From NCBI RefSeq assembly GCF_018138715.1, contig NZ_JAGSHX010000006.1:9672001-9736000 (forward strand): 64,000 bases of DNA, written 5' to 3'. The notes under the pieces are model-generated. The model saw only the letters and a program-made list of their open reading frames with translations. It ran no database searches and was not told the origin of the DNA. Shown here in pieces: positions 1 through 64,000 of this stretch. The stretch's first letter is position 1, and each line of letters begins with the position of its first letter. The translations under genes and the position numbers were made by a program. This stretch comes from Streptomyces asiaticus (GTDB taxonomy: Bacteria; Actinomycetota; Actinomycetes; Streptomycetales; Streptomycetaceae).

Positions 1-1
1 G

Positions 2-244
2 CACCTGGGCCGTACCTACGAACCGTCGGGTTCGGTCGGGCGGGTGAAGGTCTTCTACTGCACTCCGCTGCGCGGCACCAAGGAGGAGTGGCTGGACCAC
101 CAGCTCAGCCACTGGGACGAGTTCACCCGCGACCCCAACACCTATATCGAGGTCGACGGGGAGCACTACACCCTGATGAGTCCGCAGCATGTGCACACCT
201 TCCAGGCGACCCTGCGGCACGAACTGGCCCGGGCGCTCGGCTGA
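2..244 (+). CDS. Thioesterase domain, C-terminal end (partial, likely from an NRPS/PKS)
   Basis: Only the last 80 codons are present; the frame is open to the left edge of the window. The segment reads like the end of an alpha/beta-hydrolase thioesterase: VFYCTPLRGTKEEWLDHQL, then a GEHYTLM motif whose His is the expected catalytic base, then a closing helix ending HELARALG. In this family that region releases a finished peptide or polyketide chain from a carrier protein. The next gene, an epimerase, begins 44 bp downstream in the same direction, and a carbamoyltransferase follows, which supports a biosynthetic-cluster setting. Whether this is a stand-alone thioesterase or the end of a megasynthase cannot be told from the window. 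Confidence 0.7.
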   Translation, partial: HLGRTYEPSGSVGRVKVFYCTPLRGTKEEWLDHQLSHWDEFTRDPNTYIEVDGEHYTLMSPQHVHTFQATLRHELARALG

Positions 245-288
245 GGACCGGCGAAGGCAACCGCTGACACCACCAGGAGCCGCCGATC

Positions 289-1245
289 ATGCAAGGCAAG
301 AAGATACTCATCACCGGGGGGACCGGGCAGGTCGCGAGGCCCGTCGCCGAAGCGCTCGCCGTCGGCAACGAGGTGTGGTGCCTGGGCCGGTTCGGCGATC
401 CACACGCCCGCGAGGCGCTGGAGGAAGCGGGCGCTCACACCGCCATCTGGGACATGGCCACCGACGACCTGGAGGGCCTGCCGCGCGACTTCACCCATGT
501 GCTGCACTCCGCGGTGCACCGGGGCGACGGCAAGGACTTCGAGGACACCGCGCGCGTCAACGCGGTCGGCACCGCACGGCTGATGACCCACTGCTCCGCC
601 GCCGACTCGTTCCTGTACGTCTCGTCCGGGGTCGTCTACAACCGCGCCGACCGGACACATCGCTACCGGGAGAGCGATCCGCTGGGCGGGGCGGCGCCGT
701 GGCTGCCGACGTACCCCGTCGCCAAGATCACCGCCGAAGGGGTGGCACGCGGCCTGGCCGAGACACTCGGGCTGCCGACGGTGATCGCCCGCCTCAACAT
801 CGCCTACGGCCCGTACGGCCACGGCGGCGTGCCCATGATCCTGTTCAACCAGATGCGCAAGGGGCAGCCCTGTGCGGTGCCCCGCGAGGGCCAGAACTAC
901 TGCAATCTGCTGCACACCGACGACGTCGTGCGCCAGGTGCCGCTGCTGTGGGACGTGGCGCGGGCGCCCGCGCGGGTCGTGAACTGGGGCGGGGACGAGG
1001 AGGTCGGCATCACCGATCTGCTGGAGTACCTGTCCGCGCTCACCGGAGTGCCGCTGCGGCTGGACCGCGGTGACTACAGCCGGGAAACGGCCATCTTCGA
1101 CCATGACATCCGCCGTGACCTGATCGGCGACTGCACCATCGGCTGGCACGCCGGTATCGCCCGCACCGTGGCCGACCTGTTCGAGGAGTACCGCGACCGC
1201 GTCGACGCCTACCTGGACGCGCACGGAGCCGGAACACCCCAGTGA
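289..1245 (+). CDS. NAD(P)-dependent epimerase/dehydratase (extended SDR)
   Basis: The 318-residue protein has an N-terminal Rossmann motif (ITGGTGQVARPVAEAL) and the extended-SDR catalytic pattern: YVSSGVVY carries the Ser and TYPVAK gives YxxxK. Length fits NDP-sugar epimerases and reductases. An AGGAG ribosome site lies 8 bp before the ATG. It sits between the thioesterase end and an aminotransferase fusion gene, spaced 22 bp from the latter, so it is probably a tailoring enzyme of the same cluster. The C-terminal half (LLHTDDVVRQVPLLWDVARAP) is typical of sugar-nucleotide or acyl-chain-acting epimerases. The substrate cannot be deduced. Confidence 0.85.
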   Translation: MQGKKILITGGTGQVARPVAEALAVGNEVWCLGRFGDPHAREALEEAGAHTAIWDMATDDLEGLPRDFTHVLHSAVHRGDGKDFEDTARVNAVGTARLMTHCSAADSFLYVSSGVVYNRADRTHRYRESDPLGGAAPWLPTYPVAKITAEGVARGLAETLGLPTVIARLNIAYGPYGHGGVPMILFNQMRKGQPCAVPREGQNYCNLLHTDDVVRQVPLLWDVARAPARVVNWGGDEEVGITDLLEYLSALTGVPLRLDRGDYSRETAIFDHDIRRDLIGDCTIGWHAGIARTVADLFEEYRDRVDAYLDAHGAGTPQ

Positions 1246-1267
1246 CCACGAGGAGTGGAGAACGAGC

Positions 1268-3235
1268 ATGCGCAGGTCAGCAGATATCGACGCACTTCAG
1301 CATGTGCTGTCCGCCGCCCTGGGGTCCCCGGACCCGGTGTGCGCCTTGGCCCGACTGGACCAGGGCGCGGGCGCGTTCGCCGCCCTGGACACCGCGGTGC
1401 TCGCGCGCCCCACCCTGGTGGGCGGCGGGTCCCCGTACCACCCGACCAGCCCCGCCCCCACCCGCCACGCCCTCGATGAACTGGTCCGCCGCGCCGAGAC
1501 ACTGGGCGTGCCCCAGATCCTGGTGCCCAATGTGCGCCGCAGCGACGACACCAGCGTGCTGCGGGCGGCAGGGCTCGTTCCGGTCGCCACCGAGAGCGAG
1601 TGTGTCGTCCGGCTGACCGGGGAGGTGGACGAGGTCCTGCGCACCCGCGTCGGCGCCGAGCGACTCAATGACCTCCGCCGCCGCGACCGCGAGACCTCCC
1701 CCGAGGTGACCTGGGAGCGGATCCCGCTGAGCGAGCTCGACGGGAGCCCTTGGGCGCGAGACGCCTTCGTCACGCTCCACCGGCGTCAGGCCGAACGCCA
1801 CGGCGGCCATGACAACCTGTACAACGCCGAAGCCCTCGACGCCCTGGCCCACGGCCCGTTGGCGAAACGCACCGAGATGCTCGTACGCCGCGAACAGGGC
1901 GCCGTGGTCCAGGCCGGACTCCTCACCACGTCCCACAACGGCCGGGGGATCTACTCCCTCACACAGGCCATTGACCACGACGACCCCGCCGCACGGGACG
2001 ACCTCTTCGCCGCGTCCGTGCACCGGCTGTACCTCCACGCCCGGCGCTGCGGTCTGGAGTGGGTACACCTCGGTCGGGGGGACATCCCCCGCATGCGCCG
2101 CCTCGGAGCCGATCTGTTCGTGCCCCTCGACCACTGGCTGCGCGCTCCCGGCCTCGCGTCCCCGGAGGAAGCGGGAGCGGAACACCCGCTGTCGGAGTAC
2201 GCGGCTCCCCCCGTCACGGGGGTGCCGGTCCCCGGCCCGGCCCGCTTCCGCCAGGTGCCACGGTTCGACACGATCGACCTGTCCAGCAACACCAATCCGT
2301 TCCTGGGCGCCGCGGGAGAGTACCCCCACCTCGACACGACAGAGCTGGCCGACACCTACCTGGCCACGATCGCGACCTTGCCCGGCCACGAGGGCGTGGC
2401 CGCGCTCAGCGCGGACCACCTGCTGTTCAGCAGTGGCTCGGTGGACGGCGTCATGCTGCTCCTGGCGGCGCTGGCGTCACCCGGCGAGCGCGTCTGCGTC
2501 ACGCCGCCCACCTTCCCGCTCTACGGCCACTTCGCCCACCTCCTCCGCCTGCCCGTCGTCGAGGTGCCGCTGCATGGCGACGACCTGTCCCGGCTCGACA
2601 CCGAGCGCATCCTGGCGGCCGATCCACGGGTGACCATCCTGTGCGACCCCAACAACCCCGTCGGGACGAGGCTCGACCCGGAACAGGTCCACGAGCTGGT
2701 GGTTCACGGCCGTGGGCTGGTGGTGATCGACGAAGCCTACGTCGAGTTCAGCGAGCAGCCCTCGTACGCCCGGCTGATCGCCCGGCACGACAACCTCATC
2801 GTGCTCAGAACACTCTCCAAGGCATGGGGACTCGCCGGCGCGCGCTGCGGAATCGCCCTGGCCCAGCCCGGCATCATCGAAGCGCTGCGCCGGGTGCAGG
2901 TGCCGTTCGGGTTCACCAACGCCTCCCAGCACGCCGTGCGGGACCGGCTGACCGATGTGCGGCGGGTGGCCGCGGGCATCCGGCGCATCCGTGCCGAGCG
3001 TGACCGGATGGCCTCGGCGCTGACCGGGCATCCCGCGGTGGCCCGGGTGTTCCCCTCGGAGACCAACTTCCTCTTCGTCCGACTGCACAAGCACGAGCGC
3101 GTGATGGACCAGCTTCGGGGTGCGGGCATCGTCGTCGCCGACACCGGGCGGGTGGTCCCGGACACCTGCCGTATCACCATCGGCGACCGGCGCGCGAACA
3201 CCGCCCTGCTCGAAGCGCTCTCCGCCGCTCTGTGA
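1268..3235 (+). CDS. Fusion of a FemAB/GNAT-like domain to a HisC/CobD-type PLP aminotransferase
   Basis: This 655-residue protein has two parts. Residues 1 to about 320 resemble a FemAB/GNAT-like acyltransferase fold: LRRRDRETS, FVTLHRRQAERHGG, GIYSLTQAID and HLGRGDIPRMRRLGA. Residues from about 335 form a fold-type I aminotransferase of the histidinol-phosphate/CobD group: LSSNTNPF near the start, DPNNPVGT, VIDEAYVEF, and the Schiff-base lysine in TLSKAWGLAGARCG. It probably makes or installs an amino group and then acylates an amino acid or peptide for the neighbouring cluster. Both domains appear complete with catalytic residues present. GGAG precedes the ATG. The order of reactions and the substrate are unknown. 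Confidence 0.8.
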   Translation: MRRSADIDALQHVLSAALGSPDPVCALARLDQGAGAFAALDTAVLARPTLVGGGSPYHPTSPAPTRHALDELVRRAETLGVPQILVPNVRRSDDTSVLRAAGLVPVATESECVVRLTGEVDEVLRTRVGAERLNDLRRRDRETSPEVTWERIPLSELDGSPWARDAFVTLHRRQAERHGGHDNLYNAEALDALAHGPLAKRTEMLVRREQGAVVQAGLLTTSHNGRGIYSLTQAIDHDDPAARDDLFAASVHRLYLHARRCGLEWVHLGRGDIPRMRRLGADLFVPLDHWLRAPGLASPEEAGAEHPLSEYAAPPVTGVPVPGPARFRQVPRFDTIDLSSNTNPFLGAAGEYPHLDTTELADTYLATIATLPGHEGVAALSADHLLFSSGSVDGVMLLLAALASPGERVCVTPPTFPLYGHFAHLLRLPVVEVPLHGDDLSRLDTERILAADPRVTILCDPNNPVGTRLDPEQVHELVVHGRGLVVIDEAYVEFSEQPSYARLIARHDNLIVLRTLSKAWGLAGARCGIALAQPGIIEALRRVQVPFGFTNASQHAVRDRLTDVRRVAAGIRRIRAERDRMASALTGHPAVARVFPSETNFLFVRLHKHERVMDQLRGAGIVVADTGRVVPDTCRITIGDRRANTALLEALSAAL

Positions 3236-3265
3236 GCCATATCGTTCAGCGAAAGGACGCCGCTC

Positions 3266-3703
3266 GTGGGTAAAGATTCCCGCTCCGATATCCCACTGTC
3301 CAGCACCGTCGTCGCAGAAGGTTATGACCGCTGGAGCCCGCAGCTGCACAAGGAATTCTACACCAACGCCCATCATGGGTGGATCGGCCGGACACTGGTA
3401 AAAGAGACCGATTCCCTGCGCATCTGGGAGACCCATCTTCAGCCGGGAGAGCGAATTCCCGTCCACCGGCATGTACTGGACTACTTCTGGATAGCTCTCA
3501 CAAACGGCCGGGCCCGCCAGCACTCGGGCGATGGAACCACGCACGAGATCTCTTACGCCCGCGGACAGTCTCAGTATTTCCGCTGCCCCGCGGGGCGATA
3601 TCACCTTCATGACCTGAAGAACATCGGCGACGACGTTCTGTCGTTCCTGACCATCGAGACAAAGGGCGGGCCGAACGAGCCCATTCGGCTTCCCAAGGAT
3701 TGA
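3266..3703 (+). CDS. Small cupin-domain protein
   Basis: The 145-residue protein starts at GTG with a GAAAGGA ribosome site 8 bp upstream. The first cupin motif is visible as PGERIPVHRHVLDYFWIAL, which supplies paired His metal ligands, and the second as FRCPAGRYHLHDLKN. Single-domain cupins of this size act as isomerases, dioxygenases or small-ligand binders. It follows the aminotransferase fusion by 30 bp and shares its direction. Codon use is visibly lower in GC than in the surrounding genes (for example GATTCCCGC, GAATTCTAC), which may reflect separate acquisition. The function within the cluster is not known. Confidence 0.75.
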   Translation: MGKDSRSDIPLSSTVVAEGYDRWSPQLHKEFYTNAHHGWIGRTLVKETDSLRIWETHLQPGERIPVHRHVLDYFWIALTNGRARQHSGDGTTHEISYARGQSQYFRCPAGRYHLHDLKNIGDDVLSFLTIETKGGPNEPIRLPKD

Positions 3704-3747
3704 GGGCTGCCGGCCCGCGGGGCGCATACGCCCCGCGGGCCGACGGC

Positions 3748-5529
3748 TCAGCTCCCCTTCTTGGTGATGACGAACCGGTCGATGACCAGATAGTCGATCT
3801 CGGTGGCGAGGAAGCACTCCAACGCGTCCCGCGGCGAGCAGACGATGGGCTCACCGGCCACGTTGAAGGACGTGTTGAGCAGGCAGGGCACATCCGTCCG
3901 TGCCGTGAAGGCGCGCAACAGCCGGGCGAGCGCGGGGTTCTGCCGCTCGTTCACCGTCTGGGCCCGCGCGGTGCCGTCCACGTGGCAGGCGCCGGGGATC
4001 CGCTCCTGGTACTCCTTCCGCACCGGGAAGACGAAGGTCATATACGGGGACGAGGTCTTCTTGCCCATCGAGAAGACGCGCGGGGCCTCCGATTCGAGGA
4101 TGACGGGCGCGAACGGCCGGAAGGGCTCCCGGTGTTTCACCCGGAGGTTGATGATGTCCTTGATGTCGGGGAAGGCCGGGTTGGCGAGGATGCTGCGGTT
4201 GCCCAGGGCGCGCGGCCCGAACTCGGCCCGGCCCTGGAACCAGCCCACGACGTTCTTCCCGGCCAGCAGCTCCGCCGTCCGGTCGGCGATCGAGGCGGCG
4301 TCGGGCTCCTCCCGCCACTCGACGCGGTCCGCGTACTCCGCGAGCGCGTCCTGGACCTGCCGCTCGTCGTACGAAGGGCCCAGGTACGGGGTGGTGACCG
4401 CGTCGGCGGGCCGATTCCTGAGACCGGCGGCGTACACGGCCGCGCCAATGGCGACCCCGGGATCGCTGGCCCCGAAGCTGACCTCCATGCCGGTGAACGG
4501 CGACCTCTCCAGCATCTTGGTGTTGGCCACGCAGTTCAGCGCCAGCCCGCCCTCGAAGAGCAGGGTGTCCAGGCCGGACGCCGCGGTCAGCGCCCGCACC
4601 TGATGGGCGGTGACGGCCTCGACCATGTGCTGTGCCAGCCCGGCGACCTTGACGCGGAAGTCGAACTGCTCGCGCTTCTGGCTGTCGCCGCCGAACAGCT
4701 CGTCGAACAGTGCGTAGTAGGCCGATATGTCCCGGGGAATGGAGATGGTGTACGAGCCGTTCTCGTGCAGCCGCACAACGCGCTCGAGCAGCGGGTTGTG
4801 CCGCGGCGGCGGGCCGTACGCGGCCAGGCCCATCACCTTGTACTCGTCGTTGTTCGGTACGAACCCCAGATAGCGGGTGATCCGCCCGAACGCCACCCCG
4901 AGCGAGCTGGTCATGGGGACCGCGCTCTCGTCGAACTGGCGGACCACGCCGTTCCGCAGCTCGCCCATGACGGAGGACAGGGTCTCCGCCCGGCCGTCGC
5001 TCACCAGGAAGGCGGCGTCGCCCCCGCCGGCCAGGTAGGCGCCGCACATGAGATGGGCCAGATGATGGGGCACCAGGGTGAGTTTGTTGGGATCCAGCTC
5101 ATGGCCGGTGCGCTCGACGAAGTCGTGGTACACCGCGTCCGGGCTGAGCATGCCGGTGTAGAGCTCACCCGTGCTGCGCAGGGCGTCGAACTTGGCCGCG
5201 ACCGGCAGGTCGGAGTCGCATATCCCCGAAATCATCTCCTCGGCCACCGTCGTCGAAAACCGCCAGGGGAAAGCGAAAACGTCGACCTGATCGAGGTCGA
5301 CACCGGCGGAGTTCAGGCACCAGGTGATTGCGTGGACCGGGAAATCGGAGGTCTTCTTGACCCGGCTCAGCCGCTCCTCCTCGACCGCCGCCACCACCTC
5401 GCCGTCGATCACCAGAGCCGCCGCGGCGTCATGACCCACCAAGAGATTACGGCCGACACCAGTCGCCCCGTAGAGACGCCCGAAAAGCTCCGCACCTCTG
5501 CTGAATCCGTTGTAACCGAGTACGATCAC
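3748..5529 (-). CDS. Carbamoyltransferase of the NodU/CmcH (TobZ-like) family
   Basis: The 593-residue protein starts GTG with GGGAGG 10 bp upstream. The N-terminal Kae1-like domain opens with MIVLGYNG, has LVGHDAAAALV and AAVEEERLSRVKKTSDFP, and contains the histidine-rich HHLAH metal motif. The C-terminal YrdC-like part shows GWFQGRAEFGPRALGNRSILA and KHREPFRPFAPVIL, both family hallmarks. These enzymes transfer the carbamoyl group of carbamoyl phosphate, via a carbamoyl-adenylate, to a hydroxyl group of a natural product or sugar. It converges on the cupin gene and is divergent from the GNAT gene, so it probably has its own promoter in 5530-5730. It predicts a carbamoylated product for the cluster. 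Confidence 0.93.
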   Translation of the reverse strand: MIVLGYNGFSRGAELFGRLYGATGVGRNLLVGHDAAAALVIDGEVVAAVEEERLSRVKKTSDFPVHAITWCLNSAGVDLDQVDVFAFPWRFSTTVAEEMISGICDSDLPVAAKFDALRSTGELYTGMLSPDAVYHDFVERTGHELDPNKLTLVPHHLAHLMCGAYLAGGGDAAFLVSDGRAETLSSVMGELRNGVVRQFDESAVPMTSSLGVAFGRITRYLGFVPNNDEYKVMGLAAYGPPPRHNPLLERVVRLHENGSYTISIPRDISAYYALFDELFGGDSQKREQFDFRVKVAGLAQHMVEAVTAHQVRALTAASGLDTLLFEGGLALNCVANTKMLERSPFTGMEVSFGASDPGVAIGAAVYAAGLRNRPADAVTTPYLGPSYDERQVQDALAEYADRVEWREEPDAASIADRTAELLAGKNVVGWFQGRAEFGPRALGNRSILANPAFPDIKDIINLRVKHREPFRPFAPVILESEAPRVFSMGKKTSSPYMTFVFPVRKEYQERIPGACHVDGTARAQTVNERQNPALARLLRAFTARTDVPCLLNTSFNVAGEPIVCSPRDALECFLATEIDYLVIDRFVITKKGS

Positions 5530-5717
5530 TGGCTCTCAGCCTCCCAAGCACGACAGTATCGGCGGAAGAACAGGCTACTGGGGCCGCATACTTGAGGGAT
5601 AGGCATGATGCACCAGCAGATTGTGGATTTCCTTCCCGGGGATACGGCATGCCGGAGAGAATTCCGCACCGAATGCTCGACGGGCCCGGACCGCGGCCGG
5701 GCGCGGCCTTCGTTACG

Positions 5718-5731
5718 TATACTTTTGGGCA
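5718..5731 (+). promoter_or_regulatory. Candidate leaderless promoter of the GNAT gene (-10 TATACT)
   Basis: A TATACT hexamer at 5718-5723 sits 7 bases before the ATG at 5731 in an otherwise GC-rich stretch, with no ribosome-binding sequence between them. A start site 6-8 bases beyond a -10 box would fall on the A of the ATG, which implies a leaderless mRNA. No convincing -35 box is visible. Confidence 0.45.
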
Positions 5732-6225
5732 TGTTGAGGTTGGAACGGCTCCGGGCCGACCACGCGCCCGCCCTGCTGGCCTTCGAGCGCGAGAACCGGG
5801 AGTACTTCGCCCGGTCGATCTCGGACCGGGGGGACGCCTACTTCGAGGAGTTCGCATCCATACTCCGTGCCCGGCTCGCCGAGCAGGACGCCGGTGTGTG
5901 TCACTTCCATGTCGTCGTGGACGACCAGGGGGAGCTGGTCGGCCGCGTCAACCTCGTGGACGTCGAGGAAGGGGACGCCGAACTCGGCTACCGGATCGGC
6001 GAGCGCGCCGCGGGCCGGGGGATGGCGACCGCCGCGGTGGAAGAGGTGTGCCGCCTGGCCGCCACGGCGTACCGGCTCTCCACCCTCACCGCCTACACCA
6101 CCCTCGACAACGTGGCCTCCATGACCGTGCTCGGCCGCAATGGATTCACCGTCGTGGCGGACGCCACCGTCGGCGGACGCCCCGGCCTGCGCTACCGTCG
6201 CCGCCTCGGCGCGGAGCCCGGCTGA
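5731..6225 (+). CDS. GNAT-family N-acetyltransferase (RimJ/RimL-like)
   Basis: The 164-residue protein matches the RimJ/RimL-type GNAT fold: LRLERLRADHAPALLAFERENREYF at the N-terminus, LVGRVNLVDVEEGDAELGYRIGE as the beta4 region, and RAAGRGMATAAVEEVC as the acetyl-CoA pyrophosphate loop, ending in ASMTVLGRNGFTVV. I prefer the ATG at 5731 over an upstream in-frame ATG at 5605, because homology begins there and the extra 42 residues are low-complexity. It probably acetylates an amine of a protein terminus or small molecule. It is divergent from the carbamoyltransferase and separated by 208 bp from the hydrogenase operon, so a link to either is unproven. Confidence 0.85.
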   Translation: MLRLERLRADHAPALLAFERENREYFARSISDRGDAYFEEFASILRARLAEQDAGVCHFHVVVDDQGELVGRVNLVDVEEGDAELGYRIGERAAGRGMATAAVEEVCRLAATAYRLSTLTAYTTLDNVASMTVLGRNGFTVVADATVGGRPGLRYRRRLGAEPG

Positions 6226-6386
6226 CGCCGGTGATGTGCACCTGCCGGGTGCCGTGTTTCCGGCAGTGGTGGTGGCCCGTCCGGGACGCGGTGAGGAGTG
6301 GCTGATACGCCCACACAGCGGCGGCGCCCCGCGCATTCGGCGGACCACGGCCGTGTCGGGGCCGGGATTCCCGCACTCAGGGCGGT

Positions 6387-6400
6387 ATGTGTGCACACAT
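6387..6400 (+). promoter_or_regulatory. Perfect 14-bp palindrome, CRP/FNR-like operator candidate
   Basis: ATGTGTGCACACAT is a perfect palindrome 34-37 bp before the GTG start of the hydrogenase beta-subunit gene. Its TGTG/CACA half-sites resemble CRP/FNR-type operators. The second gene of the operon is a cyclic-nucleotide-binding protein, which makes a CRP-type input plausible, though that protein lacks a DNA-binding domain. Confidence 0.4.
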
Positions 6401-6433
6401 GGCCTTGTTGTCGGGCGATGACCGAGGTGGGCA

Positions 6434-7591
6434 GTGGTGAGTGCGTCGACGCTTCCTTCGGCCGAGGGAGCCGTGATCGGCCCGGATGGGTTGACCGCTC
6501 TGGTCGATGTTCTGCGGGCACGTGGTTACACGGTGGTCGGACCCACCGTGCGGGACGGTGCCATTGTGTTGCAGGAGCTGGAGTCCGCCGCTCAGCTGCC
6601 GTACGGATGGGGTGTGGACCTTGAGGCCGGGCAGTACCGGCTGCGGTCGCGTACGGATGGCGCGGCCTTCGCCAACGCGGCCGGTCCGCAGTCGTGGAAG
6701 ACGTTTCTGCACCCCGCCCGGGTCCGCCAGTGGACGGCGGAACGCGCGGGCGGAGAGCTGGTCATCGAGGCGGACGACACCACCCCTCCTCGCTTCGCGT
6801 TCCTCGGCGTCCGCTCCTGCGATCTGCGGGCCATCGCCGTCCAGGACCGGATCCTCACCGCTGGGCCGCACTCCGACCCGGTCTATCGTGGCAGGAGGTC
6901 CGGGGCGTTTCTGGTGGCGGTGGAGTGCACCGAGCCCGGTGGGACATGCTTCTGCGTCTCGATGGGCACCGGTCCCGCCGCCGGGCCCGGGTACGACCTG
7001 GTGCTGACCGAGCTGGTCGATGACGAGGGGCACCGCTTCTGGATCCGCGCGGGCAGCACGGAGGGGGCCGAGATCCTGGCGGAGCTGCCCGGCGAACCGG
7101 CCCCGGAGGCCGTCTGCCGGGGCGCCGCGGACGCCGTCGCGTCCGCCGCCGAACGGATGGGCCGCACGATGCCGGACACCGACATGCGGCGGCTGATGGC
7201 GGAAACGCTGGAGGCGCCCCGCTGGGACGACGTCGCCGCCCGGTGCCTGACCTGCGGCAACTGCACCATGGTGTGCCCCACCTGCTTCTGCACCACCACC
7301 GAGGACATCACCGACCTGACGGGAAACCACGCCGAGCGCTGGCGAGTCTGGGACGTCTGCTTCGACCTGGACTTCTCCTATCTGCCGGGCGGTCCCGTCC
7401 GCGCCTCGCCGCGCAGCCGCTACCGGCAGTGGCTCACCCACAAACTGGGCACCTGGTACGACCAGTTCGGGTCGTCGGGGTGTGTGGGATGCGGCCGGTG
7501 CATTGTCTGGTGTCCGGTCGCCATCGACATCACCGAGGAGGCCGCGGCCCTGCACGACTGGACCCGGCGTGCGGAGGACGAGCCACGATGA
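6434..7591 (+). CDS. [NiFe] hydrogenase beta subunit, 4Fe-4S dicluster protein (HydB/HyhB-like)
   Basis: The 385-residue iron-sulfur subunit resembles the beta subunit of group 3b (sulfhydrogenase-type) hydrogenases. Near the C-terminus it carries two ferredoxin-like motifs, CLTCGNCTMVCPTCFC and CVGCGRCIVWCPVAIDI, which would pass electrons between the small subunit and the flavin subunit. The start is GTG at 6434, or the adjacent GTG at 6437; GAGGTGGG lies just upstream. Its stop overlaps the ATG of the next gene by 4 bases, and the five following genes are equally tightly packed, so it heads the operon. It is cytosolic; no signal peptide is visible. Confidence 0.88.
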   Translation: MVSASTLPSAEGAVIGPDGLTALVDVLRARGYTVVGPTVRDGAIVLQELESAAQLPYGWGVDLEAGQYRLRSRTDGAAFANAAGPQSWKTFLHPARVRQWTAERAGGELVIEADDTTPPRFAFLGVRSCDLRAIAVQDRILTAGPHSDPVYRGRRSGAFLVAVECTEPGGTCFCVSMGTGPAAGPGYDLVLTELVDDEGHRFWIRAGSTEGAEILAELPGEPAPEAVCRGAADAVASAAERMGRTMPDTDMRRLMAETLEAPRWDDVAARCLTCGNCTMVCPTCFCTTTEDITDLTGNHAERWRVWDVCFDLDFSYLPGGPVRASPRSRYRQWLTHKLGTWYDQFGSSGCVGCGRCIVWCPVAIDITEEAAALHDWTRRAEDEPR

Positions 7592-8043
7592 CCGGGTGGC
7601 CCCTGCTGCTGGACACCCTTCCACAGGTGCAGCGCGACCGGCTGTTCACGCTCGCCGACGAGCGGGACTTCCGCGCGGGCAGCACCCTGTTCGACGAGGG
7701 TGATGTCGCCGACCGGTTCTGGCTGATCCGTTCCGGCGAGGTCGCCCTGGATGTGTACGTTCCCGGGCGCCGGGCCCAGGTGGTGGAAACCCTGGGGCCG
7801 CGACAGCAGCTCGGATGGTCGTGGATCTTCCCGCCGTACCGCTGGCACCTGGGCGCCCGAGCGTTGGGGCCCGTGCGGACCTGGGAGTTTCCCGCGGCCG
7901 AGGTACGTGAGCTGTGCATGGCCGACACGGAGCTCGGATACGAGCTGATGCTGCGGTGCGCGGCGCTGATCGCCGATCGGCTCCAGGCCACCCGGTTGCG
8001 GTTGCTCGACCTGTACACGCCGCACGGAAGCGTCCCGTCGTGA
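7588..8043 (+). CDS. Cyclic-nucleotide-binding domain protein (no HTH)
   Basis: This 151-residue protein is a single CAP_ED/cNMP-binding beta-roll: FRAGSTLFDEGDVADRFWLIRSGEVALDV, LGPRQQLGWSWIFPPYRW and ELGYELMLRCAALIADRLQATRLRLLDLY. The last segment is the C-helix, after which the chain ends, so the helix-turn-helix of CRP/FNR regulators is absent. It overlaps the genes on both sides by 4 bases (ATGA and GTGA), which ties it to the hydrogenase. It might sense a nucleotide or redox cue and modulate enzyme activity or assembly rather than bind DNA. That role is an inference from placement. Confidence 0.85.
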   Translation: MTGWPLLLDTLPQVQRDRLFTLADERDFRAGSTLFDEGDVADRFWLIRSGEVALDVYVPGRRAQVVETLGPRQQLGWSWIFPPYRWHLGARALGPVRTWEFPAAEVRELCMADTELGYELMLRCAALIADRLQATRLRLLDLYTPHGSVPS

Positions 8044-8852
8044 CCACCGTGCCCCTGCCGTACCGGGTCACCGCCGTTTCGGCGGAGACCGCGGACTGTG
8101 TGTCGCTGGAGGTGACACCGGTGGGGCGGGCGCTGCCGGAGTTCTCGCCGGGCCGGTTCGCCATGATGTACGCCTTCGGCGTCGGGGAGGTGCCGATCTC
8201 GGTCAGCGCGACCGGTGACGCCCACCGTCTGGTGCACACCGTCCGAGCGATCGGCGCGGTCACCGGCGCGCTGTGCCGACTCAGGGCGGGGGACGTGATC
8301 GGCCTGCGGGGCCCCTACGGCACCGGCTGGGACCTCGACGCGGCGGCCGGGTCGGACGTCCTGGTGGTCGCCGGCGGCATCGGGCTCGCCCCGCTGCGCC
8401 CGGTGGTGCGCCATGTGCTCGGCCACCCCGGGCACTACGGCGGCCTTCAGGTGCTGATCGGGGCCCGTACGCCCGAGGATCTGCTCTACGGGGCGGAACC
8501 GGAGCACTGGCGGCGCGCCTCGGCCCAGGTGGAGGTGACCGTCGACCGGCCCGGCCCGGGTTGGCATGGCAGCGTGGGCGTGGTCACCACCCTGCTGGAC
8601 CGGGTCGACTGGCGCCCGGACCGGACCGCCGCGCTGCTCTGCGGCCCCGAGGTGATGATCCGGCACACTGCCCGGGCTCTGCTCGCCCGCGGCCTGCCCG
8701 CGCGTCGGATCCAGGTGTCACTGGAACGGAACATGCGCTGCGGCACCGGCCACTGCGGCCACTGCCAGCTCGGGCCGCTGCTGCTGTGCCGGGACGGCCC
8801 GGTGGTCGGCTACGACCGCGCCCAGCCCCTGCTCGCCGTCAGGGAGCTGTGA
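8040..8852 (+). CDS. [NiFe] hydrogenase gamma subunit, FAD/NAD(P)-binding reductase (HydG/HyhG-like)
   Basis: The 270-residue protein has a ferredoxin-NADP reductase fold. The FAD domain carries [22 protein letters not shown], the NAD(P) domain carries [21 protein letters not shown] and LLCGPEVMI, and the C-terminus holds a 2Fe-2S site, [17 protein letters not shown]. This architecture matches the NAD(P)-reactive subunit of group 3b hydrogenases and the dihydroorotate dehydrogenase electron-transfer subunit. The start is GTG at 8040, overlapping the upstream stop. It would exchange electrons between NAD(P)H and the beta subunit. Confidence 0.9.
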
Positions 8853-8853
8853 G

Positions 8854-9696
8854 ATGGAACCCGACCCCCGCCCTTCCCTTGCCGTGTGGAAGTTCGCCTC
8901 GTGCGACGGCTGCCAGCTGACCCTGCTCGACTGCGAGGACGAACTGCTCCCGCTCACCGACCGGGTACGCATCACACACTTCCTGGAGATGTCCAGTGCG
9001 GAGGACTCCCGGGAGCGGGCCACCCTCGAGGGGACCGGGCCGTACGACCTCTCCCTGGTGGACGGGTCCATCACCACCGCCGAGGACGTCCGGCGCGTCC
9101 ACCACATCCGGCGGATCTCCCGCCGCCTGGTCACCATCGGCGCCTGCGCCACCGCGGGCGGCATCCAGGCGCTGCGCAACTTCGCGGATGTGGCGGAGTT
9201 CCGCGCCGCGGTCTACGCCGACCCGGAGTACATCGCCACGCTGGACACCTCCACACCCATCTCGGCGCATGTGCCGGTCGACTTCGAGTTGCGCGGCTGT
9301 CCGATCGACCGCGGCCAGCTGCTGGAGGTGATCACGGCCTTTCTGGCCGGGCGCAAGCCGAACGTCTCCGGCCACAGCGTCTGCTTCGAGTGCAAGCGGC
9401 GTGGCACGACCTGTATCACCGTCGCCCAGGGCATCCCGTGCCTGGGGCCCGTCACCCATGCCGGGTGCGGCGCCCTCTGTCCCGCCTACGGGCGCGGCTG
9501 CTACGGCTGCTTCGGGCCGATGGTCCAGCCCAACCTGGAGGCCATGGTGCGCGAGCTGCGGCACGACGGCATGAGCGAGCGGGACATCGTGCGGGTCTTC
9601 CGCACCTTCAACGCGGCCTCACCCGAATACGGCCCCGTACCCGAGCTCGCGGCCCAGGAGGCCCCCGAGACCCCGGCGGAGGAAGAGCCCCGATGA
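8854..9696 (+). CDS. [NiFe] hydrogenase small (delta) subunit
   Basis: The 280-residue protein carries the small-subunit cluster ligands. The proximal site is built from [11 protein letters not shown] (Cys17, Cys20), IGACATAGG and [11 protein letters not shown]. Further clusters are built from [21 protein letters not shown] and [18 protein letters not shown]. No twin-arginine leader is present, which fits a cytosolic group 3 enzyme. The Ala/Glu/Pro-rich tail after residue 265 is a short extension. It starts 1 bp after the gamma-subunit stop and overlaps the large-subunit ATG by 4 bases. Confidence 0.93.
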
Positions 9697-11048
9697 GCCA
9701 CCGCGGATCCCGTGTGTTGCGTCTGGACGCACTCGCCCGGGTGGAGGGGGAAGCGGCCCTCCACTTGGCGGTGCGCGACGGGACGGTCGCCGAGGCGCGG
9801 CTGCGGATCTACGAGCCGCCCCGCTTCTTCGAGGCGTTCCTGGTCGGCCGCGGCCACGGCGAGCCACCCGACATCACCTCACGGATCTGCGGAATCTGCC
9901 CGGTCGCGTACCAGACGACCGCATGCCAGGCCATCGAGCGGGCCTGCGGGGTGACGGTCGACGAACCGCTCGTGGAACTGCGGCGGCTGCTCTACTACGG
10001 CGAATGGATCGAGAGTCAGTCCCTGCACATCCACCTGCTGCACGCCCCCGACTTCCTCGGCCACCCCAGCGCCGTCGAACTCGCCCGCGAGCACCGCGCG
10101 GCGGTGGAACGCGGCCTGCGGATCAAACAAGCGGGCAACGCCATCATGGAGCAACTCGGCGGCCGCGCCATCCACCCGATCAACGTCCGGATCGGCGGCT
10201 TCTACCACGTACCCGCTCCGGCCGAGCTCGCCCCACTGGCCGATCGGCTGTGCCGGGCCCATGACGACGCGCTGGAGACCGTGCGCTGGGTGGCCGGCTT
10301 CGACTTCCCCGATGCCGAATACCACGGCCCGCTGATGGCGATGCGCGACCCCGGACGGTACGCCATCGACTCCGGAACCCCGGCCGTCATGGCCGCGGGG
10401 GTGGGCTCGAACGGCTCCACCCCCGTACGAGCGCTTCCGGTGGAGGAGTTCGAGCGCCATGTGGTGGAACGGCAGGTACCCCACTCGACCGCCCTGGTGT
10501 CCGAGCTGGACGGCCACCACTATCTCACCGGTTCGCTGGCCCGGTACGCGGTGAGCGGACGGTGGCTCCACCCCTCGGCCCTCGACGCCGCGCGGGAGGC
10601 GGGGCTCGGCGATCCGGCCACCGGCGCGGTGTGTCGCAATCCGTTCCGGAGCATCATCGTCCGCGCCGTCGAGGTGGCCCATGCCGTGGCCGAGGCGCTG
10701 CGGATCATCGACGCCTACGAGCCGCCCTCCCGGTCGTACGTCGCGGTGCCACCGCGCCCGGCGACCGGCTGCGCCGCCACCGAGGCGCCGCGCGGGCTGC
10801 TCTACCACCGCTACGCCATGGACGCCGACGGCACCCTCACCCTGGCCCGTATCGTGCCGCCCACCGCGCAGAACCAGTCGGCCATCGAGGACGATCTGCG
10901 CCGCCAGGTGCAGTCCCGCCTGGACCGGCCGGGCGAGCCGCCCGGCGACGAGGAGCTGACCGCGCTGTGCGAGCGGGCCGTCCGCAACCACGACCCGTGC
11001 ATCTCCTGTTCCGCGCACTTCCTGGACCTGACAGTGGAGCGCGGATGA
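9693..11048 (+). CDS. [NiFe] hydrogenase large (alpha) subunit
   Basis: The 451-residue catalytic subunit has both nickel-binding motifs: [12 protein letters not shown] (Cys66 and Cys69) and [19 protein letters not shown] at the C-terminus (Cys436 and Cys439). The tail after His442 (nine residues) should be removed by the protease encoded next, once Ni-Fe is inserted. Length and motif form fit the cytosolic group 3b type. The ATG overlaps the small-subunit stop, and the ATG of the protease gene overlaps this stop. It oxidises or evolves H2, coupled to NAD(P)H through the beta and gamma subunits. Confidence 0.95.
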
Positions 11049-11554
11049 CGGGCCGGGTGGTGGTCATCGGAGTGGGCAATCCGTTCCGCCGGGACGACGG
11101 CGTCGGCCCGGCCGTCATCGAGGCCCTGCGCGCCCGAGCACCCGCGGGCACGGTGCTGACCGACAGCGACGGCGAGCCCGGGAGGATGCTCGGCCTGTGG
11201 CACCGTCAGGACGCCGTCATCGTGGTCGAAGTGGTGCACGCGCACCCCGGGCAGCCGGGGCGGCTGCACACGCTGACGGCGGAGCGGGCCGCGCGCTGCG
11301 CCGCACGCTCCGCCAGTACCCACGCCCTCGGGCTCGGCGAGACATTCGCCCTGGCGGCGGCGCTCGACCGGATGCCCAGGGAGCTGACGGTGCATGCGGT
11401 GGAGGGCGAGGACTTCGACCTCGGCCGCGGGCTCAGCACCGCGGTGGCGGACGCGCTCCCCGAGTTGATCCGTCACGTGGCCAAGGCCATCGACAAGGCG
11501 CACGACCGGCTTCGGTGCGCGGGCGCGCTGACCGACGAGCGGGGAAGCGCATAG
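11045..11554 (+). CDS. Hydrogenase maturation endopeptidase (HyaD/HycI family)
   Basis: The 169-residue protein opens with VVVIGVGNPFRRDDGVGPAVIEAL, the defining GNxxxxDDGxG motif of hydrogenase maturation proteases, and contains THALGLGETFALAAAL and VHAVEGEDFDLG as later conserved blocks. The typical metal-coordinating acidic residues after the first strand are present. Its ATG overlaps the large-subunit stop. Its substrate is almost certainly the C-terminal tail of that subunit. A 180-bp gap follows before hypF. Confidence 0.93.
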   Translation: MTGRVVVIGVGNPFRRDDGVGPAVIEALRARAPAGTVLTDSDGEPGRMLGLWHRQDAVIVVEVVHAHPGQPGRLHTLTAERAARCAARSASTHALGLGETFALAAALDRMPRELTVHAVEGEDFDLGRGLSTAVADALPELIRHVAKAIDKAHDRLRCAGALTDERGSA

Positions 11555-11734
11555 TCCGTCCGCTGGGCGACGTGGTGTGTCGCCTGGGCTGTTCGGGGTG
11601 TGTTGGGCCGCCGCGCGGGCGTGGTCTCCCACGGTGGCCGGGCCCGTTCCTAACATGACGAACGGCCTGGTCGGACGGGTTTCGTGGTACGGACGGAACC
11701 TCGCGCAGGCTCGACCACTCCGGACGGAAGCGCC

Positions 11735-14056
11735 GTGTCCATGAAACAGCCCTTGGTGTCCGGCTCCGCCACGGCGGAGCCGGACACCAAGGGCGCGCAA
11801 CGGCCGGTCCGCCGCCTGGTGACGGTCGGTGGCGTGGTGCAGGGAGTCGGATTCCGGCCCTTCGTCCATGCCTTGGCCACCGAACTGGGCCTGTCCGGTC
11901 AGGTGGCCAACGGGTCGGCAGGGGCGCGGATCGAGATCGAGGGCGGCCCCGAGGCGGTGGCCGCCTTCTGCCACCGGCTGACGACGGACGTACCCCCACT
12001 GGCGGACATCGCCTCGGTGGCCGCCTCGGAGCTGCCCCCGACCGGCGGCACCGGTTTCGCGATCGTGCCCTCCCTGACGGGCCACGGTCGCACCCTGGTC
12101 CCGCCCGACGCCGCCACCTGCGACACCTGCCTGACCGAGCTGGCCGATCCGGCCGACCGCCGCCACCGGCACCCGTTCATCACCTGCACCGACTGCGGCC
12201 CACGCTTCACCATCACCACCGCCCTGCCGTACGACCGGGCCACGACCACCATGGCGGCCTTCCCGATGTGCCCGGAGTGCGCGGCGGAGTACACGGACCC
12301 GTCCGACCGGCGGTTCCATGCCCAGCCCATCGCCTGCTGGGCCTGTGGGCCACGCCTGAGGCTCACCGGCTCCGTACGACGGGAGGACGGGGCCGCGCTG
12401 GCCGAGGCCCGGCGGATGCTGACGGCCGGGGCGATTCTGGCGGTCAAGGGCCTCGGCGGCTATCACCTGGTCTGCGACGCCACCTCCTCGAGGGCCGTGG
12501 GCGAACTGCGACGCCGCAAGGCCCGTGGCGACAAGCCGTTCGCCGTCATGATCCCCGATGCCGACACCGCCGCCCGGCTCGGCCACCTCGGCCCGGCGGA
12601 GCGCCGCGTCCTCACCGGGCGGTCCCGCCCCATCGTGCTGCTGCGTCGCCGGTCCCCGACCCCGCTCGCGCCACAGGTGTGTCCGGGGAGCCCAGACATC
12701 GGGGTGATGTTGCCCTACACCCCGTTGCACCGGCTCCTGTTCGGCCTCCCGGACGACCCACCAGGCCCCGGCGTCCTGGTGGTGACCAGCGGAAACCTCT
12801 CCGGCGAGCCGTTGGTGACCGACGACCGGGAGGCGACGCTCCGCCTGGACGGGCTGGCCGACGCCTGGCTCTGGCACGACCGGCCCATCGTGGTGGCCTG
12901 CGATGACTCGGTGGTCCGGGTGCGCGCGGATGGTTCGCCCCTGCCGATCCGCCGCTCGCGCGGTTTCGCTCCGGCACGCATCCGCCTTCCGGTGGCCGTC
13001 CGTCCGGTCCTGGCGGTCGGCGGGGATCTGAAGAACGCTGTGTGCCTGGCCGAGGGTGACGCCGCCTGGCTGTCCGCCCACATCGGGGACATGGACAGCC
13101 TGTCCGCCCAGGGCGCCTTCGAACGCGCCGAGAGCCATCTGCGGACGCTCACCCGTATCGAGCCGGTCCGCGTCGCCGCCGACCGCCACCCCGGTTACCG
13201 GTCCGCGCGATGGGCCCGGCGGGATGGCCGACCGCTGACCCTGGTCCAGCACCACCACGCCCACATCGCTTCCGCCATGGCGGAGCACGGGCTGGACGAA
13301 CCGGTGCTCGGTGTCGCCTTCGACGGCACCGGCTACGGCGACGACGGCGCCGTTTGGGGCGGTGAGGTGCTGCTGGCCGACTACGCCCGCTACCGCCGCC
13401 TGGCGCATCTGGCGTACGTACCCCTGCCGGGTGGTGACGCGGCGGTGCGCAACCCGTATCGCATGGCACTGGCCCACCTGCGCGCGGCCGGCCTCGCCTG
13501 GTCGCCCGACCTGCCGTGCACCGCCGCCTGCCCACCGGATGAACGTCGTCTGCTGGAGGTCCAGTTGGCGCGTGGCATCGCGTGTGTGCCGACGTCCAGC
13601 GTGGGGCGGTTGTTCGACGCCGTGTCCTCGCTGGTGGGCATCTGTCACCGGGCGGGGTACGAGGCCCAGGCGGCGATGGAGCTGGAGGCCGCGGCCGCGA
13701 CCGCCGACGGGGTGCGAAACGGCTACCCGTTCGCGCTGGAGGATCCCGCACCGCTGCTGGCGGCGATCGTGGCCGATCTCCGCACGGGTACGCCGGTCCC
13801 GCTGATCGCCGCCCGCTTCCATCTGGCGGTCGCCGGTGCGGTCCGCACGGCCTGCCGGAAGGCACACCGGAGCACGGGCGTGCGGGCGGTCGTCCTCACC
13901 GGCGGGGTGTTCGCCAACGCCCTCCTGGACGGGATGTGCACCGCCGGGCTGGCCGAGGACGGATTCACCGTCCTCGGGCACACGATGGTCCCGCCCGGCG
14001 ACGGCGGCCTGGCTCTGGGACAGGCGGTCGTCGCCGCCCGTGACGCCGAGACATGA
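11735..14056 (+). CDS. hypF: Carbamoyltransferase HypF, hydrogenase CN-ligand synthesis
   Basis: HypF makes the cyanide ligands of the Ni-Fe centre from carbamoyl phosphate, handing thiocarbamate to HypE. All four parts are visible: an acylphosphatase domain ([20 protein letters not shown]), two zinc motifs (CDTCLTEL through CTDCGPRF, and CPECAAEY through CWACGPRL), a YrdC domain ([18 protein letters not shown]), and a Kae1-like domain with [13 protein letters not shown] and [16 protein letters not shown]. The start is unclear. GTG at 11735 or ATG at 11741 follow a GGAAG, GTG at 11819 begins exactly at homology, and an ATG at 11684 is also in frame. The first options would place a long hairpin inside the coding sequence. 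Confidence 0.93.
11750..11793 (+). repeat. Perfect inverted repeat (20-bp stem, 4-base loop) at the hypF start
   Basis: The arm at 11750-11769 is an exact reverse complement of 11774-11793, with a 4-base loop (CACG). It spans the first codons of hypF if translation starts at 11735 or 11741, or lies in the leader if it starts at 11819. There is no T-run after it. It could act as an attenuator, a terminator of the upstream hydrogenase transcript, or a translational clamp. Confidence 0.85.
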
Positions 14057-14074
14057 GGAACCGAGGAGGAGCAC

Positions 14075-14370
14075 ATGTGCCTGGCGGTACCCGGCCGCGT
14101 GGTCGGCATCGAGGAACGGGACGGTACGCCGATGGGGCGGGTCGACTTCGGCGGGGTGGTCAAGGACGTCTGCCTCGTGTATCTGCCGGAGATCGAGGTC
14201 GGTGAGTACGCGATCGTCCACGTCGGCTTCGCGATCCAGCGGCTCGACGAGGAGTCCGCCCTGGCCACCCTCCGGCTCTTCGAGCGGATCGGCGCACTGG
14301 ACGAGGAGTTCGGCGATGCCTGGGCACGTGCGGCGGCCGAGGCGGAAAGCGCGCCCGAGGAGGAGAACCG

Positions 14371-14374
<4 letters not shown>
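14075..14374 (+). CDS. hypC: Hydrogenase maturation chaperone HypC
   Basis: The 99-residue protein begins [14 protein letters not shown], the conserved N-terminus in which Cys2 binds iron and the hydrogenase large-subunit precursor. It continues with [39 protein letters not shown], as in HypC/HupF. A GAGGAGG ribosome site precedes it. Its stop overlaps the GTG of hypD by 4 bases. HypC and HypD together assemble the Fe(CN)2CO unit. Confidence 0.95.
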
Positions 14375-15484
<1,110 letters not shown>

Positions 15485-15492
<8 letters not shown>

Positions 15493-16546
15493 CAGCACCC
15501 CCAGCGCCACCGGCTGGTCCTGTCCGACACCGCTGCGAGACCACCCGGTGGTGGTGATGGGCCACGGTGGTGGCGGAGCGCTTTCCGCGGAGCTCACCCG
15601 GCACCTGTTCCTCCCGGCCTACGGTGGCGAGACGCTGGGAGGACTCACCGACTCGGCCGCCGTCACGCTCGGCGGTGCCCGGCTGGCCTTCTCGACCGAC
15701 TCCTACGTCGTCCGCCCGCTGTTCTTCCCCGGCGGGAGCATCGGGGACCTGGCGGTCAACGGCACCGTCAACGACCTGGCCATGAGCGGAGCCGTTCCCG
15801 CGTACCTGTCCTGCGCGTTCATCCTGGAGGAGGGCACGGAGCTGAGCACCGTCGGCCGGGTCGCCCAGGCGCTCGGCGCGGCCGCCCGCGCGGCGGACGT
15901 CACCGTGGTCACCGGCGACACCAAGGTGGTCGACTCCGGCCACGGCGACGGCGTGTACGTGAACACGGCGGGGATCGGGCTGATCCCCGAGGGTGTGGAC
16001 ATCCGTCCGCAGCGTGCCCGGCCCGGTGATGCGGTGATCGTCAGCGGACCGATCGGACAGCACGGCATCGCGATCCTCAGCGTCCGCGAAGGGCTGACCT
16101 TCGGCACCGAGGTGGTCAGTGACACCGCGCCCCTGGCCGGACTGGTCCAGACGATGCTCGCCGTCACCCCCGATATCCACGTCTTGCGCGACCCGACGAG
16201 AGGCGGCCTGGCCGCCGCACTCAACGAGATCGCGGCAGCCTCGGCCACCGGCGTCGTCCTGGACGAGGCGGCGGTGCCCGTCCCGGAGGCGGTGGCCACC
16301 GCATGCGCCCTCCTCGGCCTGGACCCGATGTACGTGGCCAACGAGGGCCGCCTGGTCGCCTTCGTGCCCAGGACCCAGGCCGACGCGGTCCTGGACGCGA
16401 TGCGCGCGCACCCGAGGGGACGCGAGGCGGTCGTGATCGGCGAGTGCGTGGCCGAACACCCCGGCATGGTCGTCGCCCGTACCGGACTGGGCGGGACCCG
16501 GATCGTGGATCTGCCACTCGGTGAGCAACTGCCCCGGATCTGCTGA
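15485..16546 (+). CDS. hypE: Hydrogenase maturation protein HypE
   Basis: HypE dehydrates the C-terminal thiocarboxamide made by HypF into a thiocyanate. The 353-residue protein has the PurM-like fold ([54 protein letters not shown]) and the essential C-terminal motif LPRIC with its terminal cysteine. The start is TTG at 15485, overlapping the hypD stop by 8 bases; this rare codon fits translational coupling. No hypA or hypB gene for nickel insertion follows, so nickel delivery must be encoded elsewhere or be independent of them. Confidence 0.95.
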
Positions 16547-16639
16547 AGGGCGTGGCTCTCGGGTGGCCGGGGGACACCGGCACGCCGGACACTGGAAGGG
16601 GAAGAACCGCTGGAACGCCGCGCGGAGGGAGGTATCCCC

Positions 16640-17305
16640 ATGGCTGAGACTCCCCACATCGTGAGTGATGTGATGACCCGGACGGTGGTCGCCGTCGGGC
16701 GTGAGGCGTCGTTCAAGGAGCTGGTGCAGACGCTGGGTCAGTGGCGTGTGAGCGCCATGCCGGTGCTGGAGGGCGAGGGGCGTGTCATCGGCGTCGTCTC
16801 CGAGGCGGATCTGCTGCCCAAGGAGGAGTTCCGGGACACCGATCCGGACCGCTTCCAGCAGCTGCGGCGCCTCCCCGATCTCGCGAAGGCGGGGGCGTTG
16901 ACGGCGGAGGAGCTGATGAGCTCCCCGGCGGTGACCGTGCACCCGGACGCCACGCTGCCCGAGGCGGCCCGGATCATGGCCGTGAGAGGGGTCAAACGGC
17001 TTCCCGTGGTCGACGCGGAGGGCAAGCTGCTGGGAATCGTCAGCCGGGGCGATCTGCTGAAGGTCTTCCTCCGCGCGGACCAGGAAATCGAGGAAGAGGT
17101 CCATCGCACGGTGGTGTCCTGCCTCTTCCCCGGCAGCAGCGTCCATGTCCGGGTACGGGAGGGAGTCGTCACGCTCGGCGGACAGCTCCGCGACACCACG
17201 CTGATCCCCGTGGCCGCGCGCCTTGCCCGGGCCGTGGAGGGGGTGGTGGACGTGGAATGCCACTTCCGGGGCGTCGGACCGGACGAGACGGAGGGCACGG
17301 TCTGA
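16640..17305 (+). CDS. CBS-domain pair with C-terminal BON domain
   Basis: The 221-residue protein has two CBS motifs (DVMTRTVVAVGREASFKELVQTL with MPVLEGEGRVIGVVSEADLL, and LMSSPAVTVHPDA with LPVVDAEGKLLGIVSRGDLL), then a BON-type region (VRVREGVVTLGGQLRDTTLIPVAARLARAVEGVVDVE). CBS pairs sense adenine nucleotides; BON domains often bind membranes or surfaces. GGAGGGAGG lies just before the ATG. It is 93 bp after hypE in the same direction and resembles the CBS-BON protein at 18819-19493. It is probably part of a stress or low-energy response set. Confidence 0.88.
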   Translation: MAETPHIVSDVMTRTVVAVGREASFKELVQTLGQWRVSAMPVLEGEGRVIGVVSEADLLPKEEFRDTDPDRFQQLRRLPDLAKAGALTAEELMSSPAVTVHPDATLPEAARIMAVRGVKRLPVVDAEGKLLGIVSRGDLLKVFLRADQEIEEEVHRTVVSCLFPGSSVHVRVREGVVTLGGQLRDTTLIPVAARLARAVEGVVDVECHFRGVGPDETEGTV

Positions 17306-17337
17306 GGGCGGTGCTTCCCGGACACGGGCGGCCGGGG

Positions 17338-18576
17338 CTATGGCTCGATGTCCAGCACGTCGTGGACCGGCCGCCTGGGGGTCCGTGTGCCCGGAGGGCC
17401 GTATCCGAGCCGCAGCACCGTCTGCACGTAGGCCATGCCCGACATCGGGTCGCGCAGCGGCCAGCGCAGGTCGTGCCATTCGAGGGCCTGGGTGACGAAC
17501 GAGGCGGACAGGCCCGCCAGAGTGGCGCGCAGCAGCACCCGCTCCACCGCCTGGCCGGTGCGCAGCCAGTCCACCGGGCGGTCGCTGGAGGTGCTCAGCA
17601 ACACCAGATGGGGGAGGGTCTCGAAATCGGCCATGGGGCGGCCGGGGACGGGCTTGCCGCCCGCGAAGTCCCGCATGGGAGCCTTGCCGATCCGGCGGCG
17701 GGGCCCGAAGGCGTACTCCGGGACCCCTTCGGTGGCCGACCGCGTATCGTCCGCCCGGCGGGTGAAGCGGGCCAGGTCCGCGGCGGCTCCGGCGTCGGTG
17801 AGATTGCGGGCCTCGGCCTCCAGCGCCAGGTCCACGACGTACTGAAGATGCCAGCCGGAGACGAAGGACAGCGCGACCTGTTCCCGGTGCGCGGCGTCGA
17901 CGAGTGCCGTCCGCACCGGTGGGGGGATCTCCCTCTCGTCGAAGGGGTACCGGCTGGTATGCCGGGTGCGCACGGCCGGGTACAAGCCGGCCGGATCGGC
18001 CTCGCCACCGAGCGGGCGGGTCAGAGTCACCGACGCCAGCAGCATCGGGTCGCCGGGGTCGGGCAGCGGCCGGGTCTGTGCCTCCCAGCCCTCGTGCGCC
18101 ACCGCGACCCGCAGGTTCATCAGGGCGGCGCCACAGCCGATGTGCAGGGCGCGGAGCTCGGGGTCGGAGTGCGGCAGAGCGCCACGGAGGTCGGCCCTGA
18201 GGTGAAAGACACGCCTGCGCCGGGAGTACTCGAACCGCCAGGGCTGCGCGTTGTGCATCGAGGGCGCGGCCGTGGCGTCCTCCACCAACGACATGATCAC
18301 CGCTTCGGAGAGCGCACGAGCACCGCGGTGCGTCGCCGTGGACGTGCGCTGCCCGGTCGCCTCCCGCTGCCCTTCGCGCCCGTGGCCGATGGGCTGAATG
18401 TGTGCGTCAGGACCGGGGAACACAAGGGTGACCTGGTCGGTGTCCGACCACCGCACCTCATAGGGAGGTGTTCCGTCGTCATGGTGGAGTCCGACGATCT
18501 CACCGTCCCGTTTGGTGACACCTGTGGTGGGGCTTTCGACAATCAGTTGGTCGCCGACATGCGCACGCATCGACAT
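17338..18576 (-). CDS. DUF1918 domain fused to an Acg-type FMN nitroreductase
   Basis: I place the start at the ATG at 18576, with GGAGG 9 bases upstream, giving 412 residues. Residues 3-60 are a DUF1918 module (MRAHVGDQLIVESP, GLHHDDGTPPYEVRWSD, TLVFPGPDAH). These are usually small stand-alone proteins in actinomycetes. After a linker, an Acg-like nitroreductase begins with SLVEDATAAPSMHNAQPWRFE and continues to LRLGYGPPGTRTPRRPVHDVL. Acg-type proteins are hypoxia-linked FMN-binding proteins whose reaction is unclear. The frame is continuous with no stop. Position beside CBS, USP and PPK2 genes supports a stress role. Confidence 0.8.
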   Translation of the reverse strand: MSMRAHVGDQLIVESPTTGVTKRDGEIVGLHHDDGTPPYEVRWSDTDQVTLVFPGPDAHIQPIGHGREGQREATGQRTSTATHRGARALSEAVIMSLVEDATAAPSMHNAQPWRFEYSRRRRVFHLRADLRGALPHSDPELRALHIGCGAALMNLRVAVAHEGWEAQTRPLPDPGDPMLLASVTLTRPLGGEADPAGLYPAVRTRHTSRYPFDEREIPPPVRTALVDAAHREQVALSFVSGWHLQYVVDLALEAEARNLTDAGAAADLARFTRRADDTRSATEGVPEYAFGPRRRIGKAPMRDFAGGKPVPGRPMADFETLPHLVLLSTSSDRPVDWLRTGQAVERVLLRATLAGLSASFVTQALEWHDLRWPLRDPMSGMAYVQTVLRLGYGPPGTRTPRRPVHDVLDIEP

Positions 18577-18624
18577 CCCGCCTTTCCTCCTCACATCCAC
18601 TGTGTCACCGCAGGTGAGTGGTGT

Positions 18625-18645
18625 CCTGGGGACGGAAAGCCCTGG
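18625..18645. promoter_or_regulatory. Weak DosR/OsdR-like box between the nitroreductase and CBS-BON genes
   Basis: GGGAC-GGAA-AGCCC at 18629-18642 keeps one half of the mycobacterial DosR pattern (GGGAC, four bases, GTCCC) and part of the other. It lies in the 242-bp divergent gap. A similar imperfect box (GGGCC-GGGA-TTCCC) is at 6359-6372 ahead of the hydrogenase operon. Both are poor matches. Confidence 0.2.
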
Positions 18646-18818
18646 ATCGAGGGGTCGGACGGCCCCGTGGTGGGCCGGGTGGCCGGGAGAGGGAGCCATG
18701 AGGCTCATCCGGTGGCGGGGACGAGCTGGCAGGCTCGAAAGCGGAGCCAAGGCCTGACAAGGGAACACCGGCCGACCCAACCGGCCGACCCACCGCGAGG
18801 TGCGAGAGGAGTCGGAAC

Positions 18819-19493
18819 ATGCACCACAGAACGGTCGGAGACCTCATGACGCGCCCGGTGGTCCAGGCGCCCCGTGAGTTGCCGTTCAAGGAACTCGTGG
18901 CGCTGCTCGCGGAGAGCGATGTCACCGCCGTACCGGTCGTGGACGGCTCGGGACGTCCGATCGGCGTGGTGTCGGAGGGCGATCTGCTGCGCAAGTCATC
19001 CGGCCAGGCGGACCCCTCCGGTCTCCTGCCGGTCCCGCATCTGGAGGCGTGGGAGCGCGCGAAGGCGGAGGGGGCGAGAGCGGAGGAGCTGATGTCGGCG
19101 CCCGCCGTGTGCGCGCGTCCGGAGTGGACGGTCGTCGAGGCGGCCCGTGTGATGTCGGACCGGAACATCAAGCGGCTTCCCGTGGTGGACGAGACCGACA
19201 AGCTGCTCGGCATCATCAGCCGTGGCGATCTGCTGCGGGTGTTCCTGCGCCACGATGACGCGATCCGCGACGAGATCGAACGGGATCTGCTGCGGCGAAC
19301 ACTGCGGCTGGCGCCCTCGGCCATGACGGTCGACGTACGGGAGGGCGAGGTCACGCTGGACGGATCGGTCGAGGCCAGGAGCCTGGTCCCGGTCATCGTG
19401 AGACTGTGCCGGGGCGTCGACGGGGTCGTCTCGGTCACCGAACACATCGCCTACGACACCGATGACACCGGCGGCCCCGCCCTGGCCGCGTGA
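18819..19493 (+). CDS. CBS-domain pair with C-terminal BON domain (second copy)
   Basis: The 224-residue protein parallels the one at 16640-17305: VGDLMTRPVVQAPRELPFKELVALL, VPVVDGSGRPIGVVSEGDLLRKSSGQ, then EELMSAPAVCARPEWTVVEAARVM and LPVVDETDKLLGIISRGDLLRVFLRHD, and a BON-like end (VDVREGEVTLDGSVEARSLVPVIVRLCRGVDGVVSVTEH). AGAGGAG precedes the ATG. It is followed directly by a universal stress protein, so the pair is probably one transcript. Two CBS-BON genes so close together may be an old duplication. Confidence 0.88.
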   Translation: MHHRTVGDLMTRPVVQAPRELPFKELVALLAESDVTAVPVVDGSGRPIGVVSEGDLLRKSSGQADPSGLLPVPHLEAWERAKAEGARAEELMSAPAVCARPEWTVVEAARVMSDRNIKRLPVVDETDKLLGIISRGDLLRVFLRHDDAIRDEIERDLLRRTLRLAPSAMTVDVREGEVTLDGSVEARSLVPVIVRLCRGVDGVVSVTEHIAYDTDDTGGPALAA

Positions 19494-19522
19494 ACCCGGG
19501 AAATCCGGCGGGAGGCACCACC

Positions 19523-20389
19523 GTGGAACAAGCCGTCATGGAACAAGTGGTCACCGTGGGCCTCGACGGCTCACCCGAGAGCCTGGCCGCCGCGCACTGG
19601 GCCGCGGACGAGGCGGAGCGGCGTGAGTTGGCGCTGCGTCTGACGCACGCGTGGATCCTGCTGGCCCCGCCCACGCCCGACAGCCCGGCGGCCGATGACC
19701 AGAACTACTGGGCGAAGCGGATCGTGCACGACGCGCACACCGAGCTGGCCCGTGACCATCCGAAGCTGACCATCATCGAGGACCTGGTGGCGGACGAGGC
19801 CGAGCCGGCCCTGCTCGACGCGGCGGCGCACTCCCGCCTGCTGGTGCTCGGGTCGCGGGGGCTGGACCGGGTGGCGAGCTTCTTCCTCGGTGACACCGGG
19901 CTGCACACCATAGCCCGGGCGGAACGGCCGGTGGTGCTGATGCGCGCGGGGCAGGGGGCGGAAGGACGACGACGGCATGTGGTCGTGGGCCTGAGCCTGC
20001 ACGGCCCGCAGGACAACCTCCTGGAGTTCGCCTACGTCACGGCGTTCACCCGCGATGTGCCCCTGCACGCCGTCCACGGACGCAAGCCCGACGGGGCACG
20101 CGCCGCCACCGGGGGCGATGACACGGCCCGGGACACCATGGAGCGGGCGCGACGGGAGCTGGACGAGGTGCTGCGGCCGTGGCGGGAGAAGTTCCCCCGG
20201 GTGAAGGTCGTCGACGAGATCCGGCTGGAGAGCCCGGCCCGAGCCGTCGTCCAGGCCGCGGCCGACAGCGATCTGCTGATGGTCGGACGGCGCAAGCACC
20301 CGCCCGCACTGGGGCCCCGCCTGGGCCCCGTGGTGCAGGCCGCGGCGCACCACGCGGGGTGTCCGGTCGCCGTCGTACCCCACGAATGA
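19523..20389 (+). CDS. Universal stress protein, tandem USP domains
   Basis: This protein of about 288 residues has two USP folds. The first opens VVTVGLDGSPESLAAAHWAADEA and closes with LVLGSRGLDRVASFFLGDTGLHTIARAERPVVLMRAG; the second opens HVVVGLSLHGPQDNLLEFA and closes with LMVGRRKHPPALGPRLGPVVQAAAHHAGCPVAVVPHE. The first carries the GSRG-type nucleotide motif. I chose GTG at 19523 because GGAGG is 7 bases upstream. Another in-frame GTG at 19490 overlaps the CBS-BON stop. Its likely role is binding ATP and restraining metabolism in low-oxygen or stationary cells. Confidence 0.9.
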   Translation: MEQAVMEQVVTVGLDGSPESLAAAHWAADEAERRELALRLTHAWILLAPPTPDSPAADDQNYWAKRIVHDAHTELARDHPKLTIIEDLVADEAEPALLDAAAHSRLLVLGSRGLDRVASFFLGDTGLHTIARAERPVVLMRAGQGAEGRRRHVVVGLSLHGPQDNLLEFAYVTAFTRDVPLHAVHGRKPDGARAATGGDDTARDTMERARRELDEVLRPWREKFPRVKVVDEIRLESPARAVVQAAADSDLLMVGRRKHPPALGPRLGPVVQAAAHHAGCPVAVVPHE

Positions 20390-20447
20390 CCGGGTCGCGG
20401 CATGGGTGGGACGGATGACCGTCGTCATCCCTGATGGTGGAGAGCCC

Positions 20448-21305
20448 ATGATTCACCCAGGACGACTGCCGCGTGGCGCGTACGAGAAGGAACTGCGGCG
20501 TCTACAGGTCGAACTGGTCAAGCTCCAGGAGTGGGTGCGGGTCGAGGAACAGCGCGTGGTGGTGGTCTTCGAGGGGCGGGACGCGGCCGGGAAGGGCGGC
20601 GCGATCAAACGGGTCACCGCACGCCTCAACCCGCGCGTCGTCCGCACCGTCGCCCTGCCCGTGCCCACGGACCGCGAACGCACCCAGTGGTACTTCCAAC
20701 GCTATGTCGAGCAGCTTCCCGCCGCGGGGGAGATCGTGCTCTTCGACCGCAGCTGGTACAACCGGGCCGGCGTCGAACGCGTCATGGGATTCTGCACCGA
20801 GGAGGAGCACCAGCGCTTCCTCCACCAGTGCCCGGTCTTCGAACGGATGCTGGTCGAGGACGGGATCCTGCTGCGCAAGTACTGGTTCTCGGTGAGCGAC
20901 CCCGAGCAGGAACAGCGGTTCCGCCAGCGCCTGAGCGATCCCACGCGACGCTGGAAGATCTCCGCCATGGACCTGGAGTCCATCACCCGCTGGGAGGCGT
21001 ACTCCCGCGCCAAGGACGAGATGTTCGCGTACACCGACATGCCTGAGGCCCCGTGGTACGTCGTCGAGAGCGACGACAAGCGCGCCGCCCGGATCAACAT
21101 GATCGCCCATCTGCTGTCGACCGTTCCGTACGGCGACGTCCGGCTCCCGGAATTGCGTCTGCCTCCCCGCCCCGCGCCCACCGGCTACCAGCGGCCGCCC
21201 AAACACCTGCAGAATTTCGTGCCCGACCACGCGGCCTCGCTCCGGGCACCGGATCGCGGGCCGGCCTCAGATGCGGATAGGGCCGACGGAAGCGGACACC
21301 GATGA
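20448..21305 (+). CDS. ppk2: Polyphosphate kinase 2
   Basis: Starting at the ATG at 20448 (GGTGGAG a few bases before) gives 285 residues, a normal PPK2 length; an in-frame ATG at 20415 is an alternative. The Walker A motif VVFEGRDAAGKGGAIKRV, the FDRSWYNRAGVERVMGF block with its Asp-Arg and the DPTRRWKISAMDLES region are typical. PPK2 enzymes transfer phosphate between polyphosphate and nucleoside diphosphates, recharging ATP or GTP. The stop overlaps the next gene's ATG, so it is co-translated with the PAT-like enzyme. Confidence 0.93.
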   Translation: MIHPGRLPRGAYEKELRRLQVELVKLQEWVRVEEQRVVVVFEGRDAAGKGGAIKRVTARLNPRVVRTVALPVPTDRERTQWYFQRYVEQLPAAGEIVLFDRSWYNRAGVERVMGFCTEEEHQRFLHQCPVFERMLVEDGILLRKYWFSVSDPEQEQRFRQRLSDPTRRWKISAMDLESITRWEAYSRAKDEMFAYTDMPEAPWYVVESDDKRAARINMIAHLLSTVPYGDVRLPELRLPPRPAPTGYQRPPKHLQNFVPDHAASLRAPDRGPASDADRADGSGHR

Positions 21306-24031
21306 CGGACACCACATCCCGCTCCGATACGGTCCACGCCCTGCTCGCCGACGGCTCCACCGTCGAGATACGCCCCGCTCGGCCCCAGGACCGCGACGAG
21401 GTCCTGCGCATGCATCAGGAGATGTCCCCCGAGGCCATGCGGCTGCGGTTCTTCGCCGTCAACCCGCGCTACGCGCAGGAGGCGGCGGACCGGATCTGCG
21501 CGCCGGGGCACCCCGGTTACCGTGCGCTCCTCGCGCTGGCGGACGGCCGGGTGGTCGGGGTGGCCGAGTACACCATGCTGCCCGTGGCCCCCGGCGAACC
21601 GGTGTCCGCCGACATCGCCCTGGCCGTCGCCGAGGGCCGCCACGGGCAGGGCATCGGCACACTGCTGCTCGAACACCTGGTCCACGCGGCCCGGGAGGCG
21701 GGCATCTCCGGCTTCACCGCCGAAGCGCTCGCCGAGAATCACGAGGTCCTGAAGGTCTTCGCCGATCTGGGGCTGCGCACCTCCCGCCACTTCGACGGCA
21801 CCGACGTCTGCTGCACCGTCCACCTGGAGCAGGACGAGCACTACCTGTCGGCGGTGGACCGACGGGGCCGGATCGCCGACGTGGCCAGCCTTCGGTCACT
21901 GCTGAGGCCGCGTTCGGTGGCCGTCGTAGGGGCGGGCCGGCGGCCCGGATCGGTCGGGCGGGCCGTACTGGGCAATCTGCGGTCGGGTGGCTTCACCGGG
22001 GAGCTGTACGCGGTCAACCCGCACGCCCGGGTCATCGAGGGAACACCCGCGGTCCCCTCCGTGGCGGCCCTCCCCGTCGTACCGGATCTCGTCGTACTCG
22101 CCGTACCGGCGCCCGTGGTGCCCGACGTCGCCGAGGAGTGCGGCGACGCGGGGGTGCGGGCGCTGGTCGTCCTGACGGCGGGGCTCGACACCGGCCAGGC
22201 GGAGGCGCTATTCACCTGCTGCCGACGCCACGGGATGCGGCTGGTGGGCCCCAACTGCCTGGGGATCGCCGATACGGCCGAGGAGGCGCGCCTGAACGCC
22301 ACGTTCGCCGCGCGTCCTCCGCTGCCAGGGTGCGCGGGGGTCGCCGTGCAGTCCGGAGGGGTCGGCATCGCGCTGCTCGAGCGGTTCGGCCGGCTCGGCA
22401 TCGGCGTGTCCAGCTTCGTGTCGCTGGGCGACAAGTACGACGTCAGCGGCAACGACATGCTCCAGTGGTGGGAGGCGGACCCCAGTACCCGGCTCGCCGT
22501 GCTCCACTTGGAGTCCTTCGGCAATCCGCGGGCCTTCTCCCGCACCGCGCGCCGCGTCGCCCGCACCATGCCCGTGCTCACCGTGGACGCGGGCCGCTCG
22601 GAGGCCGGACGGCGCGCCGCCGCCTCGCACACCGCCGCCGCGGCCACCCCCACCATGACCCGCGGTGCCCTGTTCACCCAGGCGGGCGTCATCGCCACCC
22701 GAAGTATCGCCGAGCTGGTCGACACCACGGCCCTGCTGCACGCGCAGCCGCTGCCCGCGGGCATCCGGGTAGCGGTGGTGAGCAACGCGGGAGGTGCCGG
22801 TGTGCTCGCGGCTGACGCCTGCGTTGACGCCGGACTCACCGTCCCCGCGCTGGACCCCGGTCTGGCCGGTGAACTGCGGGCGGTCCTGCCGCCCGGCGCC
22901 GCCACCGGCAACCCCGTGGACACCACGGCCGCCGTCACCGCCCAGCGGATGCGCTCCTGTGTGGAACGGCTGGCGGCACACGGGACCGTGGACGCCGTGC
23001 TGGTGGCGCTCGTGCCCACCGCGCTGGCCACCGGAACGCGGGACGACCCGCTGCTGGCCCTCACCGGCTCCCCGGGCCGACAACGCTGCCCGGTGGCCGC
23101 GGTCCTCCTCGACCAGGAGGCGCCCGTACGGTTCCTCGCGAGCGCCGACGACCGCCCCGTCCCCGCATACTCCGAGCCGCAGTCGGCGGCGCGCGCACTG
23201 GCCCATGCCGCCCGCTACGCGCGCTGGCGCGCCGAACCGGCGGGCAGCGTGCCACCGCTGTCGGGCATCGACCCCGCCGGTGCCACGGCCATCGTGGAGG
23301 AGTTCCTCACCCGTCACCCCGACGGCGGCTGGCCGGACCCCCGTGGCTGCGCGGCCCTGCTCGACCGCTACCGCATCCCCCAGCTGCCCTGGGCCTGGGC
23401 CGAGGACGAGGACACCGCCGTGGTCGCCGCACGGCACCTGGTGGAGGACGATCGCGGCCGGGTGGCCGTCAAGGCGTACTGGCCCGGGCTGGTGCACAAG
23501 AGCGACCTGGGAGCGCTGCGGCTCGATCTGGAGGGACCGGACCAGGTGCGCCACGCCTACCGGGACCTGCGGGCGCGTTTCGGGGACCGGATGGCCGGTG
23601 CGCTCCTCCAGCCCATGGCGCGCCGGGGTGTCGAGCTGTTCGCGGGTGTCGTCCAGGACGCGGTGTTCGGCCCCCTGGTGCTCTTCGGCCTCGGCGGTAC
23701 CGCCACCGAGCTCCTCGCCGACCACGCCGCGAGACTGGCCCCGCTCACCGACCGCGATGTGCACAGCCTCCTCACCGCCCCGCGCTGCGCCCCGCTGCTC
23801 TTCGGCTACCGGGGTGGCCGTTCCGTGGACCTGGAGGGCCTGGAACAGCTGCTGCTGAGGCTGTCCCGCATGGCCTGCGACCTCCCTCAGCTCGCCGAGA
23901 CCGACCTCAACCCGGTAGTGGTCCGGCCCGACGGAGTCCTCGCCCTGGACGTCCGGCTGCGCATCGTGCCACGCCACGCCCACGACCCCTACCTGCGGCG
24001 ACTCCGTGCTGCCCGGCAGTGGCGGACCTGA
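21302..24031 (+). CDS. GNAT acetyltransferase fused to ADP-forming acyl-CoA synthetase (PAT-like)
   Basis: The 909-residue protein has an N-terminal GNAT domain (residues 1-180; VEIRPARPQDRDEVLRMHQEMSPEAMRLRFF, EGRHGQGIGTLLLEHLVHAARE), a CoA-binding domain (LRPRSVAVVGAGRRPGSVGRAVLGNL), a ligase domain (VAVQSGGVGIALLERF; LVGPNCLGI) and a C-terminal ATP-grasp part (VAVKAYWPGLVHKSDLGALRLDL). This is the architecture of bacterial lysine acetyltransferases such as Pat/PatZ, whose ligase part is often inactive and which control acetyl-CoA synthetase. It overlaps ppk2 by 4 bases. The gene ends 22 bp from a convergent USP gene. Confidence 0.9.
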   Translation: MTDTTSRSDTVHALLADGSTVEIRPARPQDRDEVLRMHQEMSPEAMRLRFFAVNPRYAQEAADRICAPGHPGYRALLALADGRVVGVAEYTMLPVAPGEPVSADIALAVAEGRHGQGIGTLLLEHLVHAAREAGISGFTAEALAENHEVLKVFADLGLRTSRHFDGTDVCCTVHLEQDEHYLSAVDRRGRIADVASLRSLLRPRSVAVVGAGRRPGSVGRAVLGNLRSGGFTGELYAVNPHARVIEGTPAVPSVAALPVVPDLVVLAVPAPVVPDVAEECGDAGVRALVVLTAGLDTGQAEALFTCCRRHGMRLVGPNCLGIADTAEEARLNATFAARPPLPGCAGVAVQSGGVGIALLERFGRLGIGVSSFVSLGDKYDVSGNDMLQWWEADPSTRLAVLHLESFGNPRAFSRTARRVARTMPVLTVDAGRSEAGRRAAASHTAAAATPTMTRGALFTQAGVIATRSIAELVDTTALLHAQPLPAGIRVAVVSNAGGAGVLAADACVDAGLTVPALDPGLAGELRAVLPPGAATGNPVDTTAAVTAQRMRSCVERLAAHGTVDAVLVALVPTALATGTRDDPLLALTGSPGRQRCPVAAVLLDQEAPVRFLASADDRPVPAYSEPQSAARALAHAARYARWRAEPAGSVPPLSGIDPAGATAIVEEFLTRHPDGGWPDPRGCAALLDRYRIPQLPWAWAEDEDTAVVAARHLVEDDRGRVAVKAYWPGLVHKSDLGALRLDLEGPDQVRHAYRDLRARFGDRMAGALLQPMARRGVELFAGVVQDAVFGPLVLFGLGGTATELLADHAARLAPLTDRDVHSLLTAPRCAPLLFGYRGGRSVDLEGLEQLLLRLSRMACDLPQLAETDLNPVVVRPDGVLALDVRLRIVPRHAHDPYLRRLRAARQWRT

Positions 24032-24053
24032 GCCGGCCTGGTGGCGTACGCGC

Positions 24054-24935
24054 TCACACCCGCTGGGGCACGATCACGACCGGGCATGCCGAGCGGTGGA
24101 GTACGGCGTGGCTGACCCGGCCGAGCTCAAGCCCGGTGTGGTCACGGCGCCGGAGAGCACCGACGACCAGCAGATCGGCCTGCTCCGACACGTCCAGCAG
24201 GACCTGGTGCGCCGGTCCTTCGATGACTTCGCGATGGACCGTGATGTCGTCGTGCCCGCGCTCGACGTGGTCCAGCACCTCGCTGAGGACACCCGCCGCC
24301 TGCTCCTCGTAGATCAGGCTGCTCGCCTCACGCTCCAGCGGCGACTGACCTGCGCGGGGGTGCGCGGGGCGCCGCCAGGAACGCACGGCGTGTAGTGCGG
24401 CGCCCCGCGCCCGCGCCTCACGGAAGGCGAACCGTACGGCCGCCGCCCCTTCCCCCAGGTCGCCGACGGCGAGGACCACGCGCCGGAGGGCGCCCGCGCG
24501 GTTCTTCTCCCCGCCCCGGACCACGACCACCGGGGAGACGGCACGTGCCGCCACCGCCAGACTGACCGACCCCAGAAGCGTCTCCGCGATCGCGCCCCTG
24601 CCACGGGACCCCGTGACCACGGCGAACGCCTCACGACTCTGCTCCAGCAGCGCCATCACCGTGTCCTCGGCCAGTACCTCGGCGGACACCTTCACCTCAG
24701 GGTTGCGCAACGTCGCACGTTCCGCGCAGGCGGCGACGATGTTCTCGGCCGCTACATCCCCAGTGGGACGGTCGGTGCGGAACGAGGGCAGGCGGCCCTC
24801 ATACCGTTCCCATCGGGAGGCATTGACCAGGTGCAAGGGGAGCTCATGGCGTGCCGCCTCGTCCACGGCCCAGTCCAGGGCATCCAGGCTGGACTCCGAT
24901 CCATCGACACCCACCACCAGCGGGAGCGCCATCAT
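24054..24935 (-). CDS. Universal stress protein, tandem USP domains (minus strand)
   Basis: The 293-residue protein starts at the first of two adjacent ATGs (24935), with AGGAAAGG 7 bases upstream. Domain one: LVVGVDGSESSLDALDWAVDEAARHELPLHLVNAS, VVTGSRGRGAIAETLLGSVSLAVAARAVSPVVVVRGGE. Domain two: LRRVVLAVGDLGEGAAAVRFAFREARARGAALHAV, closing with LLVVGALRRRDHTGLELGRVSHAVLHRSACPVVIVPQRV. Unlike the plus-strand USP at 19523, its second domain keeps a fuller USP signature. It is divergent from the P-type ATPase across a 219-bp gap. Confidence 0.9.
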   Translation of the reverse strand: MMALPLVVGVDGSESSLDALDWAVDEAARHELPLHLVNASRWERYEGRLPSFRTDRPTGDVAAENIVAACAERATLRNPEVKVSAEVLAEDTVMALLEQSREAFAVVTGSRGRGAIAETLLGSVSLAVAARAVSPVVVVRGGEKNRAGALRRVVLAVGDLGEGAAAVRFAFREARARGAALHAVRSWRRPAHPRAGQSPLEREASSLIYEEQAAGVLSEVLDHVERGHDDITVHREVIEGPAHQVLLDVSEQADLLVVGALRRRDHTGLELGRVSHAVLHRSACPVVIVPQRV

Positions 24936-25154
24936 CCCCACCGCCTTTCCTGCGGTCGACTCGTCCGCATGTGGGTACCCCGTGGCCACGGACACACCGC
25001 CCTGCTTCCTGGCGCCGCCCCCGTGGGCGCCGGATGCGATTCGGGAACATCGGCCACACGATGAAGGCATGGCGCCCCCTCGTCCTGCCGAGCACTTTGG
25101 CTCCTTGCGGACCCTGGCCGCCCGGCGAGGGCGGCCGATCAGGGATGAGCCCTG

Positions 25155-27764
25155 GTGACGGCGGGGCTGTCGCAGGAGGAGGCGGCGCGGCGGCTGGGGG
25201 AGTACGGGGCCAATGTCGTTGCCCGGGAGCGGCGCACTCCGGTGTGGCGCCGTGTGCTCCAGCAGTTGCGCGACCCGTTGATCGTGGTGTTGCTCGTGGC
25301 CGCCGTGCTGACCCTGACCACCGGAGACTTCCCCGACGCCTCGGTGATCCTGCTCGTCATCACGGTGAACACCGTGGCCGGTGTCGTCCAGGAAGTACGG
25401 GCGGAACGGGCAGTGGCCGCCCTGACCGCCCTCAGCGCGCCCACCGCCCGGGTGATACGCGACGGCGGCGAGTGTTCCGTACCGGCGGCCCACGTGGTGC
25501 CGGGAGACCTGGCCCTGCTGGGCGAGGGGGACATCGTGCCAGCCGACGGTGAGGTCGTCGACGCGGCCCTGCTCCTGGTCGACGAGTCGGCGCTGACGGG
25601 CGAGTCCGTCCCGGTGGAGAAGACCACCGGCGCGGACCGGCCGCCGTCCACGGTGCCGGCGGACACGGTGTCGGCGGACACGGTGTCGGCGGGCACGGTG
25701 GTCGTCCGCGGCCGCGGACGGGTCCAGGTCACCGGCACCGGCCCGGACAGCGCGCTCGGCCGCATCGCCGCGCTGATGGGCACCGCGCCCGGACTGACCC
25801 CGCTCCAGCGTCGACTGGCCCGGTTCGGCCGGGTGCTGGCGGCCGTGACCGTCGCACTGTGCGCGGTGGTGCTCGCCTTGGGCCTGGTACGCGGGCAGCC
25901 GGTCGAGCTGATGGTCGTGGCCGCGATCAGCCTCGCCGTCGCGGCTGTACCCGAGTCCCTGCCCGCCGTGGTCACCCTCGCCCTGGCCCTGGGGGCACGG
26001 CGGATGGCGGAGCGCCACGCCATCGTCCGGCGACTGCCCGCGGTGGAGACCCTGGGCTCGGTCACGGTGCTCGCCACCGACAAGACCGGCACCCTGACCG
26101 AGGGCCGGATGGCCGCGGAGAGGCTGTGGACACCCCAGGGCGAGGCCACCGTCAGCGGCATCGGCTACGACCCCGAAGGCCGCGTCACACGCGACGGCCA
26201 TCCGGTGACCGTGAACGACGCCCCGGACCTGGCCGCGCTGCTCCGCGCCGCGATGCTGTGCAACGACGCCGGGCTGGAGCCTCCTTCGGACGGTGACGGA
26301 CGGTGGCGTGCGATGGGCGACCCCACCGAGGCGGCCCTGCTCGCGGCCGGAGCCAGACTCGGCCTGGACCGGGCCGCGCTGGAACGCGAACTGCCACGGG
26401 CCGACGAGATCCCGTTCGACAGCGCGCGCAAGCGCATGACGACGGTGCACCGCGCGCCCGGCGGCGGACTGCGGGTCGTGTGCAAGGGAGCCCCCGAGGT
26501 CATGCTCCGGTCGCCGGTCCTCACCGACACCCTGGACGCGCGGACCCGGGCCGCCGTCCAGGCCGAGGAACTGGCCCGCGACGGATACCGTGTCCTCGCC
26601 ATCGCCTCGGCCGACCACGACGAGACACAGCTCCGGAGCCCCGACGCCTGGGAATCGGGCCTTTCGCTGCTCGGCCTGGTCGGCATCCTCGACCCGCCCC
26701 GCGCCACCTCCCGGACCACCGTCACAGCGTGCCAACACGCCGGTATCACCCCGGTCCTCATCACCGGCGACCACCCTCTCACCGCACGGGCGGTGGCGGC
26801 GCGTGCGGGCATCGTGGCCCGGGAGGACGAGGTCACCACGGGGATGCGGATCCGCCAGGGCACCGCGGGCCCGCTGACCGCCTCGCGCGTCTACGCCCGG
26901 ACCACGCCCGATCAGAAGCTGGACATCGTCCAGGCGTGGCGCGCCTCGAAGCAGGTGGTGGCGATGACCGGCGACGGCGTCAACGACGGTCCCGCGCTGC
27001 GGCGCGCGGACATCGGCGTGGCCATGGGACAGCGCGGCACCGAAGTGGCCCGCCAGGCGGCCGACCTCGTGCTCGCCGACGACAACCTGGCCACCGTCGT
27101 CGCCGCCGTCGAGGAGGGCCGCCGTGTCTACGCCAATGTGCGCCGGTTCCTGCTCTACGCCCTCGCCGGAGGAACGGCGGAAATCCTGGTCATGCTCCTC
27201 GGCCCGTTCCTCGGCATGCCCCTGCCTCTGCTCCCCGCCCAGATCCTGTGGATCAACCTGCTCACCCACGGCCTCCCCGGTGTGGCGATGGGAGCCGAAC
27301 CCGTGGCGCCGGGGGCGATGCGCCACCCACCGCGCCCGCCCGAGGAGAGCGTCCTGGGCGCCGGACTCTGGCCGCGGATCCTGGCCATGGGGGTCTTCGT
27401 CACCGGTGTCACTCTGGCCGCCGGAGTCTGGGCGCGGGAGACCGGCCGCCCCTGGCAGTCCATGATGTTCCTGATTCTGGGCGCCACTCAGCTCGGCGTC
27501 GCGCTGGGCTCCCGGGCCCGCCCGGGCAGCCTCGCCAATCCGTTCCTGCTGCTGGCCGTGGGCACGGCCCTGGCCCTGCAAGTGGCGGGCGTCTATCTCC
27601 CGCCGCTGCGCGCCCTGCTGGGTACGGAGCCATTGCCACCCGTCGACCTCGCGATCGCCGGTGCGCTCTCCGGCCTGGGGCATGTCGTCATGCGCGTGCA
27701 GAGGCGGCTCTTCCCGGCTCGCCCGCCCGGCACCCACCCGGCGCCCGGCCCGGCTCCTGGCTGA
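25155..27764 (+). CDS. P-type cation-transporting ATPase (type II, Ca2+/Mg2+-like)
   Basis: The 869-residue pump has the N-terminal cation-ATPase domain (GLSQEEAARRLGEYGANVV), the actuator-loop LTGESVPVEK, the phosphorylation motif DKTGTLTEG, and the hinge TGDGVND. Membrane segments lie around DPLIVVLLVAAVLTL, the VAAISLAVAAVPESLPAVVTLALALG stretch (M4, with PESLPA as the ion-site motif) and the C-terminal helices. Substrate specificity could be calcium, magnesium or another ion. Codons 166-180 hold a 15-bp unit repeated three times (PADTVSADTVSAGTV), a small insertion in the actuator loop. GTG start at 25155 follows GGGATGAG. Confidence 0.9.
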   Translation: MTAGLSQEEAARRLGEYGANVVARERRTPVWRRVLQQLRDPLIVVLLVAAVLTLTTGDFPDASVILLVITVNTVAGVVQEVRAERAVAALTALSAPTARVIRDGGECSVPAAHVVPGDLALLGEGDIVPADGEVVDAALLLVDESALTGESVPVEKTTGADRPPSTVPADTVSADTVSAGTVVVRGRGRVQVTGTGPDSALGRIAALMGTAPGLTPLQRRLARFGRVLAAVTVALCAVVLALGLVRGQPVELMVVAAISLAVAAVPESLPAVVTLALALGARRMAERHAIVRRLPAVETLGSVTVLATDKTGTLTEGRMAAERLWTPQGEATVSGIGYDPEGRVTRDGHPVTVNDAPDLAALLRAAMLCNDAGLEPPSDGDGRWRAMGDPTEAALLAAGARLGLDRAALERELPRADEIPFDSARKRMTTVHRAPGGGLRVVCKGAPEVMLRSPVLTDTLDARTRAAVQAEELARDGYRVLAIASADHDETQLRSPDAWESGLSLLGLVGILDPPRATSRTTVTACQHAGITPVLITGDHPLTARAVAARAGIVAREDEVTTGMRIRQGTAGPLTASRVYARTTPDQKLDIVQAWRASKQVVAMTGDGVNDGPALRRADIGVAMGQRGTEVARQAADLVLADDNLATVVAAVEEGRRVYANVRRFLLYALAGGTAEILVMLLGPFLGMPLPLLPAQILWINLLTHGLPGVAMGAEPVAPGAMRHPPRPPEESVLGAGLWPRILAMGVFVTGVTLAAGVWARETGRPWQSMMFLILGATQLGVALGSRARPGSLANPFLLLAVGTALALQVAGVYLPPLRALLGTEPLPPVDLAIAGALSGLGHVVMRVQRRLFPARPPGTHPAPGPAPG
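25651..25695 (+). repeat. Three 15-bp tandem units in the P-type ATPase gene
   Basis: Units at 25651-25665, 25666-25680 and 25681-25695 differ at one or two bases and add five residues each (ADTVS-like) to the actuator-domain loop just after TGES. In-frame repeats of this type can vary in copy number. Confidence 0.8.
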
Positions 27765-27765
27765 A

Positions 27766-27780
27766 CCGGCCGACGGCCGG
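27766..27780. terminator. Short GC hairpin between convergent genes
   Basis: CCGGCC at 27766-27771 pairs with GGCCGG at 27775-27780 across a 3-base loop, immediately after the ATPase stop codon and 15 bp before the apbE stop on the other strand. It has only six base pairs and no T-tract, so it is a modest terminator candidate. Confidence 0.35.
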
Positions 27781-27794
27781 GTGGTGGCGCGGCC

Positions 27795-28577
27795 TCAGGG
27801 CCCCGCCCCGGTGGCCCCGGGAAAGCCCGGGGTGCGCCAGATCTCACCCGCTGCGGTGATCCCCAGCCCCTCGTGGCCCTCCAGCGCCTCGACCCAGTCA
27901 CCGGCCCCGGCGCCCATGGCGAACGCGGCCGTGGCGTAGGCGTCGGTCCGGGTGAGGCCGTGGCCGGTCAGGGTGAGAGAGGCCAGGACGGTGGCGGGCT
28001 CGCCGGTGTGCGGGTTCACCACGTGCGCGCCGCGCTCGGCCGTCCCCGAGGTGGCGACGGCCAGATCGCGACCGGTGACCACGGCGGCCAGCTCCCCGGG
28101 GCGGGTGGGGTGGGCGATGCCGATCCGCCAGGGTGTGCCGGGGGCGGCCTCGCCGCGCAGCCGGATGTCCCCGCCGCCGTTGACGCAGGTGTTGTGCGCG
28201 CCCGCTTCGTACAGCATCCGTGACGCCCGCTCGATCGCCCAGCCCTTGACCATCCCGGAGGGGTCGAGCCGGCCGCCGGGGGTGTGGCTGAACCAGCCGC
28301 CGGTGGTGTGCGCCACCTCGTCGCACAGCGCGAACACCTCGGCCACCTCCGATGCGTACCGCTCCGGGACCGGCTCGCCGCGGCCCAGGCGGCTGATCAC
28401 GCTGTCGGGACGGTAGGTGGAGAAGACCTCGTCCACGTGGTGCAGCCAGGCCACGGCCTCCTTCAGGGGCCGGCGGACGGGCAGGGTGGCCGGATCGCGG
28501 AGGTCGAAGGAGAACACCGTGCCCATGGCGTGCTCTACGTGGCGCAGCCCGCGCGCGGGGGCGCACGCCTCAGACAC
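27795..28577 (-). CDS. apbE: FAD:protein FMN transferase ApbE
   Basis: The 260-residue protein shows ApbE landmarks: HAMGTVFSFDL at the start, VFSTYRPDSVISRLG, DPSGMVKGWAIERASRML, NGGGDIRLRGEA, and ATSGTAERGAHVVNPHTGEPA with TRTDAYATAAFAMG carrying the Mg-binding aspartate. ApbE moves FMN from FAD to a Thr/Ser of a target protein. The likely target is the FMN_bind protein encoded directly upstream, whose reading frame overlaps this start by 8 bases. No lipobox or signal peptide is visible, so export is uncertain; a twin-arginine or chaperoned route cannot be judged. Confidence 0.93.
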   Translation of the reverse strand: MSEACAPARGLRHVEHAMGTVFSFDLRDPATLPVRRPLKEAVAWLHHVDEVFSTYRPDSVISRLGRGEPVPERYASEVAEVFALCDEVAHTTGGWFSHTPGGRLDPSGMVKGWAIERASRMLYEAGAHNTCVNGGGDIRLRGEAAPGTPWRIGIAHPTRPGELAAVVTGRDLAVATSGTAERGAHVVNPHTGEPATVLASLTLTGHGLTRTDAYATAAFAMGAGAGDWVEALEGHEGLGITAAGEIWRTPGFPGATGAGP

Positions 28578-29022
28578 CGGCCTGGTCCAGTGCGCTCTGG
28601 AGGGACCGGGCGTACCCCTCGCTGGTGTAGGTGGCGCCGGAAACGGCGTCGATGTGCGCGCTCTGGGCGCTCAGCGCCTCCCGCGTCAGCCGGGGCACGG
28701 CGTCCGCGGCGATCTGCTGGGAGCGAGGCCGGTCGGACGGGGTCCGGAGCGCCTTGACGGCGGTGATCCTGCCGTGGGCGAGCGTGACGGACACCTGGAC
28801 CGGTCCGTACGAGGTATTGATCACGCTGCCGGTGTACGTGCCGGAGGCGCCGCCGTTCGAGGGCTTGTGCCCGGTCGGCGCGGGGGACGACGACGCTCCC
28901 GGTGTCCCGGAGGACGGCGGCGACGCCGCCATGCCCGGGGCCGGGTTCTGGTGTGGTTTGAGCGACAGCAGCAGGATCACTCCCGCCACGGTGGATACGG
29001 TGGTCACGGCGGCCTTGCGCAC
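28570..29022 (-). CDS. FMN-binding (FMN_bind) domain protein, exported
   Basis: The 150-residue protein has an N-terminal hydrophobic anchor (AAVTTVSTVAGVILLLSL), a Pro/Ser-rich spacer, and an FMN_bind domain ending in VSGATYTSEGY. That motif is the covalent-FMN acceptor, with the Thr of the YTS part (residue about 133) as the expected attachment site for ApbE. The protein would carry FMN on the outer face of the membrane. It lies between the reductase and apbE genes in one minus-strand unit. Confidence 0.92.
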   Translation of the reverse strand: MRKAAVTTVSTVAGVILLLSLKPHQNPAPGMAASPPSSGTPGASSSPAPTGHKPSNGGASGTYTGSVINTSYGPVQVSVTLAHGRITAVKALRTPSDRPRSQQIAADAVPRLTREALSAQSAHIDAVSGATYTSEGYARSLQSALDQAGV

Positions 29023-29077
29023 GGTCTGACTCCTGTTCGTCGGGGGTGGCGCTTTCGTCGGGGAAGTGGCGCACGGC

Positions 29078-30442
29078 TCAGAGCGCGAACGACTCGTGGT
29101 GGATACGGCCGCGTGGCACCCCGGCCCCGCGCAGGGCCGCGACCGCGGCCTCGGTCATCCCGGACGGCCCGCACAGGAACACGTCGCGTTCGGCGAGGTC
29201 GGGCACCAGACCGCGCAGCGCCTCCGGAGTCAGCGGTGAGAAGTAGGCGGCCGGCTCGTCCACGACGTAATGGACGGCCGCCCCGCGCGCGGCGGCGAGC
29301 GCGTCGAGCTCGCCGCGCAGGGCCAGGTCCTCGGGGCGCCGGGCCCGGTAGACGAGGATCACCTCACCGGGCAGCGTCTCGAAGAGGGCCCGCAGCGGGG
29401 TGATCCCGACACCGCCACCCAGCAGGAGGGTCTTGCGGGCGCGGCGGCGGCGTGCGGTGAAGGCCCCGTACGGGCCCTCTGCGCATACCCGGGTGCCGGG
29501 TCGGAGTTGGGCCAGGGCCGCGCTGTGGCCACCGGACGCCTTGACCGTGATCCGCAGATACGCGGGGCGCGGAGCGGCGGACAGGGAGTAGGGGTTGGCG
29601 GCCCACCACATGCCCCGGGTCAGGAACCGCCACCGGAAGAACTGGCCGGGCTCGGCGCGCAGCTCCGCCAGCCCGCTGCCCGACAGGTACACCGATACGA
29701 CGCCCGGGGCCTCGGGCCGGACCTCGGCGACGTACAGCCGGTGGCGCAGCGCCCGGCGCACCGGGACGGCGAACCGGTACCAGGCCAGCAGCGCCGCCAC
29801 CGTGATGTAGAGGGCGTACCAGACCATCTGGGCGGTGCGGTCTCCGGTGAAGTCGGCCCCGTCGGAGAGCTGGTGCCCGAAGGCCAGGAAGACCGCGAGA
29901 TAGGTCGCGAAGTGCAGAAGGTGCCAGGTCTCGTAGGGGAGGCGACGGCGCACGGCGCGCGCGGACACGATCGCGGTGACGAGGAACAGCGAGAAGCCGA
30001 TCGTCCCCTTGAGCAGGTCCGGGTAGTGGAGGACGAGGGTGGTGGTCTGGTCCACCACCCCGGTGTGCGATTCCAGCGAGTACCCCCAGATGATCAGCAG
30101 GACATGGGCGCAGGCCAGCGAAACCGTGTAGCGGCCGCCCATCGCGTGCCAGCGGGCCAGCCGGTCGGTGCCGACGGCGCGGTCCAGCAGCGGTGCGCGC
30201 GCCATCAGCAGCAGGAGGATCGCGCATGCGTATCCGGCGAGCAGCCCGGTGATCCGCCCCGCGCCGGTCAGCCAGCCGGCGGCGCCGACGACCGAGGGGG
30301 TGTCGCTCCACCACAGTGCGAGGACTGCGGCGGCCCCACCCCAGATCATCAGGTGCGCGAGCACCGGGACGGGGCTGGGCGGGCGCGGTGCCGACCGGGA
30401 CGGGCGGGTCATGGCCGGGACCGGTGGCGTCGTGCTGCTCAT
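29078..30442 (-). CDS. Ferric-reductase-like transmembrane flavoprotein oxidoreductase
   Basis: The 454-residue protein has six or so membrane helices in the first 230 residues (VLAHLMIWGGAAAVLALWW, ITGLLAGYACAILLLLMA, YTVSLACAHVLLIIWGYS and others), with His residues in RWHAMGG, ACAHVL, WHLLHFATY and AFGHQL that could hold heme. It then has an FAD-binding domain (RWRFLTRGMWWAANPYSLSAAP) and an NAD(P) domain (LLLGGGVGITPLRALFE, VFLCGPSGMTEAAVAAL). It would carry electrons from cytosolic NAD(P)H to the external FMN_bind partner. ATG at 30442 is followed upstream by a palindromic operator region. Confidence 0.9.
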   Translation of the reverse strand: MSSTTPPVPAMTRPSRSAPRPPSPVPVLAHLMIWGGAAAVLALWWSDTPSVVGAAGWLTGAGRITGLLAGYACAILLLLMARAPLLDRAVGTDRLARWHAMGGRYTVSLACAHVLLIIWGYSLESHTGVVDQTTTLVLHYPDLLKGTIGFSLFLVTAIVSARAVRRRLPYETWHLLHFATYLAVFLAFGHQLSDGADFTGDRTAQMVWYALYITVAALLAWYRFAVPVRRALRHRLYVAEVRPEAPGVVSVYLSGSGLAELRAEPGQFFRWRFLTRGMWWAANPYSLSAAPRPAYLRITVKASGGHSAALAQLRPGTRVCAEGPYGAFTARRRRARKTLLLGGGVGITPLRALFETLPGEVILVYRARRPEDLALRGELDALAAARGAAVHYVVDEPAAYFSPLTPEALRGLVPDLAERDVFLCGPSGMTEAAVAALRGAGVPRGRIHHESFAL

Positions 30443-30485
30443 GGGAGTCCTCTCGGTGAGTGCCCGGTCAGCGTCGTCTGCGAAG

Positions 30486-30541
30486 CTCTGAGGACCCTCT
30501 GAACCCGAGCGGACCCGTTCGGATTCAGAGGAAACTCAGAG
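30486..30541. promoter_or_regulatory. Four phased half-sites between the reductase and response-regulator genes
   Basis: CTCTGAG (30486-30492) and CTCTGAA (30497-30503) form a direct pair 11 bp apart. TTCAGAG (30524-30530) and CTCAGAG (30535-30541) form the mirror pair, also 11 bp apart. The two pairs are inverted about 30513.5. An 11-bp repeat is what OmpR/PhoB-type regulators bind, and the adjacent gene encodes one. The site probably controls both divergent promoters. Confidence 0.65.
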
Positions 30542-30589
30542 GAAGGGCGGGTCTCGGCACCGCGCACCGCGAGGGATGCTGGATGCATC

Positions 30590-31324
30590 ATGGATACGCA
30601 CTCCACCGGCCGTTTTCTGCTGCGACCTGATGGCTCCCGGGTCCGCGTCCTCGTCGTCGACGACGAGCCCGATCTGACCGAGGTGCTGTCGGGTGCGCTG
30701 CGCTACGAAGGCTGGGAGGTCCGTACCGCCGCCGACGGCGCGTCCGCGCTGGACGCCGCGCGGGCGTTCCGGCCGGACGCGGTGGTGCTCGACTGGATGC
30801 TGCCGGACACCGACGGGCTCGCGGTGCTGCGCGCGATGCGGTCGGAGCTGCCGGATGTGTGCGTGCTCTTCCTGACCGCGCGCGACGCGGTGGAAGACCG
30901 GATCGCGGGCATCACGGCGGGCGGCGACGACTATGTGACCAAGCCGTTCAGTCTTGAGGAGGTGCTGGCCCGGCTGCGCGGGCTGCTGCGCCGGGCCGGG
31001 ATGGCGCGGGAGCCGGGCGACGACCGGCTGGTGGTCGCGGATCTGGTGATGGACGAGCAGGCGCGGGAGGTGACCCGCGGGGGTGTGGCCGTGGAGCTGT
31101 CCCGCACCGAGTTCGAGCTGCTGCGGTTCCTGATGCGCAACCCCCGCCGGGTGCTGTCCAAGGCGCAGATCCTGGACCGGGTGTGGAGCTACGACTTCGG
31201 CGGCCAGGCCCATGTGGTCGAGCTGTACATCAGCTATCTGCGCAAGAAGATCGACGCGGGGCGGGCGCCGCTGATCCACACGGTGCGCGGGGTCGGCTAT
31301 GTGCTGAAGGCGGAGGTTTCATGA
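30590..31324 (+). CDS. Two-component response regulator, OmpR/PhoB family
   Basis: The 244-residue protein has a receiver domain (VRVLVVDDEPDLTEVLSGAL, phosphoacceptor in VVLDWMLPDTDG, and DDYVTKPFSLEEVLARLRGLL) and a C-terminal winged helix (VELSRTEFELLRFLMRNPRRVLSKAQILDRVWSYDFGG, VELYISYLRKKIDAG, HTVRGVGYVLKAE). Its stop overlaps the sensor kinase ATG. It likely senses envelope or redox state via that kinase and binds the phased sites at 30486-30541 to set the ferric-reductase operon. Confidence 0.95.
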   Translation: MDTHSTGRFLLRPDGSRVRVLVVDDEPDLTEVLSGALRYEGWEVRTAADGASALDAARAFRPDAVVLDWMLPDTDGLAVLRAMRSELPDVCVLFLTARDAVEDRIAGITAGGDDYVTKPFSLEEVLARLRGLLRRAGMAREPGDDRLVVADLVMDEQAREVTRGGVAVELSRTEFELLRFLMRNPRRVLSKAQILDRVWSYDFGGQAHVVELYISYLRKKIDAGRAPLIHTVRGVGYVLKAEVS

Positions 31325-32805
31325 CGCGGCCGCTCACCAGGTGGCTGTCCTGGTGGCCGCCCCGTACGCTGCGCGCCCGGCTGACCGCGGGGCTGGTGGT
31401 GCTGCTGGCGGTGGCGAGTCTGGCGGTGGGGCTGACCACGGTGTTCGCACTGGAGGGATTTCTGGTGCGCCGGCTGGACCAGCAGCTCACGGCGGCCGGA
31501 GGCCGGTTCCCGGCCAGTCTGGAGCACGGTGAGCGGCACCCGGACGCCGACAACGCGCCCGACACCCGTGGCCAGTCGGACCGCACCTTCGGCGCCCGGC
31601 TGCTGCGCGGCACGACGACCGATGCCGCGGTGGTACGCGACCAGACGGACGCCGCCGTACCGCTGACCGGCGCCGACCGGCGGGTCCTGGCGGGGCTGCC
31701 GGTGGACGGCGACGGCCACGGTGTGCGGCTATCCGCGCTCGGCGGCTACCGCGTGGTCGCCGTCCACGGGGACGACGGGGATGTTCTGGTCACCGGGCTG
31801 CCGCTGCGTCCGGTGGAGGAGACCGTGCACCGGCTGGAGATCGTGGAAACCGTGGTGTTCGGCAGCGCGCTGCTGGTCACCGGGGTGGCCGGGGCGCTGT
31901 GGGTACGGCTGTCGCTGCGCCCGCTGCGACGGGTGACCACGACCGCCGCCGGGGTGGCCGAGCTGCCGCTGGCCAGCGGTGAGGTGGCCATGCCGCCACC
32001 GGTGCCGGACACCGATCCGCGGACCGAGGTGGGTCAGGTGGGCACCGCGCTCAACCGGATGCTCGGCCACGTCGGGGACGCGCTGGCCCGTCGCCAGGCG
32101 AGCGAGGAGCGGTTGCGGCACTTCGCCGCCGACGCCAGCCATGAGCTGCGCACCCCGGTGGCCTCCGTCCGCGGCCACGCCGAGCTGGCGCTGCGCCATC
32201 CGGGTACGGTGCCGGCCGAGGTGCGGCACTCGCTGGAGCGGATCCAGGCCGAGTCGGAGCGGATGTCCACGCTGGTGGACGATCTGCTGCTGCTCGCCCG
32301 GCTCGACGCGGGACGGCCACTGGCCCGCCGATCGGTCGATCTGACCCGGCTGGTACTGGACGCGACGGGCGACGCACGGGCCGCCGGGCCGAGCCACCGC
32401 TGGAGACTGGAGCTGGCCGAGGAACCGGTGACGGTGCTCGGCGACGAGCACCGTCTCCAGCAGGTGGTGGGCAACCTGCTCACCAACGCCCGCACCCACA
32501 CCCCACCCGGCACCCGGGTCACGGTCCGGCTCGCCGTGGCGGACGGCGACGCCGAGCTGACGGTGGCGGACGACGGGCCGGGCGTCCCGGACGCACTCCA
32601 GAGCGAGGTGTTCGAGCGGTTCGCGCGCGCCGATCCCGGCCGTTCGCGAGCGGCCGGCGGAACGGGACTGGGGCTGGCGATCGTGCGGGCCGTGGTCGCC
32701 GCGCACGGCGGCACGATCACGCTGACCAGCGGGCCGGGCGCCACCGTCTTCCGGGCCCGGCTCCCCTGCCGTGCCGCGGCGTCCGATCCGGGCCGAACAG
32801 GCTGA
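31321..32805 (+). CDS. Sensor histidine kinase (HAMP type)
   Basis: The 494-residue protein starts with ATG at 31321, overlapping the regulator stop by 4 bases. Two membrane spans are visible (LTAGLVVLLAVASLAVGLTTVFAL; VVFGSALLVTGVAGALWVRL), enclosing an extracytoplasmic sensor of about 140 residues. Then come a HAMP region, the HisKA motif DASHELRTPVASVRGHAELAL and the HATPase motifs VGNLLTNARTHT, VADDGPGVP and GGTGLGLAIVRAVVAAHGG. The signal could be redox or metal ions, given the neighbouring reductase. Its partner is the regulator just upstream. Confidence 0.95.
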   Translation: MTRPLTRWLSWWPPRTLRARLTAGLVVLLAVASLAVGLTTVFALEGFLVRRLDQQLTAAGGRFPASLEHGERHPDADNAPDTRGQSDRTFGARLLRGTTTDAAVVRDQTDAAVPLTGADRRVLAGLPVDGDGHGVRLSALGGYRVVAVHGDDGDVLVTGLPLRPVEETVHRLEIVETVVFGSALLVTGVAGALWVRLSLRPLRRVTTTAAGVAELPLASGEVAMPPPVPDTDPRTEVGQVGTALNRMLGHVGDALARRQASEERLRHFAADASHELRTPVASVRGHAELALRHPGTVPAEVRHSLERIQAESERMSTLVDDLLLLARLDAGRPLARRSVDLTRLVLDATGDARAAGPSHRWRLELAEEPVTVLGDEHRLQQVVGNLLTNARTHTPPGTRVTVRLAVADGDAELTVADDGPGVPDALQSEVFERFARADPGRSRAAGGTGLGLAIVRAVVAAHGGTITLTSGPGATVFRARLPCRAAASDPGRTG

Positions 32806-32809
32806 ACGC

Positions 32810-32839
32810 GGCCTTCGCGGGTCACGGTCTGTGAAGGCC
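32810..32839. terminator. Hairpin between convergent genes
   Basis: GGCCTTC (32810-32816) pairs with GAAGGCC (32833-32839), with a 16-base loop, in the 50-bp gap between the kinase stop and the end of the WD40-like gene. An overlapping alternative pairing of GCGGG with CCCGC is possible. No T-tract is visible. Confidence 0.4.
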
Positions 32840-32855
32840 CCGCGAGGGCACCTTC

Positions 32856-34256
32856 TCAGTCGTCGACCGGCCCCATCGGGAAGATGGCCAGTTCGGCCTT
32901 GCCGCGGTGGAAGCCCTCGTCGGAGAGGGGTTCCAGGGCGGCGGCGAGCCAGCGGTTGTCCGGGGACCAGCTGAGGGCGTCGACGTAGGTGCGCATCTGA
33001 CGGCCAAGGATGATCTTCTTGTCGGCCATCCGCCACACGCACAGTTCGTGCGGGCGCCGCTCACGGAAGTCCAGATAGCCCAGCTTGCGGCTGAAGCTGC
33101 CGACGGCCAGATAGCTGCCGTCCTCGTTCGAAGCGAGGGTGAACAGCCGTTCCGAGGCGTCGTCCACCTGGTCGATCACCGCGCCCGTCGCCGCGTCGAC
33201 CACATAGAGGTTCTGCTGCGCGCCGAGGAAGAGCCGTGACGAGTCGCCGGAGAAGGCCGTGCACTGGATCGGATCCCACTCACCGGCGTGGGAGACGCGG
33301 CGGTAGGGCTCGCGCTCGTCGCCGTGCAGGTCGAAGCCGCCCTCGCGGGCACGGTTCCGGCTGATGCGGTGCGCGCCGTCGCGTGAGCGCAGATGCCCGA
33401 GCTGGAAGGGAGCCTCGGTCTCGGCCCGCCGGTCGACGTCGTAGGCCCACTGCTTCCGCTCCTCCGGTCCGTCACCGGTGCTGTAGCCCTTGACCACGAG
33501 GATGTGACCGCCCGGCACCCACATCATCAGCGGCACGATCCAGTCACCGGCGTGGGTGTGCACCACCTCGCTCCAGTCGGCGGTGTCGTAGACCCACACC
33601 CGCCCCTGATCGCTGCACACGGCCAGGTACTTGCCGTCGTCGGAGAAGTCCATCCCGTTGACATGGTCGTACTTGACGCTGCCGGTCGTGGTCTCGAACG
33701 GCCGCAGTGTGACAGCCTGGTGGGCCAGATCGGGTATGTGCGGGGAGTCCTCGGCGGTCCAGCTGTCGCCGTTGAGCGGAAAGGCCGCCGAGCCCCAGCC
33801 GTCGCCCACGCTCAGCGGCTCCAGCCACTTGCGGTCGGTGACCCGGATCTCGTACTCGGCCTGGATCAGCAGGTCCTCGTCCTGCCAGGCACCGCCGCGC
33901 TCGTAGTAGAAGTCATGCATTCCTTCCCACTGGTCGTCCGTGAGCGGGTAGTTGCTGAGCTCCACCCTCTCGACCCGGGAGATGAACCGGCGGGCATTGG
34001 TATCGGCCCATTCGTAGTCGAGAAGTTGGCTGGTGCTCACGGCGCGCCCGAGCGGGCCCGTGCGGTCGTCGCCGTCGCCGAGGTAGCCGGACGCCGCCTC
34101 CCAGAGGAAGTGCAGGAAGGTGTTGGGCTCCTCGTTCGGCAGCGGGATGTGTGTGCGCGAGCCCACGTCGTAGTAGACGACGAACACCTTCAACCTGGCG
34201 CGCAGCTCATCCGGATCCACGGCAAGAACCCGTACGCCGTACATGTCGGTCGACAT
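32856..34256 (-). CDS. WD40-repeat-like protein of unknown function
   Basis: The 466-residue protein has no clear enzyme motif. Its second half contains repeat-like blocks such as MDFSDDGKYLAVCSDQGRVWVYDTADW, CTAFSGDSSRLFLGAQQNLYVVDAATG, LASNEDGSYLAVGSFSRKLGYLDF and LSWSPDNRWLAAALEP, which fit a beta-propeller. The N-terminal 170 residues are acidic and lack known motifs. No signal peptide is present, so the protein is likely cytosolic. A GAGGGGG ribosome site lies inside an inverted repeat upstream (34265-34353). Neighbouring genes on both sides seem unrelated. Confidence 0.7.
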   Translation of the reverse strand: MSTDMYGVRVLAVDPDELRARLKVFVVYYDVGSRTHIPLPNEEPNTFLHFLWEAASGYLGDGDDRTGPLGRAVSTSQLLDYEWADTNARRFISRVERVELSNYPLTDDQWEGMHDFYYERGGAWQDEDLLIQAEYEIRVTDRKWLEPLSVGDGWGSAAFPLNGDSWTAEDSPHIPDLAHQAVTLRPFETTTGSVKYDHVNGMDFSDDGKYLAVCSDQGRVWVYDTADWSEVVHTHAGDWIVPLMMWVPGGHILVVKGYSTGDGPEERKQWAYDVDRRAETEAPFQLGHLRSRDGAHRISRNRAREGGFDLHGDEREPYRRVSHAGEWDPIQCTAFSGDSSRLFLGAQQNLYVVDAATGAVIDQVDDASERLFTLASNEDGSYLAVGSFSRKLGYLDFRERRPHELCVWRMADKKIILGRQMRTYVDALSWSPDNRWLAAALEPLSDEGFHRGKAELAIFPMGPVDD

Positions 34257-34264
34257 TCGTCGTC

Positions 34265-34353
34265 CCCCTCTGGAAGTGGTGGTGCGGACCTACCGACACC
34301 GGCCTGTTGGCCCATCGCCCGGTGTCGGAACGCCCTTGATGCTTCCAGAGGGG
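34265..34353. repeat. Nested inverted repeats overlapping the ribosome site of the WD40-like gene
   Basis: Outer arms: 34265-34276 and 34342-34353 (12 bp, perfect). Inner arms: CCGACACCGG at 34293-34302 and CCGGTGTCGG at 34319-34328 (10 bp, perfect) around a 16-base loop. Read from the minus strand, the outer arm contains the GAGGGG ribosome site, so folding would hide it. Confidence 0.75.
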
Positions 34354-34413
34354 TCTGACAGCGTTACGTCGAGGAGCACAGGGCGTGGTCGACGAGGTCG
34401 GCGACATCCCGGA

Positions 34414-35846
<1,433 letters not shown>

Positions 35847-35858
35847 TCAGGGCTCCCT

Positions 35859-35872
35859 TGGGAGCGCTCCCA
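35859..35872. promoter_or_regulatory. CebR-type operator (TGGGAGCGCTCCCA) upstream of the xylanase
   Basis: This perfect 14-bp palindrome equals the published CebR (LacI-family) box that governs cellobiose and cellulose genes in Streptomyces. It sits 28 bp upstream of the xylanase ATG, in a position to block its promoter. A related LacI-family regulator could also use it. No such regulator gene is in the window. Confidence 0.85.
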
Positions 35873-36059
35873 AATACGACCGCATGAGTGCCAGTGCCTG
35901 GAGTGCCTGGGTGGTACCGGTGGAGACGGTGCGGGTGCTTTCTGTGGTGTCCGGTTCGCGTGGCGCGCACAAGCCGCCTCGGCCAAGCCTTGGTTCGGAT
36001 GGTCGAACGTCAATCGGCCTGTCGGATGCCATGGAATGATAGACGCCTCACGCGAAGCG

Positions 36060-36317
36060 TCAACGCCCTTGGCGGCAACGCGCGTGCTTCCTGGAGTGGA
36101 GTTCGGTCACGTAGCCCGCGCCGATGGCGAGCAACGCACCGGACAGCGCGAGGACGTAGAGGGACGCCGCGGCAGCGGCGGCCAGCCTCGTGCCACGCCG
36201 CATCAGATGCACCGGCCACGGCTGGGGCCGCCCCGGAAGCGCCATCGCGACGGCGCCGACCAGGGCGATCAGCGCGCCGAAGGCGCATAACGCGGAGACG
36301 CCGAGACCCAGGATCAT
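36060..36317 (-). CDS. Small membrane protein of unknown function
   Basis: The 85-residue protein has two hydrophobic segments (GVSALCAFGALIALVGAVAMAL and LAAAAAASLYVLALSGALLAIGAGYV) joined by a basic loop, RPQPWPVHLMRRGTR, and ends KHARCRQGR. I do not recognise a family. Its ATG overlaps the ATP-grasp stop by 4 bases, so the pair is co-translated. It may be a membrane anchor or exporter-like partner. Confidence 0.6.
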   Translation of the reverse strand: MILGLGVSALCAFGALIALVGAVAMALPGRPQPWPVHLMRRGTRLAAAAAASLYVLALSGALLAIGAGYVTELHSRKHARCRQGR

Positions 36318-37504
36318 GATTCGCCCGGGGACTGGGCGTATCCGCCGCCGGCCGCATTGAACAGCACGATTTCCTCGATTGTCTGCTGGAGTTTCAGCTC
36401 ATTCTGGTCGGATACGATGGCCTGCCCCACGCGACCGTACGGGCCGAGCGGCGTATCGGGTGACGAGGAATACTGGATCTCGTCGAAGCGGAAGTTGCGC
36501 TCGAAATCCTGTTGAGTGAGGCTTCCGCTCTTCGGGCGGCGTAGCAGGATGTATCCGTAGAAGCGATCCGGGTCGCCGCTGTTGAGCGGCTCGGTCGGCT
36601 CTTCCCCCAGTGCGAGGCCGATCTCGACGTCAAAGAGGTCGACGCCGAATGTGAGCTTGTTGACCTGAGGGGAGAGCGCGCCCGGGAGGCGGATGGCGCA
36701 CTCGCCGAACGTCAGCCCCGCGTCTTCCGTGAATGCTTCCAGATGGAATACGCAATCAGGTGCGTCGAGGCAGGCGAGCGCCTGCCTTGCGAGCGTCTCT
36801 GCTTGCTGGAAAAGCGTCGGACGGCGTCTTCTGTCCAGGATGTGGGCGGCCAGGACGCCGCCCTGTACGGCACTCAGCGGTGAGGTGTGGTTGCGACTCA
36901 TGGACGACCACTTGAGATCGCCGTTCCGCCAGACGCCGTCCATGTAGACTTCCGGGGCGTCGACGAAGGACTCGGCGACGACCTCGACGTCCGACTGCCC
37001 GGTGAACGGGGTCAAGGCTCGTTCGTACTCTTCCGGGGACCGGACGATGGCCGTACGGAGGGCGCCGGCTCCGGTGGCCGGCTTGACCACGAAGACCTCT
37101 CCCAGATCGTCGGCGAGATCCTTGAACGACGTGCCCACGGAGACGTGTCGGCAGCGCGCTCGCCGGATGTGAGGCGGCAGCCTGCTCTTCTGTAGGTACT
37201 TGTCCCGGAAATAGAGAGTGGTCTGTGAATCCGTATTGCCGGGAAGGTTCAGCTGCTGCCGCAGATAGGCCGCTCCGAATACGCCCATCTCATGGACGGT
37301 CAGCACTCCGGCTATACCATCCAGTTGCGCGGCAAGCACCGCTCGCGATATTTCCTGGGCGTTCTCCATGTCGCTGACGTATGTGAAGCCCCGGCCCTCC
37401 GGAGGCTTCACCGGAGGCTGGACGATATAGAAGGGCTCCAGACCTCGGCGTCGTAGTGCCTCGTCCAGGCCGTCCCTGAACCCGATGACAATCATCGTCG
37501 GCAT
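36314..37504 (-). CDS. ATP-grasp ligase-like protein of unknown substrate
   Basis: The 396-residue protein has the carbamoyl-phosphate-synthetase-like ATP-grasp layout. The N-terminal lobe begins TMIVIGFRDGLDEALRRRGLEPFYIVQPP, the ATP lysine region is GEVFVVKPATGAGALRTAIV, and the metal and phosphate part includes DCVFHLEAFTEDAGLTFGECAIRLPGALSP. The family includes L-amino-acid ligases and peptide-bond-forming enzymes. Base composition is clearly lower in GC than in neighbours, a sign of transfer. It overlaps the small membrane protein gene. Confidence 0.8.
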   Translation of the reverse strand: MPTMIVIGFRDGLDEALRRRGLEPFYIVQPPVKPPEGRGFTYVSDMENAQEISRAVLAAQLDGIAGVLTVHEMGVFGAAYLRQQLNLPGNTDSQTTLYFRDKYLQKSRLPPHIRRARCRHVSVGTSFKDLADDLGEVFVVKPATGAGALRTAIVRSPEEYERALTPFTGQSDVEVVAESFVDAPEVYMDGVWRNGDLKWSSMSRNHTSPLSAVQGGVLAAHILDRRRRPTLFQQAETLARQALACLDAPDCVFHLEAFTEDAGLTFGECAIRLPGALSPQVNKLTFGVDLFDVEIGLALGEEPTEPLNSGDPDRFYGYILLRRPKSGSLTQQDFERNFRFDEIQYSSSPDTPLGPYGRVGQAIVSDQNELKLQQTIEEIVLFNAAGGGYAQSPGES

Positions 37505-37544
37505 TCTCGTCTCCCCCGATTACGACCAGCCAAAACGGTGAACA

Positions 37545-37970
37545 TCATTTCACGGGAATGCGGAGGCGGAGCCTGTGACGTGGGTCACGGATCAATCTCC
37601 GCGGTAAGGAAGTGTGTGGAATCCGGTCGGTGTCGGTTTCGGTGTCGGTGTCGGACTCGGCGACGAGGACGTCGAGTCCGGCGCGGGCGCACACCTCGGC
37701 GATGCCAGCCGCTGGTGCGGTGGGCGAGCACGGCGCCGATCTTCTGGTCGAGCCAGGGACGGACATCGACTGTCGCGCTGACCCACTCGTCGGGGACGCT
37801 GGACATCGCCCTGCCGTCCCGGACCAGGCGCGCCTCGGCCCCGCATCGGCGGCGCAGACCCAGCTGACGTAAGTGGCCCTCACCGACGGGGGATGCGGTG
37901 AGGGCCACCCACAGTGTGGCACGACACAGGCGCGGAAGCGCACGTTCCGAGCGAGGCAGACGCATATATC
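37545..37970 (-). pseudogene. Decayed coding sequence, possibly a PIG-L-like deacetylase end
   Basis: Between two intact genes lies sequence with broken coding signal. One frame gives AMSSVPDEWVSATVDVRPWLDQKIGAVLAHRTS, which resembles the C-terminal portion of PIG-L/LmbE deacetylases (mycothiol pathway-type). The adjacent frame then reads AGLDVLVAESDTDTETDTD. A frameshift near 37730 separates them. No start codon with a ribosome site is seen. I put the PIG-L assignment at low confidence. Confidence 0.3.
37873..37908. terminator. Perfect 13-bp hairpin
   Basis: The arm 37873-37885 (GTGGCCCTCACCG) is an exact reverse complement of 37896-37908, with a 10-base loop. The strength and GC content suit a Streptomyces terminator or attenuator. 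It lies among the decayed coding sequence, so which transcript it ended is unclear. Confidence 0.6.
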
Positions 37971-38147
37971 TACAATCGGAACTCGACGGCCCGCACGACG
38001 GCGGCGGCCCCGGCCACCCCGACGATGATCACCTGGATGCCCAACCGAGGTAGCTGTGGCGCGCCGTTCACCGGATGCTGACGTGGGAAACGGCACCTCA
38101 TGTGACCCGGGGTCACTGGCCGCCCGAGGCTCTCGGAGGAGAGGACC

Positions 38148-38661
38148 ATGCACCACGTCAAACGGTTCCGTCCTGACCGCTGTCACCGGCCTGGCGGCCG
38201 CCCTGTGCTGCGCTCCTCTGGCAGTGGCCGCCGCACCGGCCGCCGGCCCCGCCTTCCTCTTGCCTCCTCATGAGAGGGACGAGGTCTTCGAGCTGACGGC
38301 GCGGCCCACGCAGATCAACTTCGTCGACGTGGCCCCTCCGGGGAACAGCCAGGGGGATGAGCTCATCGTCACCGGGGACCTCTCCCGTTCCACTGCCACG
38401 GTGGGCCGGTTCGACGAGGTCTGCACCGTGACCCGCACCGCCCCCATGGACACGAGCGGCCTTCAGTGTCAGATCACTCTGTCGCTGCCCGAGGGCCGGA
38501 TCACCGTGCAGGGGGTCTTCACCATCACCAGTGCCGGCCCCGGTGACATCACCCTGGCCATCACCGGAGGCACGGGGCGCTATCGCACGGCCCACGGCTA
38601 CATCCACGCCGTCAACACCAGCGACACCGAGACACAGCTCACCGTCCATCTCATCCGTTGA
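38148..38661 (+). pseudogene. Secreted AOC/dirigent-like barrel protein with a start-proximal frameshift
   Basis: The ATG at 38148 has a strong ribosome site (GGAGGAGAGG), but its frame closes after about 40 codons. One base removed near 38165 joins MHHVKR to SVLTAVTGLAAALCCAPLAVAAA, a signal peptide, and then to a barrel of the allene-oxide-cyclase/dirigent type (FVDVAPPGNSQGDELIVTGDLS, CTVTRTAPMDTSGLQCQITLSLPEGRITVQGVFTI, GGTGRYRTAHGYIHAVN). Without that change the frame is open upstream only from a GTG at 38056, which has no ribosome site and would bury the signal peptide. It is either a frameshift mutation or a sequence error. Confidence 0.6.
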
Positions 38662-38675
38662 GGATCCGGGGGTCC

Positions 38676-38697
38676 GAGGGGCTGAGGACGTCCCCTC
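38676..38697. terminator. Small hairpin between convergent genes
   Basis: GAGGGG (38676-38681) pairs with CCCCTC (38692-38697) over a 10-base loop, between the barrel-protein stop and the fumC stop, which it overlaps. Weak, with no T-tract. Confidence 0.3.
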
Positions 38698-40174
38698 ACG
38701 CGCGCCGCTCGGCCGGGCCGACCATGGCCGCCGGGTCGGCGATGCGGTCGAAGTCCTCCGCGGTGACGTCGCCGGAGGCCAGCGCGGCCTCGCGCAGGGT
38801 GGTGCCCTCGTCGTCGGCCTTGTGCGCGATGGCCGAGGCCCTGTCGTAGCCGATGACCGGGGAGAGGGCGGTGACCAGCATGAGGGACCGGTTGACGTCA
38901 TCCTCGATCTGGTCGCGGTTCAGCCGGGCGCCCTCGATGCAGTACTGGCGCAGCTTGGCGCAGGCGTCGGCGAGGATCGTGGCCGCGTGCAGGAAGTTGT
39001 TGATGATGACGGGGCGCATGGCGTTGAGCTCGAAGTTGCCCTGTGAGCCCGCGAAGGCGATGGCCGAGTCCTCGGACAGCACCTGGATGCAGACCATGAC
39101 CATCGCCTCGCACTGGGTCGGGTTGACCTTGCCCGGCATGATCGAGGATCCCGGCTCGTTCGCCGGGAGGCGCAGTTCACCGAGGCCGCAGCGCGGCCCC
39201 GAGGCCAGCCACCGGATGTCGTTGGCGATTTTCATCAGCGGCACGGCAAGGGCCCGCAGCCCGGCCGAGGCGCCGACCATGGCGTCCAGGCCGCCCTGCG
39301 CCGCGAACTTGTTGGCGGCGGTGGTGAACGGATAGCCGGTGGCCGAAGCGATCTCGGCGGCGATCCGCTCGCCGAAGTCCGGTGGCGCGTTCAGCCCCGT
39401 GCCGACGGCCGTACCGCCCGCGGCGAGTTCGTGCAGTCCTTCCGCGGACCGGGTGGCCCGGTCCGCGGCCTGGTCCAGTTGGCGGGCGTAGCCGGACCAC
39501 TGCTGTCCGACGGTGAGCGGCACCGCGTCCTCCAGGTGGGTGCGGCCGATCTTCACCACGTCGCGCCACTGGTCCGCCTTGGCCTCGATCGCCCGCTGGA
39601 GCGCCCGCACGCCGGGCAGCAGACGTTCATGGACCGCCTTGACCGCGGCCACGTGCATGGCGGTGGGGAAGGTGTCGTTCGAGGACTGCCCCATGTTGAC
39701 GTGGTCGTTGGGGTGGATGGGCGACTTGCTGCCCAACTCGCCGCCGACCAGCTGGATCGCCCGGTTGCTGATCACCTCGTTGGTGTTCATGTTGGACTGC
39801 GTCCCCGACCCGGTCTGCCACACGTACAACGGGAAGTGGTCATCGAGTCCGCCCGCGATGACCTCGTCGGCCACCCGCTGGATCAGGTCGGCCTTCCAGG
39901 CCGGCAGCCGCCCGGCCCGCCCGTTGACGATCGCGGCTGCCTTCTTGACGTGGCCGTAGGCGTGGTAGACGGCCTTGGGCATCCGGTCGTCCCCGATGGA
40001 GAAGTGGATCAGGGACCGCTGTGTCTGCGCGCCCCAGTACCGGTCCGCCGGGACGTCGATGGCGCCCATCGAGTCGGTCTCCCGGCGGCTGCCGGCCGCC
40101 TGCAGACCGATGGGCAGGTCGAGGATCTCCGGGGCGCCGTCACCCCCGGCCGAGGCGGGGTGCCGCGCGGTCAT
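38696..40174 (-). CDS. fumC: Class II fumarate hydratase
   Basis: This 492-residue enzyme hydrates fumarate to malate. It shows the fumarase/aspartase signature GSSIMPGKVNPTQCEAM, the N-terminal TGSGTQSNMNTNEVI, and HPNDHVNMGQSSNDTFPTAMHVAA. The class II family has around 460-470 residues; the extra N-terminal stretch is TARHPASAGGDGAPE. ATG 40174 overlaps the malic-enzyme stop by 4 bases, so both are one transcript and would channel fumarate to malate and on to pyruvate. Confidence 0.95.
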   Translation of the reverse strand: MTARHPASAGGDGAPEILDLPIGLQAAGSRRETDSMGAIDVPADRYWGAQTQRSLIHFSIGDDRMPKAVYHAYGHVKKAAAIVNGRAGRLPAWKADLIQRVADEVIAGGLDDHFPLYVWQTGSGTQSNMNTNEVISNRAIQLVGGELGSKSPIHPNDHVNMGQSSNDTFPTAMHVAAVKAVHERLLPGVRALQRAIEAKADQWRDVVKIGRTHLEDAVPLTVGQQWSGYARQLDQAADRATRSAEGLHELAAGGTAVGTGLNAPPDFGERIAAEIASATGYPFTTAANKFAAQGGLDAMVGASAGLRALAVPLMKIANDIRWLASGPRCGLGELRLPANEPGSSIMPGKVNPTQCEAMVMVCIQVLSEDSAIAFAGSQGNFELNAMRPVIINNFLHAATILADACAKLRQYCIEGARLNRDQIEDDVNRSLMLVTALSPVIGYDRASAIAHKADDEGTTLREAALASGDVTAEDFDRIADPAAMVGPAERRA

Positions 40175-41844
40175 GACGCCGCTCCGTCGCCGTAGACCGG
40201 CTCCCACATGGCCTGGTGGACGGCCTGGGCGGGATCGGCCGGCCTGCTGGTGGCGACACCCTCGCCGACCGCCGCCTTGACCACCGCCGTGGCGGTGGCC
40301 GCCGAGGACTCCCGCAGGTTCTCCACGGGCGGCAGCAGGGAAGCGCCCGGCTGCCCGAGGTCGACCTGGTCGGCCACCGCCTGAGCGGCCGCGAGCAGCA
40401 TCTCCGCGGTCACCGCGGACGCCCCGGAGACGATCGTGCCCAGTCCCAGCCCGGGGTACAGCAGCGCGTTGTTGGCCTGCGCGATCCGGTAGGTCACACC
40501 GTCGTGTTCCACGGGTGGGACGGGGATGCCGGTCGCTATCAGGGCCTTGCCCTTCGTCCAGGCGACGATGTCGTCCGGCATGGCCTCGATCCGCGAGGTC
40601 GGGTTGGAGAGCGGAAAGACGATCGGGCGCTCGGTACCCGCCGCCATGGCCTCGACGACCTCGCGGGTGAACGCCCCGTGCACGGTGGAGGTGCCCAGCA
40701 GGATCGTCGGCTCGACCCGGCGCACGGTCTCCAGCAGTGAGATCGCGCCGCCGTCGGCCGCCCAACCGGCGACCTCCGACCGGTCGCGCGCGTAGGGCTG
40801 CTGGAAGTCGCGCAGGTCGGTCATGTCGCGGATGAGCAGGCCCTGCTTGTCGATCAGCCAGATCTGGGCGGTGGCCTGCTCGGGGGTCGCGCCGTCGCGG
40901 ATCATGGCATCACGGAGTTGATCGGCGATGCCCACCCCGGCCGTGCCCGCACCGAAGACCACGAGCTTCTGGTCGCGCATCCGCACCCCGCCGACCTCGA
41001 CCGCCGACAGGGCCGCGGCCAGGGTGATCGCACCGGTGCCCTGCATGTCGTCGTTGAAGATCCGGTAGCTGCGGCCGTACGTCTCCAGGATCCGCCGGGC
41101 GTTGCTCGGACCGAAGTCCTCGAAGTGCAGCAGCGCGCCCGGGAACATCGACGAGGCCGTCCGCAGATACGTCTCGATGAACGCGTCGTAGTCCGCGCCG
41201 CGGACCCTGGGATGCCGGTTGCCCAGGTACAGCGGGTCCTTCAGCAGCGACTCACGGTCGGTGCCCACGTCCAGCGACACGGCGATGACGCGGCGCGGAT
41301 CGACCCCGGCCGCCGCGGTGTAGACCGCCAGCTTGCCGACCGAGATCTGGATCCCGCCCACGCCCCAGTCGCCGATACCCAGGATCTCCTCGGCGTCGGT
41401 GCACACGATCAGGTCCACGTCCCCGGGCCCGAGCCCGAGCGTGGCGAAAGCCTTCTCCATGCCCTCCGGCTCGTCGATGGAGAGGAAGACGCCCCGGGGG
41501 CGGCGGTACTCATGGGAGTACTTCTCGATCGCCTCGCCGACGGTGGGGTCGTAGACGATCGGCAACAGCTCCACGAGGTGGTCGGTGAGCACCTTGAAGT
41601 ACAGGGTCTCGTTGCGGTCGTGCAGCTGCTCCAGGTACACGTTCTTGGCCAGGTCACTGCCCTGGGCCCGCAACTGCTGGTGGGCACGGAGCGCCTGCTG
41701 CTCCAGCGTCAGCACGCCGGACGGCAGCCGCCCGGTCAGGCCCATCTCGTCCCGCTCCGGCCGCGTGAACGCCACACCACGGTTGAGGAATGGATCCGTC
41801 AGGGCGTCCGGAGTAGCAGGAGTCCGTACGGTGCTCTTGGCCAT
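40171..41844 (-). CDS. NAD(P)-dependent malic enzyme
   Basis: The 557-residue protein decarboxylates malate to pyruvate and CO2. It has FLNRGVAFTRPERDEMGLTGRLP, the family motif RVIAVSLDVGTDRESLLKDPLYLG, LHFEDFGPSNARRILETY, the NAD(P) Rossmann sequence KLVVFGAGTAGVGIADQLRD and FPLSNPTSRIEAMPDDIVAWT. Length matches the large-subunit type. The ATG at 41844 follows a GGGGAAGAGG ribosome site. It precedes fumC with a 4-base overlap. Confidence 0.94.
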   Translation of the reverse strand: MAKSTVRTPATPDALTDPFLNRGVAFTRPERDEMGLTGRLPSGVLTLEQQALRAHQQLRAQGSDLAKNVYLEQLHDRNETLYFKVLTDHLVELLPIVYDPTVGEAIEKYSHEYRRPRGVFLSIDEPEGMEKAFATLGLGPGDVDLIVCTDAEEILGIGDWGVGGIQISVGKLAVYTAAAGVDPRRVIAVSLDVGTDRESLLKDPLYLGNRHPRVRGADYDAFIETYLRTASSMFPGALLHFEDFGPSNARRILETYGRSYRIFNDDMQGTGAITLAAALSAVEVGGVRMRDQKLVVFGAGTAGVGIADQLRDAMIRDGATPEQATAQIWLIDKQGLLIRDMTDLRDFQQPYARDRSEVAGWAADGGAISLLETVRRVEPTILLGTSTVHGAFTREVVEAMAAGTERPIVFPLSNPTSRIEAMPDDIVAWTKGKALIATGIPVPPVEHDGVTYRIAQANNALLYPGLGLGTIVSGASAVTAEMLLAAAQAVADQVDLGQPGASLLPPVENLRESSAATATAVVKAAVGEGVATSRPADPAQAVHQAMWEPVYGDGAAS

Positions 41845-42115
41845 GATGCCTCTTCCCCATGTGCGTCTGCATGCGTGTGTGCGTGCGCCGCACGGCGAAC
41901 CCGGACCGGAGGAGTCCCGCGACGCCATCTCCACCGTGCGCACAGGGCTCGCACTGCCGCTCGTCGATCTTGAGCGAGGCGGGACGGTGCCCCGGGAGCC
42001 GTCCCGCCCGCGGCCCGTGGACGGCCTTGGACGGAACGTGTGCGAGTTCGGCGCTTGGATTGACGTATGGGGGTTATTCATCCCTTTAGGGGCATACGCC
42101 AACGAAAGGCCTGTC

Positions 42116-42844
42116 ATGAAGTTCGCGGTCATCGGCGGTACCGGACTCATCGGGTCGCAGGTCGTCAAGAATCTGAAGGCCGCCGGGCACGAGGCGGTAC
42201 CGCATTCGCCATCCACGGGCGTCGACATCATCAGCGGCAAGGGGCTGGACGAGGCCCTGGCGGGGGCCGACACCGTCGTCAACTTGGCGAACTCCCCGAC
42301 GTTCGACGAAGCCTCCCTGGCCTTCTTCCGGACGTCGATGGACAACCTTCTGGCCGCGGCCCGGAAGGCCGGCGTCGGCCACTTCGTGATCCTCTCGATC
42401 GTCGGTGTGGACCAGGTGCCGGAGCTGGACTACTACCGGGCCAAGGCGCTCCAGGAGGAGCTCCTCACGGCCGGGCCGATCCCGTACTCGATCGTCCGGG
42501 CGACGCAGTTCATGGAGTTCATGGACGCCATCCTGTCCTGGACCGCCGACAACGAGACCGTCCGGCTGCCCACCACGCCGATCCAGCCGATCGCCGCGAA
42601 GGACGTGGCCGCCGCGGTGACGGATGTGGCCCAGGGGCCCCCGCTGCGCGGCATTCGCAACATCGCGGGCCCCGAGGTCTTCCCCCTGGACGAGCTGGGC
42701 CGGATCACCCTGTCCGCCAAGGGGGACAGCCGCACCGTCGTCACCGACCCGACCGCCGGTATGTTCGGCGAGGTCAAGGGCGACGTCCTCACCGACACGG
42801 GTGCCGACCTCGCCCCCACCCGCTACGCCGACTGGCTCTCCTGA
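42116..42844 (+). CDS. NmrA/SDR-type NAD(P)-binding protein
   Basis: The 242-residue protein starts MKFAVIGGTGLIGSQVVKNLKAAGHEAVPHSPSTGVD, a Rossmann glycine motif. It has DTVVNLANSPTFD, HFVILSIVGVDQVPELDYYRAKALQEELLTAG (Y...K pair) and YSIVRATQFMEFMDAIL. This fits the NmrA-like/atypical SDR group, quinone-oxidoreductase or sensor type. A GAAAGG lies 9 bases before the ATG at 42116. It is divergent from malic enzyme (271-bp gap, where I see no clear promoter elements) and convergent with the MarR gene. Confidence 0.85.
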   Translation: MKFAVIGGTGLIGSQVVKNLKAAGHEAVPHSPSTGVDIISGKGLDEALAGADTVVNLANSPTFDEASLAFFRTSMDNLLAAARKAGVGHFVILSIVGVDQVPELDYYRAKALQEELLTAGPIPYSIVRATQFMEFMDAILSWTADNETVRLPTTPIQPIAAKDVAAAVTDVAQGPPLRGIRNIAGPEVFPLDELGRITLSAKGDSRTVVTDPTAGMFGEVKGDVLTDTGADLAPTRYADWLS

Positions 42845-42881
42845 CCCGCGCGCGCCGCTACGGGGCGGCCCGCCGTGGGCG

Positions 42882-43367
42882 TCACGATCCGTCGCACCTC
42901 CTGGCCCCTTCGCGATCGCCCTGGGCGGTGAAGGGCCCGTGGTCGACGAAGCGGTGCAGCTGGCGGGCGAAGGTTCCCGCTTCGCCGGGTGGCCAGGAGG
43001 CGAGGGAGTCCTCGATGTGCGCGGCGAGGCGCTGCCGGGTCGTCTCGAGCGCCGCTCGCCCGGCTTCGGTCAGGGTGAGCAGGGTGGCGCGCCGGTCGGC
43101 GGGGTCGGGCTCGCGGCGCAGCAGACCGGCCTCCTCAAGGCGGGTCGCGCGGCGGGTGACGCCGGAGCGGTCCAGGCCGATCTCGTCGGCGAGACCGGCG
43201 GCGCTGCGTGGGCCGGTGCGGGCGAGTCCGCTGAGCACGGGATACGTCACCTCGTCCACGGCCTCGCCCAGGCCCTCGGTCAGGCGTCGGTAGATCTGTT
43301 CGCGGGTGCTGCGCTTGAGTAGCGTCCCCAGCGCGTCGGCGATCTCATGTCCCACATCGTTCGGCAT
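42882..43367 (-). CDS. MarR-family transcriptional regulator
   Basis: The 161-residue protein has a winged helix: VLSGLARTGPRSAAGLADEIGLDRSGVTRRATRLEEAGLLRREPDPADRRATLLTLTEAGRAAL. I chose the ATG at 43367 (MPNDVGHEIADAL) because the longer frame reaches into the operator region. It is divergent from the NTF2-like gene at 43469 and likely represses both promoters through the two palindromes between them. The inducer is unknown. Confidence 0.93.
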   Translation of the reverse strand: MPNDVGHEIADALGTLLKRSTREQIYRRLTEGLGEAVDEVTYPVLSGLARTGPRSAAGLADEIGLDRSGVTRRATRLEEAGLLRREPDPADRRATLLTLTEAGRAALETTRQRLAAHIEDSLASWPPGEAGTFARQLHRFVDHGPFTAQGDREGARRCDGS

Positions 43368-43380
43368 GACCCCAAGACTA

Positions 43381-43435
43381 GCGTGCGCGGCGCACGCAAT
43401 ATGCGATACGGTGCGGATGCGTGCTCGGCGCACGC
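43381..43435. promoter_or_regulatory. Two palindromic operators between marR and the NTF2-like gene
   Basis: Site 1 (43381-43397) is GCGTGCGC-G-GCGCACGC, a perfect 17-bp palindrome. Site 2 (43419-43435) is the same but for one change. Centres are 38 bp apart, and each is followed by a shared TTTGCGAT/TATGCGAT tail. The 14-17 bp size suits MarR dimers. Confidence 0.7.
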
Positions 43436-43468
43436 AGTTTGCGATCTCCGAAACCGAAGGGCACCGTC

Positions 43469-43885
43469 ATGGCCACTGCCACCTCCACCCCCACCTCCCG
43501 TACCGACATCGCCACCGCCCTCACCGACCTGCTCTTCACGCCCGGTCTCGGACTGGCCGAGGCCGTCGACCGGCACTTCGCCCCCGACTACCGCCAGCGC
43601 ACCGATGGCCGCTGGGACGGCCGCGGTGAGTTCATGGCCCACATCGCCCATCTGCGCACGATCGTGTCCCGTGGATCGGTCCAGGTCCTCGACGAACTCG
43701 CGCAGGGCGACCGGTACGCGGACCGTCATGTCATCGACGTCGTCAAGACCGACGGCTCCACCGTGCGTACGGAGGTCTACCTCTTCGCCGAATTCGCCCC
43801 CGACGGGCGGTTCCGCCGCATCGAGGAGACCACCCTCATGCTCGAGGGCGCCGACGCCGACCGGAACCTGGGCAGCGCTCGCTGA
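43469..43885 (+). CDS. SnoaL/NTF2-like protein
   Basis: The 138-residue protein has the NTF2-like cone fold seen in small ligand-binding and isomerase proteins: LAEAVDRHFAPDYRQRTDGRWDGRGEFMAHIAHLRTIV and TEVYLFAEFAPDGRFRRIEETTLM. No specific catalytic signature is evident. The ATG at 43469 has GAAGGG 9 bases upstream. It is the likely target of the divergent MarR regulator. Confidence 0.8.
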   Translation: MATATSTPTSRTDIATALTDLLFTPGLGLAEAVDRHFAPDYRQRTDGRWDGRGEFMAHIAHLRTIVSRGSVQVLDELAQGDRYADRHVIDVVKTDGSTVRTEVYLFAEFAPDGRFRRIEETTLMLEGADADRNLGSAR

Positions 43886-44125
43886 CGCCGCGGGGCCCGT
43901 ACCGCCGCGGTGGTACGGGCCGCCCGGGCCGTACGGTGGCGCGGCCGAGCCGCCCGGCGGGGGAGCGGGCCACCGGCCGTACCAACGGCGGCGCGGCCCA
44001 CCGGCTACCCTGATCTCCCGCTACGCCCCATGGGGCACGCGTCCTGCGGGAGAATGACCTGAGCGAAGGCGGCCCGACCGGGGACCGCCGACCGTCGTAC
44101 CCGATGCGGGAAAGGGAACTCGGAG

Positions 44126-44410
44126 ATGAGCGCACAGCCCGAACACCCCACCGACCGCAGGATCCCGGCGATCCCGAACACGATCAACGGCATCGGTGAC
44201 GCGCTGACCGGAGCGAACCGGGCCCAGTTCTACGCCGAGGTGCTGGCCGCTGAGGAGGAAACCGTTCCGGGCGTGATGCGCAAGTGGTGGAAGGCGGCCA
44301 TGCTCGACCGCGCCCCCGGCGCCGCGGAAAGCCGCTCCCACGCGGCCGCCGGCACCCGTCTGGTCTCCGTGGACGACCTCGCCGACCGGCTGGAGGGAAT
44401 CACCCGATGA
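44126..44410 (+). CDS. Small hypothetical protein, antitoxin-like partner
   Basis: The 94-residue protein (IPNTINGIGDALTGANRAQFYAEVLAAEEETVPGVMRKWWKAAMLDRA) has no clear catalytic motif and ends with a short basic/acidic helix. It overlaps the next gene by 4 bases. The pair resembles actinomycete two-gene units of an antitoxin-like protein followed by a short RelE-like toxin. I do not recognise a named family. Confidence 0.55.
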   Translation: MSAQPEHPTDRRIPAIPNTINGIGDALTGANRAQFYAEVLAAEEETVPGVMRKWWKAAMLDRAPGAAESRSHAAAGTRLVSVDDLADRLEGITR

Positions 44411-44697
44411 GCCCCCGGCCGCACGGCGGCTGGACGGCGTGGACCGAGGAGATCCCCGCCCGGACGCTGCTCGACATGCCACCGGACCTCTCGAAGAAGG
44501 TGGTGAACTTCCTGAGCGCGCTCGCTCTCGAAGTCGGCGGCGCGATCGACCGCGACCGACAGCCCCCCGGCGACCCCATGGACGACCTGGGCGCCCGGTA
44601 CAGCTTGCAGATCGGCGGCGAGCCGGTCGTCTTCGAATACGTCGTCCTCCCCGAACTCCGCGAGATCCGCGTCCCCGTACTGGTCTGGTTCCGCTGA
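44407..44697 (+). CDS. Small hypothetical protein, RelE-like toxin candidate
   Basis: The 96-residue protein has the pattern LDMPPDLSKKVVNFLSALALEVGGAID, then LGARYSLQIGGEPVVFEYVVLPELREIRVPVLVWF. The beta-rich end with an R-x-x-V-x-V-L-V pattern recalls RelE/ParE-type ribonucleases, but no catalytic set could be assigned. Translation is coupled to the 94-residue partner upstream through an ATGA overlap. Confidence 0.5.
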   Translation: MSPRPHGGWTAWTEEIPARTLLDMPPDLSKKVVNFLSALALEVGGAIDRDRQPPGDPMDDLGARYSLQIGGEPVVFEYVVLPELREIRVPVLVWFR

Positions 44698-44721
44698 TCC
44701 CGGGCCACCTCTGATTTCGGG

Positions 44722-45681
44722 CTACTTCGATTCGACTCGTCCGAGCGGGCCGGGATCGGCCGCCAGTGCGTCGCACGCCGTCTGCCACGCGGAATCCCCG
44801 GGGGTGAGCTGTGTGCGGAGGTAGGCCGAGGTGAGCCGCTGGACCGCGGACACGCGCTCGGGGCTTTCGTCGGTGGTCTCGGCGACGTCATAACCGGAGA
44901 CCCCGCCGAGTCCGTGCTCCGCGTCGAACAGCGTGAGCAGGGACTTGGGGCCGGGGGAGAGGAAGTACGGATCGGTGTGCCACTCCGGGCCCCGGACCGT
45001 CAGGTGGGGAGAGGCGTCCTTGTCGCCGGCGACCACGAGCGCGGGTGTGGTCATCTTGGAGAAGTCCGTGGTCAGGAAGAACGGGAAGTTCCCGGCCGTG
45101 GACTCGGTGAGAGCGTCGCCGCCCCGGCCGGGCGCGGCAAGCAGGACACCCGCCGTGATCCGGGGCTCGGTCAGGTCCACTTCCGTTCCGTCGTCCGGAT
45201 CGGTGAGCCGGGCGCCGAGCAGCAGGCTCGCGGTGTGCCCGCCCATCGAATGCCCGGCCACGGCCACCTTGCTCCGGTCGACGCGCCCGAGGAGCTGTGG
45301 CACGGCGTCCTCGATCACATCGAGTTGGTCGAGGACGCGCGTCATGTCCTCGGCCCGCGATCGCCAGAACAGCGGTGCGCCGGGGGTGCTGGGGTCCAGG
45401 TTCAGCGTCCGCGAGCTCAGATGGGTGGGCTGGATCACGACGAAACCCCGTGCGGCCCAGAAGTTGGCGAGAGGGGCGTATCCGTTCAGGGAGGAGAGGT
45501 GGTTCGAGTAGCCCTGACCGTGCGAGAGGAGGATGACCGGCAGGCCGCTCCCGGTCACGGGCGCGGAGACGCGCACTTCCAGGTCCACGGCCCGTCCGGG
45601 AGCCGGCAGTACCACCGGGCCGACCGAGAGGACGGGAGTGGGCGAGCCGAAGGCGTCGGCGGCGTATGTCGATTCACTCAT
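44722..45681 (-). CDS. Serine hydrolase, alpha/beta fold
   Basis: The 319-residue protein has the nucleophile elbow VAVAGHSMGGHTASLL, the oxyanion region VILLSHGQGYSNHLSSLNGYAPLANFWAARGFVVIQPTHLSSR, and a late Asp/His pair (GDKDASPH, LFDAEHGLGG). These suggest an esterase of the PAF-acetylhydrolase, chlorophyllase or PET-hydrolase-like type. No signal peptide is visible, so it is cytosolic. The ATG at 45681 is preceded by GAAGGG 14 bases upstream; a TTG at 45702 is an alternative. A TetR-like palindrome lies 120 bp upstream. Confidence 0.85.
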   Translation of the reverse strand: MSESTYAADAFGSPTPVLSVGPVVLPAPGRAVDLEVRVSAPVTGSGLPVILLSHGQGYSNHLSSLNGYAPLANFWAARGFVVIQPTHLSSRTLNLDPSTPGAPLFWRSRAEDMTRVLDQLDVIEDAVPQLLGRVDRSKVAVAGHSMGGHTASLLLGARLTDPDDGTEVDLTEPRITAGVLLAAPGRGGDALTESTAGNFPFFLTTDFSKMTTPALVVAGDKDASPHLTVRGPEWHTDPYFLSPGPKSLLTLFDAEHGLGGVSGYDVAETTDESPERVSAVQRLTSAYLRTQLTPGDSAWQTACDALAADPGPLGRVESK

Positions 45682-45801
45682 GATGTGCGCATATCCCTTC
45701 AATGGCCTCTGTCGCCGGTCTCGTTCGCCGGGGCGGGTGAGGCGATCAGGAACGTCCGGTCTCGGGCAGCGCCGAAAACGGATCGTCGTTCCGATTAATG
45801 T

Positions 45802-45818
45802 ACGGAGCGACGTTCCGT
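45802..45818. promoter_or_regulatory. TetR-like palindromic operator candidate
   Basis: ACGGAGCGACGTTCCGT is an imperfect 17-bp palindrome. It has the ACGGA...TCCGT form common in TetR-family operators. It is about 120 bp upstream of the serine hydrolase. No TetR gene is in the window. Confidence 0.35.
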
Positions 45819-45889
45819 TTTGTCAAAGCGGTTGACCGTGAGGCAGTTCAGCCGGCCATCCACGGAACACGGGATGCCAGCCGCATGGC

Positions 45890-45920
45890 CCTGGGGGCAG
45901 GCCGTTCGGCCTGCCCCAGG
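45890..45920 (-). terminator. Strong hairpin ending the phosphonate operon
   Basis: CCTGGGGGCAGGCC at 45890-45903 pairs with GGCCTGCCCCAGG at 45908-45920 across a GTTC loop, with one bulged G. On the minus strand this comes 14 bases after the stop of the last operon gene. Confidence 0.8.
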
Positions 45921-45933
45921 GACGCGACCACCC

Positions 45934-46497
45934 TCAGGCCCGCCGTGCCGCCACGCAGCGGGCGTGGGCCGCCAGGAGGGTCGGCATCGCGAGCCGCGGG
46001 CCGTCCGGGTCCTTGGCCGCGTCGTCCCAGCGGCGCAGCGCGACCGCGTCCGTGGCCAGCGGATGCGCCGCGAACTCCGCCACCTCGCGCTCGTCCATCG
46101 GGCCGCCCTGGACCTTCAGGGACGCGATCGACGCCGGGCTGAGCAGGGCGTGGTACGCCGCGTCGGTCGCCACCAGATAGCGCTTGGCGGGGACGTGCTG
46201 GGCGATGACCCACGCCGCCCGTTCGCTCACCCGGCGGCGGGCGAACTCGGCGCCCGCCACTTCGTGTGGCACGCCCGGGTGTTCGGCCCGGACCGGGCGG
46301 GCCCGGCCGATGTCGTGCAACGCCGCGGCCACCACCAGTTCGTCGTCCGCGCCCGCGTCCATCGCAAGCCACGCCGTCTGGAGCGCATGTGTCCGCTGGT
46401 CGACGGCCTCTCCGTCGTACGGCAGGCCCGCGAGGCCGTCGACGAGCGCGGTCAGTTCCTCGCCCGTGAGCGGGTCGAGGGGGGCAGGGGCGGTCAT
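45934..46497 (-). CDS. PhnZ-like HD-domain diiron oxygenase (phosphonate degradation)
   Basis: The 187-residue protein has the HD pattern of PhnZ/TmpB oxygenases, which split alpha-hydroxyphosphonates oxidatively. Visible residues are Tyr27 and Glu30 in LPYDGEAV, His37, His61-Asp62 in AALHDIGRA, His78, His101 in AQHVPAKRYL and Asp158 in RRWDDAAK. These align with PhnZ Tyr24, Glu27, His34, His58, Asp59, His80, His104 and Asp161 as I recall them, with near-constant offset. A QGGPM block is also shared. The ATG overlaps the stop of the IMPase-like gene. No PhnY hydroxylase gene is present. Confidence 0.85.
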   Translation of the reverse strand: MTAPAPLDPLTGEELTALVDGLAGLPYDGEAVDQRTHALQTAWLAMDAGADDELVVAAALHDIGRARPVRAEHPGVPHEVAGAEFARRRVSERAAWVIAQHVPAKRYLVATDAAYHALLSPASIASLKVQGGPMDEREVAEFAAHPLATDAVALRRWDDAAKDPDGPRLAMPTLLAAHARCVAARRA

Positions 46498-47324
46498 CGG
46501 TCCTCCGTTCCGCGGATGGTCTCGGCCAGTTCCTCCGAGAGCCGCGGCGTGGCCGCGACCACACCCGACCAGCGGCGGGTGAGGTCGGGGTCGATCTCCA
46601 GCGGGCGGCCGTGCACATCGATCACCGCGCCGCCCGCCGCGGGGACGGTGACCATCGCGGCCGCCAGGTCGACGATCCGGTGGGTGTCGGAGCCGGCGTC
46701 GGCGAAGGCGTCCGTCGACCCCTCGGCCACCAGCACCGCTTCCAGGCAACTCGTGGACAGGATGCGGATCCTGGCCGCCCGCGTCGCCACCCGCCACCAC
46801 GCGTCGGCGATGTGCGGCTGGGGCCTCAGCAGACTCACCGCCGCGCCGTCCAGCTCCGTACGGCCGTTCGTGCGGTACGCCGACGGCTGCCCCGCCACCG
46901 TGTGCCAGCAGCGCCCGGTGTCCAGCCAACTGGTCAGCGCCTCGGTCGGCACACCGTCCACCGCGATGACACCCGCGAACGCGGACAGCGGGACACCCGA
47001 GGCGGCGTTCGCCGTGCCGTCCACCGGGTCGGTGACCAGCGTGACGGCGGATCCGTTGTCGATGCTGCCCAGTTCCTCGCTGAGCAGGTTGATCCGGTGG
47101 GCGTTCACCACCTCGGCGATCGCGGTGTCCACCAGGATGTCCAGCCGCATCGTGGGCGTACCGTCCGCGCCGATCTGTACCTTCTCGGCCAGCTGGGCCC
47201 GGTCGTACGCCTCGCGCGCGGCGCGGAACGCGTCCGTGGCGGCGCGGGTCGCCGCGGCCAGCGCCGGGTGGACGCCGGAGGGCAGGTGCGGTTCGGGCAC
47301 CGGCCAGGGGATCCGGCCGCTCAT
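46494..47324 (-). CDS. Inositol monophosphatase-family phosphatase in the phn operon
   Basis: The 276-residue protein carries the Mg-binding motifs of the IMPase/FBPase fold: LLSEELGSID (Glu), LVTDPVDGTANAASG (DPxDGT) and AFADAGSDTHRIVDLAAAMVTVPAAGG. It is placed after phnM and before the PhnZ-like gene, overlapping the stops on each side. It could remove phosphate from a phosphonate-pathway product such as a ribose phosphate. The standard C-P lyase pathway uses PhnP for a late step, which is missing here. The link is an inference. Confidence 0.8.
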   Translation of the reverse strand: MSGRIPWPVPEPHLPSGVHPALAAATRAATDAFRAAREAYDRAQLAEKVQIGADGTPTMRLDILVDTAIAEVVNAHRINLLSEELGSIDNGSAVTLVTDPVDGTANAASGVPLSAFAGVIAVDGVPTEALTSWLDTGRCWHTVAGQPSAYRTNGRTELDGAAVSLLRPQPHIADAWWRVATRAARIRILSTSCLEAVLVAEGSTDAFADAGSDTHRIVDLAAAMVTVPAAGGAVIDVHGRPLEIDPDLTRRWSGVVAATPRLSEELAETIRGTEDR

Positions 47325-48610
47325 GCCGCGTCACCTCCCGAGCGCGCTCCCGAATTCGTTCCCGGGTCCGACGCCGAGCCCGCTTCCGAGGCCGCGCGCA
47401 GCACGGCCGCCACGACCGGCCAGGGGCGGCCCGGTTCGGCCAGCACCAGGTCGGCCCGCAGGCCCGCCTCGAGCCGGCCGCGGTCCGGGAGACCGGCGAC
47501 GTCCGCGGCGCCGCCGGTGACCAGGCCGACCGCCGCGGGCAGCGGCGCCAGCCCCTCCTCGGCGAGCAGCAGCGCCGCCGAGAGCAGCCCCGACGGCAGG
47601 TAGTCGGAGGCGAGCGCGGTGACCAGGCCGCGCCCGACCAGCTCACGACCGGAGGCGTTGCCGTTGTGCGAGTGGCCGCGCAGCACGTTGGGCGCGCCCA
47701 TCACCGTCGGCATGCCGTGCTCGTACGCGGCCTCCGCGGCGGCCGCCGTGGTGGGGAACTCCGCCACCGTGCCGCCCCGTGTCCGCAGCTCCTCGATCTC
47801 CTTCGCCGAGCTGGGATCGTGGCCGAGCAGCCGGATACGGGACGCGCGGGTCTGCTCGCCGAGCCAGTCCAGCGCCTCCTCACGGACGTCGAGGCGGCCG
47901 TCCCGGTCCTCGATCAGCCGGTCCACGTAGGCGCGGGCCTCGTCCTCGGTGACCCCGCGGGTGCCGACGAGATACCGCTCGTAGTAGCCGCGGTCCGCGT
48001 ACTGCCCCTGGCCCGGGGTGTGGTCCTCGTGCGACACCAGGACCGGTCCGCGCCCGGCGCCACCGATCCGCTCCAGCCGCTGCCGCAGTCCGGCCAGGCC
48101 CTCCGGGCAGCGGACGTCCAGCCGGTGCAGGATCCGGTGGTCCACCAGGCCGTCGTCGCCACGGCTCTCCACGGCCGCGCAGATCCGCCGCGCGTTCTCC
48201 AGGGTGCGGCGTATACCGCGCCCGCCGCTCTCCTCGAACGCCGCGCCGTGGTAAGCCGTGGTGACGCCGGCCGCGCGCAGCTTGCCCTCGAAGGACAACA
48301 GCGCGAATTCCAGGGGCAGTTCGGCCCCGGGGCGCGGCAGCAGCTCCTTCTCCAGACCGTCGCTGTGCACATCCACCAGACCGGGCAGACACAGCATCCC
48401 CTGGCCGTCGACATCGGCCTCCACACCGGCCGGGTGCGGTGCGACCTCCGCGATCCTGCCGTCCCGGACCGCGACCAGCGCGTCGTCCAGCACCCGGTCC
48501 GGCAGCACCGCCCGTACGTGCCCCAGCACGTAGTCCCGGGGCGGGCCGCCCAGCGTCCAGCCTTGAGCCGGCGCCTCGGCCGGCCCCCTGCTCACCAATC
48601 CCGTGCTCAT
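47321..48610 (-). CDS. phnM: Ribosyl methylphosphonate triphosphate diphosphatase PhnM
   Basis: The 429-residue amidohydrolase removes pyrophosphate from the ribosyl 1-phosphonate triphosphate made by PhnGHI with PhnL. It has MLCLPGLVDVHSDGLEKEL (metal-binding HxD/H region), VTTAYHGAAFEESGGRG, VLVSHEDHTPGQGQYAD and GAPNVLRGHSHNGNASGRELV, with DYLPSGLL. The ATG overlaps the phnL stop. Confidence 0.93.
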   Translation of the reverse strand: MSTGLVSRGPAEAPAQGWTLGGPPRDYVLGHVRAVLPDRVLDDALVAVRDGRIAEVAPHPAGVEADVDGQGMLCLPGLVDVHSDGLEKELLPRPGAELPLEFALLSFEGKLRAAGVTTAYHGAAFEESGGRGIRRTLENARRICAAVESRGDDGLVDHRILHRLDVRCPEGLAGLRQRLERIGGAGRGPVLVSHEDHTPGQGQYADRGYYERYLVGTRGVTEDEARAYVDRLIEDRDGRLDVREEALDWLGEQTRASRIRLLGHDPSSAKEIEELRTRGGTVAEFPTTAAAAEAAYEHGMPTVMGAPNVLRGHSHNGNASGRELVGRGLVTALASDYLPSGLLSAALLLAEEGLAPLPAAVGLVTGGAADVAGLPDRGRLEAGLRADLVLAEPGRPWPVVAAVLRAASEAGSASDPGTNSGARSGGDAA

Positions 48611-49368
48611 GCCGCCGCCTCCAGCATCTGATCCGGCGCGCCCTGCCGGGCGATCCGGCCGTCGCCGACGAACACCACGCGGGACGCCAGCCGCCGGATG
48701 GCGTCCATGTCGTGGAAGACGGCGAGGACGGCCACGCCCTGCCCCGCCAGCGAGTCGACCAGCTCGAGCGCGGCCTCCCGGTTGGCCGGGTCCAGCGCGG
48801 ACACCGGCTCGTCGAGCAGCAGCAGCCGGGGCGGCTGCACCGTGCCCGCGGCGAGGTTCACCCGCTGGCGCTCACCGCCGGAGAGGACACCGCAGTCCAC
48901 GTCCCACAGCGTCTCGTCGAGGTTGAGCCTGCGCAGCGCGGCCGCGGCGGCCTCCCGCGCCTCGCCCCGGTCGAGCCCGCGCCGCCGGGCGGTCGCGGCG
49001 ACCACCTCCAGCGGGCCGGTGCGCGGCGGGGCGGCCAGGAACTGCGATACGTAGCCGAACTCCCGGCCGCGCAGCCGGGCCATCCGCCGGTCGGGCAGTG
49101 TGGTCAGCTCGACCGTCCCGGCCGCCGTGCGCAGCCGTACGGAGCCGGAGTCCGGCAGGTAGGTGCGGTACACACAGCGCAGCAGCGAGGACTTGCCCGC
49201 ACCGCTGGGGCCCGCGAGGGCGACGTGTTCGCCGGTGTGCACATCGAGGTCGACACCGCGCAGCGAGGGGACGGTCCGGCCGTCGATGCTGTGCAGGGTG
49301 AAGGACTTGTACAGGGCGCGGACGGTGAGGACCGGGTCCTCCGCGCGATCGGTGGGGGTGGTGTTCAC
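48607..49368 (-). CDS. phnL: C-P lyase ABC-type ATPase PhnL
   Basis: The 253-residue ABC protein starts GTG at 49368 with GGAGGTGAG upstream. It has a Walker A (LAGPSGAGKSSLLRC), a family-specific FGYVSQFLAAPPRTGPLEVVA Q-loop, the signature LSGGERQRVNLAAG, Walker B (LLLLDEPVSALD) and the H-loop (VLAVFHDMDAIRRL). PhnL acts with PhnGHI in attaching the phosphonate to ribose and is not a transporter. It lies 5 bp downstream of the PhnJ-PhnK gene. Confidence 0.92.
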   Translation of the reverse strand: MNTTPTDRAEDPVLTVRALYKSFTLHSIDGRTVPSLRGVDLDVHTGEHVALAGPSGAGKSSLLRCVYRTYLPDSGSVRLRTAAGTVELTTLPDRRMARLRGREFGYVSQFLAAPPRTGPLEVVAATARRRGLDRGEAREAAAAALRRLNLDETLWDVDCGVLSGGERQRVNLAAGTVQPPRLLLLDEPVSALDPANREAALELVDSLAGQGVAVLAVFHDMDAIRRLASRVVFVGDGRIARQGAPDQMLEAAA

Positions 49369-49373
49369 CGGGC

Positions 49374-51239
49374 TCACCTCCGGGCGGCGGCGACGAGCCG
49401 CTGGGTGTAGGGGTGGTGGGGGTCGTGGAAGAGCTGGTCGGTCAGGCCCCGTTCGACGACCCGGCCCGTCTGCATGACCAGCGTGCGGTCGGTCAGCGCC
49501 TCGATCACGGAGAAGTCGTGGCTGACGACCACGGCGGCCACGTCCCGCTCGGCGAGCAGGCTCCGCAGCAGATCGAGCACACCGGCGGCAACGGAGGCGT
49601 CCAGACCGGTGGTGGGTTCGTCGAGCAGCAGCACCGGCGGCTCGGTGGCCAGGGCCTTGGCGATCTGCACCCGCTGCCGCATACCGCCGGAGAAGGTGTG
49701 CACCGGGTCGTCCATGCGGGACAGCGGCACCTCGACCCGGTCCAGCAGCTCCGCCGCGCGGCGCCGGATGGCGTGATAGCCGCGCCAGCCCGCCGCGGTC
49801 AGCCGCTCGGCGATATTGCCACCGGCGGAGACCCGCAGGTCGAGTCCGGCCGCCGGGTCCTGGTAGACCACGGCCATCGAGTCGATCCGCAGCCACCGCC
49901 GTACGGCCGCGGGCAGCGCGAGCACTTCGGACGCGCCGCCGTCCACCGAGGCGAGGTGGACCTGTCCGGCCGTGGCGGGCTCGTCGCCGACGACGCAGCG
50001 CAGCACGGTGGACTTGCCGGAGCCCGACTCGCCGATGAGGCCCAGGGCCTCGCCCGGCGCCACGTCGAAGGAGACGTCCCAGGCGGCCACCACCGCACCG
50101 GTGGACGGGCTGATCGCGGTGGAGTACTCAGGACCCGTACCGGGTACGGCGGAGGCGCCGCCCGCGCCGTGCACCTTGCCGATGCCGTCGACGCGCAGGG
50201 CCCATTCGGGGCCGCCGGCCCGGGTCCCGCGGGCGGGCGCGGGCGTGTCGTCCGCCGCGGTGGTTCCGGCCGTCGGCGTGTCGCGGCGTCCCGCGCGGGC
50301 CCGCGGATCGGGAAGCAGGGCCAGCGGCGCGCGCTCCCGGTGGGCGGCGGTGTCGGCGTCCCCCGCCTGCACCCGTGCGCACCACTCGGTGTCGCTACAG
50401 GCGAAGGCGCCCTCGGTGCCCGCGTTGACGAGGTAGACGTCGTCGCTGCCGCAGAACTTGCAGCGCCCGCCCGGCTCGTGCTCGACCTCGAACGGCACGT
50501 CGTCGAAGGTGAGGGGCCGGACCTCGGTGTGCGGGGGCACCGCGTGGATGCGCTTCTCGCGGCCCGCGCCGAAGAGGTTCAGGTGCCCGGCCTCGTGCAG
50601 CCGGGGCACGTCCCAGCGTGGAATGGGGCTGGTCGCCATCACATAGCGGCCGCCCACCAGCACCGGGTAGCCGGTGCTCGCGGTGATCACGCCGTTGCGG
50701 ACGATGTCCTCGTAGAGGCTGACCCACATCGCGGAGTAGTCGCCCTCGGCGTGCATCCGCGCGCACTCGGCCACCGACTTCTGCACACCGCGCAGCGGCT
50801 CGGGCACCGGCACCTGGTACACCAGCACATGCTGGGCGCCCAGCTCCTCCTCGGGGACGCGGTGGCGGGTCTGTACGACCGTCGCCTCCCGGGTGTCGGC
50901 GGACTCGTCGCACCCGGTGGTCTGCGCGATCATCCGGCGCAGATTGGTGGCGTTGACCCCGGCGTCGTCGCCCTGGTCGATCACCTTCACCGTGTCGTCG
51001 GCGCCGATGACCCCCAGCGTGATCTGGAGTCCGCCCGAGCCCCAGCCGCGCGCCACCGGCATCTCCCGGGAGCCGAACGGGACTTGGTAGCCGGGCACAC
51101 AGACCGCGGCCAGTGCGGACCTGCGGATCTCCCGCTTGGCGTCCTCGTCCAGGATCCCGGCGGGCGGCCTGCCCGCGTCCGCCTCGGCGACGAGCGCGCC
51201 GATCCCGGCCGCCCGCGGTGTGTCGTACGTCGTGCTCAT
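49374..51239 (-). CDS. phnJK: Fused C-P lyase PhnJ and ABC ATPase PhnK
   Basis: One 621-residue frame covers both proteins. Residues 1-295 are PhnJ, the radical-SAM C-P lyase: YQVPFGSREMPVARGWGSGGLQITLGVIG, QTTGCDESADTREATVVQTRHRVPE, and the Cys set C260, C263, C281 and C287 in GGRCKFCGS through ACSDTEWC. After a Pro/Ala-rich linker (about 296-345), residues 346-621 are PhnK with [42 protein letters not shown] and VVVSHDFSVIEAL. In E. coli these are separate subunits that dock together. No stop or restart codon is seen in the linker. The ATG at 51239 overlaps the PhnI stop. Confidence 0.92.
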   Translation of the reverse strand: MSTTYDTPRAAGIGALVAEADAGRPPAGILDEDAKREIRRSALAAVCVPGYQVPFGSREMPVARGWGSGGLQITLGVIGADDTVKVIDQGDDAGVNATNLRRMIAQTTGCDESADTREATVVQTRHRVPEEELGAQHVLVYQVPVPEPLRGVQKSVAECARMHAEGDYSAMWVSLYEDIVRNGVITASTGYPVLVGGRYVMATSPIPRWDVPRLHEAGHLNLFGAGREKRIHAVPPHTEVRPLTFDDVPFEVEHEPGGRCKFCGSDDVYLVNAGTEGAFACSDTEWCARVQAGDADTAAHRERAPLALLPDPRARAGRRDTPTAGTTAADDTPAPARGTRAGGPEWALRVDGIGKVHGAGGASAVPGTGPEYSTAISPSTGAVVAAWDVSFDVAPGEALGLIGESGSGKSTVLRCVVGDEPATAGQVHLASVDGGASEVLALPAAVRRWLRIDSMAVVYQDPAAGLDLRVSAGGNIAERLTAAGWRGYHAIRRRAAELLDRVEVPLSRMDDPVHTFSGGMRQRVQIAKALATEPPVLLLDEPTTGLDASVAAGVLDLLRSLLAERDVAAVVVSHDFSVIEALTDRTLVMQTGRVVERGLTDQLFHDPHHPYTQRLVAAARR

Positions 51240-52357
51240 CGGCATTCCTTTCCGGCGGGCTCGGCGGCCCGTGCGGGCGGTTCCTCTCCCGCCTCGGCGG
51301 CGGCCCGCATGGCTTGCTTGCGCTCGGTCATCGAGCGGAAGGTGACGTAGTGGGGGAGCTTCAGGTGTTCCAGGAAGCCACCCGAGTCGAGGCCGTCGAT
51401 GGTGAGCAGCAGCAACTGCTCCAGCGGCCCGTTGCGGCCGAACCTGCGGTTGGCGATGTCCAGGTTGGCCATGGCGATCGCCTTGCGCTCGTTGTGCCCG
51501 AAGCACAGGCCGTAGCCGACGTCGAAGCGCGTACGGTCCTCCTCCGCGCCGTCCAGGTCCTCGATGGCCTCGGCCTCGGTGACCCGGAACTCGCCGACGG
51601 CGACGGGGTTTCCGGTGTGCGGGTGGCGGACGCGCAGCGGCAGCCGGCCGTGGCGCAGTTCGCCCAGGGTGATCTCGTGTACGTCGCCGTCCGGCCCGAG
51701 GATCGAGCGGTACCACAGCGCCACCAGCGCACCGGACTCGGAGCGGGCCATGGCGGCCAGGACGGCCGACCGGTCGGCGGGCGGCCGGGCGGGCTTGCGG
51801 GTGATGTCGTGCGGCTCCGGATCGTCGGCTGCCCGCCCGTCGGCGACCAGGTCCATCGTGCGGAGCAGGTCGAGGAACCGGCGGGGACTGCGCTGGTCCT
51901 CGGTGCGGTCCGCGCCGTTCGCGGTGTCCGGGACCTGGGGTGACGGCTCCGGCGGACCATCGGGCCGCTCCAGCAGCCGGCCGGTGTAGTCGGAGGTACG
52001 GCCGAGCAGCTGCGGGCCGTCGGGTTCGCGGAACGCCGGGACGATACGGCGCAGCACGGTCATCTCACCGGGGTCGACGGGTTCGCTGACCGCCAGCCGC
52101 GGCAGGGTGGACCGCTGCGCGCGCAGCAGGTGCGACGCCTCCAGAGTGTCGCCCTCGGCCTGCCGGAAGGCGTCGGCCGCGGTGGGCTCGTCGTACAGAC
52201 CGGCCTCGCCCATCACCCGGTCGACGGCCAGCCGGAAACGGGCCGTGATCTGCTCGGTGGACGCCCATGCCGCGGACGCGTAGTCGCGCTTGCGGCGGAC
52301 CAGGTCCTCGGCGGCGAGAATCGCCTCGAGTCCGCCACGTGCTCCCGAGTACCCCAT
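51236..52357 (-). CDS. phnI: C-P lyase core subunit PhnI
   Basis: The 373-residue protein has the PhnI N-terminus MGYSGARGGLEAILAAEDLVRRKR and blocks FRLAVDRVMGEAGLYDE, TVLRRIVPAFREPDGPQLLGRTSDYTGR and FDVGYGLCFGHNERKAIAMANLDIANRRFGR. It forms the nucleosidase-type core which, with PhnG, PhnH and PhnL, couples the phosphonate to the ribose of ATP. The ATG overlaps the phnH stop by one base of the ATGA type. Confidence 0.94.
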   Translation of the reverse strand: MGYSGARGGLEAILAAEDLVRRKRDYASAAWASTEQITARFRLAVDRVMGEAGLYDEPTAADAFRQAEGDTLEASHLLRAQRSTLPRLAVSEPVDPGEMTVLRRIVPAFREPDGPQLLGRTSDYTGRLLERPDGPPEPSPQVPDTANGADRTEDQRSPRRFLDLLRTMDLVADGRAADDPEPHDITRKPARPPADRSAVLAAMARSESGALVALWYRSILGPDGDVHEITLGELRHGRLPLRVRHPHTGNPVAVGEFRVTEAEAIEDLDGAEEDRTRFDVGYGLCFGHNERKAIAMANLDIANRRFGRNGPLEQLLLLTIDGLDSGGFLEHLKLPHYVTFRSMTERKQAMRAAAEAGEEPPARAAEPAGKECR

Positions 52358-53085
52358 CAGTCCTCCTCCTCGGCCACGACACCGGCCACGACAACGGCCA
52401 TGGCATCGGTCGCGGCACCGGTCGTGTCGTCCACGGCATCGGCCAGGATCACGGCACCGGCCACGATCGTGACGGTCGTGCTGCGCGGCAGGCCCATGAC
52501 GCGGCCGTCGGGCGTGGCCAGCAGCAGATCGACCCCCGCCGGGAAACCGCCGACGGCCTCGGCGCGCGCCGCCACGAACCCCTCGGGCACACCCTGCGGG
52601 GCGATGTCCCGTTCACCCGGTACGCCGGGCCCGGACAGCCGCCAGGCGGACGGTCCGCCCTCCAGCGCGGTCACCGGCAGACACAGCACGGCGCCGTCCT
52701 CCGGCGCTTCGGCGGTGCCCCGGGCCAGCCGCGGGATCTCCTCGGCCGCGACGGGCCGTACGGCGGCGGCGAGCCGGGCCTTCTCCAGCGGCACCGCGGG
52801 CGCGTCGGTGGCCACGCTCACCACGTCCGACCAGCGCCGCGCGCCGTCCTCCTCCAGCACGTGGACGCCGGTGCCGAGGTCCGCGAGCGCGAGGACCGGC
52901 AGCAGCGCGGACGGCACCACGCCGATGACGTCCGAGGGGAACCGGGTCACCGTGCCCGGCCGCGCCAGGGCGTCGAGCACGGCGCGGAAGACGCCCTGCG
53001 CCTGGGCGGGGCGCAGCTTGGCCGCGGCCACCAGCTCCGCGGTCCCGGCGGCGTCCGCGGCGGGAACCATCTCAAGGGCGGTCAC
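52357..53085 (-). CDS. phnH: C-P lyase subunit PhnH
   Basis: The 242-residue protein starts GTG at 53085, overlapping the phnG stop. It contains AQGVFRAVLDALARPGTVTRFP, ALLPVLALADLGTGVHVLE, CLPVTALEGGPSAWRLSGPGVPG and DLLLATPDGRVMGLPRSTTV, all PhnH-like. Its last 37 codons are low-complexity (VAGAVILADAVDDTTGAATDAMAVVVAG), from short repeats of CGGCCACGACA-like DNA. It joins the PhnG2H2I2J2 core complex. Confidence 0.9.
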   Translation of the reverse strand: MTALEMVPAADAAGTAELVAAAKLRPAQAQGVFRAVLDALARPGTVTRFPSDVIGVVPSALLPVLALADLGTGVHVLEEDGARRWSDVVSVATDAPAVPLEKARLAAAVRPVAAEEIPRLARGTAEAPEDGAVLCLPVTALEGGPSAWRLSGPGVPGERDIAPQGVPEGFVAARAEAVGGFPAGVDLLLATPDGRVMGLPRSTTVTIVAGAVILADAVDDTTGAATDAMAVVVAGVVAEEED

Positions 53086-53516
53086 GTCAGCTCCTCGAAT
53101 TCGACGACGGTCGGGGCGAGCTCCGCCCACTCCTGGTCCTCCCGCCGCTCCCGGCGCGCCGCGATCCGTTCGCACAGCGCGTCGATCTCGGCGGTCCGGG
53201 GGCGGCCGGACTGGGCCTCGGCGTCGAGCACCGCGGCGGCCAGCGCGGCGGCGCGGTCGTCCCCGAGGCGCATGGCCCAGCCGCGGTGGCCGGCGAGCTC
53301 CACCTCGGCCCGGCAGGCCAGGACGTCACCGAGCAGGAAGCGCTGCTCCAGGACCGGCTCGCGGACCTGTGCGGTCACGCAGCCGACCTCGGGCCCCACC
53401 AGCACCCGTACCCGCGCGCCGTCGGCGATGCAGGCATCGGCCAGTTCGATCAGTTCGGCCTTGTCGGCCTCGGCCAGCAGGGCACAGCGATGCTCCCTGC
53501 TCATGACGTATGTCAC
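53082..53516 (-). CDS. phnG: C-P lyase subunit PhnG
   Basis: The 144-residue protein (from GTG 53516, where AGGAG is 5 bases upstream; ATG 53504 is an alternative) has HRCALLAEADKAELIELADACIADGARVRVLVGPEVGCVTAQVREPVLEQRFLLGDVLACRAEVELAGHRGWAMRLGDDRAAALAAAVLDAEA. These suit PhnG, the small core subunit. It overlaps phnH and starts 14 bp after phnF. Confidence 0.9.
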   Translation of the reverse strand: MTYVMSREHRCALLAEADKAELIELADACIADGARVRVLVGPEVGCVTAQVREPVLEQRFLLGDVLACRAEVELAGHRGWAMRLGDDRAAALAAAVLDAEAQSGRPRTAEIDALCERIAARRERREDQEWAELAPTVVEFEELT

Positions 53517-53529
53517 CACTTCTCCTGGT

Positions 53530-54294
53530 TCATTGCGGCCTGACAACTCTCTGCGGTGTGACGGCCACGTCGGCGACGGCCCTGCGGTCGTCGAGCTCGA
53601 CCACGACACGGACGGCGTCGGCACGGGTCCAGGTGCGGCTGCACATCAGCACGTCGCCGATCGCCTCGTCCCGGCTGACGCTCTCCACCAGCCAGGCGGG
53701 CTGACTGCTCTCCATGCGCAGGACGCGCAGGACTTCCGCCGGTGGGACGTCGATGCTGACCCGGCACCAGGCCCGCATCGGCCGCACCCGCCCCGTCTGG
53801 CGGAGCACCTGGTCGACGGAGTCGACGGCGTGCAGGGCCAGGTCCAGATGGGGCACCTCGGCCACCGGGATCCACTCATGGACCCAGGAGGCGAGCAGGT
53901 CGTCGATGTAGAACTCGCGCACCACCTCGTGCACCGGCGAGCCGGCCGGCCGCTCGAACCTGTCCGCCAGCTCGGCGGGCAGGGGGATCGTGCGCACCGA
54001 CTTGACCAGGGCCCGAGGCGTGGCGCCCGCCGCGGCGATCGTGGCGGACCACGACGGCGGGACGCTGCGCGAGATGACGTAGTCGATCCGCCGGTTGACG
54101 AAGGTGCCCGACCCCTGGGTCCGGCGGACGACGAACCGGCGCTCCAATTCCTGTACGGCCGCCCGTGCGGCGGCCCGGCCCACGCCGAACCGCCGGGCGA
54201 TCTCCGCCTCGCTGGCCACCCGTGTGCCATGGGCACACTCGGCCAGCTCGGCGGACAACCGCTCCGCGATCTCCAGATACCTGGTCGCATTCAC
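53530..54294 (-). CDS. phnF: GntR-family regulator PhnF
   Basis: The 254-residue protein begins with a GntR helix-turn-helix (YLEIAERLSAELAECAHGTRVASEAEIARRFGVGRAAARAAVQELERRFVVRRTQGSGTFVNR) and continues with an effector domain of the HutC/UTRA type (LVKSVRTIPLPAELADRFERPAGSPVHEVVREFYIDDLLASWVHEWIPVAEVPHLDLALHAVDSVDQVLRQTGR). GTG start at 54294 has a weak ribosome site. It heads the phn operon and likely represses it when phosphate is available. Three ACCGGGA-like repeats lie upstream. Confidence 0.92.
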   Translation of the reverse strand: MNATRYLEIAERLSAELAECAHGTRVASEAEIARRFGVGRAAARAAVQELERRFVVRRTQGSGTFVNRRIDYVISRSVPPSWSATIAAAGATPRALVKSVRTIPLPAELADRFERPAGSPVHEVVREFYIDDLLASWVHEWIPVAEVPHLDLALHAVDSVDQVLRQTGRVRPMRAWCRVSIDVPPAEVLRVLRMESSQPAWLVESVSRDEAIGDVLMCSRTWTRADAVRVVVELDDRRAVADVAVTPQRVVRPQ

Positions 54295-54377
54295 ACCGGG
54301 AACTGTGATCGGCCCACTCGTCCGGACAACCTGCCGACGCCCAACGAGTCCGAACCGGGAACGTGAACAACCGGGAC
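54295..54377. promoter_or_regulatory. Three ACCGGGA-type direct repeats upstream of phnF
   Basis: ACCGGGAA (54295-54302), ACCGGGAA (54354-54361) and ACCGGGAC (54370-54377) occur in the 225-bp gap between phnF and the FGE gene. They could be binding sites for PhnF or another factor, or simple promoter composition. Confidence 0.3.
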
Positions 54378-54519
54378 AGTTGTTTCGCGATTGGCTCCGG
54401 CCGTACCGGCGCCCGCCCCGGCCGCCGGTCGGGGCGGGCGCGGCGGGCCGTAGGCTCGATCCGACGGAGAATGTGTGGTCAGCCGGGCGGGGAAACAGCG
54501 GCCCGCGGTCGGAGGAGCG

Positions 54520-55500
54520 ATGTCAGGCGCGTGTTGTGCCCCCACGTCCGGGGGCGGCGAGGAGATTCCCGAAGGGTCCGCCCTGCGGGTCCGGGCCCCG
54601 GAGCGGGACCGGGCGCAGGGGCTGCGCGCCATGCTGCGCATCCCCGGAGGGACGTTCTCGATGGGGGGCGACGACGCCGACGCGTTCCCCGAGGACGGGG
54701 AGGGCCCGGTCCGGGAGGTGCGGCTGGCACCGTTTCTCATCGACGCGACCACCGTCACCAACAGGCAGTTCGCGGCGTTCACGCGCAGCAGCGGCTACCG
54801 GACCGACGCCGAGCGCCACGGCTGGTCCTTCGTGTTCTACGCACTCGTCCACCCCGAAGCCCGGCGCATGGTGCGCGACGGCACGGTGGCGCAGGCGCCC
54901 TGGTGGCTCGCGGTGGACGGGGCGTGCTGGCGGGCCCCCTACGGGCCGGGGTCATCATGGACCGATCTGTCGAACCACCCCGTCGTCCATGTCTCCTGGC
55001 GCGACGCGGCCGCCTACGCGGCGTGGGCGGGCAAACGCCTGCCCACGGAGGCGGAGTGGGAGATGGCGGCGCGTGGCGGTCTGGAGCGCGCCCGTTACCC
55101 CTGGGGGGATGAGCTCCTGCCTCGGGGACAGCACCGCTGCAACATTTGGCAGGGGCAGTTCCCGCAGGTCAACACCGGTGAGGACGGGTATCTGGGAACC
55201 GCGCCGGTCAAGACCTACCGAGCCAACAACTTCGGCCTGTACAACACATCCGGCAATGTGTGGGAGTGGTGCTCCGACTGGTGGAGCACCACATGGCACG
55301 CGGCCGACCGCCCGGAGACCCGCCGTGACCCGGCCGGACCTCCCACCGGGGAGGCGAAGGTGATCCGCGGCGGCTCCTATCTTTGCCACGCGTCGTACTG
55401 CAACCGCTACCGGGTCGCCGCGCGCACGTCCAACACACCGGACAGCAGCACCGGGCACATGGGATTCCGCTGCGCGGCGGATCCGCCCCCGACCCGCTGA
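54520..55500 (+). CDS. Formylglycine-generating enzyme (sulfatase maturase)
   Basis: This 326-residue enzyme turns the catalytic Cys of sulfatases into formylglycine. It has the SUMF/FGE fold (MLRIPGGTFSMGGDDADAFPEDGEGPVREVRLAPFLIDATTVTNRQFAAFTRSSGY; VVHVSWRDAAAYAAWAGKRLPTEAEWEMAARGGL; YPWGDE; NTSGNVWEWCSDWW) and the active-site Cys pair at 289 and 294 in GGSYLCHASYCNRYR. The ATG at 54520 has GGAGGAG upstream. It lies directly upstream of a sulfatase gene in the same direction, so they are an enzyme-substrate pair. Confidence 0.95.
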   Translation: MSGACCAPTSGGGEEIPEGSALRVRAPERDRAQGLRAMLRIPGGTFSMGGDDADAFPEDGEGPVREVRLAPFLIDATTVTNRQFAAFTRSSGYRTDAERHGWSFVFYALVHPEARRMVRDGTVAQAPWWLAVDGACWRAPYGPGSSWTDLSNHPVVHVSWRDAAAYAAWAGKRLPTEAEWEMAARGGLERARYPWGDELLPRGQHRCNIWQGQFPQVNTGEDGYLGTAPVKTYRANNFGLYNTSGNVWEWCSDWWSTTWHAADRPETRRDPAGPPTGEAKVIRGGSYLCHASYCNRYRVAARTSNTPDSSTGHMGFRCAADPPPTR

Positions 55501-55512
55501 CCACGCTTTTGG

Positions 55513-55541
55513 TTGACACCACTTCGGGAGCAGGTGAGACT
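55513..55541 (+). promoter_or_regulatory. Candidate sigma70-like promoter of the sulfatase gene
   Basis: TTGACA at 55513-55518 and GAGACT at 55536-55541 are separated by 17 bases in the 115-bp gap between the FGE and sulfatase genes. The -35 is a perfect match; the -10 is moderate. Confidence 0.5.
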
Positions 55542-55551
55542 TACACCGCCT

Positions 55552-55573
55552 ACTGGTAAGACCAGTTAACTGG
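55552..55573. promoter_or_regulatory. GntR/FadR-like operator pair ahead of the sulfatase
   Basis: ACTGGT-AAG-ACCAGT (55552-55566) is a 15-bp palindrome matching TNGTNNNACNA. An overlapping CCAGTTAACTGG (55562-55573) is a 12-bp perfect palindrome. They lie just after the candidate promoter, a typical repression site. The regulator is not encoded in the window. Confidence 0.6.
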
Positions 55574-55615
55574 AGCGTCCTCGGATCGATCTGTCCATGC
55601 CAAGGAGCGTCCTGG

Positions 55616-57883
55616 ATGACCAACGCCTCTCCTCATTCGCCGCCCATGAGCGGCACTTTTCAAGGCACGATCGGCACCACCTACGAGGAGTCGACTCCGT
55701 GGTGGCCCGAGCAGCAGACGCTTCCCGAGGACACGCCCAATGTCGTGGTCATCGTGCTCGACGACGTCGGCTTCTCCGATCTCGGCTGTTTCGGCTCGGA
55801 CATCGACACGCCGGCCATGGACGCCCTCGCCACCGGTGGCCTTCGCTACGCGAACTTCCACACCACCACGCTGTGTTCGCCGACCCGTGCCTCCCTGCTG
55901 ACCGGCCGGAACCACCACTCCGTCGGCATGCGGATGCTGTCCAACTTCGACACCGGCTTCCCCAGCGGGCGCGGACAGATCACCAAGGCCGCCGCGATAC
56001 TGCCCGAGGTGCTGCGCGACAACGGCTTCAACACCATGGCCGTGGGCAAGTGGCATCTGGCGCCGATGGAGCAGACCACCGCGTCCGGGCCGTACACCCA
56101 GTGGCCGCTGTCCCGCGGATTCGAGCGCTACTACGGATTCCTGGAAGCCGAGACGGACAGCTTCTATCCGGAGCTGTTCTACGACAACCACGCGGTGGAT
56201 CCGCCGAAGAGTCCGGAAGAGGGCTATCACCTCAGCGAGGACCTGGTCGACCGGGCGATCGAATTCGTCACGGATCAGACGTCGGTCACTCCGGACAAGC
56301 CCTTCTTCATGTATCTGGCGTTCGGCGCGGCGCACGCCCCGCACCAGGCTCCCCAGGAATACCTGGAGAAGTACCGGGGCCGGTTCGACCACGGCTGGGA
56401 CGTCGAGCGCGCCACCAGGCACGCCCGCCAGATCGAACGGGGCATCCTGCCGGAGGGCACCGGACTGGCGCCGCACAACCCCGGGGTCCTTCCCTGGGAC
56501 GAGCTGTCGGACGACGAGAAGAAGCTGTCCGCACGCCTCCAGGAGGCCTATGCGGCGATGGTCGACCACACCGACCACCACATCGGCCGGCTCATGGAGT
56601 TCCTGGAGCAGGTGGGCCAGATGGAGAACACCATCACCATCCTGCTCTCGGACAACGGAGCCAGCCAGGAAGGCGGGCAGAAGGGTTCGCTCAACCCCAC
56701 CGCCTTCCAGAACGGGATCTCCGAGGACTTCGAGGAGATGCTGGTGCGGATCGATGAGATCGGCACCACGCGCGCCCATGCCAACTATCCCTGGGGCTGG
56801 GCACAGGCGGGAAACACGCCGTTCAAGCGCTACAAGCAGAACACCCACGAAGGCGGTGTCCGCTGCCCGCTCATCGTGAACTGGCCCCGGGGACTGCCGC
56901 GCACCGGCGAGATCAGGCAGCAGTTCCACCATGTCAACGACATCGCCCCGACCCTGTTCGAACTGCTCGGTCTGCAGGCTCCTGAGGTCTTCAACGGCAT
57001 CCCGCAAATGCCGATCCACGGTGTCAGCATGACCTACACCTTCGACCAGCCGACCGCGCCGACGCGCAAGGAAGCCCAGTACTTCGAGATGTTCGGGCAC
57101 CGCGCGATCTGGCACGACGGCTGGAAGGCCGTCGCCTTCCACCAGCGCGGATCGTCCTTCGACGATGATCAGTGGGAGCTCTACCACCACGACACCGACT
57201 TCTCCGAATGCCGCGACCTGGCGCGGGAGCGGCCCGAGCAACTCCAGAAGATGATCTCCCGCTTCTGGGTGGAGGCGGGGAAGTACGATGTGCTGCCGCT
57301 GGACGACCAGGGATTCGCCCTCCGGGCGAAGATTCCGCGTCCCGGCTCTCCGCGCAAGCGCACCACCTTCACCTACTACCCCGGCATGGCCCATCTGCCC
57401 GGCGCCGCGGTGCCACCGGTGATGAACCGCGCGCACCGCATCACCGCGTTCGTCGACCGGGACGCCACCTCGGACGAGGGCGTCCTGGTGTCCCTGGGCA
57501 ACATCAGCAGCGGATACGTCCTGTACGTCAAGGACAACCGGCTGGTCTACGAGTACAACTTCCTCGGCACCCGGTACGCGGTGACCTCGACGGAAGAACT
57601 CCCGACCGGCCCGGCGGAGCTGACCTTCGAGTTCGTCAAGACCGGTGACAGGCAGGGTGTCGGACACCTGTACGTGTCGGGAAAGCCGGTCGGCTCCGAG
57701 GCCATTCCACAGGTCCTCCCGCACTTTTTCGGATGGCAGGGCCTCGACGTCGGCCGGGACACCCTGTCGCCCTCCTCACCCAGCTACGAGGGCGAGTTCG
57801 CGTTCACCGGAGGGTTCGAGAAGCTCGTCTTCACGGTCGCGCCGGACGAGGAGAGCACGGAACCCTTCGAGCGGATCGACTGA
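55616..57883 (+). CDS. Sulfatase (arylsulfatase/alkyl-type I)
   Basis: The 755-residue protein has the core motif TLCSPTRASLLTGR, with Cys87 the residue turned into formylglycine and Arg91 in the same motif, and VVVIVLDDVGFSDLGCFGSDIDTPAMDALA with the metal-binding Asp pair. It lacks a signal peptide, so it is probably cytosolic, unlike many sulfatases. The C-terminal 200 residues (from about RAHRITAFVDRDATSDEGVLVSLGNISSGY) form a beta-sheet region of the kind found at the end of this subfamily. The ATG has AGGAG upstream. The substrate may be an aryl or alkyl sulfate. Confidence 0.94.
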   Translation: MTNASPHSPPMSGTFQGTIGTTYEESTPWWPEQQTLPEDTPNVVVIVLDDVGFSDLGCFGSDIDTPAMDALATGGLRYANFHTTTLCSPTRASLLTGRNHHSVGMRMLSNFDTGFPSGRGQITKAAAILPEVLRDNGFNTMAVGKWHLAPMEQTTASGPYTQWPLSRGFERYYGFLEAETDSFYPELFYDNHAVDPPKSPEEGYHLSEDLVDRAIEFVTDQTSVTPDKPFFMYLAFGAAHAPHQAPQEYLEKYRGRFDHGWDVERATRHARQIERGILPEGTGLAPHNPGVLPWDELSDDEKKLSARLQEAYAAMVDHTDHHIGRLMEFLEQVGQMENTITILLSDNGASQEGGQKGSLNPTAFQNGISEDFEEMLVRIDEIGTTRAHANYPWGWAQAGNTPFKRYKQNTHEGGVRCPLIVNWPRGLPRTGEIRQQFHHVNDIAPTLFELLGLQAPEVFNGIPQMPIHGVSMTYTFDQPTAPTRKEAQYFEMFGHRAIWHDGWKAVAFHQRGSSFDDDQWELYHHDTDFSECRDLARERPEQLQKMISRFWVEAGKYDVLPLDDQGFALRAKIPRPGSPRKRTTFTYYPGMAHLPGAAVPPVMNRAHRITAFVDRDATSDEGVLVSLGNISSGYVLYVKDNRLVYEYNFLGTRYAVTSTEELPTGPAELTFEFVKTGDRQGVGHLYVSGKPVGSEAIPQVLPHFFGWQGLDVGRDTLSPSSPSYEGEFAFTGGFEKLVFTVAPDEESTEPFERID

Positions 57884-57911
57884 CCCGCTCCCGTTCGCCA
57901 AGAACGTGAAG

Positions 57912-57956
57912 AAGCCCCCGCCCGGCAACGGCTCGTCCATTGCCGGGCGGGGGCTT
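57912..57956. terminator. Strong bidirectional terminator, 17-bp hairpin
   Basis: 57912-57928 pairs perfectly with 57940-57956 (11-base loop), beginning AAGCCCCCGCCC. It ends in a short T-run on one side and an A-run on the other, and it separates the convergent sulfatase and SDR genes. Confidence 0.93.
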
Positions 57957-57972
57957 TGGGCCCGACGGCCAG

Positions 57973-58770
57973 TCAGCTGGGCGGCGTGTAGCGCCCGTCG
58001 ATCGCCGTCCAGCCCCCGTCCACGAAGAGCTGGCTCCCGGTGACGAAGGACGAGGCGTCCGACGCGAGGTAGACGACAGCGCCGGCCAGCTCGTCGGGAC
58101 GGGACCAGCGACCCAGGGCGCTCTTGGTCGCATAGGCATCCGACCACTCCGGCACGGCCCTGATCTGCGCGGTCAGCGGTGTGTCCACGACGCCCGGGGC
58201 GACGGCGTTCGCCCGTACGCCCGATGGGCCCAGCTCGGCCGCCGCGGTCCGCAGCAGCTGGACGAGCCCGGCCTTCGTGGCCGCGTACACCCCCTGGCCC
58301 GGCTCGACGGCCACCGCGCGGATCGAGCTGAAGCCGATGATGCTTCCCCTGCCGCGTTCGGCCATGCCACGGCCGAACGCCCGCACCAGGTCGAAGGACG
58401 CGCGCAGGTTGAGCGACACGACCCGCTCGAATTCCTCCGCCGTGTAGTCGAGCAGCGGCTTGCGCACGTTCGTCGCGGCGGTGAAGACGAGCACGTCGAC
58501 GGGTCCGAGCTCCGCGGCGGCATGCGCGACCGCGTCGCCGTCGAGCACGTCGAGGGCATAGGCCGAAAGACCCGGCCCCATCGACGCCGACTCCTCGGCC
58601 GCCGTCAGGTCGCGGTCGGCACACACCACTGTGGCGCCGTGCGCGGCGAGGGCCAGGGCGCTCTCCCGGCCGATTCCGCTGCCCGCGCCCACCACGACGG
58701 CCTTGCGGCCGTCGAGCCGGAAGAGGCGGGAGTACGCGTCCACCGCATCGGTGCGGTCCTTTGTGTGCAT
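57973..58770 (-). CDS. Short-chain dehydrogenase/reductase
   Basis: The 265-residue protein has the classical SDR glycine motif AVVVGAGSGIGRESALALAA, CADRD, catalytic Ser in IIGFSSIRAVA, and YAATKAGLV with the Tyr/Lys pair; it ends with GAVVYLASDASSFVTGSQLFVDGGW. It would oxidise or reduce a secondary alcohol. ATG at 58770. It is the last gene of the minus-strand unit with the aldehyde dehydrogenase (5-bp gap). Confidence 0.92.
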   Translation of the reverse strand: MHTKDRTDAVDAYSRLFRLDGRKAVVVGAGSGIGRESALALAAHGATVVCADRDLTAAEESASMGPGLSAYALDVLDGDAVAHAAAELGPVDVLVFTAATNVRKPLLDYTAEEFERVVSLNLRASFDLVRAFGRGMAERGRGSIIGFSSIRAVAVEPGQGVYAATKAGLVQLLRTAAAELGPSGVRANAVAPGVVDTPLTAQIRAVPEWSDAYATKSALGRWSRPDELAGAVVYLASDASSFVTGSQLFVDGGWTAIDGRYTPPS

Positions 58771-58775
58771 GGTCC

Positions 58776-60269
58776 TCACGGCTTCTGTGTCGTCGGGCGG
58801 ATCACTGCCATACGGGTGACAGTGAGCTCTTCGATGGCGAACCTCGGGCCTTCCCGTCCGGCCCCGGAGTCCTTCACGCCGCCGTACGGCATGACGTCGG
58901 AACGGAAGCCGGGAACCTCGTTGACGACCACTCCGCCCACCTCCAGACGGTCGAGAGCGGTGAACGCCGTGTCCAGGGCGCTGGTGTAGACGCTCGCGTG
59001 CAGTCCGTAGCGCGAGTCGTTGACCAGGTCGAAGGCCGTCTCCAGATCGGGGACGGACCGTACCGCGACCACCGGGCCGAAGATCTCCTCCTCCCAGACG
59101 GGGAGGGCGCGGTCCGCGTCGAGCAGCACGGTGGGCTCGATCACCCCGTCGGCGACCCTGCCTCCGGCCACCAGCGACGCCCCGGCCTCCACCGCCTCTT
59201 CGAGCCACGCGCAGACCCGCTCGGTCGAGCGCTTGTCGATAAGTGCCGAGACCCTCGTCGCCGGATCGCGGGGATCGCCCACCGCCACCTGGGCCACCCG
59301 CTCCGTCAAACGGGCCACGAACTCCTTGCGCACGGCGTCCACCACGATGACCCGCTGCACGCTGATGCACGCCTGGCCCGACGCGTAGTACCCGCCGCGC
59401 ACCACCGCGTCGGCGGCGGCGTCGAGGTCGGCGTCGGCGGCCACCACCAGGGCGGCGTTGGAGCCGAGTTCGAGCAGCACCTTGGTGGGTGCCGCGTCCC
59501 GGGCGATCCGGTGGCCCACGGCCGCCGAACCGGTGAAGGACACCGCCCCGATCCGGCGGTCGGTGGTCAGCGCGGCGCCCACTTCGGGCCCGCCGGTCAC
59601 CAACTGCACCGCGGCCTGCGGTGCGCCACCCGCGCGCAGGGCCTCGCGCAGGAGGTGCACCAGCCACAGGGTGGCCAGCGGCGTCTGCGGGGCGGGCTTG
59701 GCGATGATCGGGCAGCCGGCGGCCAGCGATGGCGCTATCTTGTGCGCGGCGAGTAGCAGTGGGTAGTTGAAGCCCGCGATGCCCACCACCACGCCGATCG
59801 GCTTGCGGGTCCAGAAGCCGAGCAGCCCCTCGCCCGACGGCAGCAGGTCCAGCGGGACGGTTTCCCCGTGCAGCCGTGCCACTTCCTCCGCCGCCGTCAG
59901 CAGCGTCAGCAGGGTGCGGTCCACCTCGACACGGCAGTCGACCAGCGGTTTGCCGGTCTCCAGGACCAGGAGCCGCTCGAAGTCGGCACGCCGGGAGGCG
60001 ACCGCTTCGTGCGTCGCGAGCAGTGCCGCTCTGCGGGTGTGCGAGGGGAGTCGCCCGACCCGCTCGCGGACCGCGACGGCCACGTCCAGTGCGCGGCGTG
60101 CGAGGGCGGTGTCCCCGACCGGCGCCCGCGCGACGAGCGTCCCGTCGTAGGGGAAGCGGACGTCCTCGACGGCGGGCGCCGCCACCCAGTGGTCACCGAT
60201 GGGAAGTCCCTCGGGAAACTGCCCCACCACGGGGCTTTCGCCGGTGTCGGGTTCGGCATGGGTCGTCAC
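58776..60269 (-). CDS. NAD(P)-dependent aldehyde dehydrogenase
   Basis: This 497-residue protein of the ALDH family has GIAGFNYPLLLAAHKIAPSLAAGCPIIAKPA, VSFTGSAAVGHRIAR, the Glu of LLELGSNAALVV, the nucleophile Cys in ASGQACISVQRV, and EEIFGPVVAVRSVPDLETAFDLVNDSRYGL. It may oxidise the aldehyde that the SDR gene's reaction yields. GTG at 60269 with AGGAG upstream overlaps the ABC ATPase stop. Confidence 0.93.
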   Translation of the reverse strand: MTTHAEPDTGESPVVGQFPEGLPIGDHWVAAPAVEDVRFPYDGTLVARAPVGDTALARRALDVAVAVRERVGRLPSHTRRAALLATHEAVASRRADFERLLVLETGKPLVDCRVEVDRTLLTLLTAAEEVARLHGETVPLDLLPSGEGLLGFWTRKPIGVVVGIAGFNYPLLLAAHKIAPSLAAGCPIIAKPAPQTPLATLWLVHLLREALRAGGAPQAAVQLVTGGPEVGAALTTDRRIGAVSFTGSAAVGHRIARDAAPTKVLLELGSNAALVVAADADLDAAADAVVRGGYYASGQACISVQRVIVVDAVRKEFVARLTERVAQVAVGDPRDPATRVSALIDKRSTERVCAWLEEAVEAGASLVAGGRVADGVIEPTVLLDADRALPVWEEEIFGPVVAVRSVPDLETAFDLVNDSRYGLHASVYTSALDTAFTALDRLEVGGVVVNEVPGFRSDVMPYGGVKDSGAGREGPRFAIEELTVTRMAVIRPTTQKP

Positions 60270-61147
60270 GGTCGGTACTCCTGGTTGAGGTCGGCCGCCG
60301 ACACTCCGGACAGTGCCTTGCCCAGCGTCGGAACGGCGGCGATCAGCCTGCGTGTGTAGGCATGCTGTGGGTCCTCGTACACCTGCTCCGTGGATCCGGT
60401 CTCCACGATCTGCCCGGCGTGCATGACCGCGACCCGGTCGCACACATGGCGGACCACGGACAGGTCGTGGGAGACGAAGACCAGCGTGAGGGACAACTCG
60501 TCGACCAGGTCGGCGATGAGGTTGAGCACCTGGGCCCGTACGGACACGTCCAGGGCGCTCACCGGCTCGTCGGCCACGATGATCTTCGGGCGGGGGGCGA
60601 GGGCGCGCGCGATCGAGATGCGCTGCCGCTGGCCACCGGAGAACTGGTGCGGATACCGGTTCGCCGCGTCGGCTCGCAGGCCGACGGCCTCGAGCAACTC
60701 GGCCACCCGCTCCCGGCGGTCCCCATGCCCCTGTGCCACGAGTGGCTCGGCCACGATGTCGCCCACGCGCATGCGCGGGTCCAGCGAACTCATCGGGTCC
60801 TGGAACACGAGCTGGAGCCGTTCGCGGACGAACTTCAGCTGTCTCTCCCGGAGCCCGGTGATGTCCCGGCCGTCGATCGCGACGCTGCCGCTGGTGGGGC
60901 GGTCGAGCCCGGCCAGGATCCGCAGCAGGGTCGACTTGCCGCACCCCGACTCGCCCACGATGCCGAACCGCTGCCCCTGGGGGACGGCGAAGCTGACGCC
61001 GCGCAGGGCGTGCACCGGCGGGCTGGAGCGGCGCAGTGAGGTACGAGGCCGTTGGTAGACGCGCGTGACGTCGCGGACGCTGATGGCGTCCACGGGGCCG
61101 GTCCGCGGCCCGGGCGCGAGGGGGGCGCTGGTCGGCTGCTCAGCCAC
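60266..61147 (-). CDS. Dipeptide/oligopeptide-type ABC importer ATPase (DppF-like)
   Basis: The 293-residue protein has Walker A in IVGESGCGKSTLLRILAG, signature [16 protein letters not shown], Walker B in IIVADEPVSALD, H-loop SHDLSVVRHVCDRVAVMHAG, and the C-terminal peptide-transporter-type YTRRLIAAVPT region. It would power import of peptides, nickel, or other solutes such as sulfate esters or sugars. It follows DppD-like ATPase with an 8-base overlap. Confidence 0.92.
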   Translation of the reverse strand: MAEQPTSAPLAPGPRTGPVDAISVRDVTRVYQRPRTSLRRSSPPVHALRGVSFAVPQGQRFGIVGESGCGKSTLLRILAGLDRPTSGSVAIDGRDITGLRERQLKFVRERLQLVFQDPMSSLDPRMRVGDIVAEPLVAQGHGDRRERVAELLEAVGLRADAANRYPHQFSGGQRQRISIARALAPRPKIIVADEPVSALDVSVRAQVLNLIADLVDELSLTLVFVSHDLSVVRHVCDRVAVMHAGQIVETGSTEQVYEDPQHAYTRRLIAAVPTLGKALSGVSAADLNQEYRP

Positions 61148-62192
61148 GGCCGGCCTCCTGGTTCATGGGGGTGCCGGTCCGGTGCGCGCCGCTCCCGGGC
61201 ACCGGGTGGAAGCAGGCGTAGCCGGAGTCCGGCCCGGTCGGCACCCATTCCGGTCGGGTGGCGCACACGTCGGTCGCGTGATCGCATCTGTTTCTGAACA
61301 CGCATCCGGCGGGGAACCGGCCGGCCGGCGGAACGGACCCGCGGATCGTGGCCAGCCGGCCGCGGTCGTCGACCACGGTCAGATCCGACGCGCCGATCAG
61401 ACCCTGTGTGTAGCGGTGCCGGGGCCGGGTGAACACCTCCCGGACCGGGCCGGACTCGACCAGCCGCCCGCCGTACATGACCATGACCCGCTCGCAGACG
61501 GTCGCCACCACGGCCAGGTCGTGGGTGATGAAGAGCATGGCCGACCTGCGCTCCTGGACACCTCGCACGACCAGGTCGAGCACCCGCGCCTGCACCGTGA
61601 CATCGAGCGCGGTGGTGGGCTCGTCGCAGACCAGGAGGGCGGGGTCGTTCGCGAGGGCGATGGCCAGCACCACCCGCTGCCGCTGGCCCCCGGAGAACTG
61701 GTGCGGATAGGCCCGTGCGGCGGCCTCCGGGTCGGGAAGCCCCACCTGGGCGAGGAGTTCCACGGCGGCGGTGTGGGCGGACGCGCGGTCGGGCCTGGTC
61801 CGGTGGATCAGCAGCACCTCGGCGATCTGCCGCCCGACCCGCATCGTGGGGTTCAGAGCGGTCATGGGCTCCTGGAAGACCATGGCGAGCTCCTTGCCCC
61901 GCACTCGGGACATCCGCGCCTCGTCGGCACCCACCAGGTCATGGCCGACTCCGGCGAGCCGTACCGAACCCGAGGCCCGCAGCCCCTCGGGGAGCAGGCC
62001 CATGACGCTCAGCGCGGTCAGCGACTTGCCCGACCCGGACTCACCGATCAGGCCGACCCGTTCGCCCGCCCGGATGGTGAAACCGACGTCCTCGACGAGC
62101 TTGCGCCCGCCCACCGCGACGTCGAGGTTCCGCACGGTCAGCACGTCGTCATGGGCTGCGGCGGCCGGTCCCGTCTCAGGTACCGGGGTCAT
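61140..62192 (-). CDS. Dipeptide/oligopeptide-type ABC importer ATPase (DppD-like)
   Basis: The 350-residue protein has Walker A in [36 protein letters not shown], signature [15 protein letters not shown], Walker B in [12 protein letters not shown] and [21 protein letters not shown]. The C-terminal [17 protein letters not shown] motif with its Cys residues matches the zinc- or Fe-S-like element of DppD-type ATPases. It overlaps the permease gene. Confidence 0.92.
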
Positions 62193-63067
62193 CGGCGGTC
62201 CTCCAGCTTGGGGTCGAAACGGTCACGCAGGCCGTCACCGAGCAGGTTGAATCCGAGCACCGCCACCGCGATCGCGACGCCCGGAAACACGGCGAGCCGG
62301 GGGGCGGACGACAGCATCTCCTGGCTCTCCTGCAGCATCCGGCCCCAGGACGGTGTGGGGGGCGGGGTTCCGAAGCCGAGGAACGACAGCGCGGCTTCGG
62401 CGAGTACGGCGATGGCGAAACCGACCGACGCCTGCACGATGACGAGACTGCTGACGTTGGGCAGGACGTGCCGCAGGCCGATCGCGAACGGCCCGCGGCC
62501 CGCCGCGCGCGCGGCGATGACGTATTCGGTCCGCATCACCTGGAGCGTGCCGCCGCGGATCAGCCGGGCGAAATTGGGGATGGACGCGATGCCGATGGCG
62601 ACCATCGCGACCAGCGTGCTGGCGCCGTACACGGCGGCGAACATGATGGCCAGCAGGAGCGCCGGGAAGGCGAGAAGCAGGTCGTTGCCGCGCATCAGCA
62701 GCTCGCCCAACCAGCGGGGCGCCATTCCGGCGACGATGCCGAGGGGCACTCCGACCAGGGCGGCCACCCCTACCGCCACGAAGCCGACGAAAAGCGTGGT
62801 GCGTGAGCCCATCAGGATCTGGCTGAACACGTCGCGGCCAAATTTGTCCGTGCCGAACCAGTACTCCGCCGAAGGCTCTTGCAGCCGCGCCGAGGGGTTC
62901 ACCAGGGTCGGGTCGTGCGGGGTCCATACGAAGGACAGCAGCGCCATGCCGAGCACGAGCGCGACGATGAGACCGCCCACCAGGAGGCTGCCCGTGATCG
63001 GGCGCCGCCGCCGGCGGCCGTCGGGCACCGCGGACGCGACGGCGGCTTCCGTGTCCAGAGCACTCAT
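62189..63067 (-). CDS. ABC importer permease (DppC-like)
   Basis: The 292-residue membrane protein has TM helices (GSLLVGGLIVALVLGMALLSF, TTLFVGFVAVGVAALVGVPLGIVAGM and others), DKFGRDVFSQILMGSRTTL and the conserved permease loop EYVIAARAAGRGPFAIGLRHVLPNV. ATG at 63067, overlapping the DppB-like stop. Confidence 0.92.
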   Translation of the reverse strand: MSALDTEAAVASAVPDGRRRRRPITGSLLVGGLIVALVLGMALLSFVWTPHDPTLVNPSARLQEPSAEYWFGTDKFGRDVFSQILMGSRTTLFVGFVAVGVAALVGVPLGIVAGMAPRWLGELLMRGNDLLLAFPALLLAIMFAAVYGASTLVAMVAIGIASIPNFARLIRGGTLQVMRTEYVIAARAAGRGPFAIGLRHVLPNVSSLVIVQASVGFAIAVLAEAALSFLGFGTPPPTPSWGRMLQESQEMLSSAPRLAVFPGVAIAVAVLGFNLLGDGLRDRFDPKLEDRR

Positions 63068-63999
63068 GACGCACCCACCCTGAGCCGCGGGTCGATCACC
63101 AGGTAGATGAGATCCACCAGGAAGTTCACAAGCAGCACCGCCATTGCGATGATCATGACCACGTCCTGCACCAGGATGAGGTCCCGGTTGGAGACGCTGT
63201 CCAGCAGCAGGCTTCCGAGCCCGGGGATGACGAAGACCCTCTCGATGACGACGGCGCCCACCAGCAGTGTGGCGAGGTGCAACCCCAGGACGGTGACCAC
63301 GGGCACCGCCGCGTTCCGCAGGCCGTGCCGCAGCAGCGCCTGCGTCGGGCGCAGTCCCTTGGCACGAGCGGTGCGCAGGTAGTCCTCCCGGAGGACGTCG
63401 AGCACGGCGCTGCGGACATAGCGGGTGAGCATTGCTCCCTGCACCAATCCGAGGGACAGCGCGGGCAGCACGAGTTGCTTGAGGAACAGGACCGGATCCT
63501 GCGCCGGGGGCGTCCAGCCGTTCGCCGGCAGCCACCCGAGCCCCACCGCGAACACGGTGATCAGGAGGATGCCCGCGAGGAATGCCGGGACGGCCACCCC
63601 GACCTGGGACAGGGCCGAGAGAATGAGCCCGGACGGCCTGCGGTGCCGCACGGCCATGAGCGTGCCCATGGGGATCGCCAGGATGCAGGCGAGCACCATC
63701 CCGGCGCCGACGAGCCACAGGGTGACCTGGAGGCGGTCGGCGATCTGCGGGCCGATCTGCGCGTGTGAGACGTACGAGGTTCCCGGATCGAAGGTCACCA
63801 GTCCGCGTACCCAGCTCAGGTACTGGGTCACGAGCGGCCGGTCGAGCCCGAACTGCTCGCGCAACTGCGCCACGGCCGAATCCGACGCGCTGGTGCCGAG
63901 GGCGACGCGGGCCGGATCCCCTGGCAGGATCGCCATGAACGCGAACACCAGGACGGAGCTCACGACGAGGCTGGCCAGGAGGATCGCGATCCGCTGCAC
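63064..63999 (-). CDS. ABC importer permease (DppB-like), possibly running off the window
   Basis: At least 311 residues: LPGDPARVALGTSASD, LREQFGLDRPLVTQYLSWV, TM helices, and the permease loop REDYLRTARAKGLRPTQALLRHGLRNAAVPVV. The frame begins at a GTG at the right edge, and homologues usually have a few more N-terminal residues, so the true start may lie beyond it. The solute-binding protein gene is probably upstream of the window. Confidence 0.9.
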   Translation of the reverse strand: MQRIAILLASLVVSSVLVFAFMAILPGDPARVALGTSASDSAVAQLREQFGLDRPLVTQYLSWVRGLVTFDPGTSYVSHAQIGPQIADRLQVTLWLVGAGMVLACILAIPMGTLMAVRHRRPSGLILSALSQVGVAVPAFLAGILLITVFAVGLGWLPANGWTPPAQDPVLFLKQLVLPALSLGLVQGAMLTRYVRSAVLDVLREDYLRTARAKGLRPTQALLRHGLRNAAVPVVTVLGLHLATLLVGAVVIERVFVIPGLGSLLLDSVSNRDLILVQDVVMIIAMAVLLVNFLVDLIYLVIDPRLRVGAS

Positions 64000-64000
64000 T

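Follow-up and report, generated by a model that had tools for sequence, protein, structure and literature searches.

In Escherichia coli, C-P lyase, which cleaves the tough carbon-phosphorus bond of phosphonates, is built from a PhnGHIJ core together with the ABC ATPases PhnK and PhnL, and PhnJ and PhnK are separate proteins (PDB 4xb6, 7z15-7z19; PMC9947105). In one gene of Streptomyces asiaticus the two are fused. This gene lies in the window, a 64,000-nucleotide stretch of contig NZ_JAGSHX010000006.1 (positions 9,672,001 to 9,736,000), and it raises the question of whether such a fusion is genuine and how an enzyme with its ATPase permanently attached would work. In the E. coli study, PhnK and PhnL form a double dimer, and the core is opened by ATP turnover; catalytic mutants of PhnK or PhnL abolish growth on phosphonate, and a lone PhnK bound to the core is disordered and incompetent for ATP hydrolysis (PMC9947105). 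The features of the locus are listed in Table 1.

Table 1. Features of the C-P lyase locus in the window, with residue numbers of the fused protein where given.
Feature	Coordinates	Strand	Basis
Inositol monophosphatase-like gene after phnM	46494..47324	-	PF00459; 39/50 fused loci including the window
phnM-type amidohydrolase	47321..48610	-	NF011984, above cut-off
phnL-type ABC ATPase	48607..49368	-	TIGR02324 best, 224.7 vs cut-off 256.3
phnJ-phnK fused gene	49374..51239	-	621 aa, stop codon included; Pfam and NCBIfam profile matches
PhnK-type ABC ATPase half, residues 346-621, with beta1-beta2 insertion	49377..50204	-	
Variable linker, residues 316-345	50205..50294	-	Low column conservation, pLDDT, pN/pS
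Conserved C-terminal extension of PhnJ, residues 288-315 (DxDxxxH…P…LP…R)	50295..50378	-	Alignment, pLDDT
C260-X2-C263-X17-C281-X5-C287	50379..50462	-	Aligned with E. coli PhnJ C241, C244, C266, C272
PhnJ half (radical SAM C-P lyase), residues 29-291	50367..51155	-	Pfam
phnI	51236..52357	-	PF05861; H331/H336 align with E. coli Zn ligands H328/H333
phnH (start uncertain)	52357..53175	-	PF05845 and TIGR03292, above cut-offs
phnG (start uncertain)	53082..53504	-	PF06754 and TIGR03293, above cut-offs
phnF-like GntR/UTRA regulator	53530..54294	-	TIGR02325 best, below cut-off

The fused frame runs uninterrupted from an ATG at 51239 to a stop codon at 49374-49376 and encodes 621 amino acids. This ATG, which overlaps the phnI stop by 4 bases, was taken as the start; the same frame extends upstream of it, giving 780 aa from the first GTG and 896 aa from stop to stop. 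Both halves are complete in the ORF, PhnJ followed by a PhnK-type ABC ATPase. Pfam places PhnJ (PF06007) at residues 29-291 (E 9.3e-114; 379.5 bits against a gathering score of 25) and ABC_tran at residues 388-544. The first-pass annotation had described PhnJ and PhnK as a single 621-residue chain, and the open frame with both domains matched agrees with this. The linker in the window sequence contains neither a stop nor a frameshift, the events that had been named as speaking against a fusion. GC at codon position 3 is coding-like throughout (0.952 in the J half, 0.914 in residues 292-349, and 0.930 in the K half). Against three close Streptomyces loci, pN/pS is 0.19-0.20 for J, 0.09-0.13 for K, 0.00-0.56 for residues 290-320, and 0.17-0.96 for residues 321-346. 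Differences in linker length among close Streptomyces (11 and 2 residues) preserve the frame. From third-position GC, pN/pS, and these frame-keeping length changes, the fused gene looks to be translated as a single frame.

A collection of species genomes was scanned with the whole fused protein, and the scan was ranked by the full-length query, which biases it toward fused relatives. Among the best 80 of 170 relatives (78 loci), PhnJ and PhnK are fused in one ORF in 49, unfused in 28, and cut by a contig end in one. In that case (S. niphimycinicus, L047), the contig stops with the frame still open and the conserved linker segment already visible. Two fused loci (L032, L044) have a PhnK match that is cut short as if by frame errors, and many of the 49 are from isolate genomes. 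Fused organisms include members of Streptomyces, Streptantibioticus, Pseudonocardia, Amycolatopsis, Prauserella, Tamaricihabitans, Saccharopolyspora, Sciscionella, Actinophytocola, Actinoplanes, Mycobacterium, Nocardia, and Rhodococcus. L089 (the L046 locus) and L047/L088 (the same contig end) were dropped before these counts, and the counts given below for 46 aligned fused rows omit L032, L044, L045, L053, and L089. The search for other fusions, which had been proposed as a check, turned up 49 among the 78 loci scanned (best 80 of 170 relatives), and the PhnJ-PhnK fusion is real and more than a quirk of a single genome.

Random draws of genomes give the wider picture. PhnJ was present in 5 of 295 genomes drawn from the genus; the window and G121 are fused, G149 runs off a contig end, and G164 and G236 are unfused. 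Draws from the class (PhnJ in 11 of 394 genomes) and the phylum (15 of 396) contained 10 and 14 other PhnJ genomes, respectively, all unfused, as were all seven PhnJ genomes in a draw of 35 from one family. Many actinomycetes share the fusion, yet in the phylum as a whole another type is commoner. No relative was found on viral contigs. Matches were present in 440 plasmid records, and the 40 listed all match in two to three pieces, with no fusion among those 40. One contig of S. endocoffeicus (NZ_JAERRG010000021.1) carries a fused (L001) and an unfused (L062) C-P lyase cluster about 95 kb apart, and these two clusters offer a natural comparison of the fused and unfused designs.

Phylogenetic trees of the two halves bear on the origin of the fusion. 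The PhnK tree (97 rows) unites 42 of the 43 fused rows in a single clade (SH-aLRT 99), and the neighbors of this clade are the unfused Streptomyces paralogues L062, L090, and L091 (support 91). The PhnJ tree groups 41 fused rows in a single clade (99), with L042 (on a long branch) and L045 apart. When the 42 rows of the fused PhnK clade were held together in the PhnJ tree, the likelihood was above that of the free search (AU p 0.716), and holding together all 43 fused rows, including L045, was not rejected (AU p 0.395 for PhnJ and 0.348 for PhnK). The trees omit L047 and 15 near-copies or partial rows (including L088 and L089). The fused locus L045 is without the conserved motif of the joint and sits beside unfused Streptosporangiaceae rows in both quick trees. 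It comes from a MAG contig (coverage 0.95 according to its name), and its PhnK half is immediately preceded by a GTG with a strong ribosome site; L045 is either a second fusion or not genuine.

Unfused C-P lyases of Streptomyces (L062, L090, L091) and Acidimicrobiia are among the closest tree relatives of both halves. Unlike the fused proteins, they have separate phnJ and phnK genes, which usually overlap, and no DxDxxxH…LP motif, and they share with the fused proteins a Cys-free insertion in PhnK. Of 60 unfused relatives, 48 read NTGA across the last phnJ base and the stop, and 45 have phnK in the +2 frame. Because the two genes usually overlap in different frames in these relatives, fusion would have required a shift of frame as well as removal of the phnJ stop codon. 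A single origin is probable for the main fused clade, and these changes would have occurred at a pre-existing phnJ/phnK overlap, and the fusion would afterwards have spread through several actinomycete families.

The joint between the halves spans 58 residues in the window protein, from C287 (the last cluster Cys) to W346 (the first PhnK strand). It had been called a Pro/Ala linker in the first-pass annotation. A linker does exist, but the label is loose: residues 288-315 are conserved and mostly predicted to be ordered, and residues 316-345 are of mixed composition (7 Ala, 6 Thr, 5 Gly, 4 Arg, 4 Pro, 3 Asp, and 1 Glu). With its first half conserved and mostly predicted to be ordered, the linker is more than a Pro/Ala spacer. 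P305 and R315 are invariant across the 46 fused rows, and D294, D296, H300, L309, and P310 are each conserved in 45 of them. The motif DxDxxxH…P…LP is present in 45 of 50 fused loci compared with 0 of 60 unfused loci; the fused loci that lack the strict pattern are L009, L025, L030, L042, and L045. This extension is an addition relative to E. coli PhnJ, which ends 9 residues past its last Cys. Unfused PhnJ proteins have tails of 6-35 residues past the last Cys (median 10; 53 of 60 measurable), and those of the unfused Streptomyces paralogues are longer and likewise start with R…GDA. The distance from the last Cys to Walker A has a median of 110 residues and lies between 96 and 142 in 49 of 50 fused loci. 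The Nocardia alni fusion (L053) has 275 residues in this stretch, which contains repeat-like sequence.

AlphaFold modeling of the window protein with 112 alignment rows gave a pLDDT of 88.7 and a pTM of 0.86. Block mean pLDDT values were 96, 97, and 95 for residues 281-310 and 69, 50, and 57 for residues 311-340. The high pTM suggests a defined arrangement of J and K, which was unreproduced in a second run with a Rhodococcus row and the 46 fused rows only; that run was poor (pLDDT 57.5, pTM 0.53), with block means of 90, 78, and 58 for the segment, no better than the rest of the PhnJ half. On present alignments the connector segment appears only together with the fusion, and its restriction to fused proteins suggests a role for the joint. 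One possible role, which we put forward tentatively, is that residues 288-315 are a folded connector rather than a spacer and pass the ATPase stroke to the PhnJ cluster domain, possibly through a metal held by the Asp and His residues, with two PhnK permanently attached per core.

The PhnJ half has the residues expected of PhnJ, the alpha-D-ribose 1-methylphosphonate 5-phosphate C-P lyase. C260, C263, C281, C287, and G50 of the window protein correspond to the cluster ligands, the following Cys, and E. coli Gly32, and every one of the 46 aligned fused rows has the residues of E. coli G32, C241, C244, C266, and C272. Gly32 and C272 of E. coli PhnJ are the radical residues. The spacing between the second and third Cys had been given as 17 residues, shorter than the 21 of E. 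coli, and the E. coli PhnJ sequence confirms X21. Among the best 80 of 170 relatives, spacing is 15-17 in 49 of 49 fused loci and 17-26 in the unfused loci (27 of 28 measurable). Proteins of the fused clade have the shortest loop, yet some unfused relatives also have a short one. A short loop as a consequence of the fusion was rejected, as four unfused loci (L061, L067, L069, L072) likewise have 17 residues. The genome from which the window comes encodes a single PhnJ.

Naming of the second half requires some care. The best NCBIfam model is PhnK (TIGR02323), with 221.3 bits against an equivalog cut-off of 302.85, and because the score is below the cut-off we refer to this half as PhnK-type. 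In Methylibium, Halorientalis, and Mesobacillus, the unfused protein encoded at this operon position likewise has no annotation more specific than ABC protein. The tandem ABC proteins OppD/DppD of M. tuberculosis (8j5q, 8wd9) score highly against the ABC half when both of their domains are counted, but they are transporter ATPases, and their single domains reach at most 146.5 bits compared with 222 bits for E. coli PhnK. In the window genome, a search for the PhnK family (E 1e-40; 150 of 268 candidates scored) gave a single further match, a 144.6-bit ABC gene at 60332-61018 of the window, outside the operon. In position, the PhnK-type half lies between the PhnJ half and phnL, and phnL is matched in 50 of 50 fused loci.

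Catalytic residues of the ATPase are well conserved: all 46 fused rows retain the Walker A Lys, the SGG signature, D170/E171 (E171 being the Walker B Glu), Q90 (Q loop), and H204 (H switch). The A-loop Tyr15 equivalent is His in 34, Tyr in 9, and Phe in 3. According to the E. coli study, PhnK docks on the PhnJ insertion domain through PhnJ E149, Y158, D226, D228, and D229 and PhnK R78, R82, R116, and Y118; R82 belongs to a double mutant that does not grow, and PhnK W29 stacks on PhnL (PMC9947105). On the PhnK side of this interface, every fused row (46 of 46) has R78 and R116, Y118 is Tyr in 43 and Phe in 3, and R82 is replaced by Val/Ile in all 46, with an Arg one place earlier. On the PhnJ side, Y158 and D229 are kept in 46 of 46, E149 is Asp in 46 of 46, D228 is kept in 43 of 46, and D226 is replaced by Thr/Ala/Ser. 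The W29 equivalent is Ala in 46 of 46. Compared with E. coli, the window PhnK half therefore has R82 and W29 replaced and an insertion added between beta1 and beta2 (50076-50174, residues 356-388). This region is of several types. E. coli PhnK has no insertion; a CxxC…CxxC (zinc-ribbon-like) insertion is present in 14 of 39 unfused rows (L051, L052, L101, L102, L105-L108, L110, L112, L114, L117-L119); and a Cys-free insertion is present in 46 of 46 fused rows and several unfused actinobacterial rows.

The core genes G, H, I, J, K, and L are all present in the window, with K and L below NCBI cut-offs. Counting the window, phnF, phnG, phnH, phnI, phnL, and phnM are matched beside 47, 48, 48, 49, 50, and 49 of the 50 fused genes, respectively. 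The likely start of phnL is the GTG at 49368, with GGAGG at the extreme end of the fused gene; an alternative GTG at 49377 overlaps the fused-gene stop. Neither E. coli PhnN nor E. coli PhnP matched anything in the window by tblastn (E 1e-3), and blastp (E 1e-8) against the 50 fused loci gave no hit to either, so the last steps of the pathway may differ. The kept residues, the PhnI Zn His residues, and the phn neighbors together indicate a complete-looking C-P lyase core.

Based on residue conservation and gene content, the window locus quite likely encodes a functional C-P lyase whose catalytic subunit PhnJ is made as one polypeptide with its ATPase, PhnK. The PhnJ half would supply the cluster Cys and radical residues, and cleavage of the C-P bond with SAM is its most likely predicted activity. 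By analogy with E. coli, the PhnK half is predicted to dock on the central insertion domain of PhnJ; it would dimerize with a second copy, hydrolyze ATP, and open the core, and a two-fold Phn(GHIJKL)2 complex with ATP-driven opening is the most likely predicted assembly. We infer that the single chain is the functional form and that it affects stoichiometry and opening. It is plausible that fusion fixes the 1:1 ratio and the position of the ATPase. By its anatomy, the fused enzyme would be a tethered motor: each PhnJ would carry its own PhnK, and the ABC pair would be constantly in the core. Because PhnK could not dissociate, there would be two PhnK per core, and the E. coli state with a single PhnK should not exist. 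PhnL would be the sole exchangeable ATPase left. Points against a working lyase are the replacement of PhnK R82 and W29 and PhnJ D226, the A-loop Tyr15 position being mostly His, the poor Rhodococcus-row model, and the scores of both ABC halves below the NCBI PhnK/PhnL cut-offs.

Other explanations differ in what the single frame produces. The single chain might be made and then cut by a protease within the variable linker (about residues 316-345) to give a separate PhnK, and the fusion would then merely coordinate synthesis. We consider this unlikely. Residues 316-345 are variable and residues 311-340 are predicted with low confidence, hence potentially protease-accessible, but no conserved cleavage-like stretch was seen by eye in residues 316-343 of the 46-row alignment, the length from the last Cys to Walker A is fairly steady across fused loci, and the conserved segment before the linker is found only in fused proteins. 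It is very unlikely that the cluster is intact and has drifted to another job, on another phosphonate-like substrate or as a regulatory radical enzyme, with the fusion marking the change. The tested PhnJ and PhnI ligands are kept, and phnG, phnH, phnI, phnL, and phnM are matched in 48-50 of 50 fused loci, which argue against drift; the ABC scores under the equivalog cut-offs and the unmatched PhnN and PhnP are in its favor, and the fused and unfused clusters of S. endocoffeicus (L001, L062) could mean different jobs.

An annotation or sequencing artefact is extremely improbable, whether a frame error that merged two overlapping genes or a separate in-frame start for PhnK. As unfused phnJ and phnK usually overlap in different frames, a one-base error could join them, and the low-coverage MAG locus L045, with its GTG and ribosome site before PhnK, could be such a case. 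For the window, a frame error was rejected since the identical fusion, with the same frame open, recurs at 49 of the 78 other loci scanned (best 80 of 170 relatives), many from isolates; coding-like third-position GC and linker length changes that keep frame in close Streptomyces also speak against it. Regarding a separate start for PhnK, residues 291-355 of the window gene include zero in-frame ATG, GTG, or TTG codons, and a start at GTG290 would give a product bearing the entire linker. In-frame CTG codons at 306, 308, and 348 make a rare CTG start possible. Most other fused genes have ATG, GTG, or TTG codons in the linker, so the argument from missing internal starts is strict only for window-like genes.

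Taking the locus as a working lyase with PhnJ and PhnK in one chain, the fusion is a variation on the known C-P lyase machine that is conserved and is undescribed in the open-access literature searched. Subscription literature may hold a description, and domain databases may already list the PhnJ-PhnK architecture. PhoF, a fungal PhnY-PhnZ fusion, likewise joins two phosphonate-degrading proteins of one pathway, which is oxidative, unlike C-P lyase (PMC10574752). A review of phosphate use in Streptomyces lists phnFGHIKLM in S. cavourensis, termed incomplete, and phnMLKIHFEEDCNKG in S. purpurogeneiscleroticus and phnMLJIHFCED plus phnCEG in S. rhizosphaericus, both counted as phosphonate-degrading (PMC7866108). 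Each of these three sets, as given there, names just one of phnJ and phnK, and labeling of a fused gene after one half may explain this. If so, clusters that have been scored as incomplete would in some instances be whole. Complexes of E. coli proteins with one PhnK bound may lie on or off the reaction path; a natural fusion that would force two PhnK per core allows a direct test of this and of how PhnK ATP use is coupled to PhnJ radical chemistry. A fused complex may also be more stable for structural work.

Genes adjoining the cluster deserve brief mention. Downstream of phnM, at 45937-47324 (minus strand), are two genes, the inositol monophosphatase-like one and another that encodes an HD-domain protein. 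Among NCBIfam models, the HD protein scores best with Phn-HD, a phosphonate degradation HD-domain oxygenase (below cut-off), and 14 of the 50 fused loci and 9 of the 60 unfused loci have a match to this protein. PhnI residues 195-300 have a weak PhnG match (E 4.9e-05), and PhnG and PhnI may share ancestry. At 54475-57883 (plus strand), a formylglycine-generating enzyme-like gene and a gene for a 755-aa sulfatase-family protein are divergent from and adjoin phnF, and this pair likewise adjoins the fused cluster in S. endocoffeicus.
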